Shown: positions 1 through 64,000 of the stretch, piece after piece
Position numbering within the stretch: the first letter of the stretch is position 1
Layout of the letters: the number at the start of each line of letters is the position of its first letter
Origin: Halorubrum sp. CBA1229
GTDB taxonomy: Archaea > Halobacteriota > Halobacteria > Halobacteriales > Haloferacaceae
Reading direction: 5' to 3'
NCBI RefSeq assembly: GCF_003721435.2
Contig: NZ_CP054585.1
Span: 1,178,001-1,242,000 of the forward strand
DNA: 64,000 nucleotides
The notes under the pieces: model-generated
Told to the model about the DNA's origin: nothing
Seen by the model: the letters and a program-made list of their open reading frames with translations, nothing else
Databases searched by the model: none
Program-made: the position numbers and the translations under genes

Positions 1-689
1 GAGAGCAGTTCACGGACGTCCGCACCGACTACGGAGCGACCGCGTCCGTCGTCGCCGAGTACTTCGAGGAGAACGACGCGACTCCGGTTCCGCCGGACAA
101 GCACGCAAGCGAGACCGACAGCGACCTCACCCTCCCGACGGACACCGCAACCGGGCTCTTGTACGGGATCCTCTCCGACACGAAACACCTCACGGTCGGC
201 GCGAGCGAGTCGGACTTCGCGGCCGCCGCGTACCTGTACCCCGGCGTCGACCAGGACCGCCTCGACCGCATCGCCAACCCCGCGGTCGACGCCGAGGTGC
301 TGGAAGTGAAGGCGCGCGCCATCGCCGGGCGCCGCATCGAGGGGTCGTTCGCGGTCGCCGACGTCGGCGGCGTGAACAACGTGGACGCGATCCCGCAGGC
401 GGCCGACGAGCTGATCCAGCTCGAAGGCGTCAGCGCTGTCGTGGTGATCGGCGAGCGGGACGGGACGGTTCACCTCTCCGGGCGCTCCCGGGACGATCGG
501 GTCCACATGGGCAACGCGATCGACTCGGTGCTCGCGGACGTCGAGAACGGCGACGGGGGCGGCCACTCGCGGATGGGCGGCGGGACGGTCGCGCCGCGGA
601 TCGACCCGACGGGCGAGGGGGAGCCGGAGACGGTCGACCGGGACGAGCTCGCCGACGCGCTGTTCCGGGCGATGGCCGGCGACGTGTGA
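1..689 (+). CDS. DHH/DHHA1 phosphoesterase (RecJ-like), 5' truncated
   Basis: The frame is open from base 3 to the TGA at 689, so about 228 C-terminal residues are visible and the start lies outside the window. The visible part matches the linker and DHHA1 half of archaeal DHH phosphoesterases: a stretch reading DVRTDYGATASVV, then YGILSDTKHLT, and near the end a GGGHSRMGGG loop, the glycine-rich DHHA1 substrate-binding motif. The catalytic DHH motif itself would be upstream and is not seen. The family covers RecJ-type nucleases and nanoRNA/cyclic-dinucleotide phosphodiesterases, so the substrate cannot be assigned from this half. Confidence 0.85.
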   Translation, partial: EQFTDVRTDYGATASVVAEYFEENDATPVPPDKHASETDSDLTLPTDTATGLLYGILSDTKHLTVGASESDFAAAAYLYPGVDQDRLDRIANPAVDAEVLEVKARAIAGRRIEGSFAVADVGGVNNVDAIPQAADELIQLEGVSAVVVIGERDGTVHLSGRSRDDRVHMGNAIDSVLADVENGDGGGHSRMGGGTVAPRIDPTGEGEPETVDRDELADALFRAMAGDV

Positions 690-762
690 CCGGCGCCGAA
701 TCGCGGGGAGGGAGGCCGCGGCCGGTGCCAGTATTTAATTACCAGGCCGCGAAGCTGACGGT

Positions 763-894
763 ATGCCCCTCGATCTCCCGATCGACGACGGCTGGCGCGC
801 GCTCGCGGGCGTCGGCGTCGGCTACGCGCTCGCGACCGGACTGATTTTCCTCCTGCTGTTCGTGGTGCCGTACCTGATCGTTCGAGGACTGTAA
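763..894 (+). CDS. small single-span membrane protein (43 aa)
   Basis: A 43-residue ORF starts with MPLDLPIDDGW and contains one strongly hydrophobic segment (about residues 16-40) ending VPYLIVRGL. A TATA-like TTTAAT at 733-738 lies about 27 bases before the ATG, the geometry of a leaderless haloarchaeal gene, which supports this start. It sits between the DHH gene and pan. I do not recognise the family; small one-span proteins of this size are common in haloarchaea and usually unassigned. Confidence 0.6.
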   Translation: MPLDLPIDDGWRALAGVGVGYALATGLIFLLLFVVPYLIVRGL

Positions 895-924
895 CTGCGA
901 AAAACGGCGGCCGAGCGCGAGGCC

Positions 925-2142
925 TCAGGCGAACGCGAGCGAGTCGTCGGCGCCGCCGTCGTCGTCCTGCTGGAGCTTCTCGTGGGCCTCGAGGAAGTCG
1001 CCGAGCGTCACCTCGGTGCGGTCGTCGCGGATGGCGAACATCCCGGCCTCAGTGCAGATGGCCTTGATGTCGGCGCCGGACGCGTCCGGCGTCATCTCGG
1101 CGAGCTCGTCGAAGTCGATGTCGCTCGCGAGGTTCATCTTCCGGGTGTGGATCTGGAAGATGATCTCGCGGCCCTCCGTGTTCGGCTTGGGCACCTCGAT
1201 GAGGCGGTCGAACCGGCCGGGACGGAGGATTGCGGGGTCGAGCATGTCGAAGCGGTTGGTCGCGGCGATGATCCGGACCTCGCCGCGCTCGTCGAAGCCG
1301 TCCATCTCGGAGAGCAGCTGCATCATCGTCCGCTGGACCTCGGCGTCGCCCGAGGTCTTCGAGTCCGTCCGCTTCGAGGCGATCGCGTCGATCTCGTCGA
1401 TGAAGAGGACGGCGGGCTGGTTCTCGCGGGCGACCTCGAACAGGTCGCGGACGAGCTTCGCGCCCTCACCGATGAACTTGTGGACGAGCTCGGAGCCGGC
1501 CATCTTGATGAACGTCGCGTCCGTCTCGTTGGCGACGGCCTTCGCGAGCATCGTCTTCCCCGTCCCCGGCGGACCGTACAGCAGGACGCCGCTCGGCGGC
1601 GTGATGCCGACGTCCTCGAACATGTCCGGGTGTTCCAGCGGCATCTCGACGGTCTCGCGGACCTCCTGCATCTGGTCTTCGAGCCCGCCGATGTCGGCGT
1701 AGGTGACGTCCGGCGAGTGCTCGACCTGCATCACACGAGCCCGCACGTCGGTCTCCTTCTCCAGCTTCTTCACGACGGACAGCGAGTTGTTGACCGCGAC
1801 CCGGTCGTCGGGGTCGAGCTTCTCGCGCATCTCCGCGGTGATCTCCGTGAGCGCCTCCTGGTTGTTTCCGTGCTGTTTGATCACGGCGCCGTCCGGCGTG
1901 ATCTCCTGAACGGTCGCCACGAACAGCGGGGACTGCTTCAGCTTCTTGTTCTCGTGGGTGAGCCGTTCGAGCTTCTGCTGGTACTTGTTGTTCTCCGCGT
2001 TCGCGTCGAGGAGCTTGTCCCGCATCTCCTCGTTCTGCGACTCCAGCACGTCGAGCTCCTCCTGGAGGGACTCGATCTTCTCCTGTCTCGACGCCGCCCC
2101 CTCGTCGTAGGGGAGCTCGACGTCGTCGACGGTGTCGGTCAT
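925..2142 (-). CDS. pan: proteasome-activating nucleotidase (PAN), AAA ATPase
   Basis: This 405-residue protein is the hexameric AAA ATPase that unfolds substrates and feeds them to the archaeal 20S proteasome. Residues about 15-70 form the N-terminal coiled coil, followed by the OB domain (SPLFVATVQEI). The AAA module has Walker A GPPGTGKT (190-197), Walker B ending IDE (residues 248-250), and the arginine-finger region RPGRFDR. Length is normal for PAN. The C terminus reads SLAFA: the docking HbYX tail appears with Phe instead of Tyr. It is transcribed alone on the minus strand; haloarchaea often carry a second pan paralogue, not seen here. Confidence 0.96.
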   Translation of the reverse strand: MTDTVDDVELPYDEGAASRQEKIESLQEELDVLESQNEEMRDKLLDANAENNKYQQKLERLTHENKKLKQSPLFVATVQEITPDGAVIKQHGNNQEALTEITAEMREKLDPDDRVAVNNSLSVVKKLEKETDVRARVMQVEHSPDVTYADIGGLEDQMQEVRETVEMPLEHPDMFEDVGITPPSGVLLYGPPGTGKTMLAKAVANETDATFIKMAGSELVHKFIGEGAKLVRDLFEVARENQPAVLFIDEIDAIASKRTDSKTSGDAEVQRTMMQLLSEMDGFDERGEVRIIAATNRFDMLDPAILRPGRFDRLIEVPKPNTEGREIIFQIHTRKMNLASDIDFDELAEMTPDASGADIKAICTEAGMFAIRDDRTEVTLGDFLEAHEKLQQDDDGGADDSLAFA

Positions 2143-2282
2143 TACGCGTAATAAAGCGTCTCGCGCGTAAGAGGTTTCGGGTGGGGGAGAGGCAGACGAG
2201 ACCGAGTGCGATTTAAATGCTTAGTGGTAATTAAACAGGATAGTAAATATTATTTGTCGGTATGAGATATGTGGAGACACGC

Positions 2283-2546
2283 ATGAGCACTACCGACGCC
2301 GTCACCGCCGACGAGGACGTCGCGGACCGCTGGAACGCCGTCCGCGATCTGCCCCCGAGCGCGAAGCTCGTGGCGAAGGTCCTCGACTACAACGACACGC
2401 TGACGCAGAGCGAGCTCGCCGAGGAGACGCTGCTCCCGCCCCGGACCGTCAGGTACGCGCTCTCGCGGCTGGAGGAGGAGGACGTCGTCGACTCGCGGTT
2501 CTCCTTCACCGACGCCCGGAAGCGGCTGTACACGCTCGCGGTGTAG
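2283..2546 (+). CDS. small winged-helix transcriptional regulator
   Basis: The 87-residue product is essentially one winged helix: a helix-turn-helix region (about residues 30-68) with SELAEETLLPPRTVRYALSR followed by a beta wing ending KRLYTLAV. The open frame extends to an ATG at 2262, but the ATG at 2283 is preferred because the AT-rich TATA region TTATTT (about 2249-2254) lies close to 28 bases before it, fitting a leaderless transcript. It resembles MarR/ArsR-like one-domain haloarchaeal regulators; target and ligand are unknown. It is divergent from pan, with an AT-rich shared intergenic region at 2210-2260. Confidence 0.8.
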   Translation: MSTTDAVTADEDVADRWNAVRDLPPSAKLVAKVLDYNDTLTQSELAEETLLPPRTVRYALSRLEEEDVVDSRFSFTDARKRLYTLAV

Positions 2547-2635
2547 GTCGGCCGTCGGCGGCGAGGAGCGAGGAACGGGGAGTGGGCGAGCGGCGACGGG
2601 GCCCACCTTATCACCGATGCCGACGCAGGGACGCC

Positions 2636-2911
2636 GTGGTCTCGACTACCGCCGTCAAACGGGCGCTGACCGCGCTGGCGACGCGAACCGACACCGCGAC
2701 CCGACCGTACCTCGCCGTGATCGACGAGGCCGAGGCCGCGCGAACCGACCTGCGACGCGCCGCGGCGTTCGCCGATTCGGTCGGGCTCGACCGGCTCTCG
2801 GAGGCGGTCGCGGCCGCCGAGCGCGACGGCGACGAGGCCGCGGCCGAGCGGGGCCGCGCGGCGCTCGCGGCCTATCGGGCGTTCCGCGAGGCGGCGGCCG
2901 GGGAGGACTGA
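2636..2911 (+). CDS. conserved small helical protein upstream of mre11 (91 aa)
   Basis: The GTG at 2636 is chosen over an in-frame upstream ATG (2582) because a TATA-like CTTATC at about 2607 sits some 28 bases before it, consistent with a leaderless start. The product is almost entirely alpha-helical, rich in Ala, Glu and Arg, with no membrane segment and no recognised motif. It lies 74 bases before mre11 on the same strand and may be co-transcribed with mre11-rad50, but nothing in the sequence assigns a function. Confidence 0.65.
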   Translation: MVSTTAVKRALTALATRTDTATRPYLAVIDEAEAARTDLRRAAAFADSVGLDRLSEAVAAAERDGDEAAAERGRAALAAYRAFREAAAGED

Positions 2912-2985
2912 GCGGAGCGATCCCTCGACCACTTTCACTCCGCCCCCGGAACCCCTAAACCCGATACCGGCCAAGGACCGGGCAG

Positions 2986-4359
2986 ATGACACGGGTGATC
3001 CACACCGGCGACACCCACATCGGGTACGCGCAGTACCACTCGCCGGTTCGACGCCAAGACTTCCTCGACGCCTTCGACGCCGTGATCGACGACGCGATCG
3101 ACGGCGACGTCGACGCGGTGGTCCACGCCGGCGACCTCTTTCACGACCGGCGGCCCGAGCTCGCCGACCTGATGGGGACGATATCGATTCTCCGGCGGCT
3201 CGACGACGCCGGGATCCCCTTCCTCGCGGTCGTCGGGAACCACGAGTCGACGCGGGGCGGCCAGTGGCTCGATCTGTTCGAGCGGCTGGGGCTCGCCACC
3301 CGCCTCGGCGACGAGCCGACCGTCGTCGGCGACACGGCCTTCTACGGCCTCGACCACGTCCCCGTCTCCCGCCGCGACGACCTCGACTACGCGTTCGCCG
3401 ACCACGACGCCGACTACGCCGCCCTCGTCGCACACGGGCTCTTCGAGCCGTTCGGCTACGCCGACTGGGACACGGAGGAGGTGCTCGCAGAGAGCGACGT
3501 CGAGTTCGACGCGATGCTCCTCGGCGACAACCACACGCCAGACGTCGCCGAGGTCGCCGACACGTGGGTCACCTACCCGGGGTCCACCGAGCGCGCGAGC
3601 GCCAGCGAGGAGGAGGGACGCGGCTACAACCTCGTCACCTTCGACGCCGACGCCGCGGGCGGCGACGACCGCGTGGAGATCCGGCGGCGCGCGCTCGACA
3701 CGCGCCCGTTCGTCTTCGTGGAGGTCGACCTCCGCGAGGGCGAGGGCGCGGCCCGGGTGCGCGAGAAGGTCCGCCAGCACGACCTCGACGACGCCGTCGT
3801 GCTCGTCGACGTGACCGGCGACGGCGACCCCGTCACCCCGGCCGCGATCGAGGAGTTCGCGACCGACGAGGGCGCGCTCATCGCCCGTGTCACCGACCGC
3901 CGCGAGGTCGAGACGGACGCCGAGGTGGACGTGAGCTTCGCCGACCCCGAGGACGCCGTGCGGGAGCGGGTCGAGGAGATGGCCCTCTCCGAGGCCGCCC
4001 GGGACGTCGACGAGGCGGTCCGTGCAGACACGCTCCCCGACAGCAACGTCAGAGCGACGGTGAAGGGACGGATCGAGGAGCGGATCGACGACCTCGACGC
4101 GTTCGCGGGAAGCGAGGCGAGCGGTGACGACACGGGAGACGCCGAGAACGCCGAGAGCGACGAGGCGGACGACGACGCGAGCGAGGACAACGCCGACACC
4201 GACGCTGACACCGACGAGGGCGACACCGACGAGGGCGACACCGATGAGGGCGACCCCGCCGATGAGAGCGACCCCGCCGATGAGAGCGACCCCGCCGATG
4301 AACGGAGCTCCGAGACGCCCGGAACCGACGGCCAGGTGTCCATGGAGGACTACCTGTGA
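2986..4359 (+). CDS. mre11: DNA double-strand break repair nuclease Mre11
   Basis: Mre11 is the Mn-dependent nuclease that works with Rad50 in double-strand break end processing. The five phosphoesterase motifs are present: GDTHIG (D9, H11), HAGDLFH (D50), GNHE (N85, H86), and the later H of AHGLF and GDNHTPD. The calcineurin-like domain covers about residues 1-220, followed by the capping domain. The last 80 or so residues are acidic low-complexity repeats (DTDEG and SDPADE units) ending in a short SMEDYL tail. Its TGA overlaps the GTG start of rad50, so the two are translationally coupled. Confidence 0.96.
   Translation: MTRVIHTGDTHIGYAQYHSPVRRQDFLDAFDAVIDDAIDGDVDAVVHAGDLFHDRRPELADLMGTISILRRLDDAGIPFLAVVGNHESTRGGQWLDLFERLGLATRLGDEPTVVGDTAFYGLDHVPVSRRDDLDYAFADHDADYAALVAHGLFEPFGYADWDTEEVLAESDVEFDAMLLGDNHTPDVAEVADTWVTYPGSTERASASEEEGRGYNLVTFDADAAGGDDRVEIRRRALDTRPFVFVEVDLREGEGAARVREKVRQHDLDDAVVLVDVTGDGDPVTPAAIEEFATDEGALIARVTDRREVETDAEVDVSFADPEDAVRERVEEMALSEAARDVDEAVRADTLPDSNVRATVKGRIEERIDDLDAFAGSEASGDDTGDAENAESDEADDDASEDNADTDADTDEGDTDEGDTDEGDPADESDPADESDPADERSSETPGTDGQVSMEDYL
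4205..4305 (+). repeat. tandem repeats encoding the acidic Mre11 tail
   Basis: Inside mre11 the DNA runs through about three 15-base units (encoding DTDEG) and three 18-base units (encoding DPADES). Unit copies are almost identical at the base level, including third codon positions, so they arose by recent duplication or slippage. Repeat number is likely to vary between strains. Confidence 0.8.
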
Positions 4360-7043
4360 ACTTCGACCGCATCCGCCTCTCGAACTTCAAGCCGTACGGC
4401 AACGCCGACCTCCGGCTGACGGAGGGCGTCACGGTCATCCACGGGCTCAACGGCAGCGGCAAGTCGTCGCTGCTGGAGGCCTGTTTCTTCGCGCTGTACG
4501 GGTCGAAGGCGCTCGACGGGACCCTCGACGACGTCGTCACCAAGGGCGAGGAGGAGACGGAAGTGGAGCTGTGGTTCACCCACGACGGGAGATCGTACCG
4601 CATCGAGCGGCGGCTCCGGGTGTACGACGACCGGATCGACCACCAGTGCACGCTCGAGTCGACCGACGGGAGCGACGTGAGCCGCGACGGCGCGCGGGCG
4701 GTGCGCGAGTTCGTCACCGAGCTGCTCCGGATGGACGCCGAGGCGTTCGTCGGCTGCGCGTACGTCCGGCAGGGCGAGGTGAACGAGCTGATCGACGCCA
4801 CCCCGCGGGAGCGGCAGGACACGATCGACGACCTGCTCCAGCTCGGGAAGCTAGAGGAGTACCGCGAGCGCGCCGGCGACGCGCGCCTCGGCGTCGAGGA
4901 CGTGCTGGAGAACCGCCGCGGGCGGCTCGACCAGCTCGACGACCAGATCGAGGCGAAGGAGGAGCGCGACCTCCACGAGCGGCTCAACGGGCTCGAGAGC
5001 GACCTCGCCGAGGTCGCCGACGAGATCGAACGCTACGAGGACCAGCGCGAGCGAGCGACGGAGACGCGCGAGGAGGCCGCGGAGACGCTCTCGACCCACG
5101 CGGAGAAGCGTGAGGAGCTGGAGTCGGTCAAAGGAGAGATCGGCGAGATCGAGGAGTCGATCCGCGAGGCGGAGCGGGAGCGCGACGAGCACCGGGACGC
5201 GATCCGGGAGGCCCGCGAGCGGATCGATGAGATCGAGGCCGCGATCGACGACGGGCTCGATGACGCCGGCCTCGACGCGGCCGCCGAGGAGGCGATCGCG
5301 GCCCGCCGCGAGGAGCTCGACGATCGGGAGGAAGCGGTCCGCGAGGAGCTCGACGACGAGCGGGTGAGCGCCGAAGCGTTCCGAAATCAGGCGACGAACC
5401 TCGCCGGGAAGGCGGACGATCTCGTCGAGCGCGCCGCGGAGCTGCAAGCCGAGGCCGACGAGCTCGCCGAGGAGGCGGAGGCGGCCGCGGACGAGGCCGA
5501 CGAGCGCGAGTCGTCGATCGAGGGGCTCCGCGAGGAGGCCGAGACCGTCCGCGAGCGGTTCGCGACCGCCGACGTCGACCGCGACGGCGTCGCCGACGAG
5601 CGCGACCGGCTCCGCGAGCGACGCGGCGAGGTCCGCGAGCGGATCGCGGAGCTGTCCGCGGAGCTGAAGAACGCCCGCGAGCGCGTCGACGAGGCCGAGG
5701 CGTTGCTCGCGGCCGGCAGGTGTCCCGAGTGCGGCCAGCCCGTCGAGGACTCGCCGCACGCGGCGGGGATCGAGGAGGACCGCGAACAGGTCGCCGAGCT
5801 GGAGACCGAACTGGAGGCGACCCGCGAACGCGAGGACGACCTCGACGACCGGATCGAGGAGCTGGACGGCCTCGCCGACGCCGCGGACCGGCTCGACGAG
5901 ATCGACGAGACCGTCGAGATGCTCGAAGAGCGCGTCGACGAGCGGCGCGAGGAAGCCGAAACGAAGCGCGAGGAAGCCGAAACGAAGCGCGAGGAAGCCG
6001 AAACGAAGCGCGAGGAAGCCGAGGAGACGCGGGAGGTCGCCGCGGAGAAGCGGGAAGCTGCCGAGTCGGCCGCGGAGCGGGTCGCGGAGCTCGAGGACGC
6101 GCTCGCCGAGGTCGACGACGTCCGTGAGGCGGTGGACGCTGTCGAGGAGCGGACGGCGGCGATCGCAGAGGCCGAAGCCGAGATCGAGCGCCGCCGCGAG
6201 AAGCGGGAGACCCTCGCGGAGCTGAACGACGAGCGGCGCGACCGGCTCGCCGACAAGCGCGAGCGGCGCGACGAGCTCGCGGCCGCGGTCGACGAGGCGG
6301 CGGTCGAGGAGGCGAGACAGCGGAAGGAAGAGGCCGAGGAGTACCTCGAACGCGTCGACGGGGAGTTGGACCGGCTCGCGGAGCGACGCACGGAGCTGGA
6401 GAACGCCATCGGGAGCGTCAACGGCGAGATACGGGAGCTGGAGAACCTCCGCGCGGAGCGCGAGGAGCTGGCCGCGACCGTCGACGCGCTCGAGGGGCTC
6501 CACGAGGAGACGAGCGATCTGGAGGCGATGTACGGCGACCTCCGCGCGGAGCTCCGGCAGCGCAACGTCGCCGAGTTAGAGCGCACCCTCAACGAGACGT
6601 TCGACCTGGTGTACGGCAACGACGCCTACTCGCACATCGAGCTCGACGGCGAGTACGCGCTCACCGTCTACCAGAAGGACGGCGAGGCGCTCGACCCCGA
6701 GCAGCTCTCCGGCGGCGAGCGCGCCCTGTTCAACCTCTCGCTGCGCTGCGCGATCTACCGGCTGCTCTCCGAGGGGATCGAGGGCGCGGCGCCGACGCCG
6801 CCGCTCATCCTCGACGAGCCGACCGTCTTCCTCGACTCCGGGCACGTCTCCCGCCTCGTCCGGCTCGTCGAGGAGATGCGCGGCTTCGGCGTGGAGCAGA
6901 TCCTCATCGTCAGCCACGACGACGAGCTGGTCGGCGCCGCCGACGAGCTGGTCACCGTCGAGAAGGAGCCGCGCTCGAACCGCTCGACGGTGCGTCGCGC
7001 GGACGCCGCCGAGCTCGACGTCGCCGAACTCGCGGACGACTGA
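4356..7043 (+). CDS. rad50: DNA double-strand break repair ATPase Rad50
   Basis: This 895-residue SMC-like ATPase partners Mre11. Walker A is HGLNGSGKSS near residue 30; the ABC signature LSGGERALF and Walker B LILDEPTVFLD are near the C terminus. Between them lies a very long coiled coil with the zinc hook CPEC (C456, C459), which dimerises Rad50 through zinc. The start is a GTG that overlaps the mre11 stop. The coiled coil includes an exact 21-base tandem repeat just after the hook. Length and order are normal for archaeal Rad50. Confidence 0.96.
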   Translation: MNFDRIRLSNFKPYGNADLRLTEGVTVIHGLNGSGKSSLLEACFFALYGSKALDGTLDDVVTKGEEETEVELWFTHDGRSYRIERRLRVYDDRIDHQCTLESTDGSDVSRDGARAVREFVTELLRMDAEAFVGCAYVRQGEVNELIDATPRERQDTIDDLLQLGKLEEYRERAGDARLGVEDVLENRRGRLDQLDDQIEAKEERDLHERLNGLESDLAEVADEIERYEDQRERATETREEAAETLSTHAEKREELESVKGEIGEIEESIREAERERDEHRDAIREARERIDEIEAAIDDGLDDAGLDAAAEEAIAARREELDDREEAVREELDDERVSAEAFRNQATNLAGKADDLVERAAELQAEADELAEEAEAAADEADERESSIEGLREEAETVRERFATADVDRDGVADERDRLRERRGEVRERIAELSAELKNARERVDEAEALLAAGRCPECGQPVEDSPHAAGIEEDREQVAELETELEATREREDDLDDRIEELDGLADAADRLDEIDETVEMLEERVDERREEAETKREEAETKREEAETKREEAEETREVAAEKREAAESAAERVAELEDALAEVDDVREAVDAVEERTAAIAEAEAEIERRREKRETLAELNDERRDRLADKRERRDELAAAVDEAAVEEARQRKEEAEEYLERVDGELDRLAERRTELENAIGSVNGEIRELENLRAEREELAATVDALEGLHEETSDLEAMYGDLRAELRQRNVAELERTLNETFDLVYGNDAYSHIELDGEYALTVYQKDGEALDPEQLSGGERALFNLSLRCAIYRLLSEGIEGAAPTPPLILDEPTVFLDSGHVSRLVRLVEEMRGFGVEQILIVSHDDELVGAADELVTVEKEPRSNRSTVRRADAAELDVAELADD
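5946..6023 (+). repeat. 21-bp tandem repeat in the rad50 coiled coil
   Basis: Three exact 21-base units (starting 5946, 5967, 5988) plus a partial fourth encode repeats of REEAETK. Each unit is seven residues, one heptad, so gain or loss of a unit keeps the coiled-coil phase. Confidence 0.9.
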
Positions 7044-7047
7044 TCGT

Positions 7048-7506
7048 CTACTCGTCCGCGGCGCGGTCGTTCTCCCCGCTCGATCCGCCCCGCAGCCGTT
7101 CGAGCGCCTCGCTCGCGGCGTCCGTCGCCGCGTATCCGCGTCGTCCCCCGACGTCGACCTCGTCGATCAACCCGGCGGCGCGCAGTTCGGTGACCGTTCC
7201 GTGGAGGTCGGACTCGCACATGTCGGCCGTGTCGAGCAGCTCGATCGCGGAGAGCGGCCCCTCGTCGACGACCACGGCGAGCAGGCCGAGCGACCGGTCG
7301 TCGTGGACCGCCCGCACGGTCCGCCGGACCGGCTCGGGGATCCCGGAGGCCGCGGTCGCGAGCGGCGACTCCCCGTCGACGACGCTGAGCTCCTCGTTGT
7401 CGACGTAGCGCTCCGCGCCCGTGGCCGGGTCGCGGACCCGACTCGACTCCGCGGAGCGCTTCACGAGGAGGTACGTCTCGCCGTCGGCGTCGCGAACCGT
7501 CTGCAT
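7048..7506 (-). CDS. winged-helix-like conserved haloarchaeal protein (152 aa)
   Basis: The product starts MQTVRDADGETYLLVKRSAE; the open frame extends upstream but that part is low-complexity and proline/arginine-rich, so the ATG at 7506 is preferred. The first half looks like a short beta domain describing a small-molecule or metal-site-like fold (RVRDPATGAERYVDNEEL). The second half is a probable winged helix: an LLDTADMCESDLHGTVTEL helical pair then DVGGRRGYAAT as the wing. It ends 4 bases after rad50 on the other strand (convergent). I recognise it as a recurring haloarchaeal type but cannot name a role. Confidence 0.7.
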   Translation of the reverse strand: MQTVRDADGETYLLVKRSAESSRVRDPATGAERYVDNEELSVVDGESPLATAASGIPEPVRRTVRAVHDDRSLGLLAVVVDEGPLSAIELLDTADMCESDLHGTVTELRAAGLIDEVDVGGRRGYAATDAASEALERLRGGSSGENDRAADE

Positions 7507-7549
7507 GGGTAGAGGAGAGGGGCCCCGAGGCATTACGCTTCCGGGGAGC

Positions 7550-7987
7550 CTACGGATCGCGGCCGTCGGCGGGAGCGGAGTCGTCGGCGGCCGCATCGGC
7601 CTCGGCTTCGACCGCATCGGCTTCGACTGCCTCGCCTTCCGCCGCTCCGTCTCGCGAGCGCTCCCAGGCGCGGTACGTCTGGTAGGTCCGGACGCCGGCG
7701 AGGAGCCCGGCGACGAGGAGGACCGGCCCGATCCGCGACCACCCCTCGAAGTACCACACCATCGGGCCGAGCGCGACGAGGAGCACCGCGGCGTTGGCGT
7801 AGATCACCGCGACGACGAACGCGCGGAGCGTGCCGGAGTCGACGTCGCTCGCGCCCTCGAAGTCGCCCCCGTCGTCGAACGTCTTCACCGAGGGGGCCTT
7901 CGGAATCTCCGGCGTCATCTCCCGCTCGGCGTCGGAGCTCTCGCCGAAGGAGACTTCGCCCTCGTCGTCCTCGTCGAGGCTGAACAC
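7550..7987 (-). CDS. two-span membrane protein with acidic tails (145 aa)
   Basis: The N-terminal 50 residues are acidic and cytoplasmic-looking (MFSLDEDDEGEVSFGE). Two hydrophobic segments follow, about residues 53-75 (RAFVVAVIYANAAVLLVAL) and 83-100 (IGPVLLVAGLLAGV). The C-terminal 40 residues are an Ala/Asp/Glu repeat-like tail. It lies 43 bases upstream of the winged-helix-like gene on the same strand. No enzymatic motif is seen. Confidence 0.7.
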   Translation of the reverse strand: MFSLDEDDEGEVSFGESSDAEREMTPEIPKAPSVKTFDDGGDFEGASDVDSGTLRAFVVAVIYANAAVLLVALGPMVWYFEGWSRIGPVLLVAGLLAGVRTYQTYRAWERSRDGAAEGEAVEADAVEAEADAAADDSAPADGRDP

Positions 7988-8086
7988 GTGCGGTCGTACG
8001 CGGGGACGGTGGAAAGGGGTTCCGCCCCGGTTCGAGGGGTCGGATCGGAGACTCGTCTCTGAGAGAAAGAGCGACGACCCGTCGGA

Positions 8087-8257
8087 TCAGACGGCGTCGG
8101 CGAGCCGGACCGTTCGGCTCGCCTCAACCCACGCGAGGGGGTTCGCGGCGTCGAACAACACCACGTTCCCGTCGTCCTCGTACACCTCCACCTCGGCGTC
8201 CGCGTCGCGCTCGGCCGGGCGAGCCGCCTTAGATTCCGAACGTGGGTCCGAAGACAT
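8087..8257 (-). CDS. small conserved haloarchaeal protein (56 aa)
   Basis: The product contains the stretch DAEVEVYEDDGNVVLFD followed by ANPLAWVEASRTVRL. The ATG at 8257 is preferred over one at 8281 because a TTTAA TATA-like box at about 8280-8286 lies 26 bases before it. It is divergent from polB, and the two leaderless promoters share about 100 bases. I see no membrane segment or metal motif; function unknown. Confidence 0.6.
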   Translation of the reverse strand: MSSDPRSESKAARPAERDADAEVEVYEDDGNVVLFDAANPLAWVEASRTVRLADAV

Positions 8258-8359
8258 AGACCGTGGTAAGTCATCACACATTAAATGCCTTTCCGTGCCG
8301 GGACTCCTCGCCGCACCCGAAAGCCGAGTTTTTTAGCCGGGTGACGCCGAAGGACGGAT

Positions 8360-11300
8360 ATGACTCAGTCGGGGCTGTCGGACTTCTCGTCGACCGGAGA
8401 CGCGGGCGGCGGGGGGAACGACGGCACGGACGCCGAACGGGAGGACCTCGCCGCGCAGGAGGCGGCCGTCGTCGCCGGCGGGGGACGGGGGCGCGTCAGC
8501 GACGTCGTCGACGTCGACGAGGCGAAGTTCCCGGACTCCGCCGGGACCGTCGAGCTGATGATCACCCAGATCGACTACGCCGTGGAGGGGTACGGGAGCG
8601 ACGAGTACCCCGTCGTCCACGTCTTCGGCCGGCGGCCGGCGGAGAACGTTGACGGGGACGTCGAGCACGACGTCCGCGAGCACGTCCGCGTGCTGGGCGT
8701 CGAGCCGTACTTCTACGTCCCCACCGCCGACCTCGACCGCGACCCCGTCGAGGCGTACGACGTCGTGATCGGCACGCGCGAGGAGGACGCCGAGGGAGAG
8801 CCGTACGAGAGCATCCGCGGCGAGCCGCTCACTCGGATCGTGACGCGGACACCCCGCGACGTCGGGACCATTCGGGACGACTTCGAGACGAGCTTCGAGG
8901 CGGACATCCTCTTCCCGAACCGCTTCCTTATCGACAACGGGCTCAACGGCGGGATGCGGGTCGAGGAGCGCCGGCTCGACGACGGCTCCGGAACGATACA
9001 GGTCCACGAGGGGCAGCTGGAGCCCGCCGAGGTCGACGCCGACCTCCGTGTGAACACCTTCGACATCGAGGTCGACGACCGGCGCGGCTTCCCCGAGGAC
9101 GGCGAGGAGCCGATCATCTGTCTCACGAGCCACGACTCCTACGACGACGAGTACGTCGTCTGGCTGTACGACGCCCCCGAGGCCGAGATCCCGCCGCCCG
9201 AGGACCTCCCCGACTACGAGGGGATCGTGGGCGACGGCGAGGAGCTCGATTTCAGGGTGCGCACCTTCGAGGAGGAGGCCGCGATGCTCGACGCGTTCGT
9301 CGAGTACATCGACGACACCGACCCCGACCTCCTGACGGGGTGGAACTTCGAAGACTTCGACGCGCCGTACGTCTTGGACCGGCTGGAGGTGCTCGACGAC
9401 GGGAGTCAGTACGACCTCTCTGTCGACCGACTCTCCCGAATCGGCGAGGTGTGGCGCTCCGGCTGGGGCGGCCCCGACATCAAGGGCCGGGTCGTCTTCG
9501 ACCTGCTGTACGCGTACAAGCGGACGATGTTCACGGAGCTCGAGTCGTACCGCCTCGACGCAGTCGGCGAGCGCGAGCTCGGCGTCGGCAAGGAGCGGTA
9601 CACCGGAGACATCGGCGACCTCTGGGAGCAGGACCCGGAGCGCTTGCTGGAGTACAGCATCCGCGACGTGGAGCTGTGCGTCGAGATCGACCGGAAACAG
9701 GACGTGATCGCCTTCTGGGACGAGGTGCGCACCTTCGTCGGCTGCAAGATCGAGGACGCGCCGACGCCGGGCGACACCGTCGACATGTACGTCCTCCACA
9801 AGGCGTTCGGGAAGTTTGCGCTCCCGACGAAGGGCCAACAGGAGTCGGAGGAGTTCGAGGGCGGCGCCGTCTTCGACCCGATCACGGGCGTCAAGGAGAT
9901 GGTGACGGTCCAGGACTTAAAGAGCCTCTACCCGATGTGCATGGTGACGATCAACGCCGGTCCGGAGACGAAGGTCGACCCCGCCGAGTACGACGGCGAG
10001 ACGTACGTCGCGCCCAACGGGACGCACTTCCAGAAGGAGCCGGACGGGATCATGCGCGAGATGGTCGACGAGCTCCTCTCCGAGCGCGAGGAGAAGAAGG
10101 CGCTCCGGAACGACCACGACCCCGGCACCGAGCCGTACGAGCAGTACGACCGACAGCAGGGAGCTGTCAAGGTTATTATGAACTGCTTCACGCCGGACAC
10201 CGAGGTCGTGACTCCCAGCGGCGTTCGGTCGATTACGGAGTTGGAGGTCGGCGACGACGTGTACTCTCTCGATCCCGATACGGAGGAGATGGAGGTGAAG
10301 ACCGTCGAAGAGACCCACGCGTACCCGGACTACCGGGACGAACTCGTCGATATTGAAACGTCGAAGATCGACTTCCGGGTGACGCCGAACCACCGGATGC
10401 TCGTCCGAAAGAACGAGACGAACGGGATCACCGAGGACGGGTACAGTTTCGTGGAGGCAGGCGACCTCGACCGGGCGACAAACTACGAACTGCCCCACGA
10501 CTGGGACGGACCGGACGGCGAACGGATCGACGAGGTCGATCTGACCGAACTCGTCGACGGCAAGTACGAGGTGTGGATCCGACCCAGCGTCCACGGCCAC
10601 ACGTTCACCGCTGAGCTTGGCTGGACGCCGCGGCGCGTGCCGAAGGCAGATGTCGGCGAGACCGGCTACGTATTCACGGCGGCCGAGTTCGAGGAACATC
10701 GCGAGTACGTCGAGTCGGTGTGCGAGACGAGCTACGTTCACCGCGAGTCCGGACGGAAGTGGATTCCGCGGACCTACGACGGGGACGACTTCCTCGAACT
10801 GCTCGCGTGGTACGTCACGGAAGGAAACGTGTACACGTCCGAGGAGAAGCAGTTCGGCGACAACCTCCGCGGCTCCGCAACCACGGTACAGATCGCGCAG
10901 GATGCCGTGGCCGACGGCGGCGACTCCGACCACGAGACGATCGGCCAACTCCTCGATCGAATGGGATTGGATTACTACGTCGACGACCGAAGCTACCAGT
11001 TCACCTCGGAGCTACTCGGGGATCTCCTCCGGGACTGCTGTGGCGACGGGAGCTTCGAGAAACGAATTCCGGATCGCGTTTTTGAGGCGAACACGGCACA
11101 GAAACGCGCGTTCCTGGAAACGCTGATCGACGGCGACGGAGACCGCCAGACGGGATCGTGGCGATACACGACCTCGAGTGAGCGGCTTCGGGACGACGTG
11201 CTCCGCCTGTGTGCCCACCTCGGGCTTACCGCGAACTACAACCACGACAGCGGGAGCTGGCGGATCTACGTCACGGAAGCGGCGAAGAACACGCTTCGGA

Positions 11301-13711
11301 TGCATCGGAGTAGCACTCGAAGCGAGGCCGAGGACGGTGTCTACTGCGTGACCGTCAAGGACAACCACACGCTTCTCGCCGGGCGGAACGGGAAGTTCCA
11401 ATTCGTCGGACAGTCCCTGTATGGAGTGACGGGATGGGATCGGTTCCGCCTCTACGACAAAGAGGGCGCGGCGGCCGTCACGGCGACCGGTCGCGAGGTC
11501 ATCGACTTCACCGAGGAGGCCGCGAACGAGCTCGGCCACGACGTTGCGTACGGGGACAGTATCACAGGCGACAGACCCGTCGTCGTGCGCGATCCCGAGG
11601 GTATCGTTCGAATCGTGCCGATTGCCGATCTCTTCGAGCGCTCGGACGCGACTGCGAGCGAGGATCTGATTGTGACTGCCGACGGCGGGCCTGTCGCTTC
11701 GGTGTCGATCGAGAAGGAACGGGGTGACGTGGACGAGTGGGAGGCGCTTTCGGTGGCCGAAGACGGCGAACCGGAGTGGCAGCCGATCGAGCAGGTGATC
11801 CGACACGAGACCGACAAACCGGTTGTCAACCTCCAGCATAAGTTCGGTGAGTCCACGACGACCAGAGATCATTCGTACGTCGTCGAAGAGGACGGCGACC
11901 TCGTCGAAACGAAGCCGGGAGACGTCAAAGAACCACTTCGGGTACCTGGTCTCCCCGAAGTCGAAACGGTGGAAACAGTCGACATATACGAGGTGTTGGA
12001 GGGGTACACACGCGAGTACGAGGACGGCCGAAGCGTCGGCAGCGAGAGCGCGGAGACGAAAGTCAAGCAAGTCCACGCAAACGATGACTGGGTCTGGTTT
12101 GGCCACAAGCACCACAACACGATAGAGCGGAGTATCAAGGTACAGCGACACGTCGAGTTAGACTCCGAAGAGGGACGGGCGCTCGTACGGCTGCTCGCCG
12201 CGTACGTCACCGAAGGGAGCGCGTCGACGATTGAGACGACCGATTCCAGGTTCGGTGCGAGCATCGCCGAATCCAGAACGGAGTGGCTAGAAAGCCTTCG
12301 AGACGACTACCTCCGTCTATTCGACGGAGCGACTGCAAGTGTCATCGCGTCAAACACGTCTGACGAGCGAACGGTCGAGTACGAAACGGACGACGGAGAT
12401 CAGTCGGTTACGTACGACGATTGCACCTACAAGCTCCAGATGATGAACGAACTCTCGGCGGTGTTCTTCCGTGAATTCGCCGGACAAACGTCGCGTGGAA
12501 AGCGTATTCCGGGGTTCGTGTTCAATCTCCCCGAGGATCTCCAACAGCTCTTCGTCGACGTGCTCGTGGAGGGCGACGGCTCACGCGAATTCCCGCGATA
12601 CTCGACCGAATACTGCGAGCGAAACTTCGACTTCGAGACAACGAGCCGAGAACTCGCGGCGGGCCTCTCGACCCTTCTTACCCAGCGTGGGGAGAAGCAT
12701 TCGCTGAAGTACAGAGAGAGCAAAGGAAGCTACACGATTCGAACGTGTGATTACTATCGCGGCGGACGAGACCCGGTCGTCGAGGAAGTGGATCACGACG
12801 GGTACGTGTACGATCTCAGCGTCGCCGAGAACGAGAACTTCGTCGACGGTGTCGGCGGTATCGTCCTACATAACACCGATTCGGTCATGTTGTCCCTGGG
12901 CCAAGAAGTAGATAAGCAAGAGGCGATCGAGACCTCCTTCGAGATCGAGGACCACATCAACGAGCGGTACGACGACTTCGCGCGCGACGAGCTGAACGCC
13001 GAGTTCCACCGCTTTCAGATCGAGTTCGAGAAGCTCTACCGGCGGTTCTTCCAGGCGGGCAAGAAGAAGCGGTACGCCGGCCACATCATCTGGAAGGAGG
13101 GGAAAGACGTCGACGACATCGACATCACCGGCTTCGAGTACAAGCGCTCCGACATCGCACAGATCACGAAGGAGGTCCAGCAGAACGTCATCGAGACGAT
13201 CGTCACGGGCGACGACATCGACGAGGACATGGAGGAAGTGAAGGCGTACCTCGTGGACGTCATCGCGCGCGTCCTCGACGGCGAGATGGACCTCGACGAG
13301 ATCGGGATCCCGGGGGGGATCGGCAAGAAGCTGGACGCCTACGACACCCCGACCGCGCAGGTCCGCGGGGCGAAGTACGCGAACCTCATGCTCGGGACCA
13401 ACTTCGGCAGCGGGTCGAAGCCGAAGCGGCTCTACATCGAGAAGGTCCACCCCGACTTCTGGCAGCGGATGGAAGAAGAGGAGGGACTCGACCCGCAGCG
13501 GGACCACCTGTACGGGGAGTTCAAGCGCGACCCGGACGTGATCTGCTTCGAGTACGCCGACCAGGTCCCCGACGAGTTCGAGGTCGACTGGGAGAAGATG
13601 CTGGACAAGACGCTGAAAGGGCCCATCGAGCGCGTGATCGAGGCGCTCGGGATGTCGTGGGAGGAGGTCAAGACCGGCCAAGAGCAGACGGGACTCGGCT
13701 CGTTCATGTAG
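8360..13711 (+). CDS. polB: family B DNA polymerase with two inteins
   Basis: The 1783-residue precursor is one of the replicative polymerases; removal of two inteins leaves a 934-residue polymerase. Exonuclease motif I is FDIEV (D235, E237), with GWNFEDFD as Exo II. Polymerase motif A is DLKSLYP near residue 519; motif B (KVIMN/SLYG) and motif C (YGD/TDS) are each split exactly by an intein. The first 60 residues are an acidic glycine-rich leader. A T-rich box at about 8329-8335 lies 25 bases before the ATG. The gene is monocistronic by layout. Activity depends on both inteins splicing. Confidence 0.96.
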   Translation: MTQSGLSDFSSTGDAGGGGNDGTDAEREDLAAQEAAVVAGGGRGRVSDVVDVDEAKFPDSAGTVELMITQIDYAVEGYGSDEYPVVHVFGRRPAENVDGDVEHDVREHVRVLGVEPYFYVPTADLDRDPVEAYDVVIGTREEDAEGEPYESIRGEPLTRIVTRTPRDVGTIRDDFETSFEADILFPNRFLIDNGLNGGMRVEERRLDDGSGTIQVHEGQLEPAEVDADLRVNTFDIEVDDRRGFPEDGEEPIICLTSHDSYDDEYVVWLYDAPEAEIPPPEDLPDYEGIVGDGEELDFRVRTFEEEAAMLDAFVEYIDDTDPDLLTGWNFEDFDAPYVLDRLEVLDDGSQYDLSVDRLSRIGEVWRSGWGGPDIKGRVVFDLLYAYKRTMFTELESYRLDAVGERELGVGKERYTGDIGDLWEQDPERLLEYSIRDVELCVEIDRKQDVIAFWDEVRTFVGCKIEDAPTPGDTVDMYVLHKAFGKFALPTKGQQESEEFEGGAVFDPITGVKEMVTVQDLKSLYPMCMVTINAGPETKVDPAEYDGETYVAPNGTHFQKEPDGIMREMVDELLSEREEKKALRNDHDPGTEPYEQYDRQQGAVKVIMNCFTPDTEVVTPSGVRSITELEVGDDVYSLDPDTEEMEVKTVEETHAYPDYRDELVDIETSKIDFRVTPNHRMLVRKNETNGITEDGYSFVEAGDLDRATNYELPHDWDGPDGERIDEVDLTELVDGKYEVWIRPSVHGHTFTAELGWTPRRVPKADVGETGYVFTAAEFEEHREYVESVCETSYVHRESGRKWIPRTYDGDDFLELLAWYVTEGNVYTSEEKQFGDNLRGSATTVQIAQDAVADGGDSDHETIGQLLDRMGLDYYVDDRSYQFTSELLGDLLRDCCGDGSFEKRIPDRVFEANTAQKRAFLETLIDGDGDRQTGSWRYTTSSERLRDDVLRLCAHLGLTANYNHDSGSWRIYVTEAAKNTLRMHRSSTRSEAEDGVYCVTVKDNHTLLAGRNGKFQFVGQSLYGVTGWDRFRLYDKEGAAAVTATGREVIDFTEEAANELGHDVAYGDSITGDRPVVVRDPEGIVRIVPIADLFERSDATASEDLIVTADGGPVASVSIEKERGDVDEWEALSVAEDGEPEWQPIEQVIRHETDKPVVNLQHKFGESTTTRDHSYVVEEDGDLVETKPGDVKEPLRVPGLPEVETVETVDIYEVLEGYTREYEDGRSVGSESAETKVKQVHANDDWVWFGHKHHNTIERSIKVQRHVELDSEEGRALVRLLAAYVTEGSASTIETTDSRFGASIAESRTEWLESLRDDYLRLFDGATASVIASNTSDERTVEYETDDGDQSVTYDDCTYKLQMMNELSAVFFREFAGQTSRGKRIPGFVFNLPEDLQQLFVDVLVEGDGSREFPRYSTEYCERNFDFETTSRELAAGLSTLLTQRGEKHSLKYRESKGSYTIRTCDYYRGGRDPVVEEVDHDGYVYDLSVAENENFVDGVGGIVLHNTDSVMLSLGQEVDKQEAIETSFEIEDHINERYDDFARDELNAEFHRFQIEFEKLYRRFFQAGKKKRYAGHIIWKEGKDVDDIDITGFEYKRSDIAQITKEVQQNVIETIVTGDDIDEDMEEVKAYLVDVIARVLDGEMDLDEIGIPGGIGKKLDAYDTPTAQVRGAKYANLMLGTNFGSGSKPKRLYIEKVHPDFWQRMEEEEGLDPQRDHLYGEFKRDPDVICFEYADQVPDEFEVDWEKMLDKTLKGPIERVIEALGMSWEEVKTGQEQTGLGSFM
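10184..11413 (+). mobile_element. intein 1 of PolB (410 aa, motif B site)
   Basis: Residues 609-1018 interrupt motif B between N608 and S1019. The N-terminal splicing block is CFTPDTEVVTPSG, block B is VTPNHRMLV, and the C-terminal part ends NGKFQFVGQ. The last residue is Gln instead of the usual Asn. LAGLIDADG-type endonuclease blocks are LLAWYVTEGNV and FLETLIDGDGD, so it is a full-length intein with a homing endonuclease. Splice junctions are placed so that the joined extein reads KVIMNSLYG, the canonical motif B. Codon use looks less GC-biased than the exteins. Confidence 0.93.
11558..12874 (+). mobile_element. intein 2 of PolB (439 aa, motif C site)
   Basis: Residues 1067-1505 interrupt motif C between YGD and TDS. 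The intein begins with Ser (SITGDRPVVVRDPEG) rather than Cys, ends GGIVLHN, and is followed by Thr as the +1 nucleophile. Endonuclease blocks are LLAAYVTEGSAS and FVDVLVEGDGSRE. Removal restores the catalytic YGDTDS motif. It is only about 48 extein residues after intein 1. The Ser1/Asn/Thr+1 set differs from the Cys1/Gln/Ser+1 set of intein 1, so the two have separate origins. Confidence 0.93.
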
Positions 13712-13844
13712 CAGAGTCGCATCTTGGAAAGCAGTTTTCGATCGTTGGAAAAATTCTTATCGGATTTGGGATTTTTGACGGGTAGATGCGTAACCATTAA
13801 CCTCCTCAACCACTACCATCGAGGTACGAGGCACGAGAATACAC

Positions 13845-14765
13845 ATGGCTACTCTCGAAATCAACGATCTTCACGCACGAGTGGCGGAAGAGGGCGGCGA
13901 ACGCATCCTTCTCGGGGTCGATCTGACCGTCGAGACCGGCGAGATCCACGCGCTGATGGGGCCGAACGGCTCCGGGAAATCGACGCTCGCGAAGGTCATC
14001 GCCGGCCACCCGGCGTACGAGGTCACCGGCGGCGAGGTCCTGCTCCACCTCGACGAGGAGGACGTCGCCGACGTCGACGCCGACCTCGACGACGAGGACT
14101 ACCACTGGGAGCTGCTGGAGCTGGAGCCGAACGAGCGCGCGGCGCTCGGCATCTTCCTCGGCTTCCAGTACCCGGCGGAGATCGAGGGGGTCACCATGAC
14201 GAACTTCCTCCGGCAGGCGCTCAACGCCAAGGCGGACGAGCGCGAGGAGCTGTTCGAGGACGAGGACGCCGAGGAGGCCGACGCGGACGACGAGGATGAG
14301 GGGTACGAGACCTCCCCGATGGAGGGCCCCGCCGACGACGGCGAGATCGGCGTCGCCGAATTCCAGCAGATCCTCTCGGAGAAGATGGAGCTGCTCGACA
14401 TGGACGAGAAGTTCATGCAGCGATACCTCAACGCCGGCTTCTCCGGCGGCGAGAAGAAGCAGAACGAGGTCCTGCAGGCCGCGATGTTAGAGCCCGCGAT
14501 CGCCGTGCTCGACGAGATCGACTCCGGGCTCGACATCGACCGGCTCCAGGACGTCTCGAAGGGGATCAACGCGCTCCGTGACGAACAGGGCACGGGCGTC
14601 CTCCAGATCACCCACTACCAGCGCATCCTCGACTACGTCGAGCCCGACCACGTCCACGTGATGCTTGACGGCAAGGTCGTCAAGAGCGGCGGCGCGGAGC
14701 TCGCCGAGAAGCTCGAGGACAAGGGGTACGACTGGGTCCGCGAGGACGCGTTCGAGGCGGCGTAA
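13845..14765 (+). CDS. sufC: Fe-S cluster assembly ATPase SufC
   Basis: SufC is the ABC-type ATPase of the SUF Fe-S assembly machine. Walker A is GPNGSGKST (about residues 41-49), the signature is [11 protein letters not shown] and Walker B is [12 protein letters not shown]. At 306 residues it is longer than bacterial SufC (about 250) because of an acidic halophilic insertion ([15 protein letters not shown]) in the helical domain. It leads the order sufC-sufB-sufD, with 52 bases to sufB. Confidence 0.95.
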
Positions 14766-14817
14766 CCACAAATGGTCACGCAACAGGAATAAACGGGGGA
14801 ACACGTAACACATTACC

Positions 14818-16248
14818 ATGAGTTCACAACAAGACGACCTCAAAGAGACAGACACCGAGGCCCGCTTCGAGTTCAAGAAGGAGGAGAAGTCCGCCTTCCA
14901 GACCGAGAAGGGCCTCACCGAGGAGACGGTCCGCGTCATCTCGGAGGACAAGGACGAACCGGAGTGGATGCTGGAGCGGCGCCTGCGCGCGCTCGAGCAG
15001 TTCCAGGAGATGCCGATGCCGACCGACTGGCCCGGGCAGCCGGACCTGAGCGAGGTCGACATCGACGAGATCATCCCGTACATCCGACCCGACGTGGACG
15101 TCCGCGCCGGCGTCGACGACTGGACGGAACTCCCGGACGAGATCAAAGACACCTTCGACAAGCTGGGCATCCCGGAGGCCGAGAAGAACGCGCTCTCCGG
15201 CGTCGGCGCCCAGTACGAGTCGGAGGTCGTCTACCAGAACATGCAGGAGCGGTGGGAGGAGAAGGGCGTCATCTTCTGTAACATGGACGAGGCCGTCCAG
15301 GAGCACGAGGAGATCGTCCGCGAGCACTTCATGACGAAGTGCGTCCCCCCGAGCGACAACAAGTTCGCGGCGCTCCACGGCGCCATCTGGTCGGGCGGCT
15401 CGTTCGTCTACGTGCCAGAGAACACCACCGTCGACATGCCGGTGCAGGCGTACTTCCGGATGAACTCCGAGGGGATGGGCCAGTTCGAGCACACGCTCAT
15501 CATCGCCGAGGAGGGCTCCGAAGTCCACTACATCGAGGGCTGTTCGGCGCCGAAGTACTCGGCCTTTAACCTCCACTCCGGCGGCGTCGAGGTGTTCGTC
15601 GGCGAGGACGCGCACGTCCAGTACTCGACCGTGCAGAACTGGTCGAAGAACACGTACAACCTGAACACGAAGCGCGCCATCGCCGAGAAGGGCGGGCGCA
15701 TGGAGTGGATTTCGGGGTCGATGGGGTCGAAGGCGACGATGCTGTACCCCTCGACGATCCTGAAGGGCCGCGGCGCCTCCGACAACCACATCACCATCGC
15801 CTTCGCGGGCGAGGGCCAGGACATCGACACCGGCGCGAAGGTGTACCACAACGCGCCGGACACCAAGTCGACCGTCGAGTCGAAGTCGATCGCGAAGGAC
15901 GGCGGCCGCACGAACTACCGCGGTCTCGTCCACATCGCAGACGGCGCCGAGAACTCCTCGACCGCCGTCGAGTGCGACGCGCTGATGTTCGACAACGAGT
16001 CGACCTCCGACACCATGCCGTACATGGAGATCAACGAGTCGAAGGTCGACGTCGCCCACGAGGCGACCGTCGGGAAGATCGGCGACGAGGACATCTTCTA
16101 CCTGCAGTCGCGCGGCCTCGACGACGACGACGCCAAACAGATGATCGTTTCGGGCTTCATCGAGCCCATCACGGAGGAGCTGCCCATCGAGTACGCCGTC
16201 GAGCTGAACCGGCTCGTCGAACTCGAGATGGAGGGCTCGCTCGGATAA
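14818..16248 (+). CDS. sufB: Fe-S cluster scaffold SufB
   Basis: This 476-residue protein is the scaffold of the SUF complex. It has the typical N-terminal helical part (TVRVISEDKDEPEWMLERR) and the beta-helix core with EGCSAPKYSAFNLHSGGVE and NTKRAIAEKGGRMEWISGS. The near C-terminal region includes VECDALMFDNES and VAHEATVGKIGDEDIFYL, regions that meet SufD. Length is normal. The stop is directly followed by ATG of sufD (one base between), indicating coupled expression. Confidence 0.96.
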   Translation: MSSQQDDLKETDTEARFEFKKEEKSAFQTEKGLTEETVRVISEDKDEPEWMLERRLRALEQFQEMPMPTDWPGQPDLSEVDIDEIIPYIRPDVDVRAGVDDWTELPDEIKDTFDKLGIPEAEKNALSGVGAQYESEVVYQNMQERWEEKGVIFCNMDEAVQEHEEIVREHFMTKCVPPSDNKFAALHGAIWSGGSFVYVPENTTVDMPVQAYFRMNSEGMGQFEHTLIIAEEGSEVHYIEGCSAPKYSAFNLHSGGVEVFVGEDAHVQYSTVQNWSKNTYNLNTKRAIAEKGGRMEWISGSMGSKATMLYPSTILKGRGASDNHITIAFAGEGQDIDTGAKVYHNAPDTKSTVESKSIAKDGGRTNYRGLVHIADGAENSSTAVECDALMFDNESTSDTMPYMEINESKVDVAHEATVGKIGDEDIFYLQSRGLDDDDAKQMIVSGFIEPITEELPIEYAVELNRLVELEMEGSLG

Positions 16249-16249
16249 C

Positions 16250-17464
16250 ATGAGCACGCAAGCAATCGAGAGCCTCTCGGAGGACACGATACGACGCATC
16301 GCCGACGAACGCGACGAGCCCGAGTGGCTCCTCGAGACCCGTCTGAACGCGCTGTCCGCGCTGGAGACGGCCGAGCTGCCCGACGTCATCCAGACGCCCG
16401 GGCGCCGTTGGACCGATCTGGAGGCGCTCGACTTCGAGGCGCTCGTCGACCCGCTTGACCAGTCCGACGCCACGGAGCGGACGGCCGGCGACGACGAGGT
16501 CGTCGTCCTCCCGTTCACCGAGGCGTTCGACGAGTACGGCGACGTCATCGAGGCCAACTTCGGCTCGGTGCTCGACCCCGAGCACAACTACCTCACGGCG
16601 CTGTCGGTCGCGCTCTTTACCACCGGCACGTTCGTCTACGTCCCGGAGGGCGTCGACGTCGAGGACGTGACGGTCCGCGCGGAGATGAACTCCCGCTCGC
16701 TGTTCAGCCAGACGCTCGTCGTCGCCGAGGAGTCGTCGTCGGTGACGATCCTCGAGTCGATCGAGAGCGGTGAGGGAAGCGTCGACGGCGACCGGTACTT
16801 CTCGAACCTCGTCGAGATCGCGGCGGGCGAGAACGCGAACGTCCAGTTCGGCTCGCTCCAGAACCTCGACGACGACTCGTACACCTACTCGCTGAAGCGC
16901 GGCGTGACGGACGCGTACGCGACGATCGACTGGATCGAGAGCAACTTCGGCTCGAAGCTCACCCGCTCCGACGTCGAGACCGAACTGAGCGGCGACGGCT
17001 CCGAGAGCCAGATCGTCGGGACGTTCTTTGGCACCGACGACCAGCACTTCGACCTGAACGCCCGCGTCTGGCACCAGGCCGAGCACACGACGGCCGACCT
17101 CGTCACGCGCGGCGTGCTCGACGACGTGGCCCGCTCCGTCTACGAGGGCGTCCAGGACGTCGGCGAGGACGCGTGGAACACCTCCAGCTACCAGCGCGAG
17201 AACACGCTGATGCTGTCGGACGACGCCGAGGCCGACGCGTCGCCGAAGCTGATCATCCACAACCACGACACCGAGGCGTCGCACTCCGCGACGGTCGGAC
17301 AGGTCGACGCCGAGGACCTGTTCTACCTCGAGAGCCGCACGATCGACTCCCGCACGGCGCGGAACATGCTCGTCGAGGGCTTCTTCGTCCCCGTGTTAGA
17401 GGAGATCGCGGTCGACGAGTTCCGCGACGACGTCCAGGAGCTCGTCCTCCAGCGCCTCCAGTAA
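16250..17464 (+). CDS. sufD: Fe-S cluster assembly protein SufD
   Basis: This 404-residue SufB/D-family member completes sufCBD. The N terminus repeats the SufB-like DTIRRIADERDEPEWLLETR helix. The beta-helix core includes LKRGVTDAYATIDWIESNFGSK, and the C-terminal region has ASHSATVGQVDAEDLFYLESR with the conserved His. SufD forms the scaffold heterodimer with SufB and is needed for iron entry in bacterial systems. A T-rich terminator follows about 45 bases after the stop. Confidence 0.95.
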   Translation: MSTQAIESLSEDTIRRIADERDEPEWLLETRLNALSALETAELPDVIQTPGRRWTDLEALDFEALVDPLDQSDATERTAGDDEVVVLPFTEAFDEYGDVIEANFGSVLDPEHNYLTALSVALFTTGTFVYVPEGVDVEDVTVRAEMNSRSLFSQTLVVAEESSSVTILESIESGEGSVDGDRYFSNLVEIAAGENANVQFGSLQNLDDDSYTYSLKRGVTDAYATIDWIESNFGSKLTRSDVETELSGDGSESQIVGTFFGTDDQHFDLNARVWHQAEHTTADLVTRGVLDDVARSVYEGVQDVGEDAWNTSSYQRENTLMLSDDAEADASPKLIIHNHDTEASHSATVGQVDAEDLFYLESRTIDSRTARNMLVEGFFVPVLEEIAVDEFRDDVQELVLQRLQ

Positions 17465-17505
17465 CCCGCGGGTCTCGGTCCTCCACTGGGGGCGGTGACG
17501 ACGGA

Positions 17506-17518
17506 TTTTCCGTTTTTT
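17506..17518 (+). terminator. T-rich terminator after sufCBD
   Basis: Two runs, TTTT then TTTTTT (17513-17518), lie about 40-55 bases after the sufD stop in an otherwise GC-rich gap, fitting an archaeal U-tract terminator. The ferritin-like gene about 100 bases later therefore probably has its own promoter. Confidence 0.55.
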
Positions 17519-17619
17519 CGCGACGACGAGCCCCGGCTGAAGGGGAACTCCTTAAGTCGGACTACGCCCGAGGGCGCATGTATGCGAACGGGCGTATCGA
17601 GCGGTGACGGGTGGTCGCC

Positions 17620-18105
17620 GTGAGCGTGAGCCAGCGGATCGCCTCCGACGACCAGCTCGCTCGGCTGCTGCAGATCGGGATCGTGTTGGAGGAGGTGGTC
17701 GAGGCGCGGGCGCACCACCACTACCAGCGCCTCGACGCCGAACTCGACGACGAGATCGAGACCCTGCTCGCGGACGCGGCCGAGGAGTCCGCGGACCACC
17801 GCGAGCGGCTGGAGTCGCTCATCTCCGGACTCGGGGTCGACAGCGTCCCGTTCGACGAGATCGAGTCGCTCGTCGACGCCCGCTACGGGCGGACCAAGCC
17901 CGAGGACTTCGACGGGATCTTATACGACCAGCTCTGCAACGAGGAGACGGCGTACAAGTTCTACGACGACCTCATCGAGGCGATCAAGGCGTCCGACGCC
18001 GAGTTCTCGGTCGACCGGGAGCGCCTCTTGGAGACGTTGGAAACGATCCGGGAGGAGGAGGCCGAGGGCGTCAGCGAGGTCACGGAGGTCATGGAGCGAC
18101 GATGA
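17620..18105 (+). CDS. ferritin-like four-helix protein (161 aa)
   Basis: The product is all-helical with acidic/His motifs typical of ferritin-like diiron proteins: EEVVEARAHHHY, EESADHRERLESL and NEETAYKFYDDLIEAI, giving two Glu-x-x-His/Glu-like pairs. A GTG at 17611 is also possible; 17620 gives the usual MSVSQR-like N terminus. It sits between sufD and a DtxR-type regulator and is linked to the latter by a 16-codon ORF, so a role in iron handling or regulation is likely. The exact activity (ferroxidase, rubrerythrin-like) cannot be read from the sequence. Confidence 0.75.
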   Translation: MSVSQRIASDDQLARLLQIGIVLEEVVEARAHHHYQRLDAELDDEIETLLADAAEESADHRERLESLISGLGVDSVPFDEIESLVDARYGRTKPEDFDGILYDQLCNEETAYKFYDDLIEAIKASDAEFSVDRERLLETLETIREEEAEGVSEVTEVMERR

Positions 18106-18152
18106 ACCGGCGTATCGAACCGACGACGAGCCCCGACGGAGGAGAGCCGTGA
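18102..18152 (+). other. 16-codon relay ORF between ferritin-like and DtxR genes
   Basis: An ATG at 18102 overlaps the ferritin-like stop as ATGA, and its own TGA (18150-18152) overlaps the GTG start of the regulator as GTGA. A ribosome could pass through all three frames without leaving the mRNA. The peptide (begins MNRRIEPTTS) has no recognisable domain; its use is more likely translational coupling than a product. Confidence 0.5.
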
Positions 18153-18586
18153 ACACCGCAGACCAGTACCTCAAGACGATATACGTCGTACAGGAACAGG
18201 AGGACGGCCCGGCCTCGACGGGGTCGATAGCCGACGCCCTCGACGTGAGCCCGGCGAGCGCGAACGAGATGATCGGCAAGTTAGAGGAGCGCGGACTCGC
18301 CGAACACGAGAAGTACAAGGGCGTCCGGCTCACCGACGACGGTATCATCCGGGCGCGGGACGCCCTCCAGACGTACTGCATCATCGAGCGGTTCCTCGCG
18401 AACGTGCTCGGCGTCGAGGAGTTCCGCGAGGAGGCCCACGAGCTGGAGGCCGTCATCGACGACACCGTCGCCGAGCGACTCGACACGATCATCGACCGCC
18501 AGCCGGAGTGTCCGGACTGCTTCGACCCCGAGACGGACGCCTGCGCGTGTCTGGAGGTCGCGATGGCGCCCGTCGAGTCGGACTGA
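18149..18586 (+). CDS. DtxR/MntR-family metal-dependent regulator
   Basis: The 145-residue protein has the DtxR N-terminal winged helix (QYLKTIYVVQEQEDG, then STGSIADALDVSPASANEMIGKL) and the dimerisation/metal domain with CIIERFLANVLGV and EAHELEAVIDDTV. Cysteines at the C terminus form CPDC and CAC motifs (PECPDCFDPETDACACLE). The C-terminal SH3-like domain of full DtxR is absent, as in the short MntR/SirR-like forms. The start is GTG. Given the Suf and ferritin-like neighbours, iron is the probable metal, and it is a candidate reader of the TTTAGG-N4-CCTAAA sites 10-20 kb away, but that link is inference. Confidence 0.9.
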   Translation: MNTADQYLKTIYVVQEQEDGPASTGSIADALDVSPASANEMIGKLEERGLAEHEKYKGVRLTDDGIIRARDALQTYCIIERFLANVLGVEEFREEAHELEAVIDDTVAERLDTIIDRQPECPDCFDPETDACACLEVAMAPVESD

Positions 18587-18611
18587 GGCGGTCGGTACCC
18601 GTCCGGCGGCT

Positions 18612-19862
18612 TTAGACGCCCGTCGAGTACCGCAGAATGCCCGCGATGCCGCCGAACGCGTCGAGCAGCTGCTCGCCCTTCTCGAAGTCCGTGGAGATGA
18701 ACTTCGTGTCCGTGCCGCGCTGCTCGGCGATGCTCATCAGGTGTTCGATCACGTCGTCGCGCTCGTCGGCCTCGGCCGGCTCGCCGCACTCGGAGCACTC
18801 GTGGTCCGGGGTCGAGTGCCGCGAGTCGATCACCTCGTACTCCTCGTGGCCGTTCGGGCACTCGTAGACGACGACGTCGGAGCGGAGGTCCTCGGAGATG
18901 AGCAGCCGGTCGACCGACCCCATGATCAGGTTCCGGCGGGTCTGCTCGAAGCCGTACGTGGCCTCCTCGCCGGTGTTGAGCTTCTCGAAGAACTCGTCCA
19001 TGTGACGTTTGTCCTCGACGATCTCCTGGTCGGCGAGCGCCTCGCTGGCGTTGTCGACGAGGTCTTTCAGGCCGGACTCGTCGGTATAGGCCACGTCGAA
19101 CTTCCCGAGCACCTTGTCCTGGAGCTCGTGGTGGAGGTAGTCGCCGTCGAGGAACTCGTCTTTCGTCGGGGAGGGGCCGCCGACGAGGATGCCGTCGAGC
19201 TCGTGCCGCTTGTCGACGAACAGGTCGTCGGCCATCCCGGCCACCTCCTGGTAGAAGTTGTCGATCGCTTCGAGGCGGAGGCGGGCGAACCGCTGGGCTG
19301 ACTGTCCCCCCTTCCGCTGTTTGCCGGGGACGAGCGAGGAGGCGGACTTGACGGGCTCGACGCGCTTGCCCTTCAGCCAGCCGACGTTGGCCTCGCGGCG
19401 GTCCAAGACGATGAGCCCGAACAGCCCGGAGTCCTCCAGCATGTGTTCGAGCGGCTCGGTGAGGAACTCGGAGTCGCAGTGGTAGCGGAACGACTCGACG
19501 GGCTGGGGCGGCGACTCCAGCGTCCGGGTGACCATGTCGGTCTGGCCGCCGCCGGCGTCGATCGCCCCCGAGAAGATCACCATGCCGTTCTCGGGCGGGA
19601 AGGTGTCGTAGTAGCGGAGGCGGTCCTTGATCGAGGTGAGCGCGTCTTGGACGGCAGTCCGAGTCTGCTTGGACTTGATGTTGGACGCCTCGCTGTGCTC
19701 CTGGGTGACGTGAGCCACCACGTCGGAGATCTGCCGGTCTTCGGGGATGTAGATGGTGACGAGCTGCGTGCCGGAGCCCTCGAAGTCGCGGAGCTCCTCG
19801 ATGACCTTGCGGAACTCGTACTTCCGCCGGTCGTCGCTCGCCTCTTGGGCGTCGCTACTCAT
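18612..19862 (-). CDS. prf1: peptide chain release factor aRF1
   Basis: This 416-residue factor recognises stop codons and triggers peptide release. The NIKS codon-reading motif is in EASNIKSKQTR, and the GGQ catalytic motif is in KGGQSAQRFARLR. The C-terminal domain has a zinc-ribbon-like ECPNGHEE...ECSECGEP set. Length is normal for archaeal/eukaryotic class 1 factors. It is convergent with the DtxR gene, with only 25 bases between stops. Confidence 0.96.
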   Translation of the reverse strand: MSSDAQEASDDRRKYEFRKVIEELRDFEGSGTQLVTIYIPEDRQISDVVAHVTQEHSEASNIKSKQTRTAVQDALTSIKDRLRYYDTFPPENGMVIFSGAIDAGGGQTDMVTRTLESPPQPVESFRYHCDSEFLTEPLEHMLEDSGLFGLIVLDRREANVGWLKGKRVEPVKSASSLVPGKQRKGGQSAQRFARLRLEAIDNFYQEVAGMADDLFVDKRHELDGILVGGPSPTKDEFLDGDYLHHELQDKVLGKFDVAYTDESGLKDLVDNASEALADQEIVEDKRHMDEFFEKLNTGEEATYGFEQTRRNLIMGSVDRLLISEDLRSDVVVYECPNGHEEYEVIDSRHSTPDHECSECGEPAEADERDDVIEHLMSIAEQRGTDTKFISTDFEKGEQLLDAFGGIAGILRYSTGV

Positions 19863-19955
19863 TACCCGAACTACGGCGGCGTGCGTGTAAGTAAGCTTTG
19901 ACCTTCCCGGCAGCGCGACGGTACCGGATCACACGGGCGTTCGATCGCGGGGCCG

Positions 19956-20260
19956 TTTATAAATAATGAGCGGAGGCGCGCGCCTCTGAGCGGCCGCCGA
20001 AGGCGGCCGTGAGGAGCGCGTGCGAGGGAGTCGGTCGCCCGGAGCGAAGCGGAGGGCGGCCGACGAGGCTGGGGAGGCGTGAGGTTGCGGTCGCGGTGCA
20101 GTGCGGGGTGGGACTTCAAAGGGGCAGGCGCGAGGGCGAAGCACGGTGACGTAAGGACCGCAGCGAGCGACGCGAGCGAGGACCGCAACGAACCGCGCGA
20201 GTCCTCGCGACTGGGGCTTTGGCAGTGTACACCGACGATCCCGAATCGACTATTTATAAG
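19956..20260 (-). repeat. interspersed structured element, copy 1 (305 bp)
   Basis: The element fills the gap between prf1 and argS. It is bounded by TTTATAAAT (19956) and TTTATAAG (20253). Hairpins: GCGGCCGCC/GGCGGCCG, and GTCGGTCGCCC/GGGCGGCCGAC just before the conserved core GAGGCTGGGGAGGCGTGAGG. On the minus strand the right-hand TATA box lies about 22 bases before the conserved block ending CCAAAGCCCC, so transcription of the minus strand is proposed. Long ORFs across it (for example 19871-20479) are Arg/Pro-rich and look spurious. It could equally be a small non-autonomous mobile element. Confidence 0.75.
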
Positions 20261-20352
20261 CGATCGGCTGGGACTCTGACAGAGTTCACCGCACCGCCGA
20301 CGGCGACACCACGGGCGAACAAAATCGATCGACGACTTCGACAGTACCGATC

Positions 20353-22167
20353 CTACATCGACTCGGGCGCCTCGACCCCGAGCACGTCGAGCGCGTTCGC
20401 CATCGTGTGCTTCGCGGCCGCGACGAGCGCGACGCGGGCGGCCCGGAGCTCGTCGTCCTCGGCGGTGACGACCGGGCACTCCCTATAAAAGGCGTTGTAC
20501 GCGTCGGCGAACTCGCGGGTGAACGTCGCGACCGTGTGCGGCTCGAGGTCGTCGGCCGCCGCCTCGATGACGGCTGGGAAGCGGGCGACCTCGCGGAGGA
20601 GCTCGCGGGCCGCGTCGGTCTCGAGGGCCGCGGCGTCGACGTCGAGGGCGTCGGCGTCGACGGCGCCGTCGGACCCGGCGGCCGCCGTCACGCCCGGCAC
20701 GTCGACGCCGGCGGCCGCGGCCTCGTCGAGGATGCCGGCGCAGCGCGCGTGGACGTACTGGACGAAGGGGGCCGACTGCGCCTCGAAGTCGAGCGCGTCC
20801 TCCCACTCGAAGGTGATCGCCTTCGCGGGCTGCTTCGAGACGATGTCGTACCGGACCGCGCCGATGCCGACCTGGTGGGCGATGCGCTCGACGTCCTCGT
20901 CGGTGAGGTCGTCGTCGCGGATGCGGTCGTCCATCCGGCTCTCGACGGCCTCGCGGGCGCGGTCGATCGCCTCGTCGAGCAGGTCGTCGAGCATCACGCC
21001 GGTCCCGCGCCGGGTGGACATCTTCCCGTCGGGGAGGTTGACGTACGAGTAGATGACGTGGCCGAGCCGGTCGGTGTCGTTGCCGAGCAGCTCTAAGGTC
21101 GCATCGAGCTGGTCGGCCTGCAGCTTGTGGTCCTCGCCGAGGACGGTGACGGCGCGGTCGTAGTTGTCGAACTTCCACTCGTGGTGCGCCAGGTCGCGGG
21201 TGGTGTAGAGACTCGTGTCGTCCGAGCGCAGGAAGACGAGGTTCTTGTCGATCCCCCACTCGTCGAGCTCCAGCTGCCAGGCGTCCTCCTCGTACACCGC
21301 GTGCTCGGTCTCCTTGAGCCGCGCGGCGATATCGTCGGTGGAGCCGTCGCGCATGAACCGCGTCTCCTTGACGAACTCGTCGAACTCCGCGGGGAGCCGC
21401 GCGAGGCACTCCTTCATCCCGCCGAGGACGGTGTCGACGACCTCGCCGACCCGTTCGTACGTCTCCTCGTCGCCGGCCTCGAGCCCCTGCAGGATCGCGG
21501 AGATCTCCGCTTCGGCGGCGTCGACCTCGGCGGGGTCGGCCTCCTCTAAGAAGGCGTTCCCCTTCCGGTAGTAGCGAACGAGGTCGTACTCGGCGCGGTC
21601 GCGGGCGGGCTCCGCGTCGAGGTCGGACTCGTCGAACCGCTCGTACGCCCACGTGAACACCGCCATCTGGCGGCCCGCGTCGTTGACGTAGTAGTGGCGG
21701 TCGACGTCGTAGCCCGCGTACGCCATGAGGTTCGCGACCGCGTCGCCGACGATCGGGTTGCGCGCGCGGCCGACGTGGACCGGGCCGGTCGGGTTCGCGC
21801 TCGTGTGCTCGACGACGACCGAGGCGTCGCGGTCGGGGAGCGCGCCGTAGCCCGCGTCGGCGGCGGCCGCGTCGAGCGTGTCGACGAGGTAGCGCTCGCC
21901 GGCGTGGAAGTTGACGTACGGGCCGGCGGTGTCGACCGCGGCGAGGTAGTCGTGGCCGGAAACGTCGACCGCGTCGGCGACCTCGCTCGCGACGTTCGGC
22001 GGCGCGTCGCCGACCTCGCCCGCGAGCCGGAAGGCGACGCTGGAGGCGAGCGTCGCGTCCATGTCGTCGGGCGGGCGTTCGATACCGAGGTCGTCGGTCG
22101 GGAGGTCGAGCGAGGCGAGCGCGTCGCCGAGCGCGTCGGCCACCTCCGACCGGAACTGCCTGAACAT
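20353..22167 (-). CDS. argS: arginyl-tRNA synthetase
   Basis: This 604-residue class I synthetase charges tRNA-Arg. The HIGH-type motif is [16 protein letters not shown], and the KMSKS counterpart is DGKMSTRRG. The N-terminal additional domain ([19 protein letters not shown]) and the C-terminal anticodon-binding DALR domain ([16 protein letters not shown]) are present, ending [10 protein letters not shown]. Length is normal. It is transcribed alone; a degenerate repeat copy lies just upstream of its promoter. Confidence 0.96.
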
Positions 22168-22209
22168 ACCGTCCGTTCGTCGGTCGGCCTAAAAGGCCCT
22201 TCCGAAGCG

Positions 22210-22345
22210 ACGCGCGTGCGAGGTCGCCGGCGCGACGCGCCGGTGACAGCGTGGGCTACACGTCACGGACAGCCGGGGGGAGTCCGGCGACGAGACTGGA
22301 GAGGCGTGAGGCCGGGGCTTTCGAGGCCCTACACGTCGGCACAGC
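22210..22345 (-). repeat. interspersed structured element, copy 5 (degenerate)
   Basis: A shortened version of the family between argS and a small membrane gene. It retains GCGCGTGCGAGG, a short hairpin GCCGG/CCGGC, the core GAGACTGGAGAGGCGTGAGG (22292-22311) and GGGGCTTTCGAGG immediately after. The bounding TTTATAA boxes and the long stem are missing, so it is probably a decayed copy. Confidence 0.6.
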
Positions 22346-22350
22346 GGGAA

Positions 22351-22533
22351 TCAAGCTGAGCCAGTTTGCCAGCCGATGAACGTCTCGAATCCGTACGTGA
22401 ATCCGAGGAAGATCACGGCGAAGACGAACCAACGAAAGGCATCGAACGTACCTGTAAACGCGAGGACGTTGAAAATGTACGATAACGACGCCCCGACAAA
22501 CGCGGCTACATACAGGTTACGTCGGTTGTCCAT
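22351..22533 (-). CDS. small two-span membrane protein (60 aa)
   Basis: The product starts MDNRRNLYVAAFVGASLSY and has two hydrophobic segments, about residues 7-27 and 33-52 (RWFVFAVIFLGFTYGFETF). The base composition is clearly more AT-rich than its neighbours, so it may be a recent acquisition. No family was recognised. The region just upstream (22534-22560) is AT-rich and likely carries its promoter. Confidence 0.65.
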   Translation of the reverse strand: MDNRRNLYVAAFVGASLSYIFNVLAFTGTFDAFRWFVFAVIFLGFTYGFETFIGWQTGSA

Positions 22534-22651
22534 ACCGAGCGGTCAACAGTATGTGAATTAACTCTTCGCCTAGCTAAGCTAATCCGTAGCAATCCGAGCA
22601 ATCGAGCTCCACCGTCTCGTGCCGAGAGAGATACGCGCCCTCTGTTCGGCA

Positions 22652-22710
22652 GCGGCGTTTGGAACGACACGGGCTCCGGCGCGGCGTTTGGAACGACGCG
22701 GGCTCTGTCA
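22652..22710 (+). repeat. 29-bp direct repeat, two copies
   Basis: Two near-identical units starting at 22652 and 22681 share GCGGCGTTTGGAACGAC followed by RCGGGCTC. They sit in the 200-base gap between the small membrane gene and the end of the kinase gene. No ORF or promoter fits them. Confidence 0.75.
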
Positions 22711-22735
22711 GTGCCCACGCGACCGGTAGAGACCG

Positions 22736-25417
22736 TCATTCAGCACCGAACTCGACACCGGTTATCTCGAAGCGTGCGCCGCCCTCGCCACCGTCCGTCA
22801 CATCGATCTCCCACTCGTGGGCCTCGACGATCCGTTTGACAATACTCAATCCGAAGCCGGTTCCGTCCGCTCTCGTCGAGTAGCCGGCTTCGAAGATGGC
22901 TTCGCGTTCGTCCGCAGGGATTCCGGGCCCGTCGTCTTCGACGTAGAACCCCGTGTCCATCTCTCCGACCGTCACGGTCACGTCCCCGCCACCGTGGTCG
23001 ATAGCGTTCCGAATCAGGTTCTCGAACAGCTGTTTCAGACGGCTCTTGTCGGCCTGTACGGTCCGTTCAGTGTCGGTGACTAGCGTGGCCTCGTCCGTTT
23101 CGACGTTCGCCCAGCACCTCTCGACAAGTGCGGTCAACGCGACCGCCTCGAAGTCCGTGACCGTCTCGCCCTCGCGGGCCAACGTCAGGAGGTCCTCGAT
23201 CAGCGTCCGCATCCGCTCGTGGGCGCGCCCCACGTGTTCCAAGTGCTCGCTATCGCACTCCGTCGCAGCCAGTTCCAAGCGCCCTTCGGCCACGTTGATC
23301 GGGTTCCGAAGGTCGTGAGAGACGATACTGGCGAACTCTTCGAGCCGGTCGTTTTGCTCGGTGAGCTCCCGCTCGCGAGCCCGGAGCTGCTCGGTCCGTT
23401 CGACCTGTTCGAGTGCTCTCGTTAACCCGCCAGCCAGAATCTCACTCAGGAGTCTGTCCTCGTCGTCGAACGTCTCCGGTGACGGTGACCCGGCGATCAG
23501 GATCCCGTGGTCCGCGAGCGGGAGGTAGAGTTCGCTCCGAACCGGCGTGTCCGGGTTGTACCGATCCGGGTCTTCGTGGACATCGTCGACCGCGCGCGGC
23601 TCTCCTCGCTGGTAGACGCGCCAGGCGATGCTGTCCTCGGCGGTGAATACCGGGGGATCGCCGATGAGATCGGACACGGCGTCGGTGGCTGCGGCCGGGA
23701 CGAGCCCCGCTGCGTCCTCGTCGTAGAGGTGGATCGCGTTGAGCTCGATTCCCAGCAGGTCCCTGGTCGTCTCGATACCGATTTCGAGGACCTCATCCCG
23801 CGTGTCCGCACGCATCAGCTCTTGAGTAACCTGATTCAACGCTTCGAGCTGCTGCTCGCGGACCGTGCGCTCGGTAATGTCTGTCGCAACGCCGAAGACG
23901 GCAACGGGCGAATCCGGGTCGGACCGTTCCCCCGTATCGTAGATGGGAACCTTCGTGGTCAGGAAGATCCGCTCGTCACCGTCCACAACGATCGGTTCCT
24001 CGGCCTCGATCGGTTCGCCACGCTCGATGACGGCCCGGTCGTTCTTTTGGACTTCGGTGGCCATCTCCGAGAGGTGGATCTCGTGGTCCGTCCGCCCGAC
24101 GATTTCCTCGTCTCGTAGGTCGAAGAGGTCGCGGTATGCCTGATTGACGAAGATGTACTCGCCCTCGTCGTCCTTCATAAACATCGGTGTCGGCGTGTTC
24201 TCAAGGACGGCTTCGAACCGTCGCTGGATCGTTTCGATCTCCCGTTCGCGGGCCTTGCGAGCGGTCACGTCCCGATACACCCATAGATGCCCCCCGCCGT
24301 CCGGGAGCTCGATCGGTCGGTGGGTCCGTTCGAACGTTCGTCCGTCGGCGAGTGTCAGTTCCTCTTCGTCTACCTGTTCGCGTTCAGTGATCAGTTCGTT
24401 GATTCGCTCGACGAACTGCTCAGAGTCAGCGAACATATCGCTGAGATCTTCGGCCAGACGCTCACAGTCCGCACCGGCGACTCCCTCGGGCGAGCCCGGC
24501 AGCTCAAAGAGCCTGAACAGCTGCTGGTTGACCGCCAAGACGTTCCGAGATTCGTCTTCAACCAGCACTCCCTGCGGGAGTGCATCGAAGAGCGTCGAAA
24601 GCAGTGCGTTGGTCTGTTCGAGTTCCCGTTGGTGTTGTTTCTGTGCAGTTATATCTCGGGTGACCCCGACGACACCCTCAACAGTCCCGTCGATCGTGAG
24701 CGGGGTCAGTCGGTACTCTAACACCGCGTATCCGTGGTTGGGAAACTCCGCTTCGAGTTCCCCCGACAGTTGGTCGCGCCGTCCGTTGAGAAGGGCCTGA
24801 TAGGGGTCTCCGGTTTCGGCCTCCTCTTGGATTATCCGGATAAGGTTGCTCTCTTCGCCTTCGAGCGCCTCACGGGTCGTGTTGTACCAGTTGGCCAGAT
24901 ACTCGTTCACGATTTCGAAGCGGCCGTGTTCATCGTAGAGGCAAGCGGATTCATACATCGAGTTGATCATGTGTTTGTATCGTCGGAGGTCGCGGTCTCG
25001 TTCGGCCAGTTTTTGTTGAGACCGGCGTGATTCGACGACGTTCTCGATGCGATTGGCTAAGAGCGTGTAGTGGTCCGTTCCGCTCCCTTTTTGAAGGTAA
25101 TCAGTGACCCCCGCGGTGATCGCGTCCGAAGCGACTTCCTCAGACCCCTTGCCGGTGTATAGAATAAACGGGAGATCCGGATGTTCCTCGCGCACCGCTT
25201 CGAGGAACTCGATACCGTTCATGCTTGGCATATCGTGATCGGAGACGATACAATCGAACGTCGAGATTGCAAAGTCGGCAAGGGCTTCGCTGGCACTGGT
25301 CGCCGTTTCGACCTCGAATCGGTCGTCTTCACGTTCGAGGAACGTCGCGGTGAGATCTGCGAACTCTGGTTCGTCATCAACGTGGAGGACGTTGATCGTG
25401 TCAATCGTGCCAGCCAT
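22736..25417 (-). CDS. receiver-PAS-PAS-PAS-GAF histidine kinase
   Basis: This 893-residue protein begins with a receiver domain (about 1-125) whose phospho-acceptor is D60 in SDHDMPSMNG. Three PAS domains follow (about 140-270, 285-390, 400-525), then a GAF domain (about 535-680). The kinase core has the H-box SHDLRNP with H701 and the ATPase boxes NLIRNAIDHGG, DDGPGIP and GTGFGLSI. No membrane segment is visible, so it is probably a cytosolic sensor of redox, light or small ligands, as is common for haloarchaeal HtlD-like kinases. No partner regulator gene is adjacent; it may pass phosphate to its own receiver or to distant ones. Confidence 0.93.
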   Translation of the reverse strand: MAGTIDTINVLHVDDEPEFADLTATFLEREDDRFEVETATSASEALADFAISTFDCIVSDHDMPSMNGIEFLEAVREEHPDLPFILYTGKGSEEVASDAITAGVTDYLQKGSGTDHYTLLANRIENVVESRRSQQKLAERDRDLRRYKHMINSMYESACLYDEHGRFEIVNEYLANWYNTTREALEGEESNLIRIIQEEAETGDPYQALLNGRRDQLSGELEAEFPNHGYAVLEYRLTPLTIDGTVEGVVGVTRDITAQKQHQRELEQTNALLSTLFDALPQGVLVEDESRNVLAVNQQLFRLFELPGSPEGVAGADCERLAEDLSDMFADSEQFVERINELITEREQVDEEELTLADGRTFERTHRPIELPDGGGHLWVYRDVTARKAREREIETIQRRFEAVLENTPTPMFMKDDEGEYIFVNQAYRDLFDLRDEEIVGRTDHEIHLSEMATEVQKNDRAVIERGEPIEAEEPIVVDGDERIFLTTKVPIYDTGERSDPDSPVAVFGVATDITERTVREQQLEALNQVTQELMRADTRDEVLEIGIETTRDLLGIELNAIHLYDEDAAGLVPAAATDAVSDLIGDPPVFTAEDSIAWRVYQRGEPRAVDDVHEDPDRYNPDTPVRSELYLPLADHGILIAGSPSPETFDDEDRLLSEILAGGLTRALEQVERTEQLRARERELTEQNDRLEEFASIVSHDLRNPINVAEGRLELAATECDSEHLEHVGRAHERMRTLIEDLLTLAREGETVTDFEAVALTALVERCWANVETDEATLVTDTERTVQADKSRLKQLFENLIRNAIDHGGGDVTVTVGEMDTGFYVEDDGPGIPADEREAIFEAGYSTRADGTGFGLSIVKRIVEAHEWEIDVTDGGEGGARFEITGVEFGAE

Positions 25418-25606
25418 TCCTGTGGGACGATGGCTCGGCCACTGATATGTGTATGGGAGACCATATCAAATAGAAGAATTGCCGCTGAGATCACGGCTGA
25501 AGGTTCGAAAGCGGAGGCAGACGCGAGTTCCGCGCCCCGTATGCAGCGTCACCTCAGACAGACCATCTGCGACCGACTAGTTCGACAGAGCCGAATCGAC
25601 TACACT

Positions 25607-26542
25607 CTATTGCACGATCTCGTCGATCAGCTCGCTCGCGCTCCGCCGGACGGCCTCGTCGCTCTCGATCGCGGGCTCCCAGCCGAGGTCGACGAGCCGC
25701 TCGATGGAGAGGCGCATCTTCGGCACGTCGCCGGTCCAGCCGCGGTCGCCGCCGGTGTAGGCGTACTCGGGGTCGACGCCCAGCTCGTCGGCGACGATGT
25801 CGGCGATGGCCGTCACGGAGGTGGTCGTGCGCGTCCCGAGGTTGTAGACGTTCAGGTCGTCGGCGGCGTGCTCGACGACGTACTGGATGGCGTCGACGCA
25901 CTCCGAGACGTGCATGTACGACTTCTCCTGCCGGCCGTCGCCGAGGATCTCTAACTCGGAGGGGTCCTCGTCGAGCTTCTGGATGAAGTCGGGGATCACG
26001 TTGCCGCGCTGGTGGGGGCCGACGATGTTCGCGAAGCGGAACACCCACGACCGGACCCCGTACGAGTGGGCGTGCGTCGAGATCAGCGCCTCGTCGGCGA
26101 GCTTCGAGGAGCCGTAGATGGAGATGGGTTCGAGCGGGCCGTGGTCCTCCGGCGTCGGGCGCGGCGCCTCGCCGTAGACGGTCGAGGAGGAGGTGAAGGC
26201 GAGCCGGTCGACACCGACCTCGTGCATACGCTCCAAGACGTTGTACGTCATCGCCGTGTTGTCCTCGAACAGCTCGCGGTCGTCGTCGTAGTTCGTGTCG
26301 GTGTACGCGGCGAAGTGGAAGACGATATCGAGGTCGCCCGTGACCGCCTCGGCGACGTCGTCGGAGTCGGTCAGGTCGGTCTCGATGAAGTCGGCGCCGT
26401 CGGGGACGCGGTCGCGGTCGCCCTTCGAGAGGTCGTCGGCGACGCGGACCGTCGCGCCGCGGTCGAGGAGCCGGGCCGCGAGGTGGCTCCCGACGAGCCC
26501 CGCGCCGCCGGTGACCAGCGCGGTCGAATCGGTGAGGTCCAT
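25607..26542 (-). CDS. NAD-dependent sugar-nucleotide epimerase/dehydratase
   Basis: The 311-residue product is an extended SDR enzyme. It starts MDLTDSTALVTGGAGLVG with the GGAGLVG Rossmann loop; the frame is open upstream but that part is Arg/Pro-rich and non-homologous. The Ser-Tyr-Lys set is FTSSSTVYGEAP and IYGSSKLAD (YxxxK). Closest family is UDP-glucose 4-epimerase/dTDP-glucose dehydratase (GalE/AglM-like), acting on a sugar nucleotide for surface glycans. The substrate cannot be told apart by sequence alone. Confidence 0.88.
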   Translation of the reverse strand: MDLTDSTALVTGGAGLVGSHLAARLLDRGATVRVADDLSKGDRDRVPDGADFIETDLTDSDDVAEAVTGDLDIVFHFAAYTDTNYDDDRELFEDNTAMTYNVLERMHEVGVDRLAFTSSSTVYGEAPRPTPEDHGPLEPISIYGSSKLADEALISTHAHSYGVRSWVFRFANIVGPHQRGNVIPDFIQKLDEDPSELEILGDGRQEKSYMHVSECVDAIQYVVEHAADDLNVYNLGTRTTTSVTAIADIVADELGVDPEYAYTGGDRGWTGDVPKMRLSIERLVDLGWEPAIESDEAVRRSASELIDEIVQ

Positions 26543-26630
26543 ACGACTCCGTGAGGCGGAGTCGTGTAAGTAGGTGTGGAATTGGAACGAGATCGGTGAC
26601 CCCGCCCCCACTCGTGAGCGGTCGACCGCG

Positions 26631-26835
26631 ACTACTTCCAAAGCCCCACCCGTACGGCACCGTACCTCACACCTCCCCGGCCTTGTCGCTGGCGGCGTCA
26701 GCCGCCAGCGACTCCAGCGACGGTCTTCGATTCTCTGACAGCCGGAGCGTCGCGCCGGCGACAGCGAGGCGCGACGTGCCCCTGGCGGTCGGGCGAAGCC
26801 CGACGACCTCACGCGCGCCGCTGCAGCTCGGTTCA
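26631..26835 (+). repeat. interspersed structured element, copy 6 (opposite orientation)
   Basis: Read on the plus strand, this copy has CTTCCAAAGCCCCACC, then CCTCACACCTCCCCGGCC (reverse complement of the core of the other copies), then a perfect 11-base-pair hairpin GTCGCTGGCGG/CCGCCAGCGAC with loop CGTCAG. Further hairpins follow (GTCGGGCG/CGACGAC region). The bounding TATA boxes are absent, so expression is doubtful. It occupies the gap between the epimerase start and the permease stop. Confidence 0.65.
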
Positions 26836-26849
26836 GCCCTCGGTGAACC

Positions 26850-28460
26850 TCACAACCCCTCTTCGCCGCCCTCCTGCGTGAGGAGGACGACCATCGAGAG
26901 TCCGGAGATGAGGAGCAGGATGAGCGTGGGGACGACCGCGTACTGGTAGAACACGCTCTTCTGTGCGCGCCAGATCTGCGTGACGATCGTTTCGAACCCG
27001 GTGGGGCGGAGCACGAGCGTGACGGGGAGCTCCTTCATCGTCGTGAGGAAGACGAGCGCGGCGCCGGCGACGATGCCGGAGCGCGTGAGCGGGAACGTCA
27101 CGCGCCTGAACGCGCCGGTCGACGACTCTCCGAGGGTGCGCGCGGCTTCGACGAGCCGTCGGTCGATCTGAAGGATGGAGGTCCGCGTCGACCCGACCAC
27201 CTGCGGGAGGAAGCGGACGACGTACGCGAACACCAGGAGCGGGAGCGTCTGGTAGAGCCACGGCGCGTAGCCGGAGCCGAAGTACACCAGCGCGAGCGCC
27301 AGTACGATGCCTGGCACCGCGAAGCCGACGTACGTCGCTCGCTCGAATATCACCGCGAACGGCGAATCGTAGTTCGCGGCGAAGTACGCGATCGGGATCG
27401 CGGCGAGCGCGGCGACGACGGCCGCCGCCGCGGAGACTGACACTGAGTTGACCACCATGATCGGCTCGAACGCCAGCGAGGGGCGGCGCCCGGACTCGGA
27501 CCGGAGCAGCCACAGTCCGAGGATCCACAGGGGGACGAGCAGCGCAGCCCCTGACACCGCGGCCGGCAGCAGCGTCGCGGGCCAGCGCAGACGGCCGAGC
27601 GAGACCCGGTCGTCCGTCTGCCCCGCGTCGTCGCCGCTCGTGTTCCGGTTCGAGCGGACGGCCCACTCCAAGGCGAGCACGAGGACGACCACGACGAGCA
27701 GCTGGAGGGAGAGCAGCGCGGCGTAGTCGCTGCCGAACGAGTTGTACTCCACGTAGATCTGTCGGGTGAACACGGGGAGCTGCATGATCGAGGGTGTCCC
27801 GAAGTCGGAGACGGCGTACAGCGCCGAGAGCAACGCTCCGGCGGCGATCGCGGGTCGGATCGTCGGGAGCGTAACCCGACGGAACGCCGCGATCCGACCG
27901 TGGTTGAGCGTTCGGGCGGCCTCGATCATCGTCGTGTCGAAAGAGAGCAGCGCGGCCCGGGTGGTCAGGTAGACGTAGGGGTAGGTGTACAGCGTGATCA
28001 CGAGTATCGTGCCGGAGAGGCCGTAGATGTTGGGCACCCGCTCGACGCCCAGCGGGGCGAGGATGTCGTGGAACGCTCCCTGCGGGCCGAACGCGGAGAC
28101 GAACGAAAAAGCGCCGACGTAGCTCGGCACGACGAGCGGGAGCGCGGCCGCGACGGACCAGAACCGCCGGAAGGGGAGATCGGTCCGGGCCGTGAGGTAC
28201 GCGAGCGGTACGCCGATGAGGATCGAAGCGGCGGTGACCCCCGCCATCAACAGGAGGCTGTTGACGAGCACTTCGGCGGTGCCGGCGCTGAACAGGAGAT
28301 CCATCGCCCGCTTCCGCTCGACGGCGACCGCTCTGATCACGAGCCACGTCAGGGGGAACACGAGCGTGGCGGCGATCGCCGCGCAAAGCAGCGTCAGCCC
28401 GAGCGGAAGCCTGTCGTCGCCGTCGGTCAGCCGGTCGCGGATCCGGGTTCGCAGGGTCAT
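26850..28460 (-). CDS. ferric-iron-type ABC transporter permease (fused two-unit)
   Basis: The 536-residue protein is a double-length binding-protein-dependent permease, with about twelve membrane spans in two repeats. Each half carries the EAA-like loop that contacts the ATPase: EAARTLNHGRIAAFRRVTLP and EAARTLGESSTGAFRRVTFP. This two-unit layout is typical of FbpB/SfuB ferric and related transporters. The matching binding protein is 6.5 kb away (34974-36113); no ATPase gene is in the window. It is divergent from the dehydrogenase operon that carries operator 1. Confidence 0.9.
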   Translation of the reverse strand: MTLRTRIRDRLTDGDDRLPLGLTLLCAAIAATLVFPLTWLVIRAVAVERKRAMDLLFSAGTAEVLVNSLLLMAGVTAASILIGVPLAYLTARTDLPFRRFWSVAAALPLVVPSYVGAFSFVSAFGPQGAFHDILAPLGVERVPNIYGLSGTILVITLYTYPYVYLTTRAALLSFDTTMIEAARTLNHGRIAAFRRVTLPTIRPAIAAGALLSALYAVSDFGTPSIMQLPVFTRQIYVEYNSFGSDYAALLSLQLLVVVVLVLALEWAVRSNRNTSGDDAGQTDDRVSLGRLRWPATLLPAAVSGAALLVPLWILGLWLLRSESGRRPSLAFEPIMVVNSVSVSAAAAVVAALAAIPIAYFAANYDSPFAVIFERATYVGFAVPGIVLALALVYFGSGYAPWLYQTLPLLVFAYVVRFLPQVVGSTRTSILQIDRRLVEAARTLGESSTGAFRRVTFPLTRSGIVAGAALVFLTTMKELPVTLVLRPTGFETIVTQIWRAQKSVFYQYAVVPTLILLLISGLSMVVLLTQEGGEEGL

Positions 28461-28554
28461 TATGCGGGAGACGGAGTCGCTCTGTCCGATTGAGGGGGCG
28501 CCCCGCGTTATGGGTTCCGATCGCTCGGCGAGCGCACTCCGACGGATATATGAA

Positions 28555-28570
28555 TTTAGGGCTGCCTAAA
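28555..28570. promoter_or_regulatory. operator 1, TTTAGG-N4-CCTAAA
   Basis: A perfect inverted repeat with spacer GCTG lies between a TATA-like GATATATG (about 28544-28551) and the ATG at 28578. Binding here would cover the transcription start of the dehydrogenase operon, implying repression. The form is that of DtxR-family metal-regulator sites. It lies 95 bases from the divergent permease start and might influence that gene too. Confidence 0.85.
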
Positions 28571-28577
28571 AAGTTCC

Positions 28578-29132
28578 ATGGAACTGACGCGACGCGACGC
28601 GGCGGCTGCGCTGGCCGCGATCGGCGCGACCGGCGGGGTCGCGCTCGGCGTCCGTCGGGCGACCGACGACGGACCGATCGATGCCGACGCGTCGTGGGAC
28701 GGCGAGGGCTCCCCCGACGACGAGGCGGTCCGCGAGGCGATGACCGCGGTGGCGCGGGTGCTCTACCCCGAGGAAGTCTCCGGGATCGACGCGTTCGTCG
28801 ACGGCGTCCTCGACGGGCGTCTCGACGGGTCGGCGCACGCGGAGGGGGTCCGCGCCGCGGTCACCGAGGTGGAGTCGGCGGCCCGGTCGTGGTACGACGC
28901 GCCCGTCGCCGAGCTCTCGGCGGCCGAGCGCGACGACCTGCTGCGCGAGCTCGGCGCGGACACGGCCGAGGAGGACCCCGCGGGGACGACTGCGGAACGC
29001 GTCCGCTTCTTCGTCGTCAACGAGCTGCTGCTCGCGCTGTACTCGTCGCCGACGGGCGGCGAGCTCGTCGGCATCGAGAACCCGCAGGGGTACGGCGGCG
29101 GCGCGAAGAGCTACCAGGAGGGACCGCGATGA
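28578..29132 (+). CDS. Tat-exported gluconate 2-dehydrogenase subunit 3-like protein
   Basis: The 184-residue product begins MELTRRDAAAALAAIGATGG, a twin-arginine signal. The rest is the helical small-subunit domain of GMC-type membrane dehydrogenases (gluconate 2-dehydrogenase gamma family), including AVARVLYPEEVSGIDAFVDGVLDG and the conserved end GYGGGAKSYQEGPR. In bacteria this subunit carries the folded flavoprotein through Tat. It overlaps the next gene by ATGA. Operator 1 lies 8 bases before the ATG. Confidence 0.88.
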   Translation: MELTRRDAAAALAAIGATGGVALGVRRATDDGPIDADASWDGEGSPDDEAVREAMTAVARVLYPEEVSGIDAFVDGVLDGRLDGSAHAEGVRAAVTEVESAARSWYDAPVAELSAAERDDLLRELGADTAEEDPAGTTAERVRFFVVNELLLALYSSPTGGELVGIENPQGYGGGAKSYQEGPR

Positions 29133-30772
29133 GCGGCGCGGGGAGCGTCGGGGACGAGCGAGCGGGAGGGACCGACGTCGACCGGACGCCCGTCCCCGAC
29201 GCGGACGTCTGTATCGTGGGCGCGGGTCCCGCGGGCGCGCTCGTCGCCGACCGGCTCGCTGGCGACCGCGAGGTGGTGGTGCTCGACGCGGGGCCGCGGT
29301 TCGACCCCGCCGACCGCCTCGCCAGACAGGAACGGGCGATCCGCCCCCACTACGGCCGGCCGGACGTGTGGGGCGTCGGCGGCGCGCGCGACGCCCACGA
29401 GAACGCCGGCGACCGGTTCTACCCGCTGAACCACGCCCGCGTGAAGGGGGTGGGCGGGTCGACGCTCCACTGGCAGGGGATGGTGATGCGGCTCCACGAG
29501 GACGATTTCAGCTCCGGCACGGAGCGGGGCGTCGGCCCGGACTGGCCCATCGACTACGCGGACCTCCGGCCGTACTACGCCGAGGCGGAGAAGGAGCTGG
29601 GCGTCGCGGGCGCGTCGGACAACCCGTACGCGCCGCCGCGCGAGGAGCCGCATCCGATGCCGGCGTTCGAGCCCTCCTACAGCGACTCCCTGTTCGCCGA
29701 GGCCTGCGAATCGCTCGGGATCGACATGCACTCCGTGCCGAACGCGCGCAACTCGGAGCCGTACGACGACCGGTCGCCCTGCGTCGGCTACGGCACCTGC
29801 CAGCCCGTCTGCCCGAGCGGCGCGAAGTACGACGCGACCGTCCACGTCGAGCGCGCCGAGGAGCGGGGGGCGACCGTCATCGACCGCGCACCGGTCGAGC
29901 GGCTCGACCACGACGGCGACGACGCGGTGACGGCCGCGGTGTACGCGACGCCGGACGGGGAGCGACACCGGCAGGAGGCGGCCGCGTTCGTCGTCGCTGC
30001 CGGGGGCGTGGAGACGCCGCGGCTCCTCCTTTTGTCCGCCTCGGACCGCTACCCGGACGGGCTCGCGAACCGGAGCGGCCACGTCGGGGAGTTCTTCATG
30101 GACCACCTGTTCGCCGGCGCGGGCGGGACCCTCGACGAGCCGACGCGGCAGAACCACGTCGGCTTCTACACGAGCGCCTGCGACCAGTTCTACGACGAGG
30201 CCGACGAGTCGCAGGCGCCGTTCAAGCTGGAGTTCTTCAACTACGCCGGCCCATCGCCGGTCGAGATGGCCCTGACCGGCGACGACTGGGGCGACACGCT
30301 CCTCGAGCGGCTCCGCGACGGGTACGGGAACCACGTCGCGATGGGCGGGCTCGTCGAGCAGCTCCCCGACGCCGACAGCCGCGTGACGCTCGCCGACGAC
30401 CGCACCGACGACCGCGGCAACCCGGTCCCGCGGATCGAGTGGACCGTCGGCGACCGCGCGCTCGACACGATCGAGCGCGCCAACGAGATCCAAGTCGAGA
30501 TCTTAGAGGAGCTCGGCGCCGACGTCGAGTGGGTCGCCGGACCGGACGCGACCGGTCCCGCCTACCACCACATGGGAACGACTCGCATGAGCGATGACCC
30601 CGAGACGGGCGTCGTCGACGCGCGCTGTCGGACCCACGACCTCGACAACTGCTGGATCGCCTCCAGCTCGGTGTTCCCCACGAGCGGGGCGATGAACCCC
30701 ACGCTCACCATCGCCGCGCTCGCGCTCCGCGTCGGGGACGACGTCGCCGAGTGGCTCGGCGACGAGACGTGA
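29129..30772 (+). CDS. GMC-family flavoprotein dehydrogenase, large subunit
   Basis: The 547-residue protein has the FAD dinucleotide motif CIVGAGPAGALVADRL, the GMC motif VKGVGGSTLHWQGMVMR, and the C-terminal active-site region HHMGTTRMSDD...GAMNPTLTIAAL. It also has C218-x5-C224-x3-C228 (CVGYGTCQPVC), matching the [3Fe-4S] site of bacterial FAD-glucose/fructose dehydrogenases. It lacks its own signal, so export with the Tat-bearing small subunit is expected. The start is the ATG overlapping the upstream stop, not the longer open frame. Substrate is probably a sugar or sugar acid; electrons go to an unknown acceptor, with no cytochrome gene nearby. Confidence 0.92.
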   Translation: MSGAGSVGDERAGGTDVDRTPVPDADVCIVGAGPAGALVADRLAGDREVVVLDAGPRFDPADRLARQERAIRPHYGRPDVWGVGGARDAHENAGDRFYPLNHARVKGVGGSTLHWQGMVMRLHEDDFSSGTERGVGPDWPIDYADLRPYYAEAEKELGVAGASDNPYAPPREEPHPMPAFEPSYSDSLFAEACESLGIDMHSVPNARNSEPYDDRSPCVGYGTCQPVCPSGAKYDATVHVERAEERGATVIDRAPVERLDHDGDDAVTAAVYATPDGERHRQEAAAFVVAAGGVETPRLLLLSASDRYPDGLANRSGHVGEFFMDHLFAGAGGTLDEPTRQNHVGFYTSACDQFYDEADESQAPFKLEFFNYAGPSPVEMALTGDDWGDTLLERLRDGYGNHVAMGGLVEQLPDADSRVTLADDRTDDRGNPVPRIEWTVGDRALDTIERANEIQVEILEELGADVEWVAGPDATGPAYHHMGTTRMSDDPETGVVDARCRTHDLDNCWIASSSVFPTSGAMNPTLTIAALALRVGDDVAEWLGDET

Positions 30773-30788
30773 CATGTCCTCAATATTA

Positions 30789-30804
30789 TTTTAGGTAAAC
30801 CTAA
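30789..30804. promoter_or_regulatory. operator 2, TTTAGG-N4-CCTAAA
   Basis: A perfect inverted repeat with spacer TAAA, just downstream of an AATATTAT TATA-like sequence, 33 bases before the GT2 glycosyltransferase ATG. It overlaps the expected transcription start. Confidence 0.88.
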
Positions 30805-30837
30805 AAACTCAAGTGCGTGCGAACGGAGACGTGAGTA

Positions 30838-31632
30838 ATGAGCGACTCAGCACACGCGGCGAACGGCTCCGCGGCCGTCGTCGACGACGACGCGACCGAC
30901 GAGACCATCGACGACACGACCGCCGACGACGCCGGCGACGCGGACGAGCAGTACACCTTCGACGACCTGAGCGTCGTGATGGGAACGTACAACGAGGAGG
31001 AGGCCATCGCGACGGTGCTAGAGGACATCGACGAGGTCACCGACGGGAAGGCGGAGGTCGTCTGCGTCGACGGCTCCTCGGACCGAACGCCGGAGATCGC
31101 CCGCGAGCACGGAGCAACCGTCGTCGAGCAGGAGCCGCAGGGGTACGGCGTCGCCGTGCGCGAGGCGGTCCTGACGCCCGACCGCCCGGTGGTCGTCACC
31201 ACCGACTGCGACGACACCTACCCGATGGAGGCGCTGCCGGAGTTCCTCGCCGAGATCAACGACGGCGCGGACGTGGTGAGCGGCGACCGGCTCTACCACG
31301 GTGCGGACGCGATGCCGGCGTTCAACCGTCTCGGGAACCACGCGTTCGCGGCGGTCGCGAGCCTCCTGATGGGCGAGCGCGTCCACGACACCACCACCGG
31401 GATGCGCGCGTACCGCCGCGACGTGGTCGAGGAGATCGGCTGGACGGAGAACACCGGCCTCTCCGCCGAACTGCTGATCCGGCCGCTGATGCGCGGCTAC
31501 GACGTCCGCGAGCGCCCGATCCGCTACGCCGAGCGCCTCGGCGAGACGAAGCTCGACCCGATCGGCGGCGGCGCCGCCATCGCGAAGTCGATCGTCACAG
31601 TCTGTCTCGAAGAGCAGCTCCGACGGTTCTGA
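30838..31632 (+). CDS. family 2 glycosyltransferase (dolichol-phosphate sugar type)
   Basis: The 264-residue protein has an acidic 40-residue N terminus, then a GT-A fold: VVMGTYNEEEAI, the nucleotide-binding CVDGSSDRTPE, and the metal site TTDCDDTYP (D123, D125). MRAYRRDVV and TKLDPIGGG are further GT2 features. There are no obvious membrane spans. The pattern is that of DPM1/AglJ-type enzymes that load a sugar onto dolichol phosphate at the inner membrane face. Operator 2 precedes it. With the flippase and PMT-like gene nearby it could supply a lipid-linked sugar. Confidence 0.88.
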   Translation: MSDSAHAANGSAAVVDDDATDETIDDTTADDAGDADEQYTFDDLSVVMGTYNEEEAIATVLEDIDEVTDGKAEVVCVDGSSDRTPEIAREHGATVVEQEPQGYGVAVREAVLTPDRPVVVTTDCDDTYPMEALPEFLAEINDGADVVSGDRLYHGADAMPAFNRLGNHAFAAVASLLMGERVHDTTTGMRAYRRDVVEEIGWTENTGLSAELLIRPLMRGYDVRERPIRYAERLGETKLDPIGGGAAIAKSIVTVCLEEQLRRF

Positions 31633-31740
31633 AGGCGCTTCGCCCTCGACGCCGTCGTCGGACGGCGGTCCGGATACACTGTGGGCACAGTGGACCGCCG
31701 CCGGCGACGTTTTTAAACTCGTGAGCGACAGCGCCAATCA

Positions 31741-32044
31741 TTTATAAATGGACGCGGCGGTGGCGCGTGCCGACGAACGCCCGCAGGGCGTGAGTCGCAC
31801 GCGCGAGGGAGTCAGTCGCCGGAGCGGAGCGGAGGCGACTGACGAGGCTGGGGAGGCGCGAGGTGCTGTGCGGAGCGGTGCGGGGGCGGGGCTCAAAGGG
31901 GCAGCCGCGAGGACGCCGGAGGCGACGTAAGCACCGCAGCGAAGGAACGGAGTGACTGAGCGAGGAGCGCAACGAGCGTCCGGCGTCCTCGCGACTGGGG
32001 CTTTAGAGGAGTTCGCCGCCGATCCACGGTCGGTTATTTATAAG
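31741..32044 (-). repeat. interspersed structured element, copy 2 (304 bp)
   Basis: Bounded by TTTATAAAT (31741) and TTTATAAG (32037). Stem 1 is GTCAGTCGCC/GGCGACTGAC (perfect, 10 bp) before the core GAGGCTGGGGAGGCG. The long stem pairs 31902-31920 with 31979-31997, 18 of 19 positions complementary. The conserved block ends CTGGGGCTTTAGAGG. On the minus strand the right TATA box precedes that block by about 20 bases. Length matches copy 1 to within a base. ORFs overlapping it on either strand are not credible genes. Confidence 0.78.
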
Positions 32045-32087
32045 CTAGCGGCTGGGTTTATTTCTGTGCGACCGCAAAGTGTCGGCG

Positions 32088-32516
32088 ATGTCGACTCGCT
32101 CGACGAGGTCCCCCCGACGCGTCGCCACCGTGGCCGGCGGGCTGTCGGTCGCCGTCACGCTCGCCCTCCGGTTCGCCGTCTTCCCGTATCAAGACCACGG
32201 CACACCGTTGTGGGAACTACCATGGATGACGCTCGGCGCGTTCGCGCTTCTCGCCGTCCCCGCGTACCTCTACGCGGCACACGGCGTGATCGCGCCCGTT
32301 GCTGTCGTCGTCGGAACATACGCGCTCGCGGTCCGCGAGACGTGGGGGTACTTCGGTGGGTTAGGCCCGCCGGACCCCGGGGCGGCCTCGACGCCGACGA
32401 TCCTCACGCTGTACCTCGTGTTCTGGGCTGTCCCGCTCGCGGCCGCGACAGCGGTCGGCGGGGCGGAGTACGGGATCCGCGCGCTCGGCACGCGGCGAGG
32501 CGGAGCGGAGGCGTAG
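32088..32516 (+). CDS. four-span membrane protein (142 aa)
   Basis: After a short basic N terminus (MSTRSTRSPRR) there are about four hydrophobic segments: VATVAGGLSVAVTLAL, WMTLGAFALLAVPAYL, VIAPVAVVVGTYALAV and TLYLVFWAVPLAAATAV. The ATG at 32088 is favoured over a GTG at 32079 because a TTTATTT box (32058-32064) lies 27 bases before it. No catalytic motif was seen. It lies inside the iron-linked locus but has no operator of its own. Confidence 0.7.
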   Translation: MSTRSTRSPRRVATVAGGLSVAVTLALRFAVFPYQDHGTPLWELPWMTLGAFALLAVPAYLYAAHGVIAPVAVVVGTYALAVRETWGYFGGLGPPDPGAASTPTILTLYLVFWAVPLAAATAVGGAEYGIRALGTRRGGAEA

Positions 32517-32594
32517 GCGCGACGGCGGTAGGCGCCACGGCGGCGCAACCTGACTGAGTCAGCTGTTTCGGCTACGTCGCCCGTCTCGCCAGCG

Positions 32595-34958
32595 TTACTC
32601 GTCGCTCGCTTCGGCGTCCGTCTCGAAGACGACCCACTCGGGGTGGGTGTCGGGCTCGTCGGGGAGGTAGGTTCCCTCGTTGCCGCACTCCGTGACGAGC
32701 CGGCAGGTCGAACGCTCGGGCGGCCAGACGGCCTCGACGCGTTCGCCGTCGTCGGTCACCCGCACCGTCACCTCCTGCCGGTAGGTGTACGTCGCGCCCT
32801 CGGGGTCGACGAGCGTCACGGTCACGGCGATCACGTCGCCGTCGGGGTCGAACGGGACCGGCTCGCTCGCGTTCCCGCCGGCCCCGCTCTCCGAGCCGGG
32901 GAGCCGGGCGCCCGAGGGGGTCACCGCCCAGTCGACCGCGAGCGACTCGCCGGGGTCCGACACGGTGTAGGAGACGTGGTCCGGGCCGCCCGGTGCGCCC
33001 CGGCGCGGGTCGACGCGCACCTGCGCGCGGGCGACGCGGTCGGGGACGCCGACGGTCGTCTCGGGGTCGATCGTCGACCCGGAGCGGCGGTCGAGCGCCT
33101 CCAGCTTGGGGACGACGTGCGCCTCCGGGCTCACGCCCCAGACGCCGTGGTAGGCGTAGCGGTACAGCGTGCGGTCGGGGTAGGCGTCCAACACGGCGAA
33201 GTTCTCCACCGGATCGCGTTCGAGCGCGTACACGACGTCGCCGTCGAGCCCCGGCCCGTTCCGGAGGTACTGGAACGGGTGGTTCTGCCACTCGCCGTAC
33301 GGCGTGGGGAGGAACACGAGCCCGTCCTCGAACGTCGTCTCGTCGATCGGCGCGTACGCGGCCTCGAGCTTCTCGCCGACCGCGGCGTTCCGGTCGATCG
33401 GCTCGGAGGCGGCGTCCACGGCGGCGACGCCCGCCACGGCGACCGCGCTCACGACGACGACGGCGAGCGCGACGCGGGTGACCGCGGGCGAGACGCCGCG
33501 GGCCGCGAGCCGCTCGCGGGCCGCGGTGAGCCCCCGCCACCCGACGGCGACGCCCAGCCCGCCGAACACCGCCAGCGGAACGAGCAGGTCGAAGTGGTAG
33601 AACGGGCCGAACAGCGACGCGAGCCCGTCGGTCGGGTCCGAGAGGTCCGCGAGCGCGTTGTGGGTCCCCCAGAAGTACAGGTTCCCGACGACGACGGAGC
33701 CCGCGACGCCGGCGAGCAGCGCGGCCGCGGTCCGACGGAATGCGGGGGAGTCGGACGGGGCGGGCGCTCCCGACGACTCATCGACGTCGCCGCCGTCGGC
33801 GACCCGCGCGGCGCCGCCGGACGTCCGGCCGACGAGCCCGCCCACGTCTCCGTCCGCGAGCCACCCCCAGAGCGCGGCCGCGACGCCCCCGACCGCCAGC
33901 GCGGTGCCGAGCGGGCCGGCGACGAACCACCGCGTCGCGATCTCGGCGAGCGCGTAGCCGTTCGACTCCAGCGCCAGCTCGAGCGTGTACTCTACCGAGT
34001 GGCCGAGGATGCGCCGCTCGCCGAAGCCCGGGCCGTCCATCGGCGCGAACTCCTGGTACGGGAACACGAGCGGCGACCCCGTCATCCGGGCGTTGTACGC
34101 GAGCGTGACCCCGACGAACAGGACGCCGAACAGCGCCGTCAACCCCTGGCGACGGATCGGACCGGGGAGCTCGCCGGACCGGTCGAGCGCGAGCGCGCGG
34201 CGGCCGAGAGCCGCGAACGCGCGCGGCGTCGAGCGCCCCGTCTCGGCGCCGAAGCGGCGGACCGCCGCCCCCACCCGCCACAGCGCGTGAGCGATGAACG
34301 GCGCGGCGAACAGCACCGCGGTGTACGGCCTCGAGAAGAAGGCGATCCCGATCGCGACGCCCGCGACGCCGGCGGCCGCGAGCGACCGGTCGCGGATCCC
34401 CCGGAGGTACGCGACCGCGAAGACCAGGTTGAAGAACGTCGTGGGCGCGTACGGGAGGAACGCCGACGACGTCGCGATCGCCATCGGCGACGCGGCGAAC
34501 AGGACGCTCGCGGCGAGCCCCGCCCGCCGACCGAACGTCTGCGAGCCGAGCAGGTACACTAAGGCGGCGTTGCCCGCGGCGACCGCCGCGAGCGTCACGC
34601 GCGGCTCGCCGAACAGCCACATCGAGGCCGCGAACGTCGCCGCCGGGACCGGGTTGTACTTCGGGTAGAGCCGCCCGCCGTCCTCGATGAAGAACCACGG
34701 GTGGAAGGCGTCGGCGAGCGGCCCGGCGTGGAACTCCAGCTGGCCGCCGAGGAGGAGCGCGGCCTGCGTGAGGTAGACGCCCTCGTCGTGGTTGGCGGAG
34801 TGGTGCGAAAAGACGGTGGCGGCGATCGCGAACGTCAGGGCGCCGGCCGCGACGGCGACCAGCGCGGCCGCGACCGTCACCCGATCTGCGCGCGCGAGGC
34901 GCTCACGGAGGCGCGTCGCGAGCCGACGGGGACGAACGAACGGGGGAAAGTCTGCCAC
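32595..34958 (-). CDS. PMT/ArnT-like (GT39/GT-C) membrane glycosyltransferase
   Basis: The 787-residue protein has about ten or more membrane spans and the first-loop acidic motif of GT-C enzymes, SANHDEGVYLTQ (D58, E59). Loop residues HPWFFIEDG and PKYNPVPA resemble the lipid-sugar acceptor region. The last 250 residues form a large domain that looks extracellular (beta-rich, with CRLVTECGNEG). Such enzymes move a sugar from a dolichol phosphate donor to a protein or glycan outside the cell. The start is GTG, 15 bases after the binding-protein stop, so it is read from operator 3. Confidence 0.82.
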   Translation of the reverse strand: MADFPPFVRPRRLATRLRERLARADRVTVAAALVAVAAGALTFAIAATVFSHHSANHDEGVYLTQAALLLGGQLEFHAGPLADAFHPWFFIEDGGRLYPKYNPVPAATFAASMWLFGEPRVTLAAVAAGNAALVYLLGSQTFGRRAGLAASVLFAASPMAIATSSAFLPYAPTTFFNLVFAVAYLRGIRDRSLAAAGVAGVAIGIAFFSRPYTAVLFAAPFIAHALWRVGAAVRRFGAETGRSTPRAFAALGRRALALDRSGELPGPIRRQGLTALFGVLFVGVTLAYNARMTGSPLVFPYQEFAPMDGPGFGERRILGHSVEYTLELALESNGYALAEIATRWFVAGPLGTALAVGGVAAALWGWLADGDVGGLVGRTSGGAARVADGGDVDESSGAPAPSDSPAFRRTAAALLAGVAGSVVVGNLYFWGTHNALADLSDPTDGLASLFGPFYHFDLLVPLAVFGGLGVAVGWRGLTAARERLAARGVSPAVTRVALAVVVVSAVAVAGVAAVDAASEPIDRNAAVGEKLEAAYAPIDETTFEDGLVFLPTPYGEWQNHPFQYLRNGPGLDGDVVYALERDPVENFAVLDAYPDRTLYRYAYHGVWGVSPEAHVVPKLEALDRRSGSTIDPETTVGVPDRVARAQVRVDPRRGAPGGPDHVSYTVSDPGESLAVDWAVTPSGARLPGSESGAGGNASEPVPFDPDGDVIAVTVTLVDPEGATYTYRQEVTVRVTDDGERVEAVWPPERSTCRLVTECGNEGTYLPDEPDTHPEWVVFETDAEASDE

Positions 34959-34973
34959 GGGCGCCGGGGATCC

Positions 34974-36113
34974 TCAGATCTCGACGCCGGCCTCGCGCAT
35001 GAGGTCGATCGTCGGTTCGAGGTCCGACAGCTGCGTCAGGTCGATGTCCGGGACGTCGAGCTCGTCGATCGACGGCAGGTCGCCGATCGGCTCGACGTCG
35101 GGGATCAGCGGGTACTCGAAGGTGGAGCGCGCGAAGTAGTCCTGCGCCTCCGCCGACAGCAGATGGCGGACGAAGTTTGACGCGAGGTCGGCGTCGGACG
35201 CGGTGTCGACGACCGCGGCGCCGGCGACGTTGAACACCGCGCCCGCGTCGCCCTCGGTGAACGAGGTGGCGATCGGCGCCCCCGGGTTCCCGTCGAGCAC
35301 GCGCTGGATGTAGTAGTGGTTCGTGAACGCGGCGTCGATCTCGCCGTCGGCGATCGCCTGGCAGGTGACGAACTCGTCGGGGTACGTCGAGGCGCCGCGC
35401 TCGACCATCGCCTCGAGCCAGTCGCGGGTGGCCTCCTCGCCCTCGATGAGCCGCATCGCGGTGATGAACGCCTGCGCGGAGCCGTACGACGGCGCCCACC
35501 CGAGGTCGCCCTCGAACTCCTCGGGGTACGCCATGATGTCGTCGGGCATCTCGCTCTCCGAGAATTCGTCGGTGTTGTACGGGACCGTCCGGGCGCGCCC
35601 GGAGGTGCCGACCCACTGCTCGGTCCGGAACTCCTCGCGCACCTTGTCGGTCACCTCGGACGGGAGCGCCTGCGTGCGCCCCTCGTCCGCGAGCGCGCCG
35701 AGCGAGCCGGAGTTGACCGAGTAGAACACGTCCGCGGGCGACCCCTCGCCCTCGTTCGTGATCTGGTTCACGAGGTCGGTCGAGCCGCCGTACCGCACGG
35801 TGAGGTCGAGGTCGTCGTACAGGTCGTCGATGTAGCCGACGAGCTCGCCGACGAGGAACTCTCCCCGCCCGGAGTAGACGGTGAGCTCGCCCTCCAGCGC
35901 CGGCATCTCGGCCATCGACGTCCCGCCGGGGGCCCCGCGACCCTGGCGGCCGGACCCGATCTGGCCGACGGCCGGTCCGCCGTCGTCGCCGTCGCCGCCG
36001 TCCTCTCCGTCGTCGCCCATGCAACCGGCGACGCCCGCCGCGCCGACCGCGGCCGTCGCCGCGAGGAACCGCCGTCGCCGAACGTCGCGTCCGTTGGATT
36101 CGTGCTCAGTCAT
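34974..36113 (-). CDS. ferric-iron ABC transporter substrate-binding lipoprotein
   Basis: The 379-residue protein has a Tat signal with lipobox (RRRRFLAATAAVGAAGVAGC; C31 the lipid-linked residue), an acidic Gly-rich linker, then the FbpA/AfuA-type periplasmic fold: LTVYSGRGEFLVGELV, GGSTDLVNQITNEG, ADVFYSVNSGSLGAL and VPYNTDEF. The C-terminal domain has TNHYYIQRVL, which supplies the tandem Tyr typical of ferric-binding proteins. It is the binding partner for the permease at 26850-28460. Operator 3 lies 5 bases before the ATG. Confidence 0.92.
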   Translation of the reverse strand: MTEHESNGRDVRRRRFLAATAAVGAAGVAGCMGDDGEDGGDGDDGGPAVGQIGSGRQGRGAPGGTSMAEMPALEGELTVYSGRGEFLVGELVGYIDDLYDDLDLTVRYGGSTDLVNQITNEGEGSPADVFYSVNSGSLGALADEGRTQALPSEVTDKVREEFRTEQWVGTSGRARTVPYNTDEFSESEMPDDIMAYPEEFEGDLGWAPSYGSAQAFITAMRLIEGEEATRDWLEAMVERGASTYPDEFVTCQAIADGEIDAAFTNHYYIQRVLDGNPGAPIATSFTEGDAGAVFNVAGAAVVDTASDADLASNFVRHLLSAEAQDYFARSTFEYPLIPDVEPIGDLPSIDELDVPDIDLTQLSDLEPTIDLMREAGVEI

Positions 36114-36117
36114 GTGT

Positions 36118-36133
36118 TTTAGGCTTACCTAAA
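36118..36133. promoter_or_regulatory. operator 3, TTTAGG-N4-CCTAAA
   Basis: A perfect inverted repeat with spacer CTTA. Read on the minus strand it lies after an AT-rich box (TTAAAAG) and 5 bases before the binding-protein ATG, so it covers the likely leaderless transcription start. Confidence 0.9.
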
Positions 36134-36152
36134 TACTTTTAATCGTGTCGAT

Positions 36153-37334
36153 TCAGTCGTCCGCCGGCGCCGGCGTTCTCTGGATCGCGTCGAGGCAGTC
36201 GAGCCAGTCGCGCATGTACTCGCCGCAGTGGTTGAGGAACGCGCCGTTGTTCCACTCGGAGAAGTCGCCCTCCGCGAGCGCGTCGGCCATCTCCGCGAAC
36301 GCCGCCGCGAACGAGTCGGCGTCGTCAGCCTCGTCGTCGACGACTTCCCAGACGTGTTCGTTCAGCTCCAATCCCGCCACCTCGTTCGCGAGGTCGTCGA
36401 ACGTCGAGCGCGCGGCCTTGTTGTGCTCGCACAGCGGGTCGCCGTTGTAGATCCGCTTGCCGAGCACGTCGCAGGCGCGCTTGAGGAAGAGGCCCGACCA
36501 GATGTCGTCGAACCGCCCGACGTCCCACTCGTTGTCGTCCATCGGAAGCTGGTAGAACGCGGGGATCACCTCGCGGCGGAAGGCGAGGTTCATCGAGCAG
36601 ACGGTGAGGTAGTTTCCGCGCGCGGCGACGAAGTCCTCGCCGAAGTCGTCGGCGGTCGTCCGGGTCTGCGCCTGCCCTTCGAGGTCGCCGTCCATCAGGA
36701 TCCGGACCGCGTCGAGGTCCGGGACGTTCGTCCACAGCCCCTGCGAGGCGACGACCTCGCCGGCCTCGACGTCGACCGCGTCGGTCTCGACCGTCTCGTC
36801 CATCGCCGAGTAGGGGTAACCGCGCGGGTAGAGCCCGTGCTCGTCGGCGTTGTCGTAGAGGACGTTCACCCAGTCCTCGTCGGAGCGCACGCGCTCGATC
36901 GAGCCGCCGAACGCGAGGTTCTCCATGTGACGGCCGAAGTAGTCCTCCTCGTCGTGGGGGAGCGTGTCGTCGTCGATGAAGACGCCGTACTCGAAGGCGT
37001 CGTCGGCCCACATGTAGAGGAGTCCGAAGCTCGTCTCGGCGTGGCTCGCGGCCGGGACGACGTGGCCGTACTCCGCGACCTCGTTGGCCTCGTACCACTC
37101 CTCGCGGCGGGTGCCGTCGAAGACCTCGCCGGAGACGTCGAGGTCGTCGAGCATGGCGCGCATCTCGTCAACGTCACAGAAGTCCTCAGTGACGAGGACG
37201 AAGTGGAGCCGAGAGACATCGAACCCGTGTTCTCGGGCGTTCGCGACGTACTCGCGGAGGCACTCGTATTCGCGGATCGTGGGGACGATCACGCAGATGT
37301 CCTCGCTCGCGGCGTCTGGGCGGCGTTCTTCCAT
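36153..37334 (-). CDS. reversibly glycosylated polypeptide-like (GT75-like) protein
   Basis: This 393-residue soluble protein resembles RGP/UDP-arabinopyranose mutase family members. It has ICVIVPTIRE at the N terminus, the acidic triad FIDDDTLP (D121-D123), NYLTVCSMNLAFRREVIP, and the distinctive RFDDIWSGLFLKRACDVLG followed by CEHNKAA, matching the family's C-terminal signature. In plants these enzymes interconvert UDP-sugar ring forms and self-glycosylate. Function here could be a mutase or a glycosyltransferase. Operator 4 is 12 bases before the ATG; the gene lies 19 bases upstream of operator 3. Confidence 0.8.
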   Translation of the reverse strand: MEERRPDAASEDICVIVPTIREYECLREYVANAREHGFDVSRLHFVLVTEDFCDVDEMRAMLDDLDVSGEVFDGTRREEWYEANEVAEYGHVVPAASHAETSFGLLYMWADDAFEYGVFIDDDTLPHDEEDYFGRHMENLAFGGSIERVRSDEDWVNVLYDNADEHGLYPRGYPYSAMDETVETDAVDVEAGEVVASQGLWTNVPDLDAVRILMDGDLEGQAQTRTTADDFGEDFVAARGNYLTVCSMNLAFRREVIPAFYQLPMDDNEWDVGRFDDIWSGLFLKRACDVLGKRIYNGDPLCEHNKAARSTFDDLANEVAGLELNEHVWEVVDDEADDADSFAAAFAEMADALAEGDFSEWNNGAFLNHCGEYMRDWLDCLDAIQRTPAPADD

Positions 37335-37345
37335 ACTCCAACGTT

Positions 37346-37361
37346 TTTAGGTTGGCCTAAA
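37346..37361. promoter_or_regulatory. operator 4, TTTAGG-N4-CCTAAA
   Basis: A perfect inverted repeat with spacer TTGG ahead of the RGP-like gene. It overlaps the stop codon of the upstream flippase gene (37357-37359), so a regulatory site has been kept inside a coding end. Confidence 0.88.
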
Positions 37362-38592
37362 AATCTGACGGTCCGGAGTGCGACGACTCGCTCTCTCCGG
37401 CGGCGTTCGGCGCCGTATCGCCGGCCGCGTCCCCCGCACCGGCGTCGCCGGCGACGCTCCCCCCGTCGGCCTGCACCGGGGGAGTCGACTCGCCGTCCCC
37501 CGCGGGACCGGCGGTCGGCGAAACTCCGAGCGCGAGCGCGGCGACCCCACCGCCGGCGAGCGTGACGGCGTTCTTCAGCGCGTGGTCGAGGATCGCCGCC
37601 GCGAGCGCCGTCTCGACCGGGAGCCCCGTCGCGCTCACGACGAGGCCGGTGAACGCCGCCTCGTACAGCCCGATGCCGCCCTGCGAGAGCGGGAGCACCT
37701 TCGCGAGGTTGCCGACGCTGACCGCGAGCGTCCCGACGACGAGCAGCGTCGGAGTCGGGACGGCCCCCCCGACCCCGCCCGTGAGCGCGGCGAGCACGAG
37801 CACGGCGGTGAGGACGTCGAGCGCCCAGATCAGAACGCTCCAGAGGAACACCGCTCCGAGGCGACGCGGATCGGCGGCGACGACCCTGACGGACGCGCCG
37901 AACCGGACGGCGGCGTCGACGACTCGCGCGAGTCGGGAGCGGTCCGGCCCGAGGCCCGCGACCCGAGCTCGGAGCCCGGGTCCGAATCGCCGGTCGCTCC
38001 GGGCGACCGCGACGGTCGCGACCGAGAGGACGCCGGCGACGGCGGCGATGCCGGCCGCGGCCGCGAGCGCGGTCGACGGCGCGACGGTGCCCACCGACTC
38101 GCCCGACTCGGGCGACCGACCGGTCAGGAGCAGGAACGCGAGCGCGACGCCCCCGAGCGCGCCGATGGCGACGAGGTCGAACGCGCGCTCGACCGCGAGC
38201 GAGGCGACGCCGGGCGGATACGGCACGTCCCGCCGGTCCTTGAGCAGGTACGCGCGGACCCCGTCGCCGGCGCGGGCCGGGACGACGAGGTTCGCGGTCT
38301 GGCTGGCGAAGACGGTCGCGGTGAGGAAGCCGGTCCGGCAGCGGCGGTCCATGGCCGCGAGCACGTCGCCGTACCGCCGCCCCCTGACCGGCCACGAGAG
38401 CAGGTAGATACCGAGCGCGACGGTCAGAAGCGCCGGGTCGGCCGACGTCACCGCCGCGACTACCGCGTCCGCGTCGAGGCCCCGGGCGAGGACCGCCGCG
38501 CCGAGGCCGAGGACGACGAGCGTCCCGAGAGCGGTGAGCCGCTCCCGCGAGAACCCGGCGCGGAGCCGGTCCCCGAGGTCGGTCCCCGTCAC
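37357..38592 (-). CDS. AglD/AglR-like flippase family membrane protein (UPF0104)
   Basis: The 411-residue protein has about eight membrane spans and the features of the lysylphosphatidylglycerol synthase/AglD transmembrane domain: SQTANLVVPARAGDGVRAYLL, VERAFDLVAIG, and KVLPLSQGGIGLYEAAF. Members flip or help transfer dolichol-linked sugars (Haloferax AglR/AglD). The GTG at 38592 is chosen because sequence upstream in frame is Arg/Pro-rich and crosses operator 5. The GTG overlaps the TGA of a 29-codon upstream ORF. The C-terminal 60 residues are a Gly/Asp/Ala-rich tail. Confidence 0.85.
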   Translation of the reverse strand: MTGTDLGDRLRAGFSRERLTALGTLVVLGLGAAVLARGLDADAVVAAVTSADPALLTVALGIYLLSWPVRGRRYGDVLAAMDRRCRTGFLTATVFASQTANLVVPARAGDGVRAYLLKDRRDVPYPPGVASLAVERAFDLVAIGALGGVALAFLLLTGRSPESGESVGTVAPSTALAAAAGIAAVAGVLSVATVAVARSDRRFGPGLRARVAGLGPDRSRLARVVDAAVRFGASVRVVAADPRRLGAVFLWSVLIWALDVLTAVLVLAALTGGVGGAVPTPTLLVVGTLAVSVGNLAKVLPLSQGGIGLYEAAFTGLVVSATGLPVETALAAAILDHALKNAVTLAGGGVAALALGVSPTAGPAGDGESTPPVQADGGSVAGDAGAGDAAGDTAPNAAGESESSHSGPSDF

Positions 38593-38678
38593 GGGTGTCG
38601 ACCTCCGCACCGAAGCGGTCGGAGCCGCCCGGCCGTCGCACCGGTACGCGGGCGTTCGGGGCGCCGTTCGACGGTCAT
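38589..38678 (-). other. 29-codon upstream ORF coupled to the flippase gene
   Basis: ATG at 38678 lies about 28 bases after a TTATATG box (about 38702-38709), as expected for a leaderless start, and just after operator 5. The ORF (begins MTVERRPERP, very Arg-rich) ends in a TGA that overlaps the flippase GTG as GTGA. It could be a coupling or regulatory leader; the peptide has no recognised domain. Confidence 0.5.
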
Positions 38679-38685
38679 ACGTTGA

Positions 38686-38701
38686 TTTAGGTTGCCCTAA
38701 A
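38686..38701. promoter_or_regulatory. operator 5, TTTAGG-N4-CCTAAA
   Basis: A perfect inverted repeat with spacer TTGC, lying between the TATA-like box at about 38702-38709 and the upstream-ORF ATG (38678). It would cover the transcription start of the flippase unit. Confidence 0.88.
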
Positions 38702-38821
38702 ACATATAACGCTGACGGTTCGGCGACCGGGGTCGGCCGCCGTCGGGAGAGCAACCGTCCGCGTTCCCGCGAGATGCCGACCGCCGAAAGGTGCTTTTGT
38801 GTGTCTATCGAAATACTGCAC

Positions 38822-39094
38822 ATGTCCGACACCGTCCGAATGTGGCTCGTCGAGCGGACGTACTCCGACGACGAGCAGAACATGGTGATCCTCACGTACG
38901 CCACCCCGGACGGCGAGCGCTACTTCCGGAAGGAGCGCGCGCTCACCTCCTTCACCGACGTGCGCGACACGACGGCCGCCGTCGACGCCGAGCCCGAGAA
39001 CGTCGGCGCGGTCGACGACCCGGCCGACCGCGAGCGGTACGCGGCCGAGGCAGAGCGAATGGCGGCGGCCCACGCCCCCGACGACGTGATCTGA
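38822..39094 (+). CDS. conserved small haloarchaeal protein (90 aa)
   Basis: The product starts MSDTVRMWLVERTYSDDEQN and includes ILTYATPDGERYFRKERALTSF then an acidic helical end (DRERYAAEAERMAAAHAP). The open frame extends upstream, but the ATG at 38822 follows the AT-rich CTATCGAAATA and matches the usual N terminus. It resembles a conserved haloarchaeal family without assigned function. No membrane segment. Divergent from the flippase gene. Confidence 0.75.
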   Translation: MSDTVRMWLVERTYSDDEQNMVILTYATPDGERYFRKERALTSFTDVRDTTAAVDAEPENVGAVDDPADRERYAAEAERMAAAHAPDDVI

Positions 39095-39188
39095 TCGGCG
39101 GAACCGACCGCCGTGCCCGTCGGGACGCGGCGCCGCCGTCGGCGAGCCGCGGCGGCGTTTAAGTCGGTCCGACGCGAACGTCCCGCCG

Positions 39189-39749
39189 ATGCGCGCCACC
39201 CTCGAAACCCTCGCGGCCGCCGCGCTCGTCGGGGTCGCGCAGGGGGCGCTGCGCCTCGTCGGCCTCGCGGGCGTCTTCGCGCTCGCGGCCCCGCTGTCCG
39301 TCGCTCCCTGGACCGTCGTCACCAGCGTGTACGCGCACGGGTCGATCGGTCACCTGCTGGCGAACGGGCTCGCGCTGCTCCTCGTCGGCCCGCTCGTCGA
39401 ACGGCGGACGACGCGGCCCCGCTTCCACGCGTTCGTGGTGGCGACCGGGGCGGTCGCCGGGATCGCGCAGGTGACGCTCGGCGGGGTGATCGGTCCGCCG
39501 ACCGCCGTGTTGGGGCTGAGCGGCGCCGTCTTCGCGCTCGGCGGCTACCTGCTCGCCGGCAACGTCGTGACCGCGACGCTGTTCGACCGACTGCGGCTCC
39601 CGCCGCGCGCGCAGTTCGCGCTGTTCGGGCTCGCCGCCGTCGCGCTCACCGCGACGACCGCGGCGCCGGGCGTCGCCCTGATCGCCCACGCGACCGGCGC
39701 GTTCTGCGGGCTCCTCGCGGGACGCGTGGGGGTATTGGACGTTCGGTGA
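39189..39749 (+). CDS. rhomboid-family intramembrane serine protease
   Basis: The 186-residue protein has about six hydrophobic segments. Rhomboid signatures are HGSIGHLLANG (H55, N59, the oxyanion-hole pair), the catalytic Ser in LGLSGAVFALGG (S111), and the partner His in ALIAHATGAF (H167). It is a compact six-span form. It would cut membrane proteins within the lipid bilayer; the substrate is unknown. Monocistronic and convergent with rps10. Confidence 0.87.
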   Translation: MRATLETLAAAALVGVAQGALRLVGLAGVFALAAPLSVAPWTVVTSVYAHGSIGHLLANGLALLLVGPLVERRTTRPRFHAFVVATGAVAGIAQVTLGGVIGPPTAVLGLSGAVFALGGYLLAGNVVTATLFDRLRLPPRAQFALFGLAAVALTATTAAPGVALIAHATGAFCGLLAGRVGVLDVR

Positions 39750-39818
39750 AAACGGAGCGACGGCGCCGCCGCTGGCGACGGTAAATAAAACGAAGAGAGC
39801 GGAAATACGCCCTAGCGC

Positions 39819-40127
39819 TTAGTCTTCGAGAACGATCTCGATGCTGACGTCGTTCGGCACTTGGACGCGCATGAGCTGGCGGAGCGCGCGTTCGTCGGCG
39901 TCGATGTCGATCAGACGCTTGTGGACGCGCATCTCCCAGTGCTCCCACGTCGCCGTCCCCTCACCGTCCGGGGACTTTCGCGACGGGATCTCGAGCGTCT
40001 TCGTCGGCAGCGGGATCGGGCCCGACAGGGCGACCCCCGTCGAGTCCGCGATCTCGCGGACGTCGTCGCAGATGTCGTCGAGGTCCTCGGGGCTCGTGCC
40101 GGCGAGGCGGACGCGTGCCTGCTGCAT
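39819..40127 (-). CDS. rps10: 30S ribosomal protein S10
   Basis: The 102-residue protein starts [20 protein letters not shown] and has [20 protein letters not shown] and [18 protein letters not shown], the standard archaeal/eukaryotic uS10 (S20e) features. Length is normal. It lies 3 bases after the EF-1alpha stop, the usual archaeal tuf-rps10 pairing, so it is co-transcribed. Confidence 0.97.
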
Positions 40128-40130
40128 CGA

Positions 40131-41396
40131 TTATCGCTCGTTGACTTCGAGCACCTTGCCGGCCGCGATGGTCTGACCCATGTCGCGGATGGCGAAGCTG
40201 CCGAGTTCCGGGATCTCGCCGGACGGCTCGATGCTGAGCGGTTTCTGGGGGCGCACGGTGACGACCGCGGCGTCGCCGGACTTGATGAAGTCCGGGTTCT
40301 CCTCGGCGACCTCGCCGGACGACGGGTCGATCTTCTGATCGATCGACTCGATCGTACAGGCGACCTGCGCCGTGTGGGCGTGGAAGACGGGCGTGTACCC
40401 GGCCGTGATGACCGACGGGTGCTGCATGACGACGACCTGCGCCTTGAACGTCTCGGCGACGCTCGGCGGGTCGTCGGCCGGACCACAGACGTCGCCGCGA
40501 CGGATGTCGTCCTTGCCGATGCCGCGGACGTTGAACCCGACGTTGTCACCGGGCTCGGCCTTGGGCACTTCCTCGTGGTGCATCTCGACCGTCTTCACTT
40601 CGCCGCCCACGTCGGACGGCTGGAAGGAGACGTTGTCGCCGGTGTTGAGGATCCCGGTCTCGACGCGTCCCACGGGGACGGTCCCGATGCCGGAGATGGT
40701 GTAGACGTCCTGGATGGGGAGTCGGAGCGGCGCGTCCGTCGGCGGCTCGGACTCCGGCAGGTCGTTAAGCGACTCCAGCAGAGTGGGGCCGTCGTACCAA
40801 GGCGTGTTCTCGGACGCCTCGGAGACGTTGTCGCCCTCGAACGCGGAGATCGGCACGAAGGTCGTGTCGTCGGTCGCGAAGCGGACCTGGTTGAGCAGGT
40901 TCTTGACCTCCTCGATGACCTCGTTGTAGGTGGACTCCTGGTAGTCGACCAGGTCCATCTTGTTGACGCCGATGATGAGCTCGTTGATGCCCAGCGTGCG
41001 GGCCAGGAACACGTGCTCTCGGGTCTGGGGCGCGACGCCGTCGTCGGCCGCGACGACGAGCACCGCGTTGTCGGCCTGCGAGGCGCCCGTGATCATGTTC
41101 TTCACGAAGTCACGGTGGCCCGGGCAGTCGACGATGGTGAAGTAGTAGTTGTCCGTGTCGAACTCCTGGTGGGCGATGTCGATCGTGACGCCGCGCTCGC
41201 GCTCCTCGGCGAGGTTGTCCATCACGTAGGCGAACTCGAAGCCGCCCTTGCCCTTCTCTTCGGCTTCCTCGCGGTGCTGCTCGATTACGTGCTCGGGGAC
41301 GCTCCCCGTCTCGAAGAGGAGGCGACCCACGAGCGTACTCTTGCCGTGGTCGACGTGGCCGATAATGGCCAGGTTCTGGTGCGGTTTGTCACTCAT
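40131..41396 (-). CDS. tuf: translation elongation factor EF-1alpha
   Basis: The 421-residue GTPase delivers aminoacyl-tRNA to the ribosome. G1 is [10 protein letters not shown]2 region includes [13 protein letters not shown]3 is DCPGH, and G4 is NKMD. Domains II and III follow with the [12 protein letters not shown] barrel and the [17 protein letters not shown] end. The ATG at 41396 gives the standard [18 protein letters not shown] start; the upstream open frame is an extension without homology. Confidence 0.97.
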
Positions 41397-41593
41397 GGGG
41401 TAATCACGCGCTAAGGCGCTCTGTGAGTAAGTTTCGGTTGATTCCACTAAAACGGTTTCGATACGGCCCACAGAGTATCGCGCCGCAGTCGGGCGATTCT
41501 CGACAACGCGGGGCACGGCAGCGCGACGCATGGGCGGGGTCGCGATAGCGGGAGCTGACCGCGTCGGAATCGACCCGACCGGAGCGGCAGCGG

Positions 41594-42580
41594 CTACTCC
41601 AACCGGCCGACGTCTCCGAGCACCGCGCTCGCGGTCTCCGGACCACCGGCGCCCCGGCCCGAGATGTTGAGCCGGCCGGCGTGCGTGGTCTCGATCTGGA
41701 CGATGTTCTGCGTCCCGGAGACCGCGAGCGTCCCGTTCTCGGGGACGAGCCGCGGAGCGACCCGGACGGTCTCCCCGGTCGCCTCGCCGATAAGCCGGAC
41801 CGTCCGGCCGTCCTCGGCGGCGAGCCGGAGCGCCGAGCCGGGCACGTCGCGGATCCCCGCCACGTCGGCGTCGTCGAGCGTGAACTCCCGGGCGTCGGCC
41901 GGGTCGTCAGCCGCGCCGAACGAGAGCACGTTCGCGAGGATGACGCACTTGAGCGCGGCGTCGGTCCCGTCGACGTCGAAGGAGGGGTCGGCCTCGGCGA
42001 CGCCGAGGTCCTGCGCCTCCGCGAGCACGTGCTCGTAGTCGAGCCCCTCCGCGGCCATCCGGGTGAGGATGAAGTTCGCCGTCCCGTTGAGTACGCCGCG
42101 GACCGCGGTGACGTGGCCGGGCTCGATGTCCTCGACGGTCGAGACCGCGGGGATCGCCCCGCCGACGGTCGCCTCGAACCGGATCTCGCCCGCGCTGTCG
42201 TCGACGGCGGCCCGCAGGTCGCCGAAGCGCTCCGCGACCGGGCCCTTGTTCGCGAGCACGGCGTGGCGGTCGCGCTCCAGCGCGCGAGTCACGTGCGAGA
42301 AGCCGGGCTCGGCGTCGCCGAGGGTCGTCGGCGTCGCCTCGACGAGGACGTCGTAGTCGGCCGCGAGCGCGTCCGCGGGGTCGTCGTCGCCGACGATCCC
42401 CCGCTCCGTCTTCCGGGCCACCACCGCGTCGGGGTCGACGCCGGCGTCCCGGCCGCCCGTCCCGTCCGCGACGACCGCCGTCGAGGAGTCCGCGACGGCG
42501 ACGACCTCGTGGCCGTACTCGCTCGCGAGGTCGACGACAGAGCGCCCGACCGCGCCCGCGCCGACGACGGCGAGTCTCAC
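41594..42580 (-). CDS. hom: homoserine dehydrogenase
   Basis: The 328-residue enzyme reduces aspartate semialdehyde to homoserine in the threonine/methionine branch. The NAD(P) motif is [12 protein letters not shown], with the catalytic Lys in [11 protein letters not shown] and the family stretch [14 protein letters not shown]. It is a short form without a C-terminal ACT domain. Its GTG start overlaps the stop of the ACT-domain gene as GTGA, so the regulatory domain is carried by the separate upstream partner. Position before EF-1alpha is common in haloarchaea. Confidence 0.92.
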
Positions 42581-43164
42581 GCCTCCACCCCCGTGAGCGG
42601 CTCGACCAGGCGTAGCTCCTTCTCCTCGGCCAGCTCCCGGACCGCCGCGAGCGCGGCCTCCGTCTCGCCGGCGCGGGCCTCTAGGCGAAGCCGCGCGCTC
42701 GACGCCTCCTCGGTCCCCTGGGGGGCCGCGAGCGACACGTCGGCGACCGACGCCGACGCGCACGCCTCGATCCGCGAGAGCGTGTCGGAGAGGTCAGTGT
42801 CGATGAGGTGGCCGAACAGCAGCAGCGTCACCTCCTCGGCGTACCGCTCTGTCCCCGCCTGCATCACGTTCACGCCCTCGCTCCGGAGGGCCTCGACGAT
42901 CCCCTCGAAGCGCTCCTGCGTGGCTTCGAAGTCGACTTCGACCGGGATCCGACCGCGCGGGGTCTTGTTCCCGCGCTCGTGGTAGATCGAGAGGAGGTTC
43001 CCCCCGTTGTCGGCGATCGGTTGGAGGGCGGCGAGCAACTGCCCCGGCTCGTCGACGAGCTCGAGCCGCACCGTGTGCGTCGACGGCGTCGCCGAGGCGT
43101 GCCCGCCGTCTGGGGTGGGATCGTCATCCGCCCGGCCGTCGACCCCCTCGGGCGCGTCGCTCAC
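42577..43164 (-). CDS. ACT-domain amino-acid-binding partner of homoserine dehydrogenase
   Basis: The 195-residue protein has an acidic N terminus and then an ACT domain (THTVRLELVDEPGQLLAALQ, with DNGGNLLSIYHERG), followed by a second half with the same fold pattern (EASSARLRLEARAGETEAAL). ACT domains bind amino acids allosterically, so it probably gives feedback control to the adjacent hom product. The GTG start at 43164 overlaps the TGA of a threonine-rich upstream ORF, and its own TGA overlaps hom. Confidence 0.85.
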   Translation of the reverse strand: MSDAPEGVDGRADDDPTPDGGHASATPSTHTVRLELVDEPGQLLAALQPIADNGGNLLSIYHERGNKTPRGRIPVEVDFEATQERFEGIVEALRSEGVNVMQAGTERYAEEVTLLLFGHLIDTDLSDTLSRIEACASASVADVSLAAPQGTEEASSARLRLEARAGETEAALAAVRELAEEKELRLVEPLTGVEA

Positions 43165-43328
43165 GCCGCCACCTCCGCGGGGCCCGCCGGATCGACACCG
43201 GGGATGACCGTCGCCAGCGGCGCGATCGCCGCTGTGGTCGGCGTCCGGCACGGTCCTGTCGGCGGCGCGGAGCGGTCGCTTGCTGGCTCCGTCGCGGTGC
43301 GCCGAGCGGGAGTCGTGCCCGTCTGCAT
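43161..43328 (-). other. threonine-rich leader ORF of the hom operon (55 aa)
   Basis: The ATG lies 28 bases after a TATA box (43354-43359), so it is the predicted leaderless start of the operon transcript. The peptide begins MQTGTTPARRTATEP and has 10 Thr in 55 residues. Its TGA overlaps the GTG of the ACT-domain gene (GTGA). It is positioned like a leader peptide, and the operon makes a threonine precursor, but a regulatory role is inference. No protein domain is seen. Confidence 0.5.
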
Positions 43329-43353
43329 ACCAGAAAGGAGTCGGGGGATCCGG

Positions 43354-43359
43354 TATAAG
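43354..43359 (-). promoter_or_regulatory. TATA box of the hom operon
   Basis: Read on the minus strand the sequence is CTTATA, centred 28 bases before the ATG of the leader ORF at 43328. It defines that ATG, not the downstream GTG at 43164, as the probable transcript 5' end. Confidence 0.6.
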
Positions 43360-43536
43360 CCTTCGGCGATGGCAGGCGTTGCCTCGCTTCGTTCCGTGTG
43401 AACTTACGGCACGGAGAGCGGCGGGGACGGTCCGACGGGGAGGGAGGAGTTCCGTCGAGCCCCCGGACGAGGTGGGTGTACAGCCCTCGAAACGGGCAAA
43501 AAGAATTTTCGGATGGCGGCGGTACCGTCCGCGCTG

Positions 43537-44193
43537 ATGCCCTCCACCGACAGGCGACCGGTGCTGACGTACATCGCGCTCGCGATGACGGGATTGGTCG
43601 GAGCCGATCTGGCGGTGAAAGCGACCGAATCGCGGGACGAACCGCCCTCGTGGGGCCCTCCCGTCGAGGGCGGGCACGGGGACTGGGCGATCATCGACGA
43701 GGACACCGACCGGGTCGACGACGAGGGGATCGACGCGACCCTCGTGCTGACGGTTCAGGGGCCGAACGACGGCTCCGACCGGTTCGACGACGAGGGGATC
43801 CGCATCGTCAGCTACGAGGCGATCGTGGACGACGACGACCCGGACTGGACCTACACCCTCGGACGACCGCGCCTCTCGCTCCGCCTCAGCACGAACGGCG
43901 CGGGGACGGTCTTCTTCTCGAACGCCAACGCGTACGGGGACACGTCGGACCGCGACGTGACCGGACGCACCGAGATCCGCCACGCGTTCGACGCCGGGAG
44001 CGGCCGGGGAGCCGTGAATCCGATCCTGAACTACTCGGGGCCCGCCGACGGCGACGGAACCAGTGCGGACGCGACCATGGAGTCGACCGTTACCGTTCCG
44101 ATACTGAAAACGTGGCTTCGGGGGGTCGGCGGCCGGATCGAGGCCGGGACGCTTCGGTGCGAGATCACGGAGACGGTCACCTTCGTCGGGTGA
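43537..44193 (+). CDS. exported or anchored protein of unknown function (218 aa)
   Basis: The N terminus (MPSTDRRPVLTYIALAMTGLVGADLAV) is a basic start and one hydrophobic segment, so the protein is either secreted or anchored. The rest is acidic and beta-rich, with WAIIDEDTDRVDDEGID and repeated short beta strands. There are no catalytic residues. An upstream in-frame ATG (43513) exists; 43537 is better placed relative to the AT-rich box at 43498-43509. No family recognised. Confidence 0.65.
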   Translation: MPSTDRRPVLTYIALAMTGLVGADLAVKATESRDEPPSWGPPVEGGHGDWAIIDEDTDRVDDEGIDATLVLTVQGPNDGSDRFDDEGIRIVSYEAIVDDDDPDWTYTLGRPRLSLRLSTNGAGTVFFSNANAYGDTSDRDVTGRTEIRHAFDAGSGRGAVNPILNYSGPADGDGTSADATMESTVTVPILKTWLRGVGGRIEAGTLRCEITETVTFVG

Positions 44194-44312
44194 CCGCGAC
44201 CGCGAGAGCCCATCCGGATTCGGCGGGAGAGATCTCTCGGTCACGAGGAAACGCCGCAAAAGCGGAGTCCGCTAACCCGAAGCAGACCGCGACCGCGGAC
44301 CGCGTCGCCGAC

Positions 44313-46502
44313 TTAGAAGTAGTCGATCGACTGCGGCAGTTCGAGCTTCATCCCCTTGCGCTCGCGGATCTCCATGATCTTCTCGCGCTGGAGGTTGTCG
44401 ACGAGGACGCGGAAGCCCGCGTTCTCGGTGTTCCACGAGGCGCGGCCCTCGGTGGCCGAGCGGATGTCGGAGGAGAAGCCGATCATCTCCTCGACGGGCG
44501 CGATGCCCTCGACGACCATCAGGTCGCCCTCCTGGTACATGTCGTCGACGCGGCCGCGGCGGCCCTGGATCTCGCCGGACGCGGCGCCCATGTGCTCCGA
44601 GGGCACGTCGATCCGGACGTCCTGGATCGGCTCCAGCAGGCGGACCTCGCCGTCGATCAGCGCGCGGTGGACCGCGTCGCGGACCGCGGGGATGACCTGC
44701 GCGGGCCCGCGGTGGATGGTGTCCTCGTGGAGCTTCGCGTCGTGGAGACGGAACAGCGATCCCTGGACCGGCTCGGCGGCGAGCGGCCCGTCGTCGAGCG
44801 CCTCTTGGAGCCCTTCTAAGACGAGCTCCATCGTCTCGTTGAGGTGCTGGATCCCCTTCGTGTCGTCGATGAGGATGTTGGTCCGGTGGATGTCCTCGAC
44901 GTTCTGCGAGGTGTCCTTGTCCATGCCGGCCTCCTGCAGCGCCTCGCGGCGCTCCAGTTCGGGCATGTCCATCGAGACCTCGCCGAGCTGGATGGCGTCG
45001 ACGATGTCCTGGTCCATCGGCTCGACGGTGATGTAGAACTTGTTGTGACGGTTCGGCGACTGCCCCTCGACCTCGCGGGACGCCTCTTGGGGCTGCTCGC
45101 GGAAGACGACGATCGGCTCGCCGGTGATGACCGGGATGCCCTGGTTGTCGCGGATGCGCTGGGTGATCACTTCGAGGTGGAGCTCGCCCTGCCCGCTGAT
45201 GAGGTGCTCGCCCGTGTCCTCGTTGATCTCGATCTGGATCGTCGGATCCTCCTTTGCGACCTGCTGGAGCGTCTCGATGAGCTTCGGCAGGTCGTCCATG
45301 TTCTGGGCCTCGACGGACTTCGTGATGACCGGCTCGGAGATGTGCTCGATCGACTCGAACGGCGTCATCTCGACGGACGAGACCGTGGAACCGGCGATGG
45401 CGTCACGCAGTCCGGTGACGGACGCGATGTTCCCGGCCGGGACGCGGTCCACCTCCTCGCGCTCGGACCCCATGAAGAGCCCGACGCTCTGGATGCGGTT
45501 CTTGCCGGCGGTCCCGGAGACGTACAGCTCCTGGCCCTTCTCCAGTGTGCCGGAGAAGACGCGGCCCGTCGCGATCTCGCCCGCGTGCGGGTCCATGGAG
45601 ATGTCGGTGACCATGAAGACGACCTCGCCGTCCTCGTTGACCATCCGCATCGTGTCGGCCAGCTCGCTGTCCGCGTCGCCGCGCCAGATGCGCGGGACAC
45701 GACGAGGCTGGGCGTCGACCGGGTTCGGGAAGTGCTCGCAGACCATGTCGAGCACGACGTTCGAGAGCGGCGTCCGCTCGTGGAGCTCTTCGCGCTTGTC
45801 GTTCTGTTCGAGCTCCATGATGTCGCCGAAGTCCATGCCGGTCCGCTGCATCGACGGCATCGAGACGCCCCACTTGTACAGCGCGGAGCCGAAGCCGACC
45901 GTCCCGTCCTCGACGGAGACGGTCCAGTCCGTGGGGATGTCGTCCATGTTCTCGGCCATCCCGCGGATGAGCTCGTTGACGTCGGCGATGACGGACATCA
46001 GCCGCTCCTGCATCTCCTGAGGCCCCTCCTGAAGCTCGGAGATGAGGCGGTCGACCTTGTTGATGAACAGCGCCGGCTTCACGCCCTCGCGGAGCGCCTG
46101 CCGGAGCACCGTCTCCGTCTGCGGCATCGCGCCCTCGACGGCGTCGACGACCACTAAGGCGCCGTCGACCGCGCGCATCGCGCGGGTGACGTCGCCCCCG
46201 AAGTCCACGTGGCCCGGGGTGTCGATGAGGTTGATGAGGTGGTTGGTGTCCTCGTACTCGTGGGTCATCGAGACGTTCGCCGCGTCGATGGTGATGCCGC
46301 GCTCCTGCTCGTCCTCCTTCGTGTCCATCGCGAGCTGCTCGCCCGCGGTGTCCTGGGAGATCATGCCGGCACCGGCCAGCAGGTTGTCGGAGAGCGTCGT
46401 CTTGCCGTGGTCGACGTGGGCGGCGATGGCGATGTTCCGGATGTTCTCCGGAGTGTCCATCAGCCGCTCGCACTCTTGAACGATCTTCTTGCGTCGGCCC
46501 AT
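44313..46502 (-). CDS. fusA: translation elongation factor EF-2
   Basis: The 729-residue translocase has G1 [10 protein letters not shown]3 DTPGHVD and G4 NKVDR. Domain IV carries the diphthamide region with [14 protein letters not shown], where the His is modified in archaea. Start [15 protein letters not shown] at 46502 is preferred over an upstream ATG (46532). Length and domain order are normal. It is transcribed alone. Confidence 0.97.
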
Positions 46503-46768
46503 TATACCGCTTGTTACCGATAGCAGGGTCAAAAGGGTAGTGTTTCTCCGCGGCCGTTTCGCCGAGGATCACCCCTGATCGCCGGAGATTTCGTGTCGAT
46601 CGGTCGCACGATTCGATGCGTGTGGGCAGCACGATTCGGTGAGCGCGAGCCGCGCGGTTCGGTGAGCGCGAGCCACGCGGTTCGGGATGGGTGGGCGAGA
46701 CGAACGGCCGCGAGACGACCGCGGCCGTCTCCACGCGGATTTAAGTGCTCGGTGGGGAACCGAGGCGT

Positions 46769-47413
46769 ATGAACGAGACGCTCTCGCGGCTCGCCGACAC
46801 CGGCGTCGTCGCGGTGCTGCGCGGGGTCGAGGCCGACCAGCTCATCGGGATCACGGAGGCGCTCCGCGAGGGCGGGGTCACCGCCGTCGAGATCACCGCG
46901 GACACGCCAGACGTCGCCGGGAAGCTCGAAGCGGTGACGGGCTCGTTCGGCGACGAGGTCGTCGTCGGCACCGGCACCGTGCTCGACAGCGAGACCGCCC
47001 GGACGACCCTGATGGCCGGCGCCGAGTTCGTCGTCTCGCCGAGCCTCCACGAGGACGTGATCGAGACCTGCAACCGCTACGGCGCCGTCACCGCGCCCGG
47101 CGTGATGACGCCGACCGAGGCGATCCGAGGGTACGAAGCCGGCGCCGACTTCGTGAAGGTGTTCCCCGCGAAGACCGTCGGTCCGGCCCACCTCGGCGCG
47201 ATGAAGGGACCGCTCGGCCAGATCCCGATGATGCCGACCGGCGGCGTCGGCCCCGGCAACGCGGCCGACTACATCGACGCCGGCGCGTTCGCGGTCGGCG
47301 CCGGCGGCGCCCTCGTCGACTACGACGCGGCCGAGCGCGGCGACTACGAGTCGATCACCGAGACCGCCCGCGAGTTCGTGCAGGTGGTCGAGGAGGCGCG
47401 CGACGACGACTGA
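46769..47413 (+). CDS. kdgA: 2-dehydro-3-deoxy-phosphogluconate (KDPG) aldolase
   Basis: The 214-residue class I aldolase splits KDPG into pyruvate and glyceraldehyde 3-phosphate in the semi-phosphorylative Entner-Doudoroff route of haloarchaea. The Schiff-base Lys is K130 in DFVKVFPAK, with VVGTGTVLD and MPTGGVGPGN completing the barrel sites. A TTTAA box at about 46740 lies 27 bases before the ATG, supporting a leaderless start at 46769 rather than 46745. Some haloarchaeal members also use the galactonate product; sequence does not decide. Confidence 0.93.
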   Translation: MNETLSRLADTGVVAVLRGVEADQLIGITEALREGGVTAVEITADTPDVAGKLEAVTGSFGDEVVVGTGTVLDSETARTTLMAGAEFVVSPSLHEDVIETCNRYGAVTAPGVMTPTEAIRGYEAGADFVKVFPAKTVGPAHLGAMKGPLGQIPMMPTGGVGPGNAADYIDAGAFAVGAGGALVDYDAAERGDYESITETAREFVQVVEEARDDD

Positions 47414-47437
47414 GGCGACGCAATAGCGACGGTCTCC

Positions 47438-47858
47438 TTATAAACAAATAAATACGGCAGCAGCGGTGGCGCGCGCCTTCGAGTGGCCGCCCTCGGCGGC
47501 CACGAGGTGCGCGTGCGAGGGACGCGGTGAGCGCTCGGAGAGCGCGAACCGCGAGGCTGGGGAGGCGTGAGGTGCGGTTGCGGTGCGGTCGGGGTGGGAC
47601 TCAAAGGGGCAGCCGCGAGGCGGACGCAGGCGACGTAAGCAGCGTGGCGCGTAGCGCCACGGGCAGCCGGCGGCGAAGCCGCCGGCGACACCGCAGGGAG
47701 CGAACAAAGTGAGCGACCGAGGAGCGCAGCGAGCGTGCATCCGCCTCGCGGCTGGGGCTTTGGAGGTGCTCTCCGCCGATCTATCATCAACCGCGTATAA
47801 ATGAGCTGATGGAGCTTTGGAGGTGCTCTCCGCCAGATCGAGATCGGTTCTTTATAAA
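47438..47858 (-). repeat. interspersed structured element, copy 3 with duplicated tail
   Basis: Bounded on the left by TTATAAA (47438) and on the right by two boxes, TATAAAT (47796) and TTTATAAA (47851). Stem 1 is CGCGGT-GA-GCGCTC/GAGCGC-GA-ACCGCG with a GGA loop. The long stem pairs 47610-47628 with 47736-47754, 18 of 19 complementary. An extra hairpin GTGGCCGCC/GGCGGCCAC lies at the left. The tail block with CTTTGGAGGTGCTCTCCGCC occurs twice, each followed by a TATA box. It lies between the convergent kdgA and PolD genes. ORFs here are not genes. Confidence 0.8.
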
Positions 47859-47919
47859 GGACAGACGGAGGCGACAATCACTCGGAAGCTTTCGAAAAGC
47901 GCGTCTTCGCCCGCAACCC

Positions 47920-50900
47920 CTACATGAAGTCGGCGATGCCGGACTGCTTGTTGGTGTCGTCCTCGAAGATCGATTCGAGCGACTCCTCTAACACCTTCAG
48001 CCGCTGTTTCGTATAGGGTCGACAGCCGAACCGGTCGGCGACCTCGATCGCCGTGTCGACGTACTTGTTCACCGATCCCTGGTGGACGGTGAGGTTCACG
48101 CGCCCGCCGCACTCGCGGCAGTCGCCCGAGAGCGGCATCCGGCGGTACTTCTCGCCGCAGTCGAGACACCGCGTCTCCTGCCGCGAGAACGCCCGGAGGT
48201 TCCCGATGATGTCCGGCAGGAAGTGGTACTCGATGACCCGCTCGGCCACGTCGGTCTCGTCGACCGCGCGGAGCTTCCGGGCCAGCTCCAGCTGCGCGTC
48301 CATCTTCTCCATCATGTCCCCGAGCGTTTTGTACGCAGACAGGTCCGGCCCCATCGCGATGTCCGTCGTGTCGTGGGTGTGGTCGAACCCGTGGTACTCC
48401 TCGTCGGTCCCGAGCGTGTCCTCGCCGAGCTGGATCCGGTCTTCCAGCTCCTCCGGGTCCGTCAGCTCCAGCGTCGCCTCGTAGAACTCGCGCGGGTACT
48501 CGCGCACGATATCCATGTTGTGCGCCTCGTCGTCGATCTCGGAGGGGTCGATCCGCGAGGACATCACGAGGGGCGCGTCCATGCGCCCCCCGCGCTGGTC
48601 GGGGAGAAATTCTTTCGAGAAGTTGAGAAGTCCGTCCATCAGGAGCATCACGCAATCCTCGTCGCCGTCGCACTGAGCGACCAGTAAATCGTTCGCCGCG
48701 AGGGTGTGCGTCTCGGCGACCGTGAGATTGTAGGTGTGTTCGACGTCGCTTTCGAGGAATTCCACCGAGTCGACTACGTCCGTCTCGATCCCTCCATCTG
48801 CAGCCACATCAGCGGCGACTTCCGCCGACGTCTCGTAATCGAGAGTCGTCGCTGGAACCAAATCACCGATCTCCAGTTCGTTCGCGGCGACCTTCCGAAC
48901 ACGCCCGTCCTCGGCTCGCAGCATCGTATGGTCGGGCGTCACGCGAATTGAGCGTCCACCCCGGGTCTCGACCCGGACAAGGTGGTCCTGACTCAGGTGT
49001 TTTGAGACGGCAGTCACCGACTGTGTCGACCTGTTTCCGCGTTCGTCGATCGAAGGGACTTCGATCGAGCCGTCGAGTTCGTCCACGAGCGTTCCGAAGT
49101 CATCGGTTCGCGGATTGTCCAGCCGATCCTCAACGAAGGCTTCGATAGTCTCGCGGTGCCAACCCGCGTCGTCTCGATACTCGATTTCCGTCTCCGGGTG
49201 GAAACAGTTCCTTCGTTTGGCGGCGTGAAAGTACGGATGCGCGTATCCGACGGCCGCCGACGTAAATCCTACCACTCTTCCGACAGTTGCCGCGCTCGTG
49301 TGCGGCGCCATCCCGAAGACGAGCTCGCCGACGAGGTCGTCGCGCTCGTTCACCTCGTAGAACCGCGGAAGCCCGTAGAACTGTTCGAGCAGGTCGTCGA
49401 CGAAGTCGGCGGTCCGCAGCATGTGCTCGGCCGCGCCGTCCGAGAGGACGATGTCCTGGACCCGGAGCTCCACGAGCTGGTCGTCGTGGCGCAGGGGCTC
49501 GCCGTCGATGTCGGTCTCGTAGCCGATCTCCCGGAGGTGGTCGGCGGTGACGTCGAGCTCCTCGGGCCGGACGGACGTGACCGGGAGGTCCGTCATGTCG
49601 TACCTGACGGTGCCGTCCTTGAACGACGTGACGCCGTTCTTCGCGCGCAGGATGCCTTTCTCGATCGGCTCGGGGGTCTTGTTCCGCGAGGTGAGCCCCT
49701 GGACCCCCTTGAGGATCTCGAAGGACGCCTCGCGCTCGCCGACGTTCGCCAGCGCGGAGCGGTACGCGTCGTTGAGGTCGACCTCCTGGTACGTCGCCGC
49801 GCGCACCTCCCACTCGCAGCGCGGGCACTCGACGCGACCGGCCTCGTCGGGCTCGCAGACGGTGCCGCAGTCGCCGCACTCGTAGTGGGGCTCGGTGTGG
49901 ACCTCGCAGTCCGGACACCGGGCCTTGTAGGTGTGTTCGCCGCAGTCGGGACAGACCCGGTCGGAGACCTCGACCTCCAGCCGCCCCCGGTGGCCCGAGT
50001 CGTCCATCACGCTCGCGGCCTCGGCGACGTCGCGCTGGGGGCCGCCGGCCTCGTTGATCGGGAACAGGGTGTGGACCGCCGGGGAGAGGTCGCGGCTCTC
50101 CGACTTCTCGGGGCGGCCCATCCGGTTCCCGATCCGGGTCGGTGCGCGTTCGCGCACCTCGAAGGGCGCGACCTCGTTGACGGCCTTCACGGCGTTCTCG
50201 CCGTCGGCCCACTCGCGGGCCGCCGCCGAGAGGTCGCTCTCCTCCCACGTCTTCCGGAGACCATCGTCGACACCGAGCGACCGCGCGAGCGGGCGCCACG
50301 TCGGGACCCGGAGGGCGTCCGGGGTGGCGGTGTGCTCGACCAGCAGCGACTCCAAGGCCCCCTGCGTCGTCTCCGTGCGCTCGATCGCGAGGACGCCCTC
50401 GACCACGTCGCCGTCGGCGACCGCCTCGGCGAGCGCCTCGAACGCCGCGACCGACACGTCGTGCCAGAGGGAGGTGTACTCCGGGTGGAGCGGGCAGTCG
50501 TACTCGCGCGCCCACGCGAGCGCCTCGTCGACGTCGGGGTGTTCGAGGTCGACGTGGGGGTCGTCCCGCAGGGCCTGCACGTCCGCGCCGGCGTCGGCGA
50601 ACTCCTTGACCCACCACTCGTACACGTACGAGGCGGGCGCGAGCGGGTGGTTGTTCTCGACGAACTCCCCGTAGTTGACGAGGTACTCGCCTAAGTCGAG
50701 CACCTTCTCGACGCCGTTTCGGACCTCCTTCGCCTCCTCGGGGTCGTCGATGCGGCGGACCTCGCCGTTCGCGAGCCGGACCGTCGGCCCCTCGATGGAG
50801 TCGACGGGGACGACCCCGTGGGCCTTCCCCGGGCGCTCCGTCTTGATCTGCGTGCCGGCCGCGAGGAAGTCGTCGACGAGGTGCATCGTCGCCGGGTGAA

Positions 50901-52011
50901 CCCCGCCGGTCGCGAACCCGTGGTTCCGCGCGCGACCGTACCGGAGCCGGAACCCGCCCGCCTCGCTCGGGTGGGTGAACACGGGGCGACCCGCGATCAG
51001 GTCGCGGAGGAACTTCTGCGAGGGCTTCGCGCGCGGCGGGCCGTCGGGCGCCTCGCCGCCGGACTCCGACTCGCTCTCGTCGCCCTCGCTCGCGTCGTCC
51101 CCCACGTCCCCGTCCGAGTCGAGCGACTCGCCGTCCGAGCCCCCCTCGTCGCTCGCGCCGGACCCGTCTGTCCCGATCGTCCCGTCGATCAGGTCCTGGA
51201 GCCACGGCCAGTCGACCTCGTCGAGGTCGCGGGTGTACCGCTGGATCTTCGGGGCCTTCAGCGCGATCCCCTCGGCGGCGACGAGGCACATCCCGCCGCG
51301 CGCGGAGTTGGTGTCGACGCGTTCGAGGTCGCGGAAACCGGAGACCTCCTCGTCGCTCGTCGCCTCCCCGTCGAGCATGATGGGGATGTGCTCGGCGATG
51401 AACTTCGACTCCTTGTCCTTCGGCGTGTACTGGAGTCCGGTCTCCTTGTCGTAGAGGGCGATCTCCTCGGCGTAGCGCTCGACCTCCACGTCGCGCGGCT
51501 TGTACTCGTCGATGCCCAAAAGCGAGCGGGCGTAGTCGGCGACGAGCACAGAGAGCGCCTGCGCGGTCCCGCCCGCCGACCGGATCGGACCGGCGTAGTA
51601 GACGTTGACGAACTCGGTGCCGTCGTCGTTCTCCAGCAGCTCGACCCGATCGATCCCCTCGATCGGCGCGGCGACGACCCCCTCGGTGAGCAGCGCGACC
51701 GCGGTCCGGACCGCGCCCTCGACCTTCCCCGCGCGGGAGTCGTAGTCGCCGACCGTCCCCTCGACGAAGTCGGTGACGAGTTCCAGGGCCGCCTCCTCGC
51801 GAGACATCTCGCCTTCCAACTCGCGGACGCGTTCCGCGACGCCGTCGATGCCGAGGATGTTCTCGACGCGGTCGGCCATGTCGCGGGCGACGGGGATCTC
51901 GACCTCGGGCTCCGGGTCGTACCCCTGTCCCTTCGCCGTCTCCGCGAGCTCCAGCGCCTCGTCGAGCCGGTCTTCGATCCGGGCGAAGTATCGCTCGTCG
52001 TCGGGTCTCAT
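47920..52011 (-). CDS. polC: DNA polymerase D large subunit (DP2), with intein
   Basis: The 1363-residue precursor is the catalytic subunit of archaeal PolD; without its intein it is 1185 residues. The start MRPDDERYFARIEDRLD at 52011 is the family N terminus; an upstream open extension is not homologous. Conserved parts include YYAGPIRSAGGTAQALSV, GRPEKSESRDL, a zinc-binding CPDCGEHTYKARCPDCE set, and the C-terminal ribbon CLDCGEKYRRM...CRECGG. A long Ser/Asp/Glu-rich halophilic insertion (about residues 290-335) interrupts the N-terminal part. The small subunit DP1 is not in the window. It is preceded closely by the PPC-domain gene. Confidence 0.96.
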   Translation of the reverse strand: MRPDDERYFARIEDRLDEALELAETAKGQGYDPEPEVEIPVARDMADRVENILGIDGVAERVRELEGEMSREEAALELVTDFVEGTVGDYDSRAGKVEGAVRTAVALLTEGVVAAPIEGIDRVELLENDDGTEFVNVYYAGPIRSAGGTAQALSVLVADYARSLLGIDEYKPRDVEVERYAEEIALYDKETGLQYTPKDKESKFIAEHIPIMLDGEATSDEEVSGFRDLERVDTNSARGGMCLVAAEGIALKAPKIQRYTRDLDEVDWPWLQDLIDGTIGTDGSGASDEGGSDGESLDSDGDVGDDASEGDESESESGGEAPDGPPRAKPSQKFLRDLIAGRPVFTHPSEAGGFRLRYGRARNHGFATGGVHPATMHLVDDFLAAGTQIKTERPGKAHGVVPVDSIEGPTVRLANGEVRRIDDPEEAKEVRNGVEKVLDLGEYLVNYGEFVENNHPLAPASYVYEWWVKEFADAGADVQALRDDPHVDLEHPDVDEALAWAREYDCPLHPEYTSLWHDVSVAAFEALAEAVADGDVVEGVLAIERTETTQGALESLLVEHTATPDALRVPTWRPLARSLGVDDGLRKTWEESDLSAAAREWADGENAVKAVNEVAPFEVRERAPTRIGNRMGRPEKSESRDLSPAVHTLFPINEAGGPQRDVAEAASVMDDSGHRGRLEVEVSDRVCPDCGEHTYKARCPDCEVHTEPHYECGDCGTVCEPDEAGRVECPRCEWEVRAATYQEVDLNDAYRSALANVGEREASFEILKGVQGLTSRNKTPEPIEKGILRAKNGVTSFKDGTVRYDMTDLPVTSVRPEELDVTADHLREIGYETDIDGEPLRHDDQLVELRVQDIVLSDGAAEHMLRTADFVDDLLEQFYGLPRFYEVNERDDLVGELVFGMAPHTSAATVGRVVGFTSAAVGYAHPYFHAAKRRNCFHPETEIEYRDDAGWHRETIEAFVEDRLDNPRTDDFGTLVDELDGSIEVPSIDERGNRSTQSVTAVSKHLSQDHLVRVETRGGRSIRVTPDHTMLRAEDGRVRKVAANELEIGDLVPATTLDYETSAEVAADVAADGGIETDVVDSVEFLESDVEHTYNLTVAETHTLAANDLLVAQCDGDEDCVMLLMDGLLNFSKEFLPDQRGGRMDAPLVMSSRIDPSEIDDEAHNMDIVREYPREFYEATLELTDPEELEDRIQLGEDTLGTDEEYHGFDHTHDTTDIAMGPDLSAYKTLGDMMEKMDAQLELARKLRAVDETDVAERVIEYHFLPDIIGNLRAFSRQETRCLDCGEKYRRMPLSGDCRECGGRVNLTVHQGSVNKYVDTAIEVADRFGCRPYTKQRLKVLEESLESIFEDDTNKQSGIADFM
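48673..49206 (-). mobile_element. PolD mini-intein (178 aa), no endonuclease
   Basis: Residues 936-1113 of the 52011-start precursor interrupt RRN/CDGDED. The N-terminal block is CFHPETEIEYRDD, block B VTPDHTMLR, and the C-terminal part TYNLTVAETHTLAANDLLVAQ contains the final splicing blocks. The last residue is Gln, followed by Cys at +1, as in the Pyrococcus abyssi PolII intein. No LAGLIDADG blocks are present, so it has lost or never had the homing endonuclease. Removal restores a cysteine-containing active-site region CDGDEDCVMLL. Confidence 0.92.
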
Positions 52012-52027
52012 CGCCGCGAGACCCGCC

Positions 52028-52447
52028 TCACAGCCATAAGTCGAGGTCGGTGGTCGCGTCGTGCGACCGTTCCAGCGGCTCGTCGAACGCGCGGAGGTGG
52101 CATTCGCCCGCCCAGACCGTCGCGGAGTCGAGGTGGCCGGCGAGCGCCTGCCCGCTCGGCCGCGACAGCACGGCGTGGGTGTGCGCAAACACCTCCCCGT
52201 CGAGCAGCGAGACGTTCCCGACGCAGGCGGCGACCTCCAGCGGCTCGTCGAACGTCACCGACTGGTACTCGGTGTCCTCCTGGTCGTAGAACCAGACGTC
52301 CGCGTCCTGGACGGCGCCGAGCGCCGTGAACCAGCCCGCCTCGACGTCTTCCGCGCGGGCGAGGTCCTCGATCTCCTCGCGCCAGTCGGCGCCGGTCTCG
52401 AACCGCGCGACGTACTCCGCCGTCGTCTCGACTTCCCGGTGGTGCAT
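52028..52447 (-). CDS. PPC (DUF296) domain DNA-binding protein
   Basis: The 139-residue protein is a single PPC domain: GADWREEIEDLARAEDVEAGWFTALGAV, then EVAACVGNVSLLDGEVFAHTHAVLS, with the conserved His pair that binds metal in trimeric members, and LAGHLDSATVWAGECHLRAF. The ATG at 52447 gives the family N terminus; upstream codons are spurious. Plant relatives (AHL proteins) bind DNA; the archaeal role is unclear. It ends 16 bases before the PolD gene start, so it is probably in one transcript with it. Confidence 0.87.
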   Translation of the reverse strand: MHHREVETTAEYVARFETGADWREEIEDLARAEDVEAGWFTALGAVQDADVWFYDQEDTEYQSVTFDEPLEVAACVGNVSLLDGEVFAHTHAVLSRPSGQALAGHLDSATVWAGECHLRAFDEPLERSHDATTDLDLWL

Positions 52448-52636
52448 AGGAACCGCCCACGGCCGCCGGGGGCAAAAAGGCTTCAGTCGCGGCGCGCGTG
52501 ACCGACTCGAACCGAATTGATATAGCGCCATTAGATTTATACCTGAGAAATCGCGACGGACGGACAACTCACAGAAACCGTCGCTACGGCGTCAAAAACG
52601 AGGGAAAAACGGGGTGCGAAAGAGTACTGGACCGGT

Positions 52637-53014
52637 TCAGAACGGGGCCTGCGGGCCTTCGTCGTCGCCGCCGTCGTCGGTCGTCTCGCCGGGGAACGAC
52701 GGCGACGTGCCGCCGCTGCTGGTCCCGCCGAGGTCGCCGTCGGCGCCCGAGCCCATGCCCGTATCGGCGTGGACGGTCTCGATCTCCGGGATCTCCTTGA
52801 CCATCCGGGACTTGATCGCCTGGATCGTCATCGGTGAGATACCGCAGCCGGAGCAGGCGCCGCCGAGCTGGATCGTGACCTCGCCGCTCTCGCGGTCGAG
52901 GTGGTTGATGGCGGCGCTCCCGCCGTGCATCTGGATCTGCGGGAAGTTGCGCCGCAGGAAGTTCGTGATCCGCTCGCGGAGCTCGTTTTCCCCGTCGGCT
53001 GTGTCCGTGCTCAT
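52637..53014 (-). CDS. NifU C-terminal-like Fe-S protein
   Basis: The 125-residue protein carries the NifU C-terminal (Nfu) domain with CSGCG (C54, C57), which holds or transfers an Fe-S cluster. The start MSTDTADGENELRERI at 53014 fits. A Gly/Asp/Ser-rich tail of about 40 residues is unlike bacterial Nfu and may be a halophilic linker. It is 13 kb or more from the Suf operon. Confidence 0.9.
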   Translation of the reverse strand: MSTDTADGENELRERITNFLRRNFPQIQMHGGSAAINHLDRESGEVTIQLGGACSGCGISPMTIQAIKSRMVKEIPEIETVHADTGMGSGADGDLGGTSSGGTSPSFPGETTDDGGDDEGPQAPF

Positions 53015-53131
53015 GCCAGCGAGTTGGCGGGCGGCGGGCTTATGCCTTTGGTTCGCCGGAATGCGACCCCGCTCAGGGGTCACACGCAGGCGCCGACGAA
53101 GAGGCGGGTATCGACGGCGAGAGGGGTCCCG

Positions 53132-53458
53132 TCACTCCGGTCGATCGACCTGAAACGTCCGGTGAAGCTCCGCTTCGATCCGCTCGACGTACTCCTCGAG
53201 CGTCTCCTCGAACGTCTCGTCGTCGACGAGCACGCCCTCCAGCCGGTCGCGCGGGTTCTCGGGGAGCTCGACGTAGAACTCGCCGTCCTCGTAGAAGGGT
53301 TCGGACTCGTTGAGTATCGTCTGGTCGATCCCGTGGATCAACTGGGAGTCGTGGCGCTCGTTCATGTGGTTGAACGCGTTCTTGTACGCCCGCTGGAGCT
53401 CATTGAAGTAGTGGGCGTATTTGTCCTCGAACTTCTCGGGGTCGAACTCGTCGGCCAT
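53132..53458 (-). CDS. conserved small acidic haloarchaeal protein (108 aa)
   Basis: The product begins MADEFDPEKFEDKYAHYFNELQRAYKNAF and includes LIHGIDQTILNESEPFYEDG, with a helical end ETLEEYVERIEAELHRTFQV. It belongs to a family widespread in haloarchaea (DUF5783-like) with no known role. No metal motif or membrane segment. The ATG at 53458 matches the common N terminus; the longer frame is spurious. Confidence 0.8.
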   Translation of the reverse strand: MADEFDPEKFEDKYAHYFNELQRAYKNAFNHMNERHDSQLIHGIDQTILNESEPFYEDGEFYVELPENPRDRLEGVLVDDETFEETLEEYVERIEAELHRTFQVDRPE

Positions 53459-53834
53459 GTCGGATCCGAGGGCCCCGCGATGAAAAAGCCGGTCGATCGC
53501 CGGCGAGACGGCGGAACCGACCGATAGCATCGGGGTCGGCGCTGGAGACGGAGGGGCCTCGTCGAGCGTCGGTCCGGCCGGCAGACACCAATTAAATCAT
53601 ATAATGCTATATCAAAAGATGTGGCCGGATCGAGGGCCGGCGGCGGCGGGACGGCGAGTGCGGCAGGCGGAACCGAGAGTGCGTCGATCGACAGACCGAC
53701 ATGGCGACTCCGAGCACGACCGGCGACCCCGAGCACGACCGGCGGACCGGCCGGACGAGGACGTCACAGGGGTCGTTCCGGTAGCACTCCGGGTTACAGG
53801 TCGGTAGGGTTCGGAGAAGAGAGGGACGCGGCGA
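53459..53834. other. intergenic region before copA, no gene seen
   Basis: This 376-base gap holds an AT-rich block around 53592-53620 (with ATAATGC and TATATC), suitable for promoters on either strand. It also has two near-copies of CCGAGCACGACCGGCG at about 53710 and 53728. A 67-codon ORF at 53604 is Arg/Pro/Gly-rich and lacks family signs, so it is not called. No element of the repeat family is present. Confidence 0.6.
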
Positions 53835-56528
53835 CTACCGGAACCGGCCGAGCAGCCGGTAGTCGTGGTCGGGCTCGTACCGGCGGAACAGCAGGCTGTT
53901 GGTGAGGACGCTCACGCTGGAGAACGCCATCGCGCCGGCGGCGAGCACGGGCTGAAGCAGTCCGAGCGACGCCAGCGGGATCATCGCCGTGTTGTACCCG
54001 AGCGCCCACACGAGGTTCTGTTTGATCTTCTGGAGCGTCGCGTCGGAGATGCGGATGGCCTTCACCACGTCCAGCGGGTCGTCCCGCATCAGGGTCACGT
54101 CCGCGGCCTCGATGGCGACGTCGGTTCCCGAGCCGATGGCGGTCCCGACGTAGGCGACCGCGAGCGCCGGCGCGTCGTTGACGCCGTCGCCGACCATCAT
54201 CGCCCGTCGGCCGTCAGCTTGGATCGCTTCGACGGCGTCGGACTTGTCCTCGGGGAGGACCCCGGCGCGGACGTTCTCGGGGTCGATCCCGACCCGCTCG
54301 GCGACGGCGCGGGCGGTACGCTCGTTGTCGCCGGTGATCATCATCACGTCGATGCCCCGGTCGCGGAGCGCGGCGACGGCGTCCGCCGCGCTCGGCTTGA
54401 CCGTGTCGGCGTCGGCGACGACGCCGGCCAGCTCGCCCCGGTACGCGACGAGCATCGCCGTCTTCCCCTCGCGTTCGAGGCGTTCCATCGTCTCGGCCGC
54501 GGGCGAGGCGTCGATCCCCTCGTCCGCCAGCAGCTTGCGGTTGCCGACCAAGACCTCGTCGCCACCGTCGGACGAGTCCGACGAGCCTCCGGCAAAGCCG
54601 GAGACCTCCACCGTCGCGCGGACCCCGTGACCGGGGACGTTCTCGAAGTCGTCAGGGTCGGGGACCTCCAGGCCGCGCTCGCGGGCGCCCTCGACGATGG
54701 CGCGCGCGAGGGGGTGCTCGCTGCCGCGCTCGGCGATCGCGGCGAGCCGGAGCACGTCGTTCTCCCCGAGGCGGTCGGCGTCCGGGCTCGCGAGGTCGCC
54801 CTCGCCGGCGTCCGTCTGCGACGCCGTCCCGCCGTCGGGGATCGGGTTGCCGTCGCGGTCGAACGCGACCACGTCCGTCAGCTCCATCTCGCCCTCGGTG
54901 AGCGTCCCCGTCTTGTCGAAGACGACGGTGTCGACGTCCTTGGCGCGTTCGAGCACGTCACCGCCTTTAAAAAGGACGCCGTTGCCGGCGCCGATCGTGG
55001 TGCCGACCATCGTCGCGGCCGGCGTCGCCAGTCCCAGCGCGCAGGGACAGGCGATGAGGACGGCGGAAGCGAACACGACGATGGCGAACTCGAAGACCGA
55101 GACGCCGCCGCCGGCGGCCGCCGGACCGCCCGCGACGAGCCCCCACAGCGGGAGCCCGTCGACGAACCCGGCGAGCGCCTCGGGGAACAGGAACCAGACC
55201 GCCGCCCAGAGGACCGCGTTGGCGATGACCGCCGGCACGAAGTACGCCGAGATCCGGTCGGCGAGGTTCTGGATATCGGGCTGGCGCGACTGCGCCTCCT
55301 TCACCGTCCGGACGATCTGCTGGAGGGCGGTGTCCGCACCGACCTTGGTCGCCTCGACGACGAGCGCGCCGTTCTCGTTGATCGTGGAGCCGACCACCTC
55401 GTCGCCCGCCTCCTTCTCGACCGGGACGGACTCGCCGGTCACCATCGACTCGTCGACCGCGCTCTGGCCGTCGACGACGACCCCGTCCGTCGGGATCTGC
55501 TCGCCCGGGCGGATCTTCATCCGATCGCCGACCTCGACCTCGTCGAGGGGGACCTCCTCCTCGTTGCCGTCCTCGTCGACGAGCGTGGCGGTGTCGGCCT
55601 CCATCTCCAGGAGCTTGCGGAGCGCCTCGCCGGCCTGTCCCTTCGAGCGGGCCTCGAGGTAGTTACCGAGCGTGATGAACACGAGGATGAGCGCCGCCGT
55701 GTCGAAGTAGACCCCGCCGGCGATCACGTCCAGCAGGACCGCGACGGAGTAGACGTACGCGGTGGTCGACCCCAGCGCGATCAGCACGTCCATGTTGGCG
55801 CGCCCGTTCGTCACGAGCGCCTTGTAGGAGTTCCTGTAGAACGGGCGGCCTAAGACGACCTGCACGGGCGTCGCGAGCAGGAACTGCACCCAGCCGACCG
55901 AGACGCCGAAGACGGTCTCCGGGAAGAGCGCCCCGTCGAGCAGCAGGTGGTCGGCCATGAACAGCAGCAGCGGCACCGAGAGGACCGCCCCGAAGAGCGT
56001 CAGCCGGAGCTGTTTGCGGATCTCCTCCTCGCGGGCCGCGTCGCGGGCGTCCTGACCGGAGTCGCCGCTCGACCCCTCACCGTCGGCCCCGTCGCCGTCC
56101 TCGTCGCGCTCCCGGACCGGCGAGTAGCCCGCCGACTCGATCGCGTCGTAGAGGTCGCCGAGCGAGGCGTCGGCCGGGTTGTACCTGACCTGCGCCTCGT
56201 CGGTCGCGTAGTTCACGGTCGCCTCGATCACGCCGGGCGTCGATTCGAGGGCGTCCGCGTTGGCCTCCGCGCAGTTCGCGCAGGACATGTCCGTGATCGC
56301 GACGGTGACGGTCTCGGTGACCGCGCCGTACCCCGCGGACTCGATCGCGTCGAATATCTCGCCGAGCGATACCGCCTCGGGGTCGTACTCGACCGACCCC
56401 TCGTCGGTGGCGTAGTTGGCGTTCGCCGACGCCACCCCGTCGAGGTCGTCGAGGGCGTCCTCGATCGACGCCGAGCAGTTGGCGCAGGACATCCCCGTGA
56501 CGTTCAGGTGGGCTGTTCTCGTTGGCAT
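53835..56528 (-). CDS. copA: copper-translocating P1B-type ATPase
   Basis: The 897-residue pump exports Cu(I). Two N-terminal metal-binding domains have GMSCANC and DMSCANC. The membrane part has the CPC copper motif (ACPCALGLA), with phosphorylation motif DKTGT, SEHPLA, and [10 protein letters not shown] for the nucleotide part, and the C-terminal [15 protein letters not shown]. Eight membrane spans and length are normal for CopA with two domains. The linker after the second metal domain is acidic. It is followed upstream by the Lrp-TRASH regulator and CopZ, forming a copper module. Confidence 0.95.
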
Positions 56529-56672
56529 GTGTACTACTACGTGTTCCCCCCTTAGGCGGTTTTCTGCTTCGAGATCGGGGGTTCGATCGGGGCGTAACCT
56601 TCGATTCCAAAGCGACCGGGACGGACAAGGCGTCAGTGAGAGATGAGGGCGGGACGAGGGGCGAAACCGCTC

Positions 56673-56853
56673 TTAAAAAGGCGGTGGCGCGCGCCTCCGA
56701 GCGGGCCGTCGGCCCGCGAGAAGCACGCGCGAGGGAGTCGGACCGGCGCCGCGGCGCCGGTCCGACGAGGTTGGGGAGGCGTGAGGTGCTGTGCTGTTGG
56801 GGGCAGGTGGGACTTTGGAGGTGTGCTCCGCATAGCCACTAGACACTTATAAA
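56673..56853 (-). repeat. interspersed structured element, copy 4 (short)
   Basis: At 181 bp this copy lacks the long stem. It keeps TTAAAAA at the left, GCGGTGGCGCGCGCCT, a hairpin GGGCCG/CGGCCC, stem 1 GTCGGACCGGCGCC/GGCGCCGGTCCGAC (14 perfect pairs), and the core GAGGTTGGGGAGGCGTGAGG, followed by GGTGGGACTTTGGAGG and TTATAAA at the right (56847). On the minus strand it ends in TTTTTAA, a plausible terminator. It sits between copA and the Lrp-TRASH gene. Confidence 0.78.
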
Positions 56854-56936
56854 CGAGCCACTGCGACTTCGGAGGCAGCCACGGGCTCGAAAACGGAACG
56901 AAACCGAGCGGGAGGGAGACCGACCGCTCCGCCGAA

Positions 56937-57551
56937 TTACGCCCCTTCCTCCAGACGCTGGTACCGCTCTCGGAACCGCGACAGGCAGGACGGACAGCAG
57001 AAGTGGTACACCTCGTCGTCGATTCGGGCCGTCTCGCCCTCGCTGTCGACGGTGTTCGAACACTCCGCGCAGGTCAGCGCGAACTCCACGCCCTCGATCG
57101 AGGGCGTCCACTCGAACTCGTCGACCAGCGTGACGGCGTAGTCGTCGACGGCGATCCCGTCGAACAGGCCGGCGACCCACTCCCGCGCGGTCCGCCCGTC
57201 GACGCGGGCGTACACCCGGAGGTCGCCCTCGGCCGTGACGAACACGTGCTCGACGGCGTCGGCGTCCCGGGCGCGCTCGCGGGCCTCGTCGAGGGGGGCC
57301 GCCCCGTCGGACGACGCGCCGCCGACCGGCAGCTCCACGTCCACCAACACGGGGACGCCCGCCCGGAGCTTCGTGCGGTCGACGTCGACCGTGAACCCCT
57401 GGATGACGCCGGTCTCCTCCAGCCGCGTGACGCGGTCGGAGACCGCCGGTCCCGACAGCCCCACGCGCTCGCCGATCTCGCTGAACGGCCGGCGGGCGTC
57501 CTCGGCCAGCAGCGACAGGATCTCCAAGTCCGTCTCGTCGAGGTCGCGCAT
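56937..57551 (-). CDS. Lrp/AsnC-family regulator with TRASH metal domain
   Basis: The 204-residue protein starts MRDLDETDLEILSLLAEDAR, with an Lrp-type winged helix (PFSEIGERVGLSGPAVSDRVTRLEE) and RAM-like middle. The C terminus carries a TRASH motif, CAECS...VYHFCCPSC, a treble-clef site for heavy metals. In haloarchaea such Lrp-TRASH proteins regulate copper export. Here it lies between copA and copZ, which supports copper sensing. Its ATG (57551) is supported by the MRDLDETD family start. Confidence 0.9.
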   Translation of the reverse strand: MRDLDETDLEILSLLAEDARRPFSEIGERVGLSGPAVSDRVTRLEETGVIQGFTVDVDRTKLRAGVPVLVDVELPVGGASSDGAAPLDEARERARDADAVEHVFVTAEGDLRVYARVDGRTAREWVAGLFDGIAVDDYAVTLVDEFEWTPSIEGVEFALTCAECSNTVDSEGETARIDDEVYHFCCPSCLSRFRERYQRLEEGA

Positions 57552-57683
57552 ACCCGAGACGACGACCTCGCGACACAAGACGGTTGCCCCGGTTCGCTTA
57601 CGATTCCAAAGTCAAAACGGACGGGAAGCCGCTGTCGCGAAGCAATAACCGACAAACGTCTCCCCCGCGTACGGGTAACTGTA

Positions 57684-57881
57684 ATGAGCCGAACGCTCAC
57701 CGTCGAAGGGATGTCCTGTGAACACTGCGAGCAGAGCGTCGCGGAGGCGCTCGAGGGGGTCGCGGGCGTCGAGAGCGCGAGCGCCGACCGCGAGAGCGCG
57801 TCGGCGACCGTCGAGGGCGACGCCGACCCGGACGCGCTCGTGGCCGCGGTGGACGAGGCGGGCTACGACGCGTCCGCTTAA
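57684..57881 (+). CDS. copZ: copper chaperone CopZ
   Basis: This 65-residue HMA-domain protein delivers Cu(I) to CopA. The metal site is GMSCEHC (C12, C15), with the rest the standard beta-alpha-beta-beta-alpha-beta sequence ending EAGYDASA. It is divergent from the Lrp-TRASH gene, sharing the gap 57552-57683. Confidence 0.93.
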   Translation: MSRTLTVEGMSCEHCEQSVAEALEGVAGVESASADRESASATVEGDADPDALVAAVDEAGYDASA

Positions 57882-57887
57882 AAAAAA
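57880..57887 (-). terminator. T8 terminator of the oxoacid dehydrogenase operon
   Basis: Eight A on the plus strand, eight T on the minus strand, begin 25 bases after the lpdA stop. This fits an archaeal terminator. The run overlaps the copZ stop codon, so the two convergent genes share it. Confidence 0.6.
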
Positions 57888-57911
57888 CGTAGCAGTCGAC
57901 TCGGCTCGCGA

Positions 57912-59339
57912 CTACCGATTCAGCGTGTGAATCGCCTGGCCGCGGGCGTTCTCCGCGGCCTCCATCACCGCCTCCGCGAGCGTGGGGTGCGTGTGGACCG
58001 TCGCCGCCACGTCCTCCAGCGTCGCCCCCATCTCGATCGCGAGCGCGACCTCGGCGACCAGCTCGGAGGCCTCCGGCCCGACGATCTGCCCGCCGAGCAC
58101 GAAGCCGGTCTCCTCGTCGGCGACGAGCCGGACGAACCCCTCGGTGTGGCCCGTCGTCATCGCGCGCCCGGAGGCGTTGAACGGCATCTCGCCGACGACC
58201 GGGTCGAACCCCTCGGCCTCGGCCTCCGCCTCGGTCATGCCGACCGTCCCGATCTCGGGGTCGGTGAAGACGGCCGCGGGGATCGCCTGCTGGTCGAGCG
58301 CGGCCGGCTCGCCGGCGATCACCTCGGCGGCGACGATCCCCTCCGTCGAGGCCGCGTGCGCGAGCATCGGCTCGCCCGCCACGTCGCCGACGGCGTGGAT
58401 ATGCTCGACCGCGCTCCGCGTCCGGTCGTCCGTCTCGATGAAGCCGCGGTCGTCCGTCTCGATCCCCGCGTTCTCCGGGTCGAGCCCGTCCGTGACCGGC
58501 TGGCGGCCGACGGCGACGAGGATTTTATCGACGCCGTACGTCGACTCTTCTCCCTCGTCCGTTTCCGTGTGCAAGAGGTAGCCGCCGTCGGCCGCCTCGG
58601 ACCACTCGCTCGCGCCCTCGCCGAAGGAGAACTCGACGCCCAGCTCCTCGGCGCGCTTGCGGACGATCCGCTTCACGTCGTCCTCGTAGGGGTCGAGGAT
58701 GTCGTCGAGCATCTCGACGACGGTCACGTCGGCGCCGAGCTTCGCGTACGTCGTCGCCAGCTCCATGCCGATGTAGCCGCCGCCGACGATCCCGAGCCGG
58801 TCCGGAACCGTGTCGGCGTCGAGCGCGTCGGCCGAGGTCCAGACGTGGTCCTCGGCGAAGTCGAAGCCGGGGATCTGGACCGGGCGCGACCCGGTCGCGA
58901 CGATCGCGTGTTCGAACTCGATCGACTCGGAGCCCTGCCCCTCGCCGCCGTGAGCGACGCGCGCGGTGTGCTCGTCGACGAACGAGGCGGTCCCCGGCAC
59001 GAGGTTGACGCCGTTGGCCTTACAGAGCTTCTCGACGCCGCTCGTCAGCCGGTCGACCACGCCGTCCTTCCACTCGACCATCTTCCCCATGTCGACGGCG
59101 GGGTCCGCGTGGACCCCCATGAACTCCGCGTTTCCGGCCTCGTGGGCGAGGCCGCTCCCCGTGATCAGCGCCTTCGAGGGGATACAGCCGCGGTTCAGGC
59201 AGGCACCCCCGTAGGCGTCCTTCTCGACGAGCGTCGTGTCGAGCCCCTCCTGCGCGGCGCGGATGGCGGCGACGTAGCCGCCCGGTCCGCCCCCGATCAC
59301 CAGTACTTCCGTTCCGGTTGCGATGTCTCCGACGACCAT
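57912..59339 (-). CDS. lpdA: dihydrolipoyl dehydrogenase (E3)
   Basis: The 475-residue flavoprotein reoxidises the lipoyl group. FAD motif is VIGGGPGGYVAA, the redox-active disulphide is GGACLNRGCIPSK, the NAD site GIVGGGYIGMELA, and the C-terminal active-site HTHPTLAEA. It closes the operon E1alpha-E1beta-E2-E3; its ATG overlaps the E2 stop by one base (TAATG). Confidence 0.95.
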   Translation of the reverse strand: MVVGDIATGTEVLVIGGGPGGYVAAIRAAQEGLDTTLVEKDAYGGACLNRGCIPSKALITGSGLAHEAGNAEFMGVHADPAVDMGKMVEWKDGVVDRLTSGVEKLCKANGVNLVPGTASFVDEHTARVAHGGEGQGSESIEFEHAIVATGSRPVQIPGFDFAEDHVWTSADALDADTVPDRLGIVGGGYIGMELATTYAKLGADVTVVEMLDDILDPYEDDVKRIVRKRAEELGVEFSFGEGASEWSEAADGGYLLHTETDEGEESTYGVDKILVAVGRQPVTDGLDPENAGIETDDRGFIETDDRTRSAVEHIHAVGDVAGEPMLAHAASTEGIVAAEVIAGEPAALDQQAIPAAVFTDPEIGTVGMTEAEAEAEGFDPVVGEMPFNASGRAMTTGHTEGFVRLVADEETGFVLGGQIVGPEASELVAEVALAIEMGATLEDVAATVHTHPTLAEAVMEAAENARGQAIHTLNR

Positions 59340-61006
59340 TATTGAGTCAACAGCAGCAGCGGGTGTTCAAGGTGTTCCATTACGGTGTTCGCGAACTCGG
59401 CCGCCACCGCGCCGTCGACGACGCGGTGGTCGATCGACAGCGACAGCGGCAGCGTCGGCGCCGCGACGACCTCGCCGTCGCGGACGACCGGCCGCTCCTC
59501 GATGGCGCCGAGCCCTAAGATCGCGGTCTCGGGGTAGTTGATGATCGGCGTGGCGTACTCCCCGCCGATGGCGCCGAAGTTGGTGACGCTGAACGTGCTC
59601 CCCTTCATTTCCGCGGGCTTCAGCGTCCGCTCCCGGGCGCGCGTCGCGAGGTCGCGCACCTCCGCGGCCAGCTCGAAGAGCCCCTTCTCGTCGACGTCGT
59701 CGACGACGGGGACCATCAGTCCGGCGTCGGTCGCGACCGCGATCCCGAGGTTGTACTCCTTTTTTAAGACGATCTCCTCGTCGTCCTCGCGCAGCTCGCT
59801 GTTGAGGTAGGGGTGCTCTTTCAGCCCCGCGACGATCGCCTTCATCACGAACGGCATGTAGGTGAGCTTCACGCCGGCCTCCTCCGCCTGCGGTTTCAGC
59901 TCCTCGCGCGCCGCCACGAGGGCGTCGACCTCGGCGGTGTCGTGGTGGCTGACGTGCGGGGCGGTGAACTTCGATCGCTCCATCTGCTTCCCGATGGTGC
60001 GGCGCACCCCGCGGTAGGGGACGGTCTCGTCGCCCGCGTCGGGCGCGGTCGCCTCGTCGCCGGCGGCGGACGCGCTCGCCGCGGGCGTGCCCGCGTCAGC
60101 GGTCGCGGCCGCCGTGCTGTCCAAGTCGACCGGCTCCGGTTCGGGCGCCGACTCGGCCGCCGTCGCCGACTCCAGCGCGTCGGCGTACGCCCGCACGTCC
60201 TCGCCCGTGACGAACGCCTCGCCGTCGCGGGTCTCGTCGGTCGGCACGTCGTCGACGTCGACGTCGAGGTCGCGCGCGAGCTTCCGCGTCGCCGGGGTCG
60301 CGAGCGTCGTCTCGCGGCCGGCCGGCTCGGGGGCCGCGCCGGAATCGGCGGTCGCCGAGGGCTCGGCGGCGCCCTCCTCGCCGCGCTTGCTCACTGCGGA
60401 CTCGCGGTCGCCCGAGCCGACGTCGGTCGGCGTCGGCGCGGGCCGCGGTTCGGGGGCGTCGTCGCCGGGGCCGCCAGCCTCGGCGCTCCCGCCTCCTCCT
60501 TCCGCGTGCGCCCGCACGTCGGCCTCGGTGACGCGGCCGCCGGGGCCGCTCCCGTCGACCGCGGCGACGTCGACGCCGAGTTCGCGCGCGAGCCGGCGGG
60601 CGGACGGCGGCGCGAAGGTGCGGCCGCTGGGCGTCTCCGGCTCCGACTCGACGGCGGCGTCCGCCTCGGTCGGCTCCGGTTCGCTCGCATCCGGGCTCGC
60701 CTCGTCGGCCTCCTCCTCGTGGGCGGCCGAGCCGGTCTCGTCGGTCGGCTCCTCGGCGCCCACATCGTCGACGCGGAACGAGATGATCACGTCGCCGACG
60801 GGGACCATCTCGCCCTCCTCGACGAACAGCTCCTCGACGGTCCCGTCGTAGCTCGACGGGACCTCGACGAGCGCCTTGTCCGTCTCGACCTCCGCGACCG
60901 GCTGGTCCTCCTCGACGCGGTCGCCGGGGGCGACGAGCCACGACACCAGCTCGCCCTCCGCGACGCCCTCGCCGACGTCGGGCAGCCTGAACTCCTCGAC
61001 TGTCAT
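59339..61006 (-). CDS. dihydrolipoamide acyltransferase (E2)
   Basis: The 555-residue protein has one lipoyl domain with lysine in VETDKALVEVPS, then an Ala/Asp/Glu-rich linker. Two peripheral subunit-binding domains follow: PPSARRLARELGVDVAAVDG with GPGGRVTEADV, and TPATRKLARDLDVDVDD with EAFVTGEDVRAYAD. The catalytic domain has the HRVVDG motif (SIDHRVVDGA). Two binding domains are unusual for an archaeal E2 (usually one). The acyl group cannot be read from sequence. Confidence 0.92.
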   Translation of the reverse strand: MTVEEFRLPDVGEGVAEGELVSWLVAPGDRVEEDQPVAEVETDKALVEVPSSYDGTVEELFVEEGEMVPVGDVIISFRVDDVGAEEPTDETGSAAHEEEADEASPDASEPEPTEADAAVESEPETPSGRTFAPPSARRLARELGVDVAAVDGSGPGGRVTEADVRAHAEGGGGSAEAGGPGDDAPEPRPAPTPTDVGSGDRESAVSKRGEEGAAEPSATADSGAAPEPAGRETTLATPATRKLARDLDVDVDDVPTDETRDGEAFVTGEDVRAYADALESATAAESAPEPEPVDLDSTAAATADAGTPAASASAAGDEATAPDAGDETVPYRGVRRTIGKQMERSKFTAPHVSHHDTAEVDALVAAREELKPQAEEAGVKLTYMPFVMKAIVAGLKEHPYLNSELREDDEEIVLKKEYNLGIAVATDAGLMVPVVDDVDEKGLFELAAEVRDLATRARERTLKPAEMKGSTFSVTNFGAIGGEYATPIINYPETAILGLGAIEERPVVRDGEVVAAPTLPLSLSIDHRVVDGAVAAEFANTVMEHLEHPLLLLTQ

Positions 61007-61054
61007 GCGTCGACCTCCGCGACTGTCATGTGGTGGATCTCCGCGGGAGCCATC

Positions 61055-62041
61055 TTAAAACTCGACCGCCTCCAAGATTCCCTCCTCGATGCGCGCCGCG
61101 GTCGGGAGGTAGTAGTCCTCCAGCGCGTACAGCGGGTAGGGCACGTCGAAGCCGGTGACGCGCTTGACGGGCGCCTCCTGGTACAACAGCGCCTCCTCTT
61201 GGATGATCGCCGTGATCTCCCCGGCGAGCCCGCCGGTTTTGGGCGCCTCGTGGACGACGACCGCGCGGCCGGTGCGCTCGAAGGCGTCGACGATCGCCTC
61301 GCGGTCCAGCGGGGAGACGGTGCGGAGGTCGACGACCTCGCACTCGATCCCCTCCTCGGCGAGGCTCTCGGCGGCCTCCAGCGTCGGGCGCGTCATGGCG
61401 CCGTAGGTGAACACCGCCACGTCGTCGCCCTCGCGGCGGGTGGCCGCCTCGCCGAGCGGGACGGTGTACGGCTCCTCGGGCACCTCCTCGCGGAACGCGC
61501 GGTAGATGAGCTTCGGTTCGAGGAAGATCACCGGGTCGGGGTCGCGGATCGACGCCGCGAGTAACCCCTTCGCGTCGTACGGCATCGAGGGGATGGCGAC
61601 CTTCAGGCCGGCCTCGTGTGCGTAGAAGGCCTCCTTCGACTCGGAGTGGTGCTCCGGCGCGCGGATCCCCCCGCCGTAGGGGGCTCGCAGCGTCATCGGG
61701 AGGGTGAACCGGCCCCGGCTCCGGGCGCGGAACCGCGCCATGTGGGAGACGATCTGGTCGAAGCCGGGGTACATGAACCCGGAGAACTGGATCTCCGGGA
61801 CCGGCCGCAGCCCCATCGCGGCCATGCCGACCGCGGCGCCGACGATGCCCGACTCCGCCAGCGGGGTGTCAACGACGCGGTCGCCGCCGAACTCGTCGAA
61901 GAGCCCCTCGGTCGCCCGGAAGACGCCGCCGTTCTTCCCGACGTCTTGGCCCAACACGAGGACGTCGTCGTCTTCGCGCATCTCGCTGTACAACCCGTCA
62001 CGCACCGCCTGTACGACGGTGAGGTTCTGTGTGTCGCTCAT
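61055..62041 (-). CDS. 2-oxoacid dehydrogenase E1 beta subunit
   Basis: The 328-residue protein is the transketolase-like beta half of E1, with LTVVQAVRDGLYSEMREDD, LGQDVGKNGGVFRATEGLFDEFG and PLAESGIVGAAVGMA. It pairs with the alpha subunit directly upstream (TAA followed at once by ATG), and E2 is 48 bases downstream. Haloarchaeal complexes of this type have an uncertain substrate (pyruvate versus branched-chain). Confidence 0.94.
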   Translation of the reverse strand: MSDTQNLTVVQAVRDGLYSEMREDDDVLVLGQDVGKNGGVFRATEGLFDEFGGDRVVDTPLAESGIVGAAVGMAAMGLRPVPEIQFSGFMYPGFDQIVSHMARFRARSRGRFTLPMTLRAPYGGGIRAPEHHSESKEAFYAHEAGLKVAIPSMPYDAKGLLAASIRDPDPVIFLEPKLIYRAFREEVPEEPYTVPLGEAATRREGDDVAVFTYGAMTRPTLEAAESLAEEGIECEVVDLRTVSPLDREAIVDAFERTGRAVVVHEAPKTGGLAGEITAIIQEEALLYQEAPVKRVTGFDVPYPLYALEDYYLPTAARIEEGILEAVEF

Positions 62042-63157
62042 TTACTCCTCCAGGAACGCCTCGTCGCCGTGCGCCTCGCGGAAGGCCGCGAACTCCTCCT
62101 GCTGCCGCGCCAGTTCGGACGGGAGCTCAGCGTACGCGTGCTCGAACAGCTCGCTCGGCTCCGGCCGTGCCGCCGCCTCCGCCGCGTCGATCGCGTCGGC
62201 GACGCGCTCCTCGACCGCGGTCTCGATCTCCGCGACGCGCTCGTCGTCGAGGATCGCCTCCGAGCGGAGGTACGCCTCCAGCCGCGGGATCGGGTCCTTC
62301 GCCTTCCAGCGCTCGACCTCCTCGTCGTCGCGGTAGACGGTGGGGTCGTCGGCGGTCGTGTGCGCGCCGAACCGGTACTGGATCGCCTCGATCAGCGTCG
62401 GGCGGGGCCGGTCCGTCTCCGGCCCGCGCGCCTTCTCCACGGCGTCCCGCGTGACGCTGTACACCGCGAGCGGGTCCATCCCGTCGACCTGCACCCCGTC
62501 TATCCCGTACGCCTCGGCCTTCTGGGCCAGCGTCGCGCTCCGGGTCTGCCGCTCGCGAGGCACGGAGATCGCCCACTGGTTGTTGTTACAGAAGAAGACG
62601 GTCGGCGTGTCGAAGACGCCGGCGAAGTTGACCCCCTCGTGGAAGTCGCCCTCGCTGGTCGCGCCGTCGCCGAAGTAACAGAGGAACACCTCGTCGGTGT
62701 CGCGGAGCTTCGCGGCCCACGACGCGCCCGTGGCGTGGGGGACCTGCGAGGCGATGGGGACGGCGACCGGGAAGACGTTGACGCCCTCGGGCGCCTTGTT
62801 GCCGGCCTCGTGGCCCATCCAGTAGAGGAGGGTCTGTTTCAGCGGGAGCCCGCGGACCAGGGCGGCACCGTGCTCGCGGTAGGAGGGGACCATCCAGTCG
62901 TCCTCGGCGAGCGCCGTCGCGGAGCCGATCTGCGCGCCCTCCTGTCCCGACAGCGGCGGGTACGTCCCCATCCGTCCCTGTCGTTGGAGGCTCACCGCCC
63001 GGCCGTCGAAGTGCCGGGCGAGCCGCATGTGTCGGTACATGTCGACGAGCGCCTCGTCGTCGAGGTCGGGGACGTCGCCGACGACTTCGCCGTCCTCGTC
63101 GAGCACGCGGACCGGATCGTCGTACGCTCTGTCGAATACGCTCACGGTCGGACCCAC
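62042..63157 (-). CDS. 2-oxoacid dehydrogenase E1 alpha subunit
   Basis: The 371-residue thiamine-pyrophosphate subunit has the cofactor motif GDGATSEGDFHEGVNFAG ending in NNNQWAIS, plus YRMRL-like MYRHMRLARHFD and QGRMGTYPPLSGQEGAQ near the N terminus. The start is GTG (63157); a GTG at 63145 is the alternative. It is the first gene of the four-gene operon, with AT-rich promoter sequence at about 63190-63225. In Haloferax such complexes are expressed, but growth data have not pinned the substrate. Confidence 0.93.
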   Translation of the reverse strand: MGPTVSVFDRAYDDPVRVLDEDGEVVGDVPDLDDEALVDMYRHMRLARHFDGRAVSLQRQGRMGTYPPLSGQEGAQIGSATALAEDDWMVPSYREHGAALVRGLPLKQTLLYWMGHEAGNKAPEGVNVFPVAVPIASQVPHATGASWAAKLRDTDEVFLCYFGDGATSEGDFHEGVNFAGVFDTPTVFFCNNNQWAISVPRERQTRSATLAQKAEAYGIDGVQVDGMDPLAVYSVTRDAVEKARGPETDRPRPTLIEAIQYRFGAHTTADDPTVYRDDEEVERWKAKDPIPRLEAYLRSEAILDDERVAEIETAVEERVADAIDAAEAAARPEPSELFEHAYAELPSELARQQEEFAAFREAHGDEAFLEE

Positions 63158-63506
63158 CTGTTCATGTCCAAACGGTTCGCCGCCCGGGTAATATTGTTTT
63201 CGTAAATAATTTATTATAATCAGAAATCGGTGTGTGGCCTGAGAAACTGTCCATCAGATTGCGAGGGAATCGGACGTTTTTGTACAACTCGCTCCGAGGC
63301 CGGCAATATTTTCGGCGCCTCGGCGGTTTCCGCTAATATAACGAACAAACAGGAGAGTTTCGCAGCGGGTCGGAACCGCGACGGGAGTCGGAGTCGCGGC
63401 CGGATGGGGTCGCAACTCAGGGGAGTCGAGCGGCACGAAGCGTGCGGGCGAGCGGCACGAAGCGTGCGGGCGAGCGGCACGAAGCGTGCGGCCGCCGGCC
63501 CCTCGG
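63158..63506. other. intergenic promoter region with 22-bp tandem repeat
   Basis: The left part (63190-63225) is AT-rich, with TAATATT, AAATAAT and TTATTATAAT, suitable for the E1alpha promoter on the minus strand. A 22-base unit is repeated almost three times from 63428 to 63490 (starts 63428, 63450, 63472). Each unit holds the small hairpin GCACG-AA-CGTGC-like. No convincing ORF is present. Confidence 0.7.
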
Positions 63507-63929
63507 TTATCCGAGTCGGAAGGAGGGTTCGTCGCGCTCGTCGCGGTCATCGCGCTCGCCGTCGAGGTCCTCCAGGTGGATCACGTCCTCGTCGTCGTCG
63601 TCCAGCTGTTCGCGGAGGTGGTTGACGTACCGCTTGTACTCGTCCAGCTGCTCGCGGAGGTGGTCGGCCTCCAGCTCCAGCCGCTCGTGCTCGCGGACGA
63701 AGCTCTTGGGGACCTCGACGCGCGGGGGGAACACCTCGCCGGTCTCGGTCTCGCTCTGGAGCTCCGCCTCCGGGACGGCGCGGACCTGTCCGTCGTGGGC
63801 AACGAGCGTGTCCACGTAGTCTCGGAACACCGCCGACAGCGAGATGTCCCGCTCCTCGGCGATGTCTCGGAGCGCCTCGAACGCGTCCTCGTTGACGCGG
63901 AACGAGATCGTCTTGTTCTTGTTGCCCAT
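63507..63929 (-). CDS. ribbon-helix-helix-like protein with coiled coil (140 aa)
   Basis: The N terminus MGNKNKTISFRVNEDAFEALRDIAEERDISLSAVFRDYV is typical of CopG/ribbon-helix-helix DNA-binding domains (one strand, two helices). The rest is a coiled coil with repeated LREQLDEYKRYVNHLREQL units, ending acidic. The ATG at 63929 follows an upstream open frame that is not conserved in character. Likely a dimeric DNA-binding protein; target unknown. Confidence 0.75.
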   Translation of the reverse strand: MGNKNKTISFRVNEDAFEALRDIAEERDISLSAVFRDYVDTLVAHDGQVRAVPEAELQSETETGEVFPPRVEVPKSFVREHERLELEADHLREQLDEYKRYVNHLREQLDDDDEDVIHLEDLDGERDDRDERDEPSFRLG

Positions 63930-64000
63930 TACCGGAAGATCCCTCTCGCGATCCACTTAAGCGTTTGTCAGACGGTGGCAGGGAACGGGGAATACCGACT

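Follow-up and report, generated by a model that had tools for sequence, protein, structure and literature searches.

A putative leader peptide with conserved threonine and isoleucine codons before the homoserine dehydrogenase operon of Halorubrum and its relatives

The hom operon and its leader ORF

The window analyzed here, a stretch of 64,000 nt from Halorubrum sp. CBA1229 (contig NZ_CP054585.1, positions 1,178,001 to 1,242,000), carries on its minus strand the homoserine dehydrogenase gene hom, an upstream gene for an ACT-domain protein and, before both, a short open reading frame behind a promoter:

41594..42580 (-): hom, homoserine dehydrogenase (PF00742, 8.5e-48), GTG start overlapping the ACT stop
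42577..43164 (-): gene for an ACT-domain (amino-acid-binding) protein (Pfam PF01842), GTG start
43161..43328 (-): leader ORF of 55 codons, 10 of them for Thr, with a probable leaderless start; stop overlapping the ACT start (GTGA)
43170..43176 (-): GGAGGTG within the leader ORF, resembling a Shine-Dalgarno site for the ACT gene; kept in nearly all relatives
43353..43358 (-): TATA box TTATAC, 30 nt upstream of the leader ATG
43371..43383 (-): GGCAACGCCTGCC, element resembling an operator, lying before the TATA box; kept in Halorubrum and in a small number of sister genera

A sequence-only reading of this DNA had described an ORF of 55 codons with 10 threonine codons, two of them ACA and one ACT, and the sequence bears this out (43328..43161). 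It had also proposed that the leader is coupled to the ACT gene, and the ACT gene to hom, by GTGA overlaps. Both are found: the leader's TGA (43163-43161) shares bases with the GTG that starts the ACT gene (43164), and the ACT gene ends at 42577, within the GTGA that opens hom at 42580. Together with the Shine-Dalgarno-like site inside the ORF, the leader-ACT junction thus presents the stop/start overlap and intragenic site seen in termination-reinitiation coupling. The genome holds a single copy of hom, and the gene lies downstream of an ACT gene in all 49 related loci tested.

The transcript had been predicted to start at the ATG of the ORF, and the promoter agrees with this prediction. The distance from TTATAC to the ATG is identical in all 34 Halorubrum loci first compared, and this constant 30-nt spacing predicts a leaderless start; transcription of the hom operon probably begins at the leader ATG itself. 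Just upstream of this promoter, GGCAACGCCTGCC resembles an inverted repeat and has one exact copy in the whole genome; it may be the operator of a dedicated regulator.

We collected the regions upstream of ACT genes from 125 loci in Halorubrum and most other genera of its family, with 16 of the loci taken from other families; all belong to a single class, and the sequences are not independent. Almost no variation is seen within Halorubrum in the promoter or the first 80-90 nt of the leader; beyond that, sequence and length vary freely (17-67 codons in all). For a test of reading frame, the nearest ATG behind the TATA box was taken without regard to frame. This ATG stands in the frame that makes the leader stop overlap the ACT start in all but one of the 50 Halorubrum genomes (49 of 50), through 23 distinct leader lengths; in the sole exception (L058), a base is missing from a run of C. 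Most other genera of the family retain the leader ORF, and 34 of their 44 leaders are in overlap phase with the ACT start. In seven of the ten exceptions (L103-L105, L110, L113, L117 and L118), a leader stop codon (TGA, TAG or TAA) lies directly before the ACT ATG or 1 nt from it, an abutment that occurs in two clades; another (L126) is out of frame near a run of G; and for the last two a separate scan gave overlaps of 4 nt (L076, ATG 4 nt upstream) and 8 nt (L077). Retention of the frame across 23 lengths indicates that the leader ORF is translated, and it settles the earlier concern that the ORF might prove not to be conserved in related genomes.

Short leaders of 17-22 codons, in Halorubrum and one sister genus (L027, L034, L060, L070 and L071), have neither the hairpin nor the rare codon described below. 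Richness in threonine or isoleucine is absent from the leaders of other haloarchaeal families, which count 9-31 codons. Some Halorubrum genomes (L121-L124) also carry a second ACT gene, 55-66% identical, behind a leader of 12-13 codons without a Thr/Ile site, and an ACT gene of similar kind stands behind a 12-13 codon leader ORF, again without such a site, in genus g39 (L106 and L107). No comparable leader was seen before thrC or trpC in the same genome.

Codon content of the hom leader and of a second leader before ilvB

Threonine codons occupy positions 3, 5, 6, 11, 13, 24, 29, 31, 32 and 40 of the leader, with ACA at 24 and 32 and ACT at 6. Ten threonines exceed what mononucleotide shuffles of the same leader yield (3.1 ± 1.6, P = 0.0002). 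We considered this richness as a conserved feature and rejected it. In the first 22 codons of the Halorubrum leaders, pairwise substitutions at codon positions 1, 2 and 3 number 2254, 2485 and 2517, and single changes comprise 1043 synonymous and 2762 non-synonymous ones; this even spread argues that the peptide itself is not under protein-type selection. Codons 3, 5 and 13 fall in this evenly substituted stretch, and leaders outside the family are not rich in threonine. The overall richness would thus mostly reflect conservation at the RNA or DNA level rather than of the peptide. Of the threonine positions whose conservation the sequence-only reading had suggested checking, these three do not stand as codons, and the ACA site after the hairpin does. 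What is fixed in the leader is its frame, the hairpin P2 and a rare threonine codon after P2. Two ACA codons are of concern here:

43257..43259 (-): codon 24, the rare threonine codon ACA, which immediately follows the hairpin and is a candidate for regulation; nearly every full-length leader of the family has ACA within codons 23-25
43233..43235 (-): codon 32, second ACA (after ACC), common only to the closest relatives (L002-L004, L006, L007, L013, L014)

In Halorubrum, ACA makes up 11 of 536 threonine codons in ACT genes (2%) versus 58 of 412 in leaders (14%), and nearly all leader ACA codons are at codon 23 or 24. In sister genera the same site reads ACA ACA, ACA ACA ACA, ATT ACA ATT ATT (ACA), ATC ACA ATT ATT, ATA ATC ACG or ACA-ATA, so that the replacements of ACA-ACA still encode threonine or isoleucine. 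Across 23 representatives, codons 22-29 hold 53 rare Thr/Ile codons (ACA, ATT or ATA) versus 13.6 ± 3.2 after shuffling of the codons inside each leader (2000 permutations, maximum 25), a contrast that is not a strict probability since the representatives share ancestry. The signal is weakest in Halorubrum, which has one universal ACA; the stronger codon runs are those of the sister genera. Homoserine dehydrogenase feeds the synthesis of both threonine and isoleucine, and the leader codons therefore fit the gene; methionine is a third end product that requires hom.

A second leader lies in the same genome before ilvB, where an ORF behind a TATA box, MRRHTAVPMTADVAGAVAPIIVGV*, ends in ATT ATT GTA GGG GTA TAA (L208):

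L208:1167-1241 (same genome, C1 about 390080-390154): ilvB leader ORF, also in L224-L253 and L279-L302

The end I-V-G-V/A-stop, or a slightly longer form of it, occurs in 29 of 30 loci of the family and, outside it, in 22 of 24 haloarchaeal loci, often with a second isoleucine before Ile-Val-Gly-Val/Ala. A hairpin encloses the stop codon, GTAGGGG pairing with CCCCTAC. Again without selection for frame, the nearest promoter-proximal ATG is in frame with the I-V-G-[V/A] end in all 48 scorable loci, which span many haloarchaeal families, over 15 distances (57-174 nt) and with no intervening stop. This leader, probably leaderless as well, does not overlap the ilvB gene and has no match in Rfam. 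The product of ilvB makes isoleucine and valine, so here too the leader codons fit the pathway.

Taken together, these observations favor a leader-peptide gene that would tie expression of ACT-hom to the supply of charged Thr-tRNA and, in several genera, also of Ile-tRNA; we put the probability of this reading at about 0.68. From the sequences, we infer both that threonine is sensed and that expression responds.

The leader may instead be nothing but a loading device: haloarchaeal ribosomes start well on leaderless AUGs, not at Shine-Dalgarno sites, and a leaderless ORF could supply the ACT gene with them through termination-reinitiation and sense no amino acid at all. Short leaderless ORFs with an overlapping stop and no Thr/Ile runs do precede ACT genes in several other families (for example, L038, L047 and L049), as do the leaders of the second copies in Halorubrum (L121-L124). 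Furthermore, a study in H. volcanii reports that the ACT-hom pair is strictly coupled, a stop in the upstream gene abolishing downstream translation (PMC6728339), and Shine-Dalgarno sites do not drive initiation in the 5'-UTRs of H. volcanii (PMC3986360). Loading alone, however, leaves unexplained why rare Thr/Ile codons gather at one fixed place (53 against 13.6 expected), why runs of threonine and isoleucine codons replace one another, and why an Ile/Val leader stands before ilvB, where there is no overlap with the gene to be loaded. We regard this explanation as unlikely, albeit the most serious competitor of the leader-peptide reading.

RNA structure of the leader

Two helices can be drawn in the hom leader:

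43314..43320 (-): P1 5' arm GGGCACG (codons 3-5), pairing with 43247-43252; moderate covariation
43247..43252 (-): P1 3' arm CGTGCC, pairing with the P1 5' arm
43286..43305 (-): P2 hairpin, 5' side, TCGGCG (43305-43300) and GGAGC (43290-43286)
43259..43273 (-): P2 hairpin, 3' side, GCTCC (43273-43269) and CGCCGA (43264-43259)

Setting the structure by hand on an alignment of 14 sequences lends it moderate support: 80.5% of cells pair in P1 and P2, versus 31-43% when the structure is slid along the alignment. Five of the 19 pairs show compensatory changes in these 14 sequences, a number reached by 14 of 500 shuffles; in P1, a C-G pair has become U-A in genus g48 (L075 and L125). Most loci of the family give a match to a covariance model of the element, and among its 66 matches the inner pairs of P2 hold well and the outer pairs less so. 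A global RNAalifold run over 42 aligned leaders did not yield a useful fold, probably because the helices shift by whole codons between lineages. The folding energy of the whole leader is not unusual (z = 0.26).

A structured RNA, either a riboswitch or a protein-binding RNA in which the codons are incidental to the motif, would account for the compensatory changes, for the success of the covariance model and for the even substitution of the first 22 codons over positions 1, 2 and 3. Yet a frame kept through 23 lengths demands translation; the covariation of P2 is modest when set against the shuffles and fades outside the seed group; all Rfam hits to the hom leader are below the gathering threshold; and the swap of ACAACA for ATTACAATTATT, which has little likeness as RNA, keeps the Thr/Ile codons. 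We consider this explanation improbable. That the ORF, conserved and translated as it appears to be, encodes a small protein acting as such is hardly credible, given that third codon positions carry no excess of changes, the C-terminal half is constrained in neither sequence nor length (17-67 codons within the genus) and no Pfam domain matches.

No intrinsic terminator was found before the ACT gene. For this reason we describe the hom leader as a putative leader-peptide device and not as a classical transcription attenuator. We also considered a stalled ribosome relieving the masking of the Shine-Dalgarno site, and rejected this model: in simulations of 40 leaders, stalling had no consistent effect. 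With stalling simulated at the ACA codon, accessibility of the ACT Shine-Dalgarno site was 0.33 in the free and 0.35 in the stalled state. The hairpins P1 and P2 are present, and simulated stalling gives no consistent structural switch at the ACT start.

Proposed mechanism and related loci

In the leader-peptide reading, ribosomes on the leader would slow at the rare Thr or Ile codons when these amino acids run short; the slowed ribosomes would then change RNA structure around P2 and P1, or act through a link to RNA polymerase, and output of ACT-hom would rise. The leader would serve as an obligatory entry for ribosomes, whose speed at the Thr/Ile codons sets output. Because start-stop overlaps are strictly coupled and Shine-Dalgarno sites go unused for fresh initiation in Haloferax, ACT and then hom would probably be translated only by ribosomes that have first passed through the leader. 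Strict coupling alone predicts lower, not higher, hom output on stalling. Candidate steps for a rise in output would be factor-dependent termination, mRNA decay or a transient fold missed by the thermodynamic model. The sister leader at ilvB, with its Ile and Val codons, may act likewise.

Attenuation by leader peptides is a textbook device of bacteria, and the thrL leader of enterobacteria carries runs of threonine and isoleucine codons. The likeness to such leaders that had been noted at first sight holds in that the ORF and its frame are kept, rare Thr/Ile codons are fixed and a sister leader exists at ilvB; it fails in that overall threonine richness is not the signal. As in thrL, a short ORF with Thr/Ile codon runs precedes genes of threonine synthesis including homoserine dehydrogenase. 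In contrast to thrL, the hom leader is archaeal and probably leaderless, its stop overlaps the next gene, no terminator was found, the regulatory codons number only one to five, and the hairpin precedes these codons instead of following them. The ilvB leader has a similar counterpart in Corynebacterium, where ilvB leader peptides (the ilvB-II motif) comprise an ORF rich in branched-chain codons and are thought to act by attenuation (PMC10272879). Both are short branched-chain-codon ORFs before ilvB, a likeness of arrangement; the haloarchaeal form differs in its I-V-G-V/A end within a hairpin that holds the stop codon, and in being probably leaderless.

Within Archaea, the H. volcanii coupling study concerns the same ACT-hom pair and the same type of 4-nt overlap; it tested the step from ACT to hom, and its available part makes no mention of a leader ORF before the ACT gene (PMC6728339). 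Short ORFs at transcript heads, as in the hom and ilvB leaders, are also known as uORFs in long 5'-UTRs of H. volcanii: a start-site study lists 16, none before hom or ilvB, and its accessible portion proposes no amino-acid logic (PMC4983044). Our search of the open-access literature, partial in coverage, turned up no archaeal example of attenuation by a leader peptide. Leader peptides that sense amino acids are known to date from bacteria, and our results point to their being at work in Archaea. If this is true, ribosomes translating leaderless archaeal mRNAs would sense the charging of tRNA and thereby set the expression of biosynthetic operons, which would explain the short ORFs at the head of these genes and allow transcription-translation coupling or coupled reinitiation to be tested directly in living archaea.

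A different arrangement is observed at leuA (L254, same genome, C1 about 388714-388810; L255-L271). In 18 of 18 loci the promoter-proximal ATG opens a frame other than that of leuA, and in most of them no ATG or GTG start exists in the leuA frame after the upstream stop. Between the two frames lies a conserved DNA junction, CGGCGGRTCGAGTTCTTCCAGGGCAC (0-frame CGA GTT CTT, with Val-Leu at its end), and a +1 frameshift at the Leu codon is possible. The start-codon problem of leuA2 was noted previously, with speculation about slippage when leucine is absent (PMC8305020). We may tentatively hypothesize, at somewhat less than even odds, a logic shared among haloarchaea for the aspartate and branched-chain amino acid pathways, whereby the end product is gauged through the codons of a leaderless opening frame (Thr/Ile at hom, Ile/Val at ilvB, a Leu codon at the conserved +1 junction of leuA); Archaea would then have a ribosome-mediated, codon-based form of gene control of their own. 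Elsewhere in the window, a short ORF (17582-17619, +) lies behind a TATA-like box (MRTGVSSGDGWSP) and its stop overlaps by 4 nt a downstream gene, the protein of which has only a weak, sub-threshold match to Rubrerythrin.
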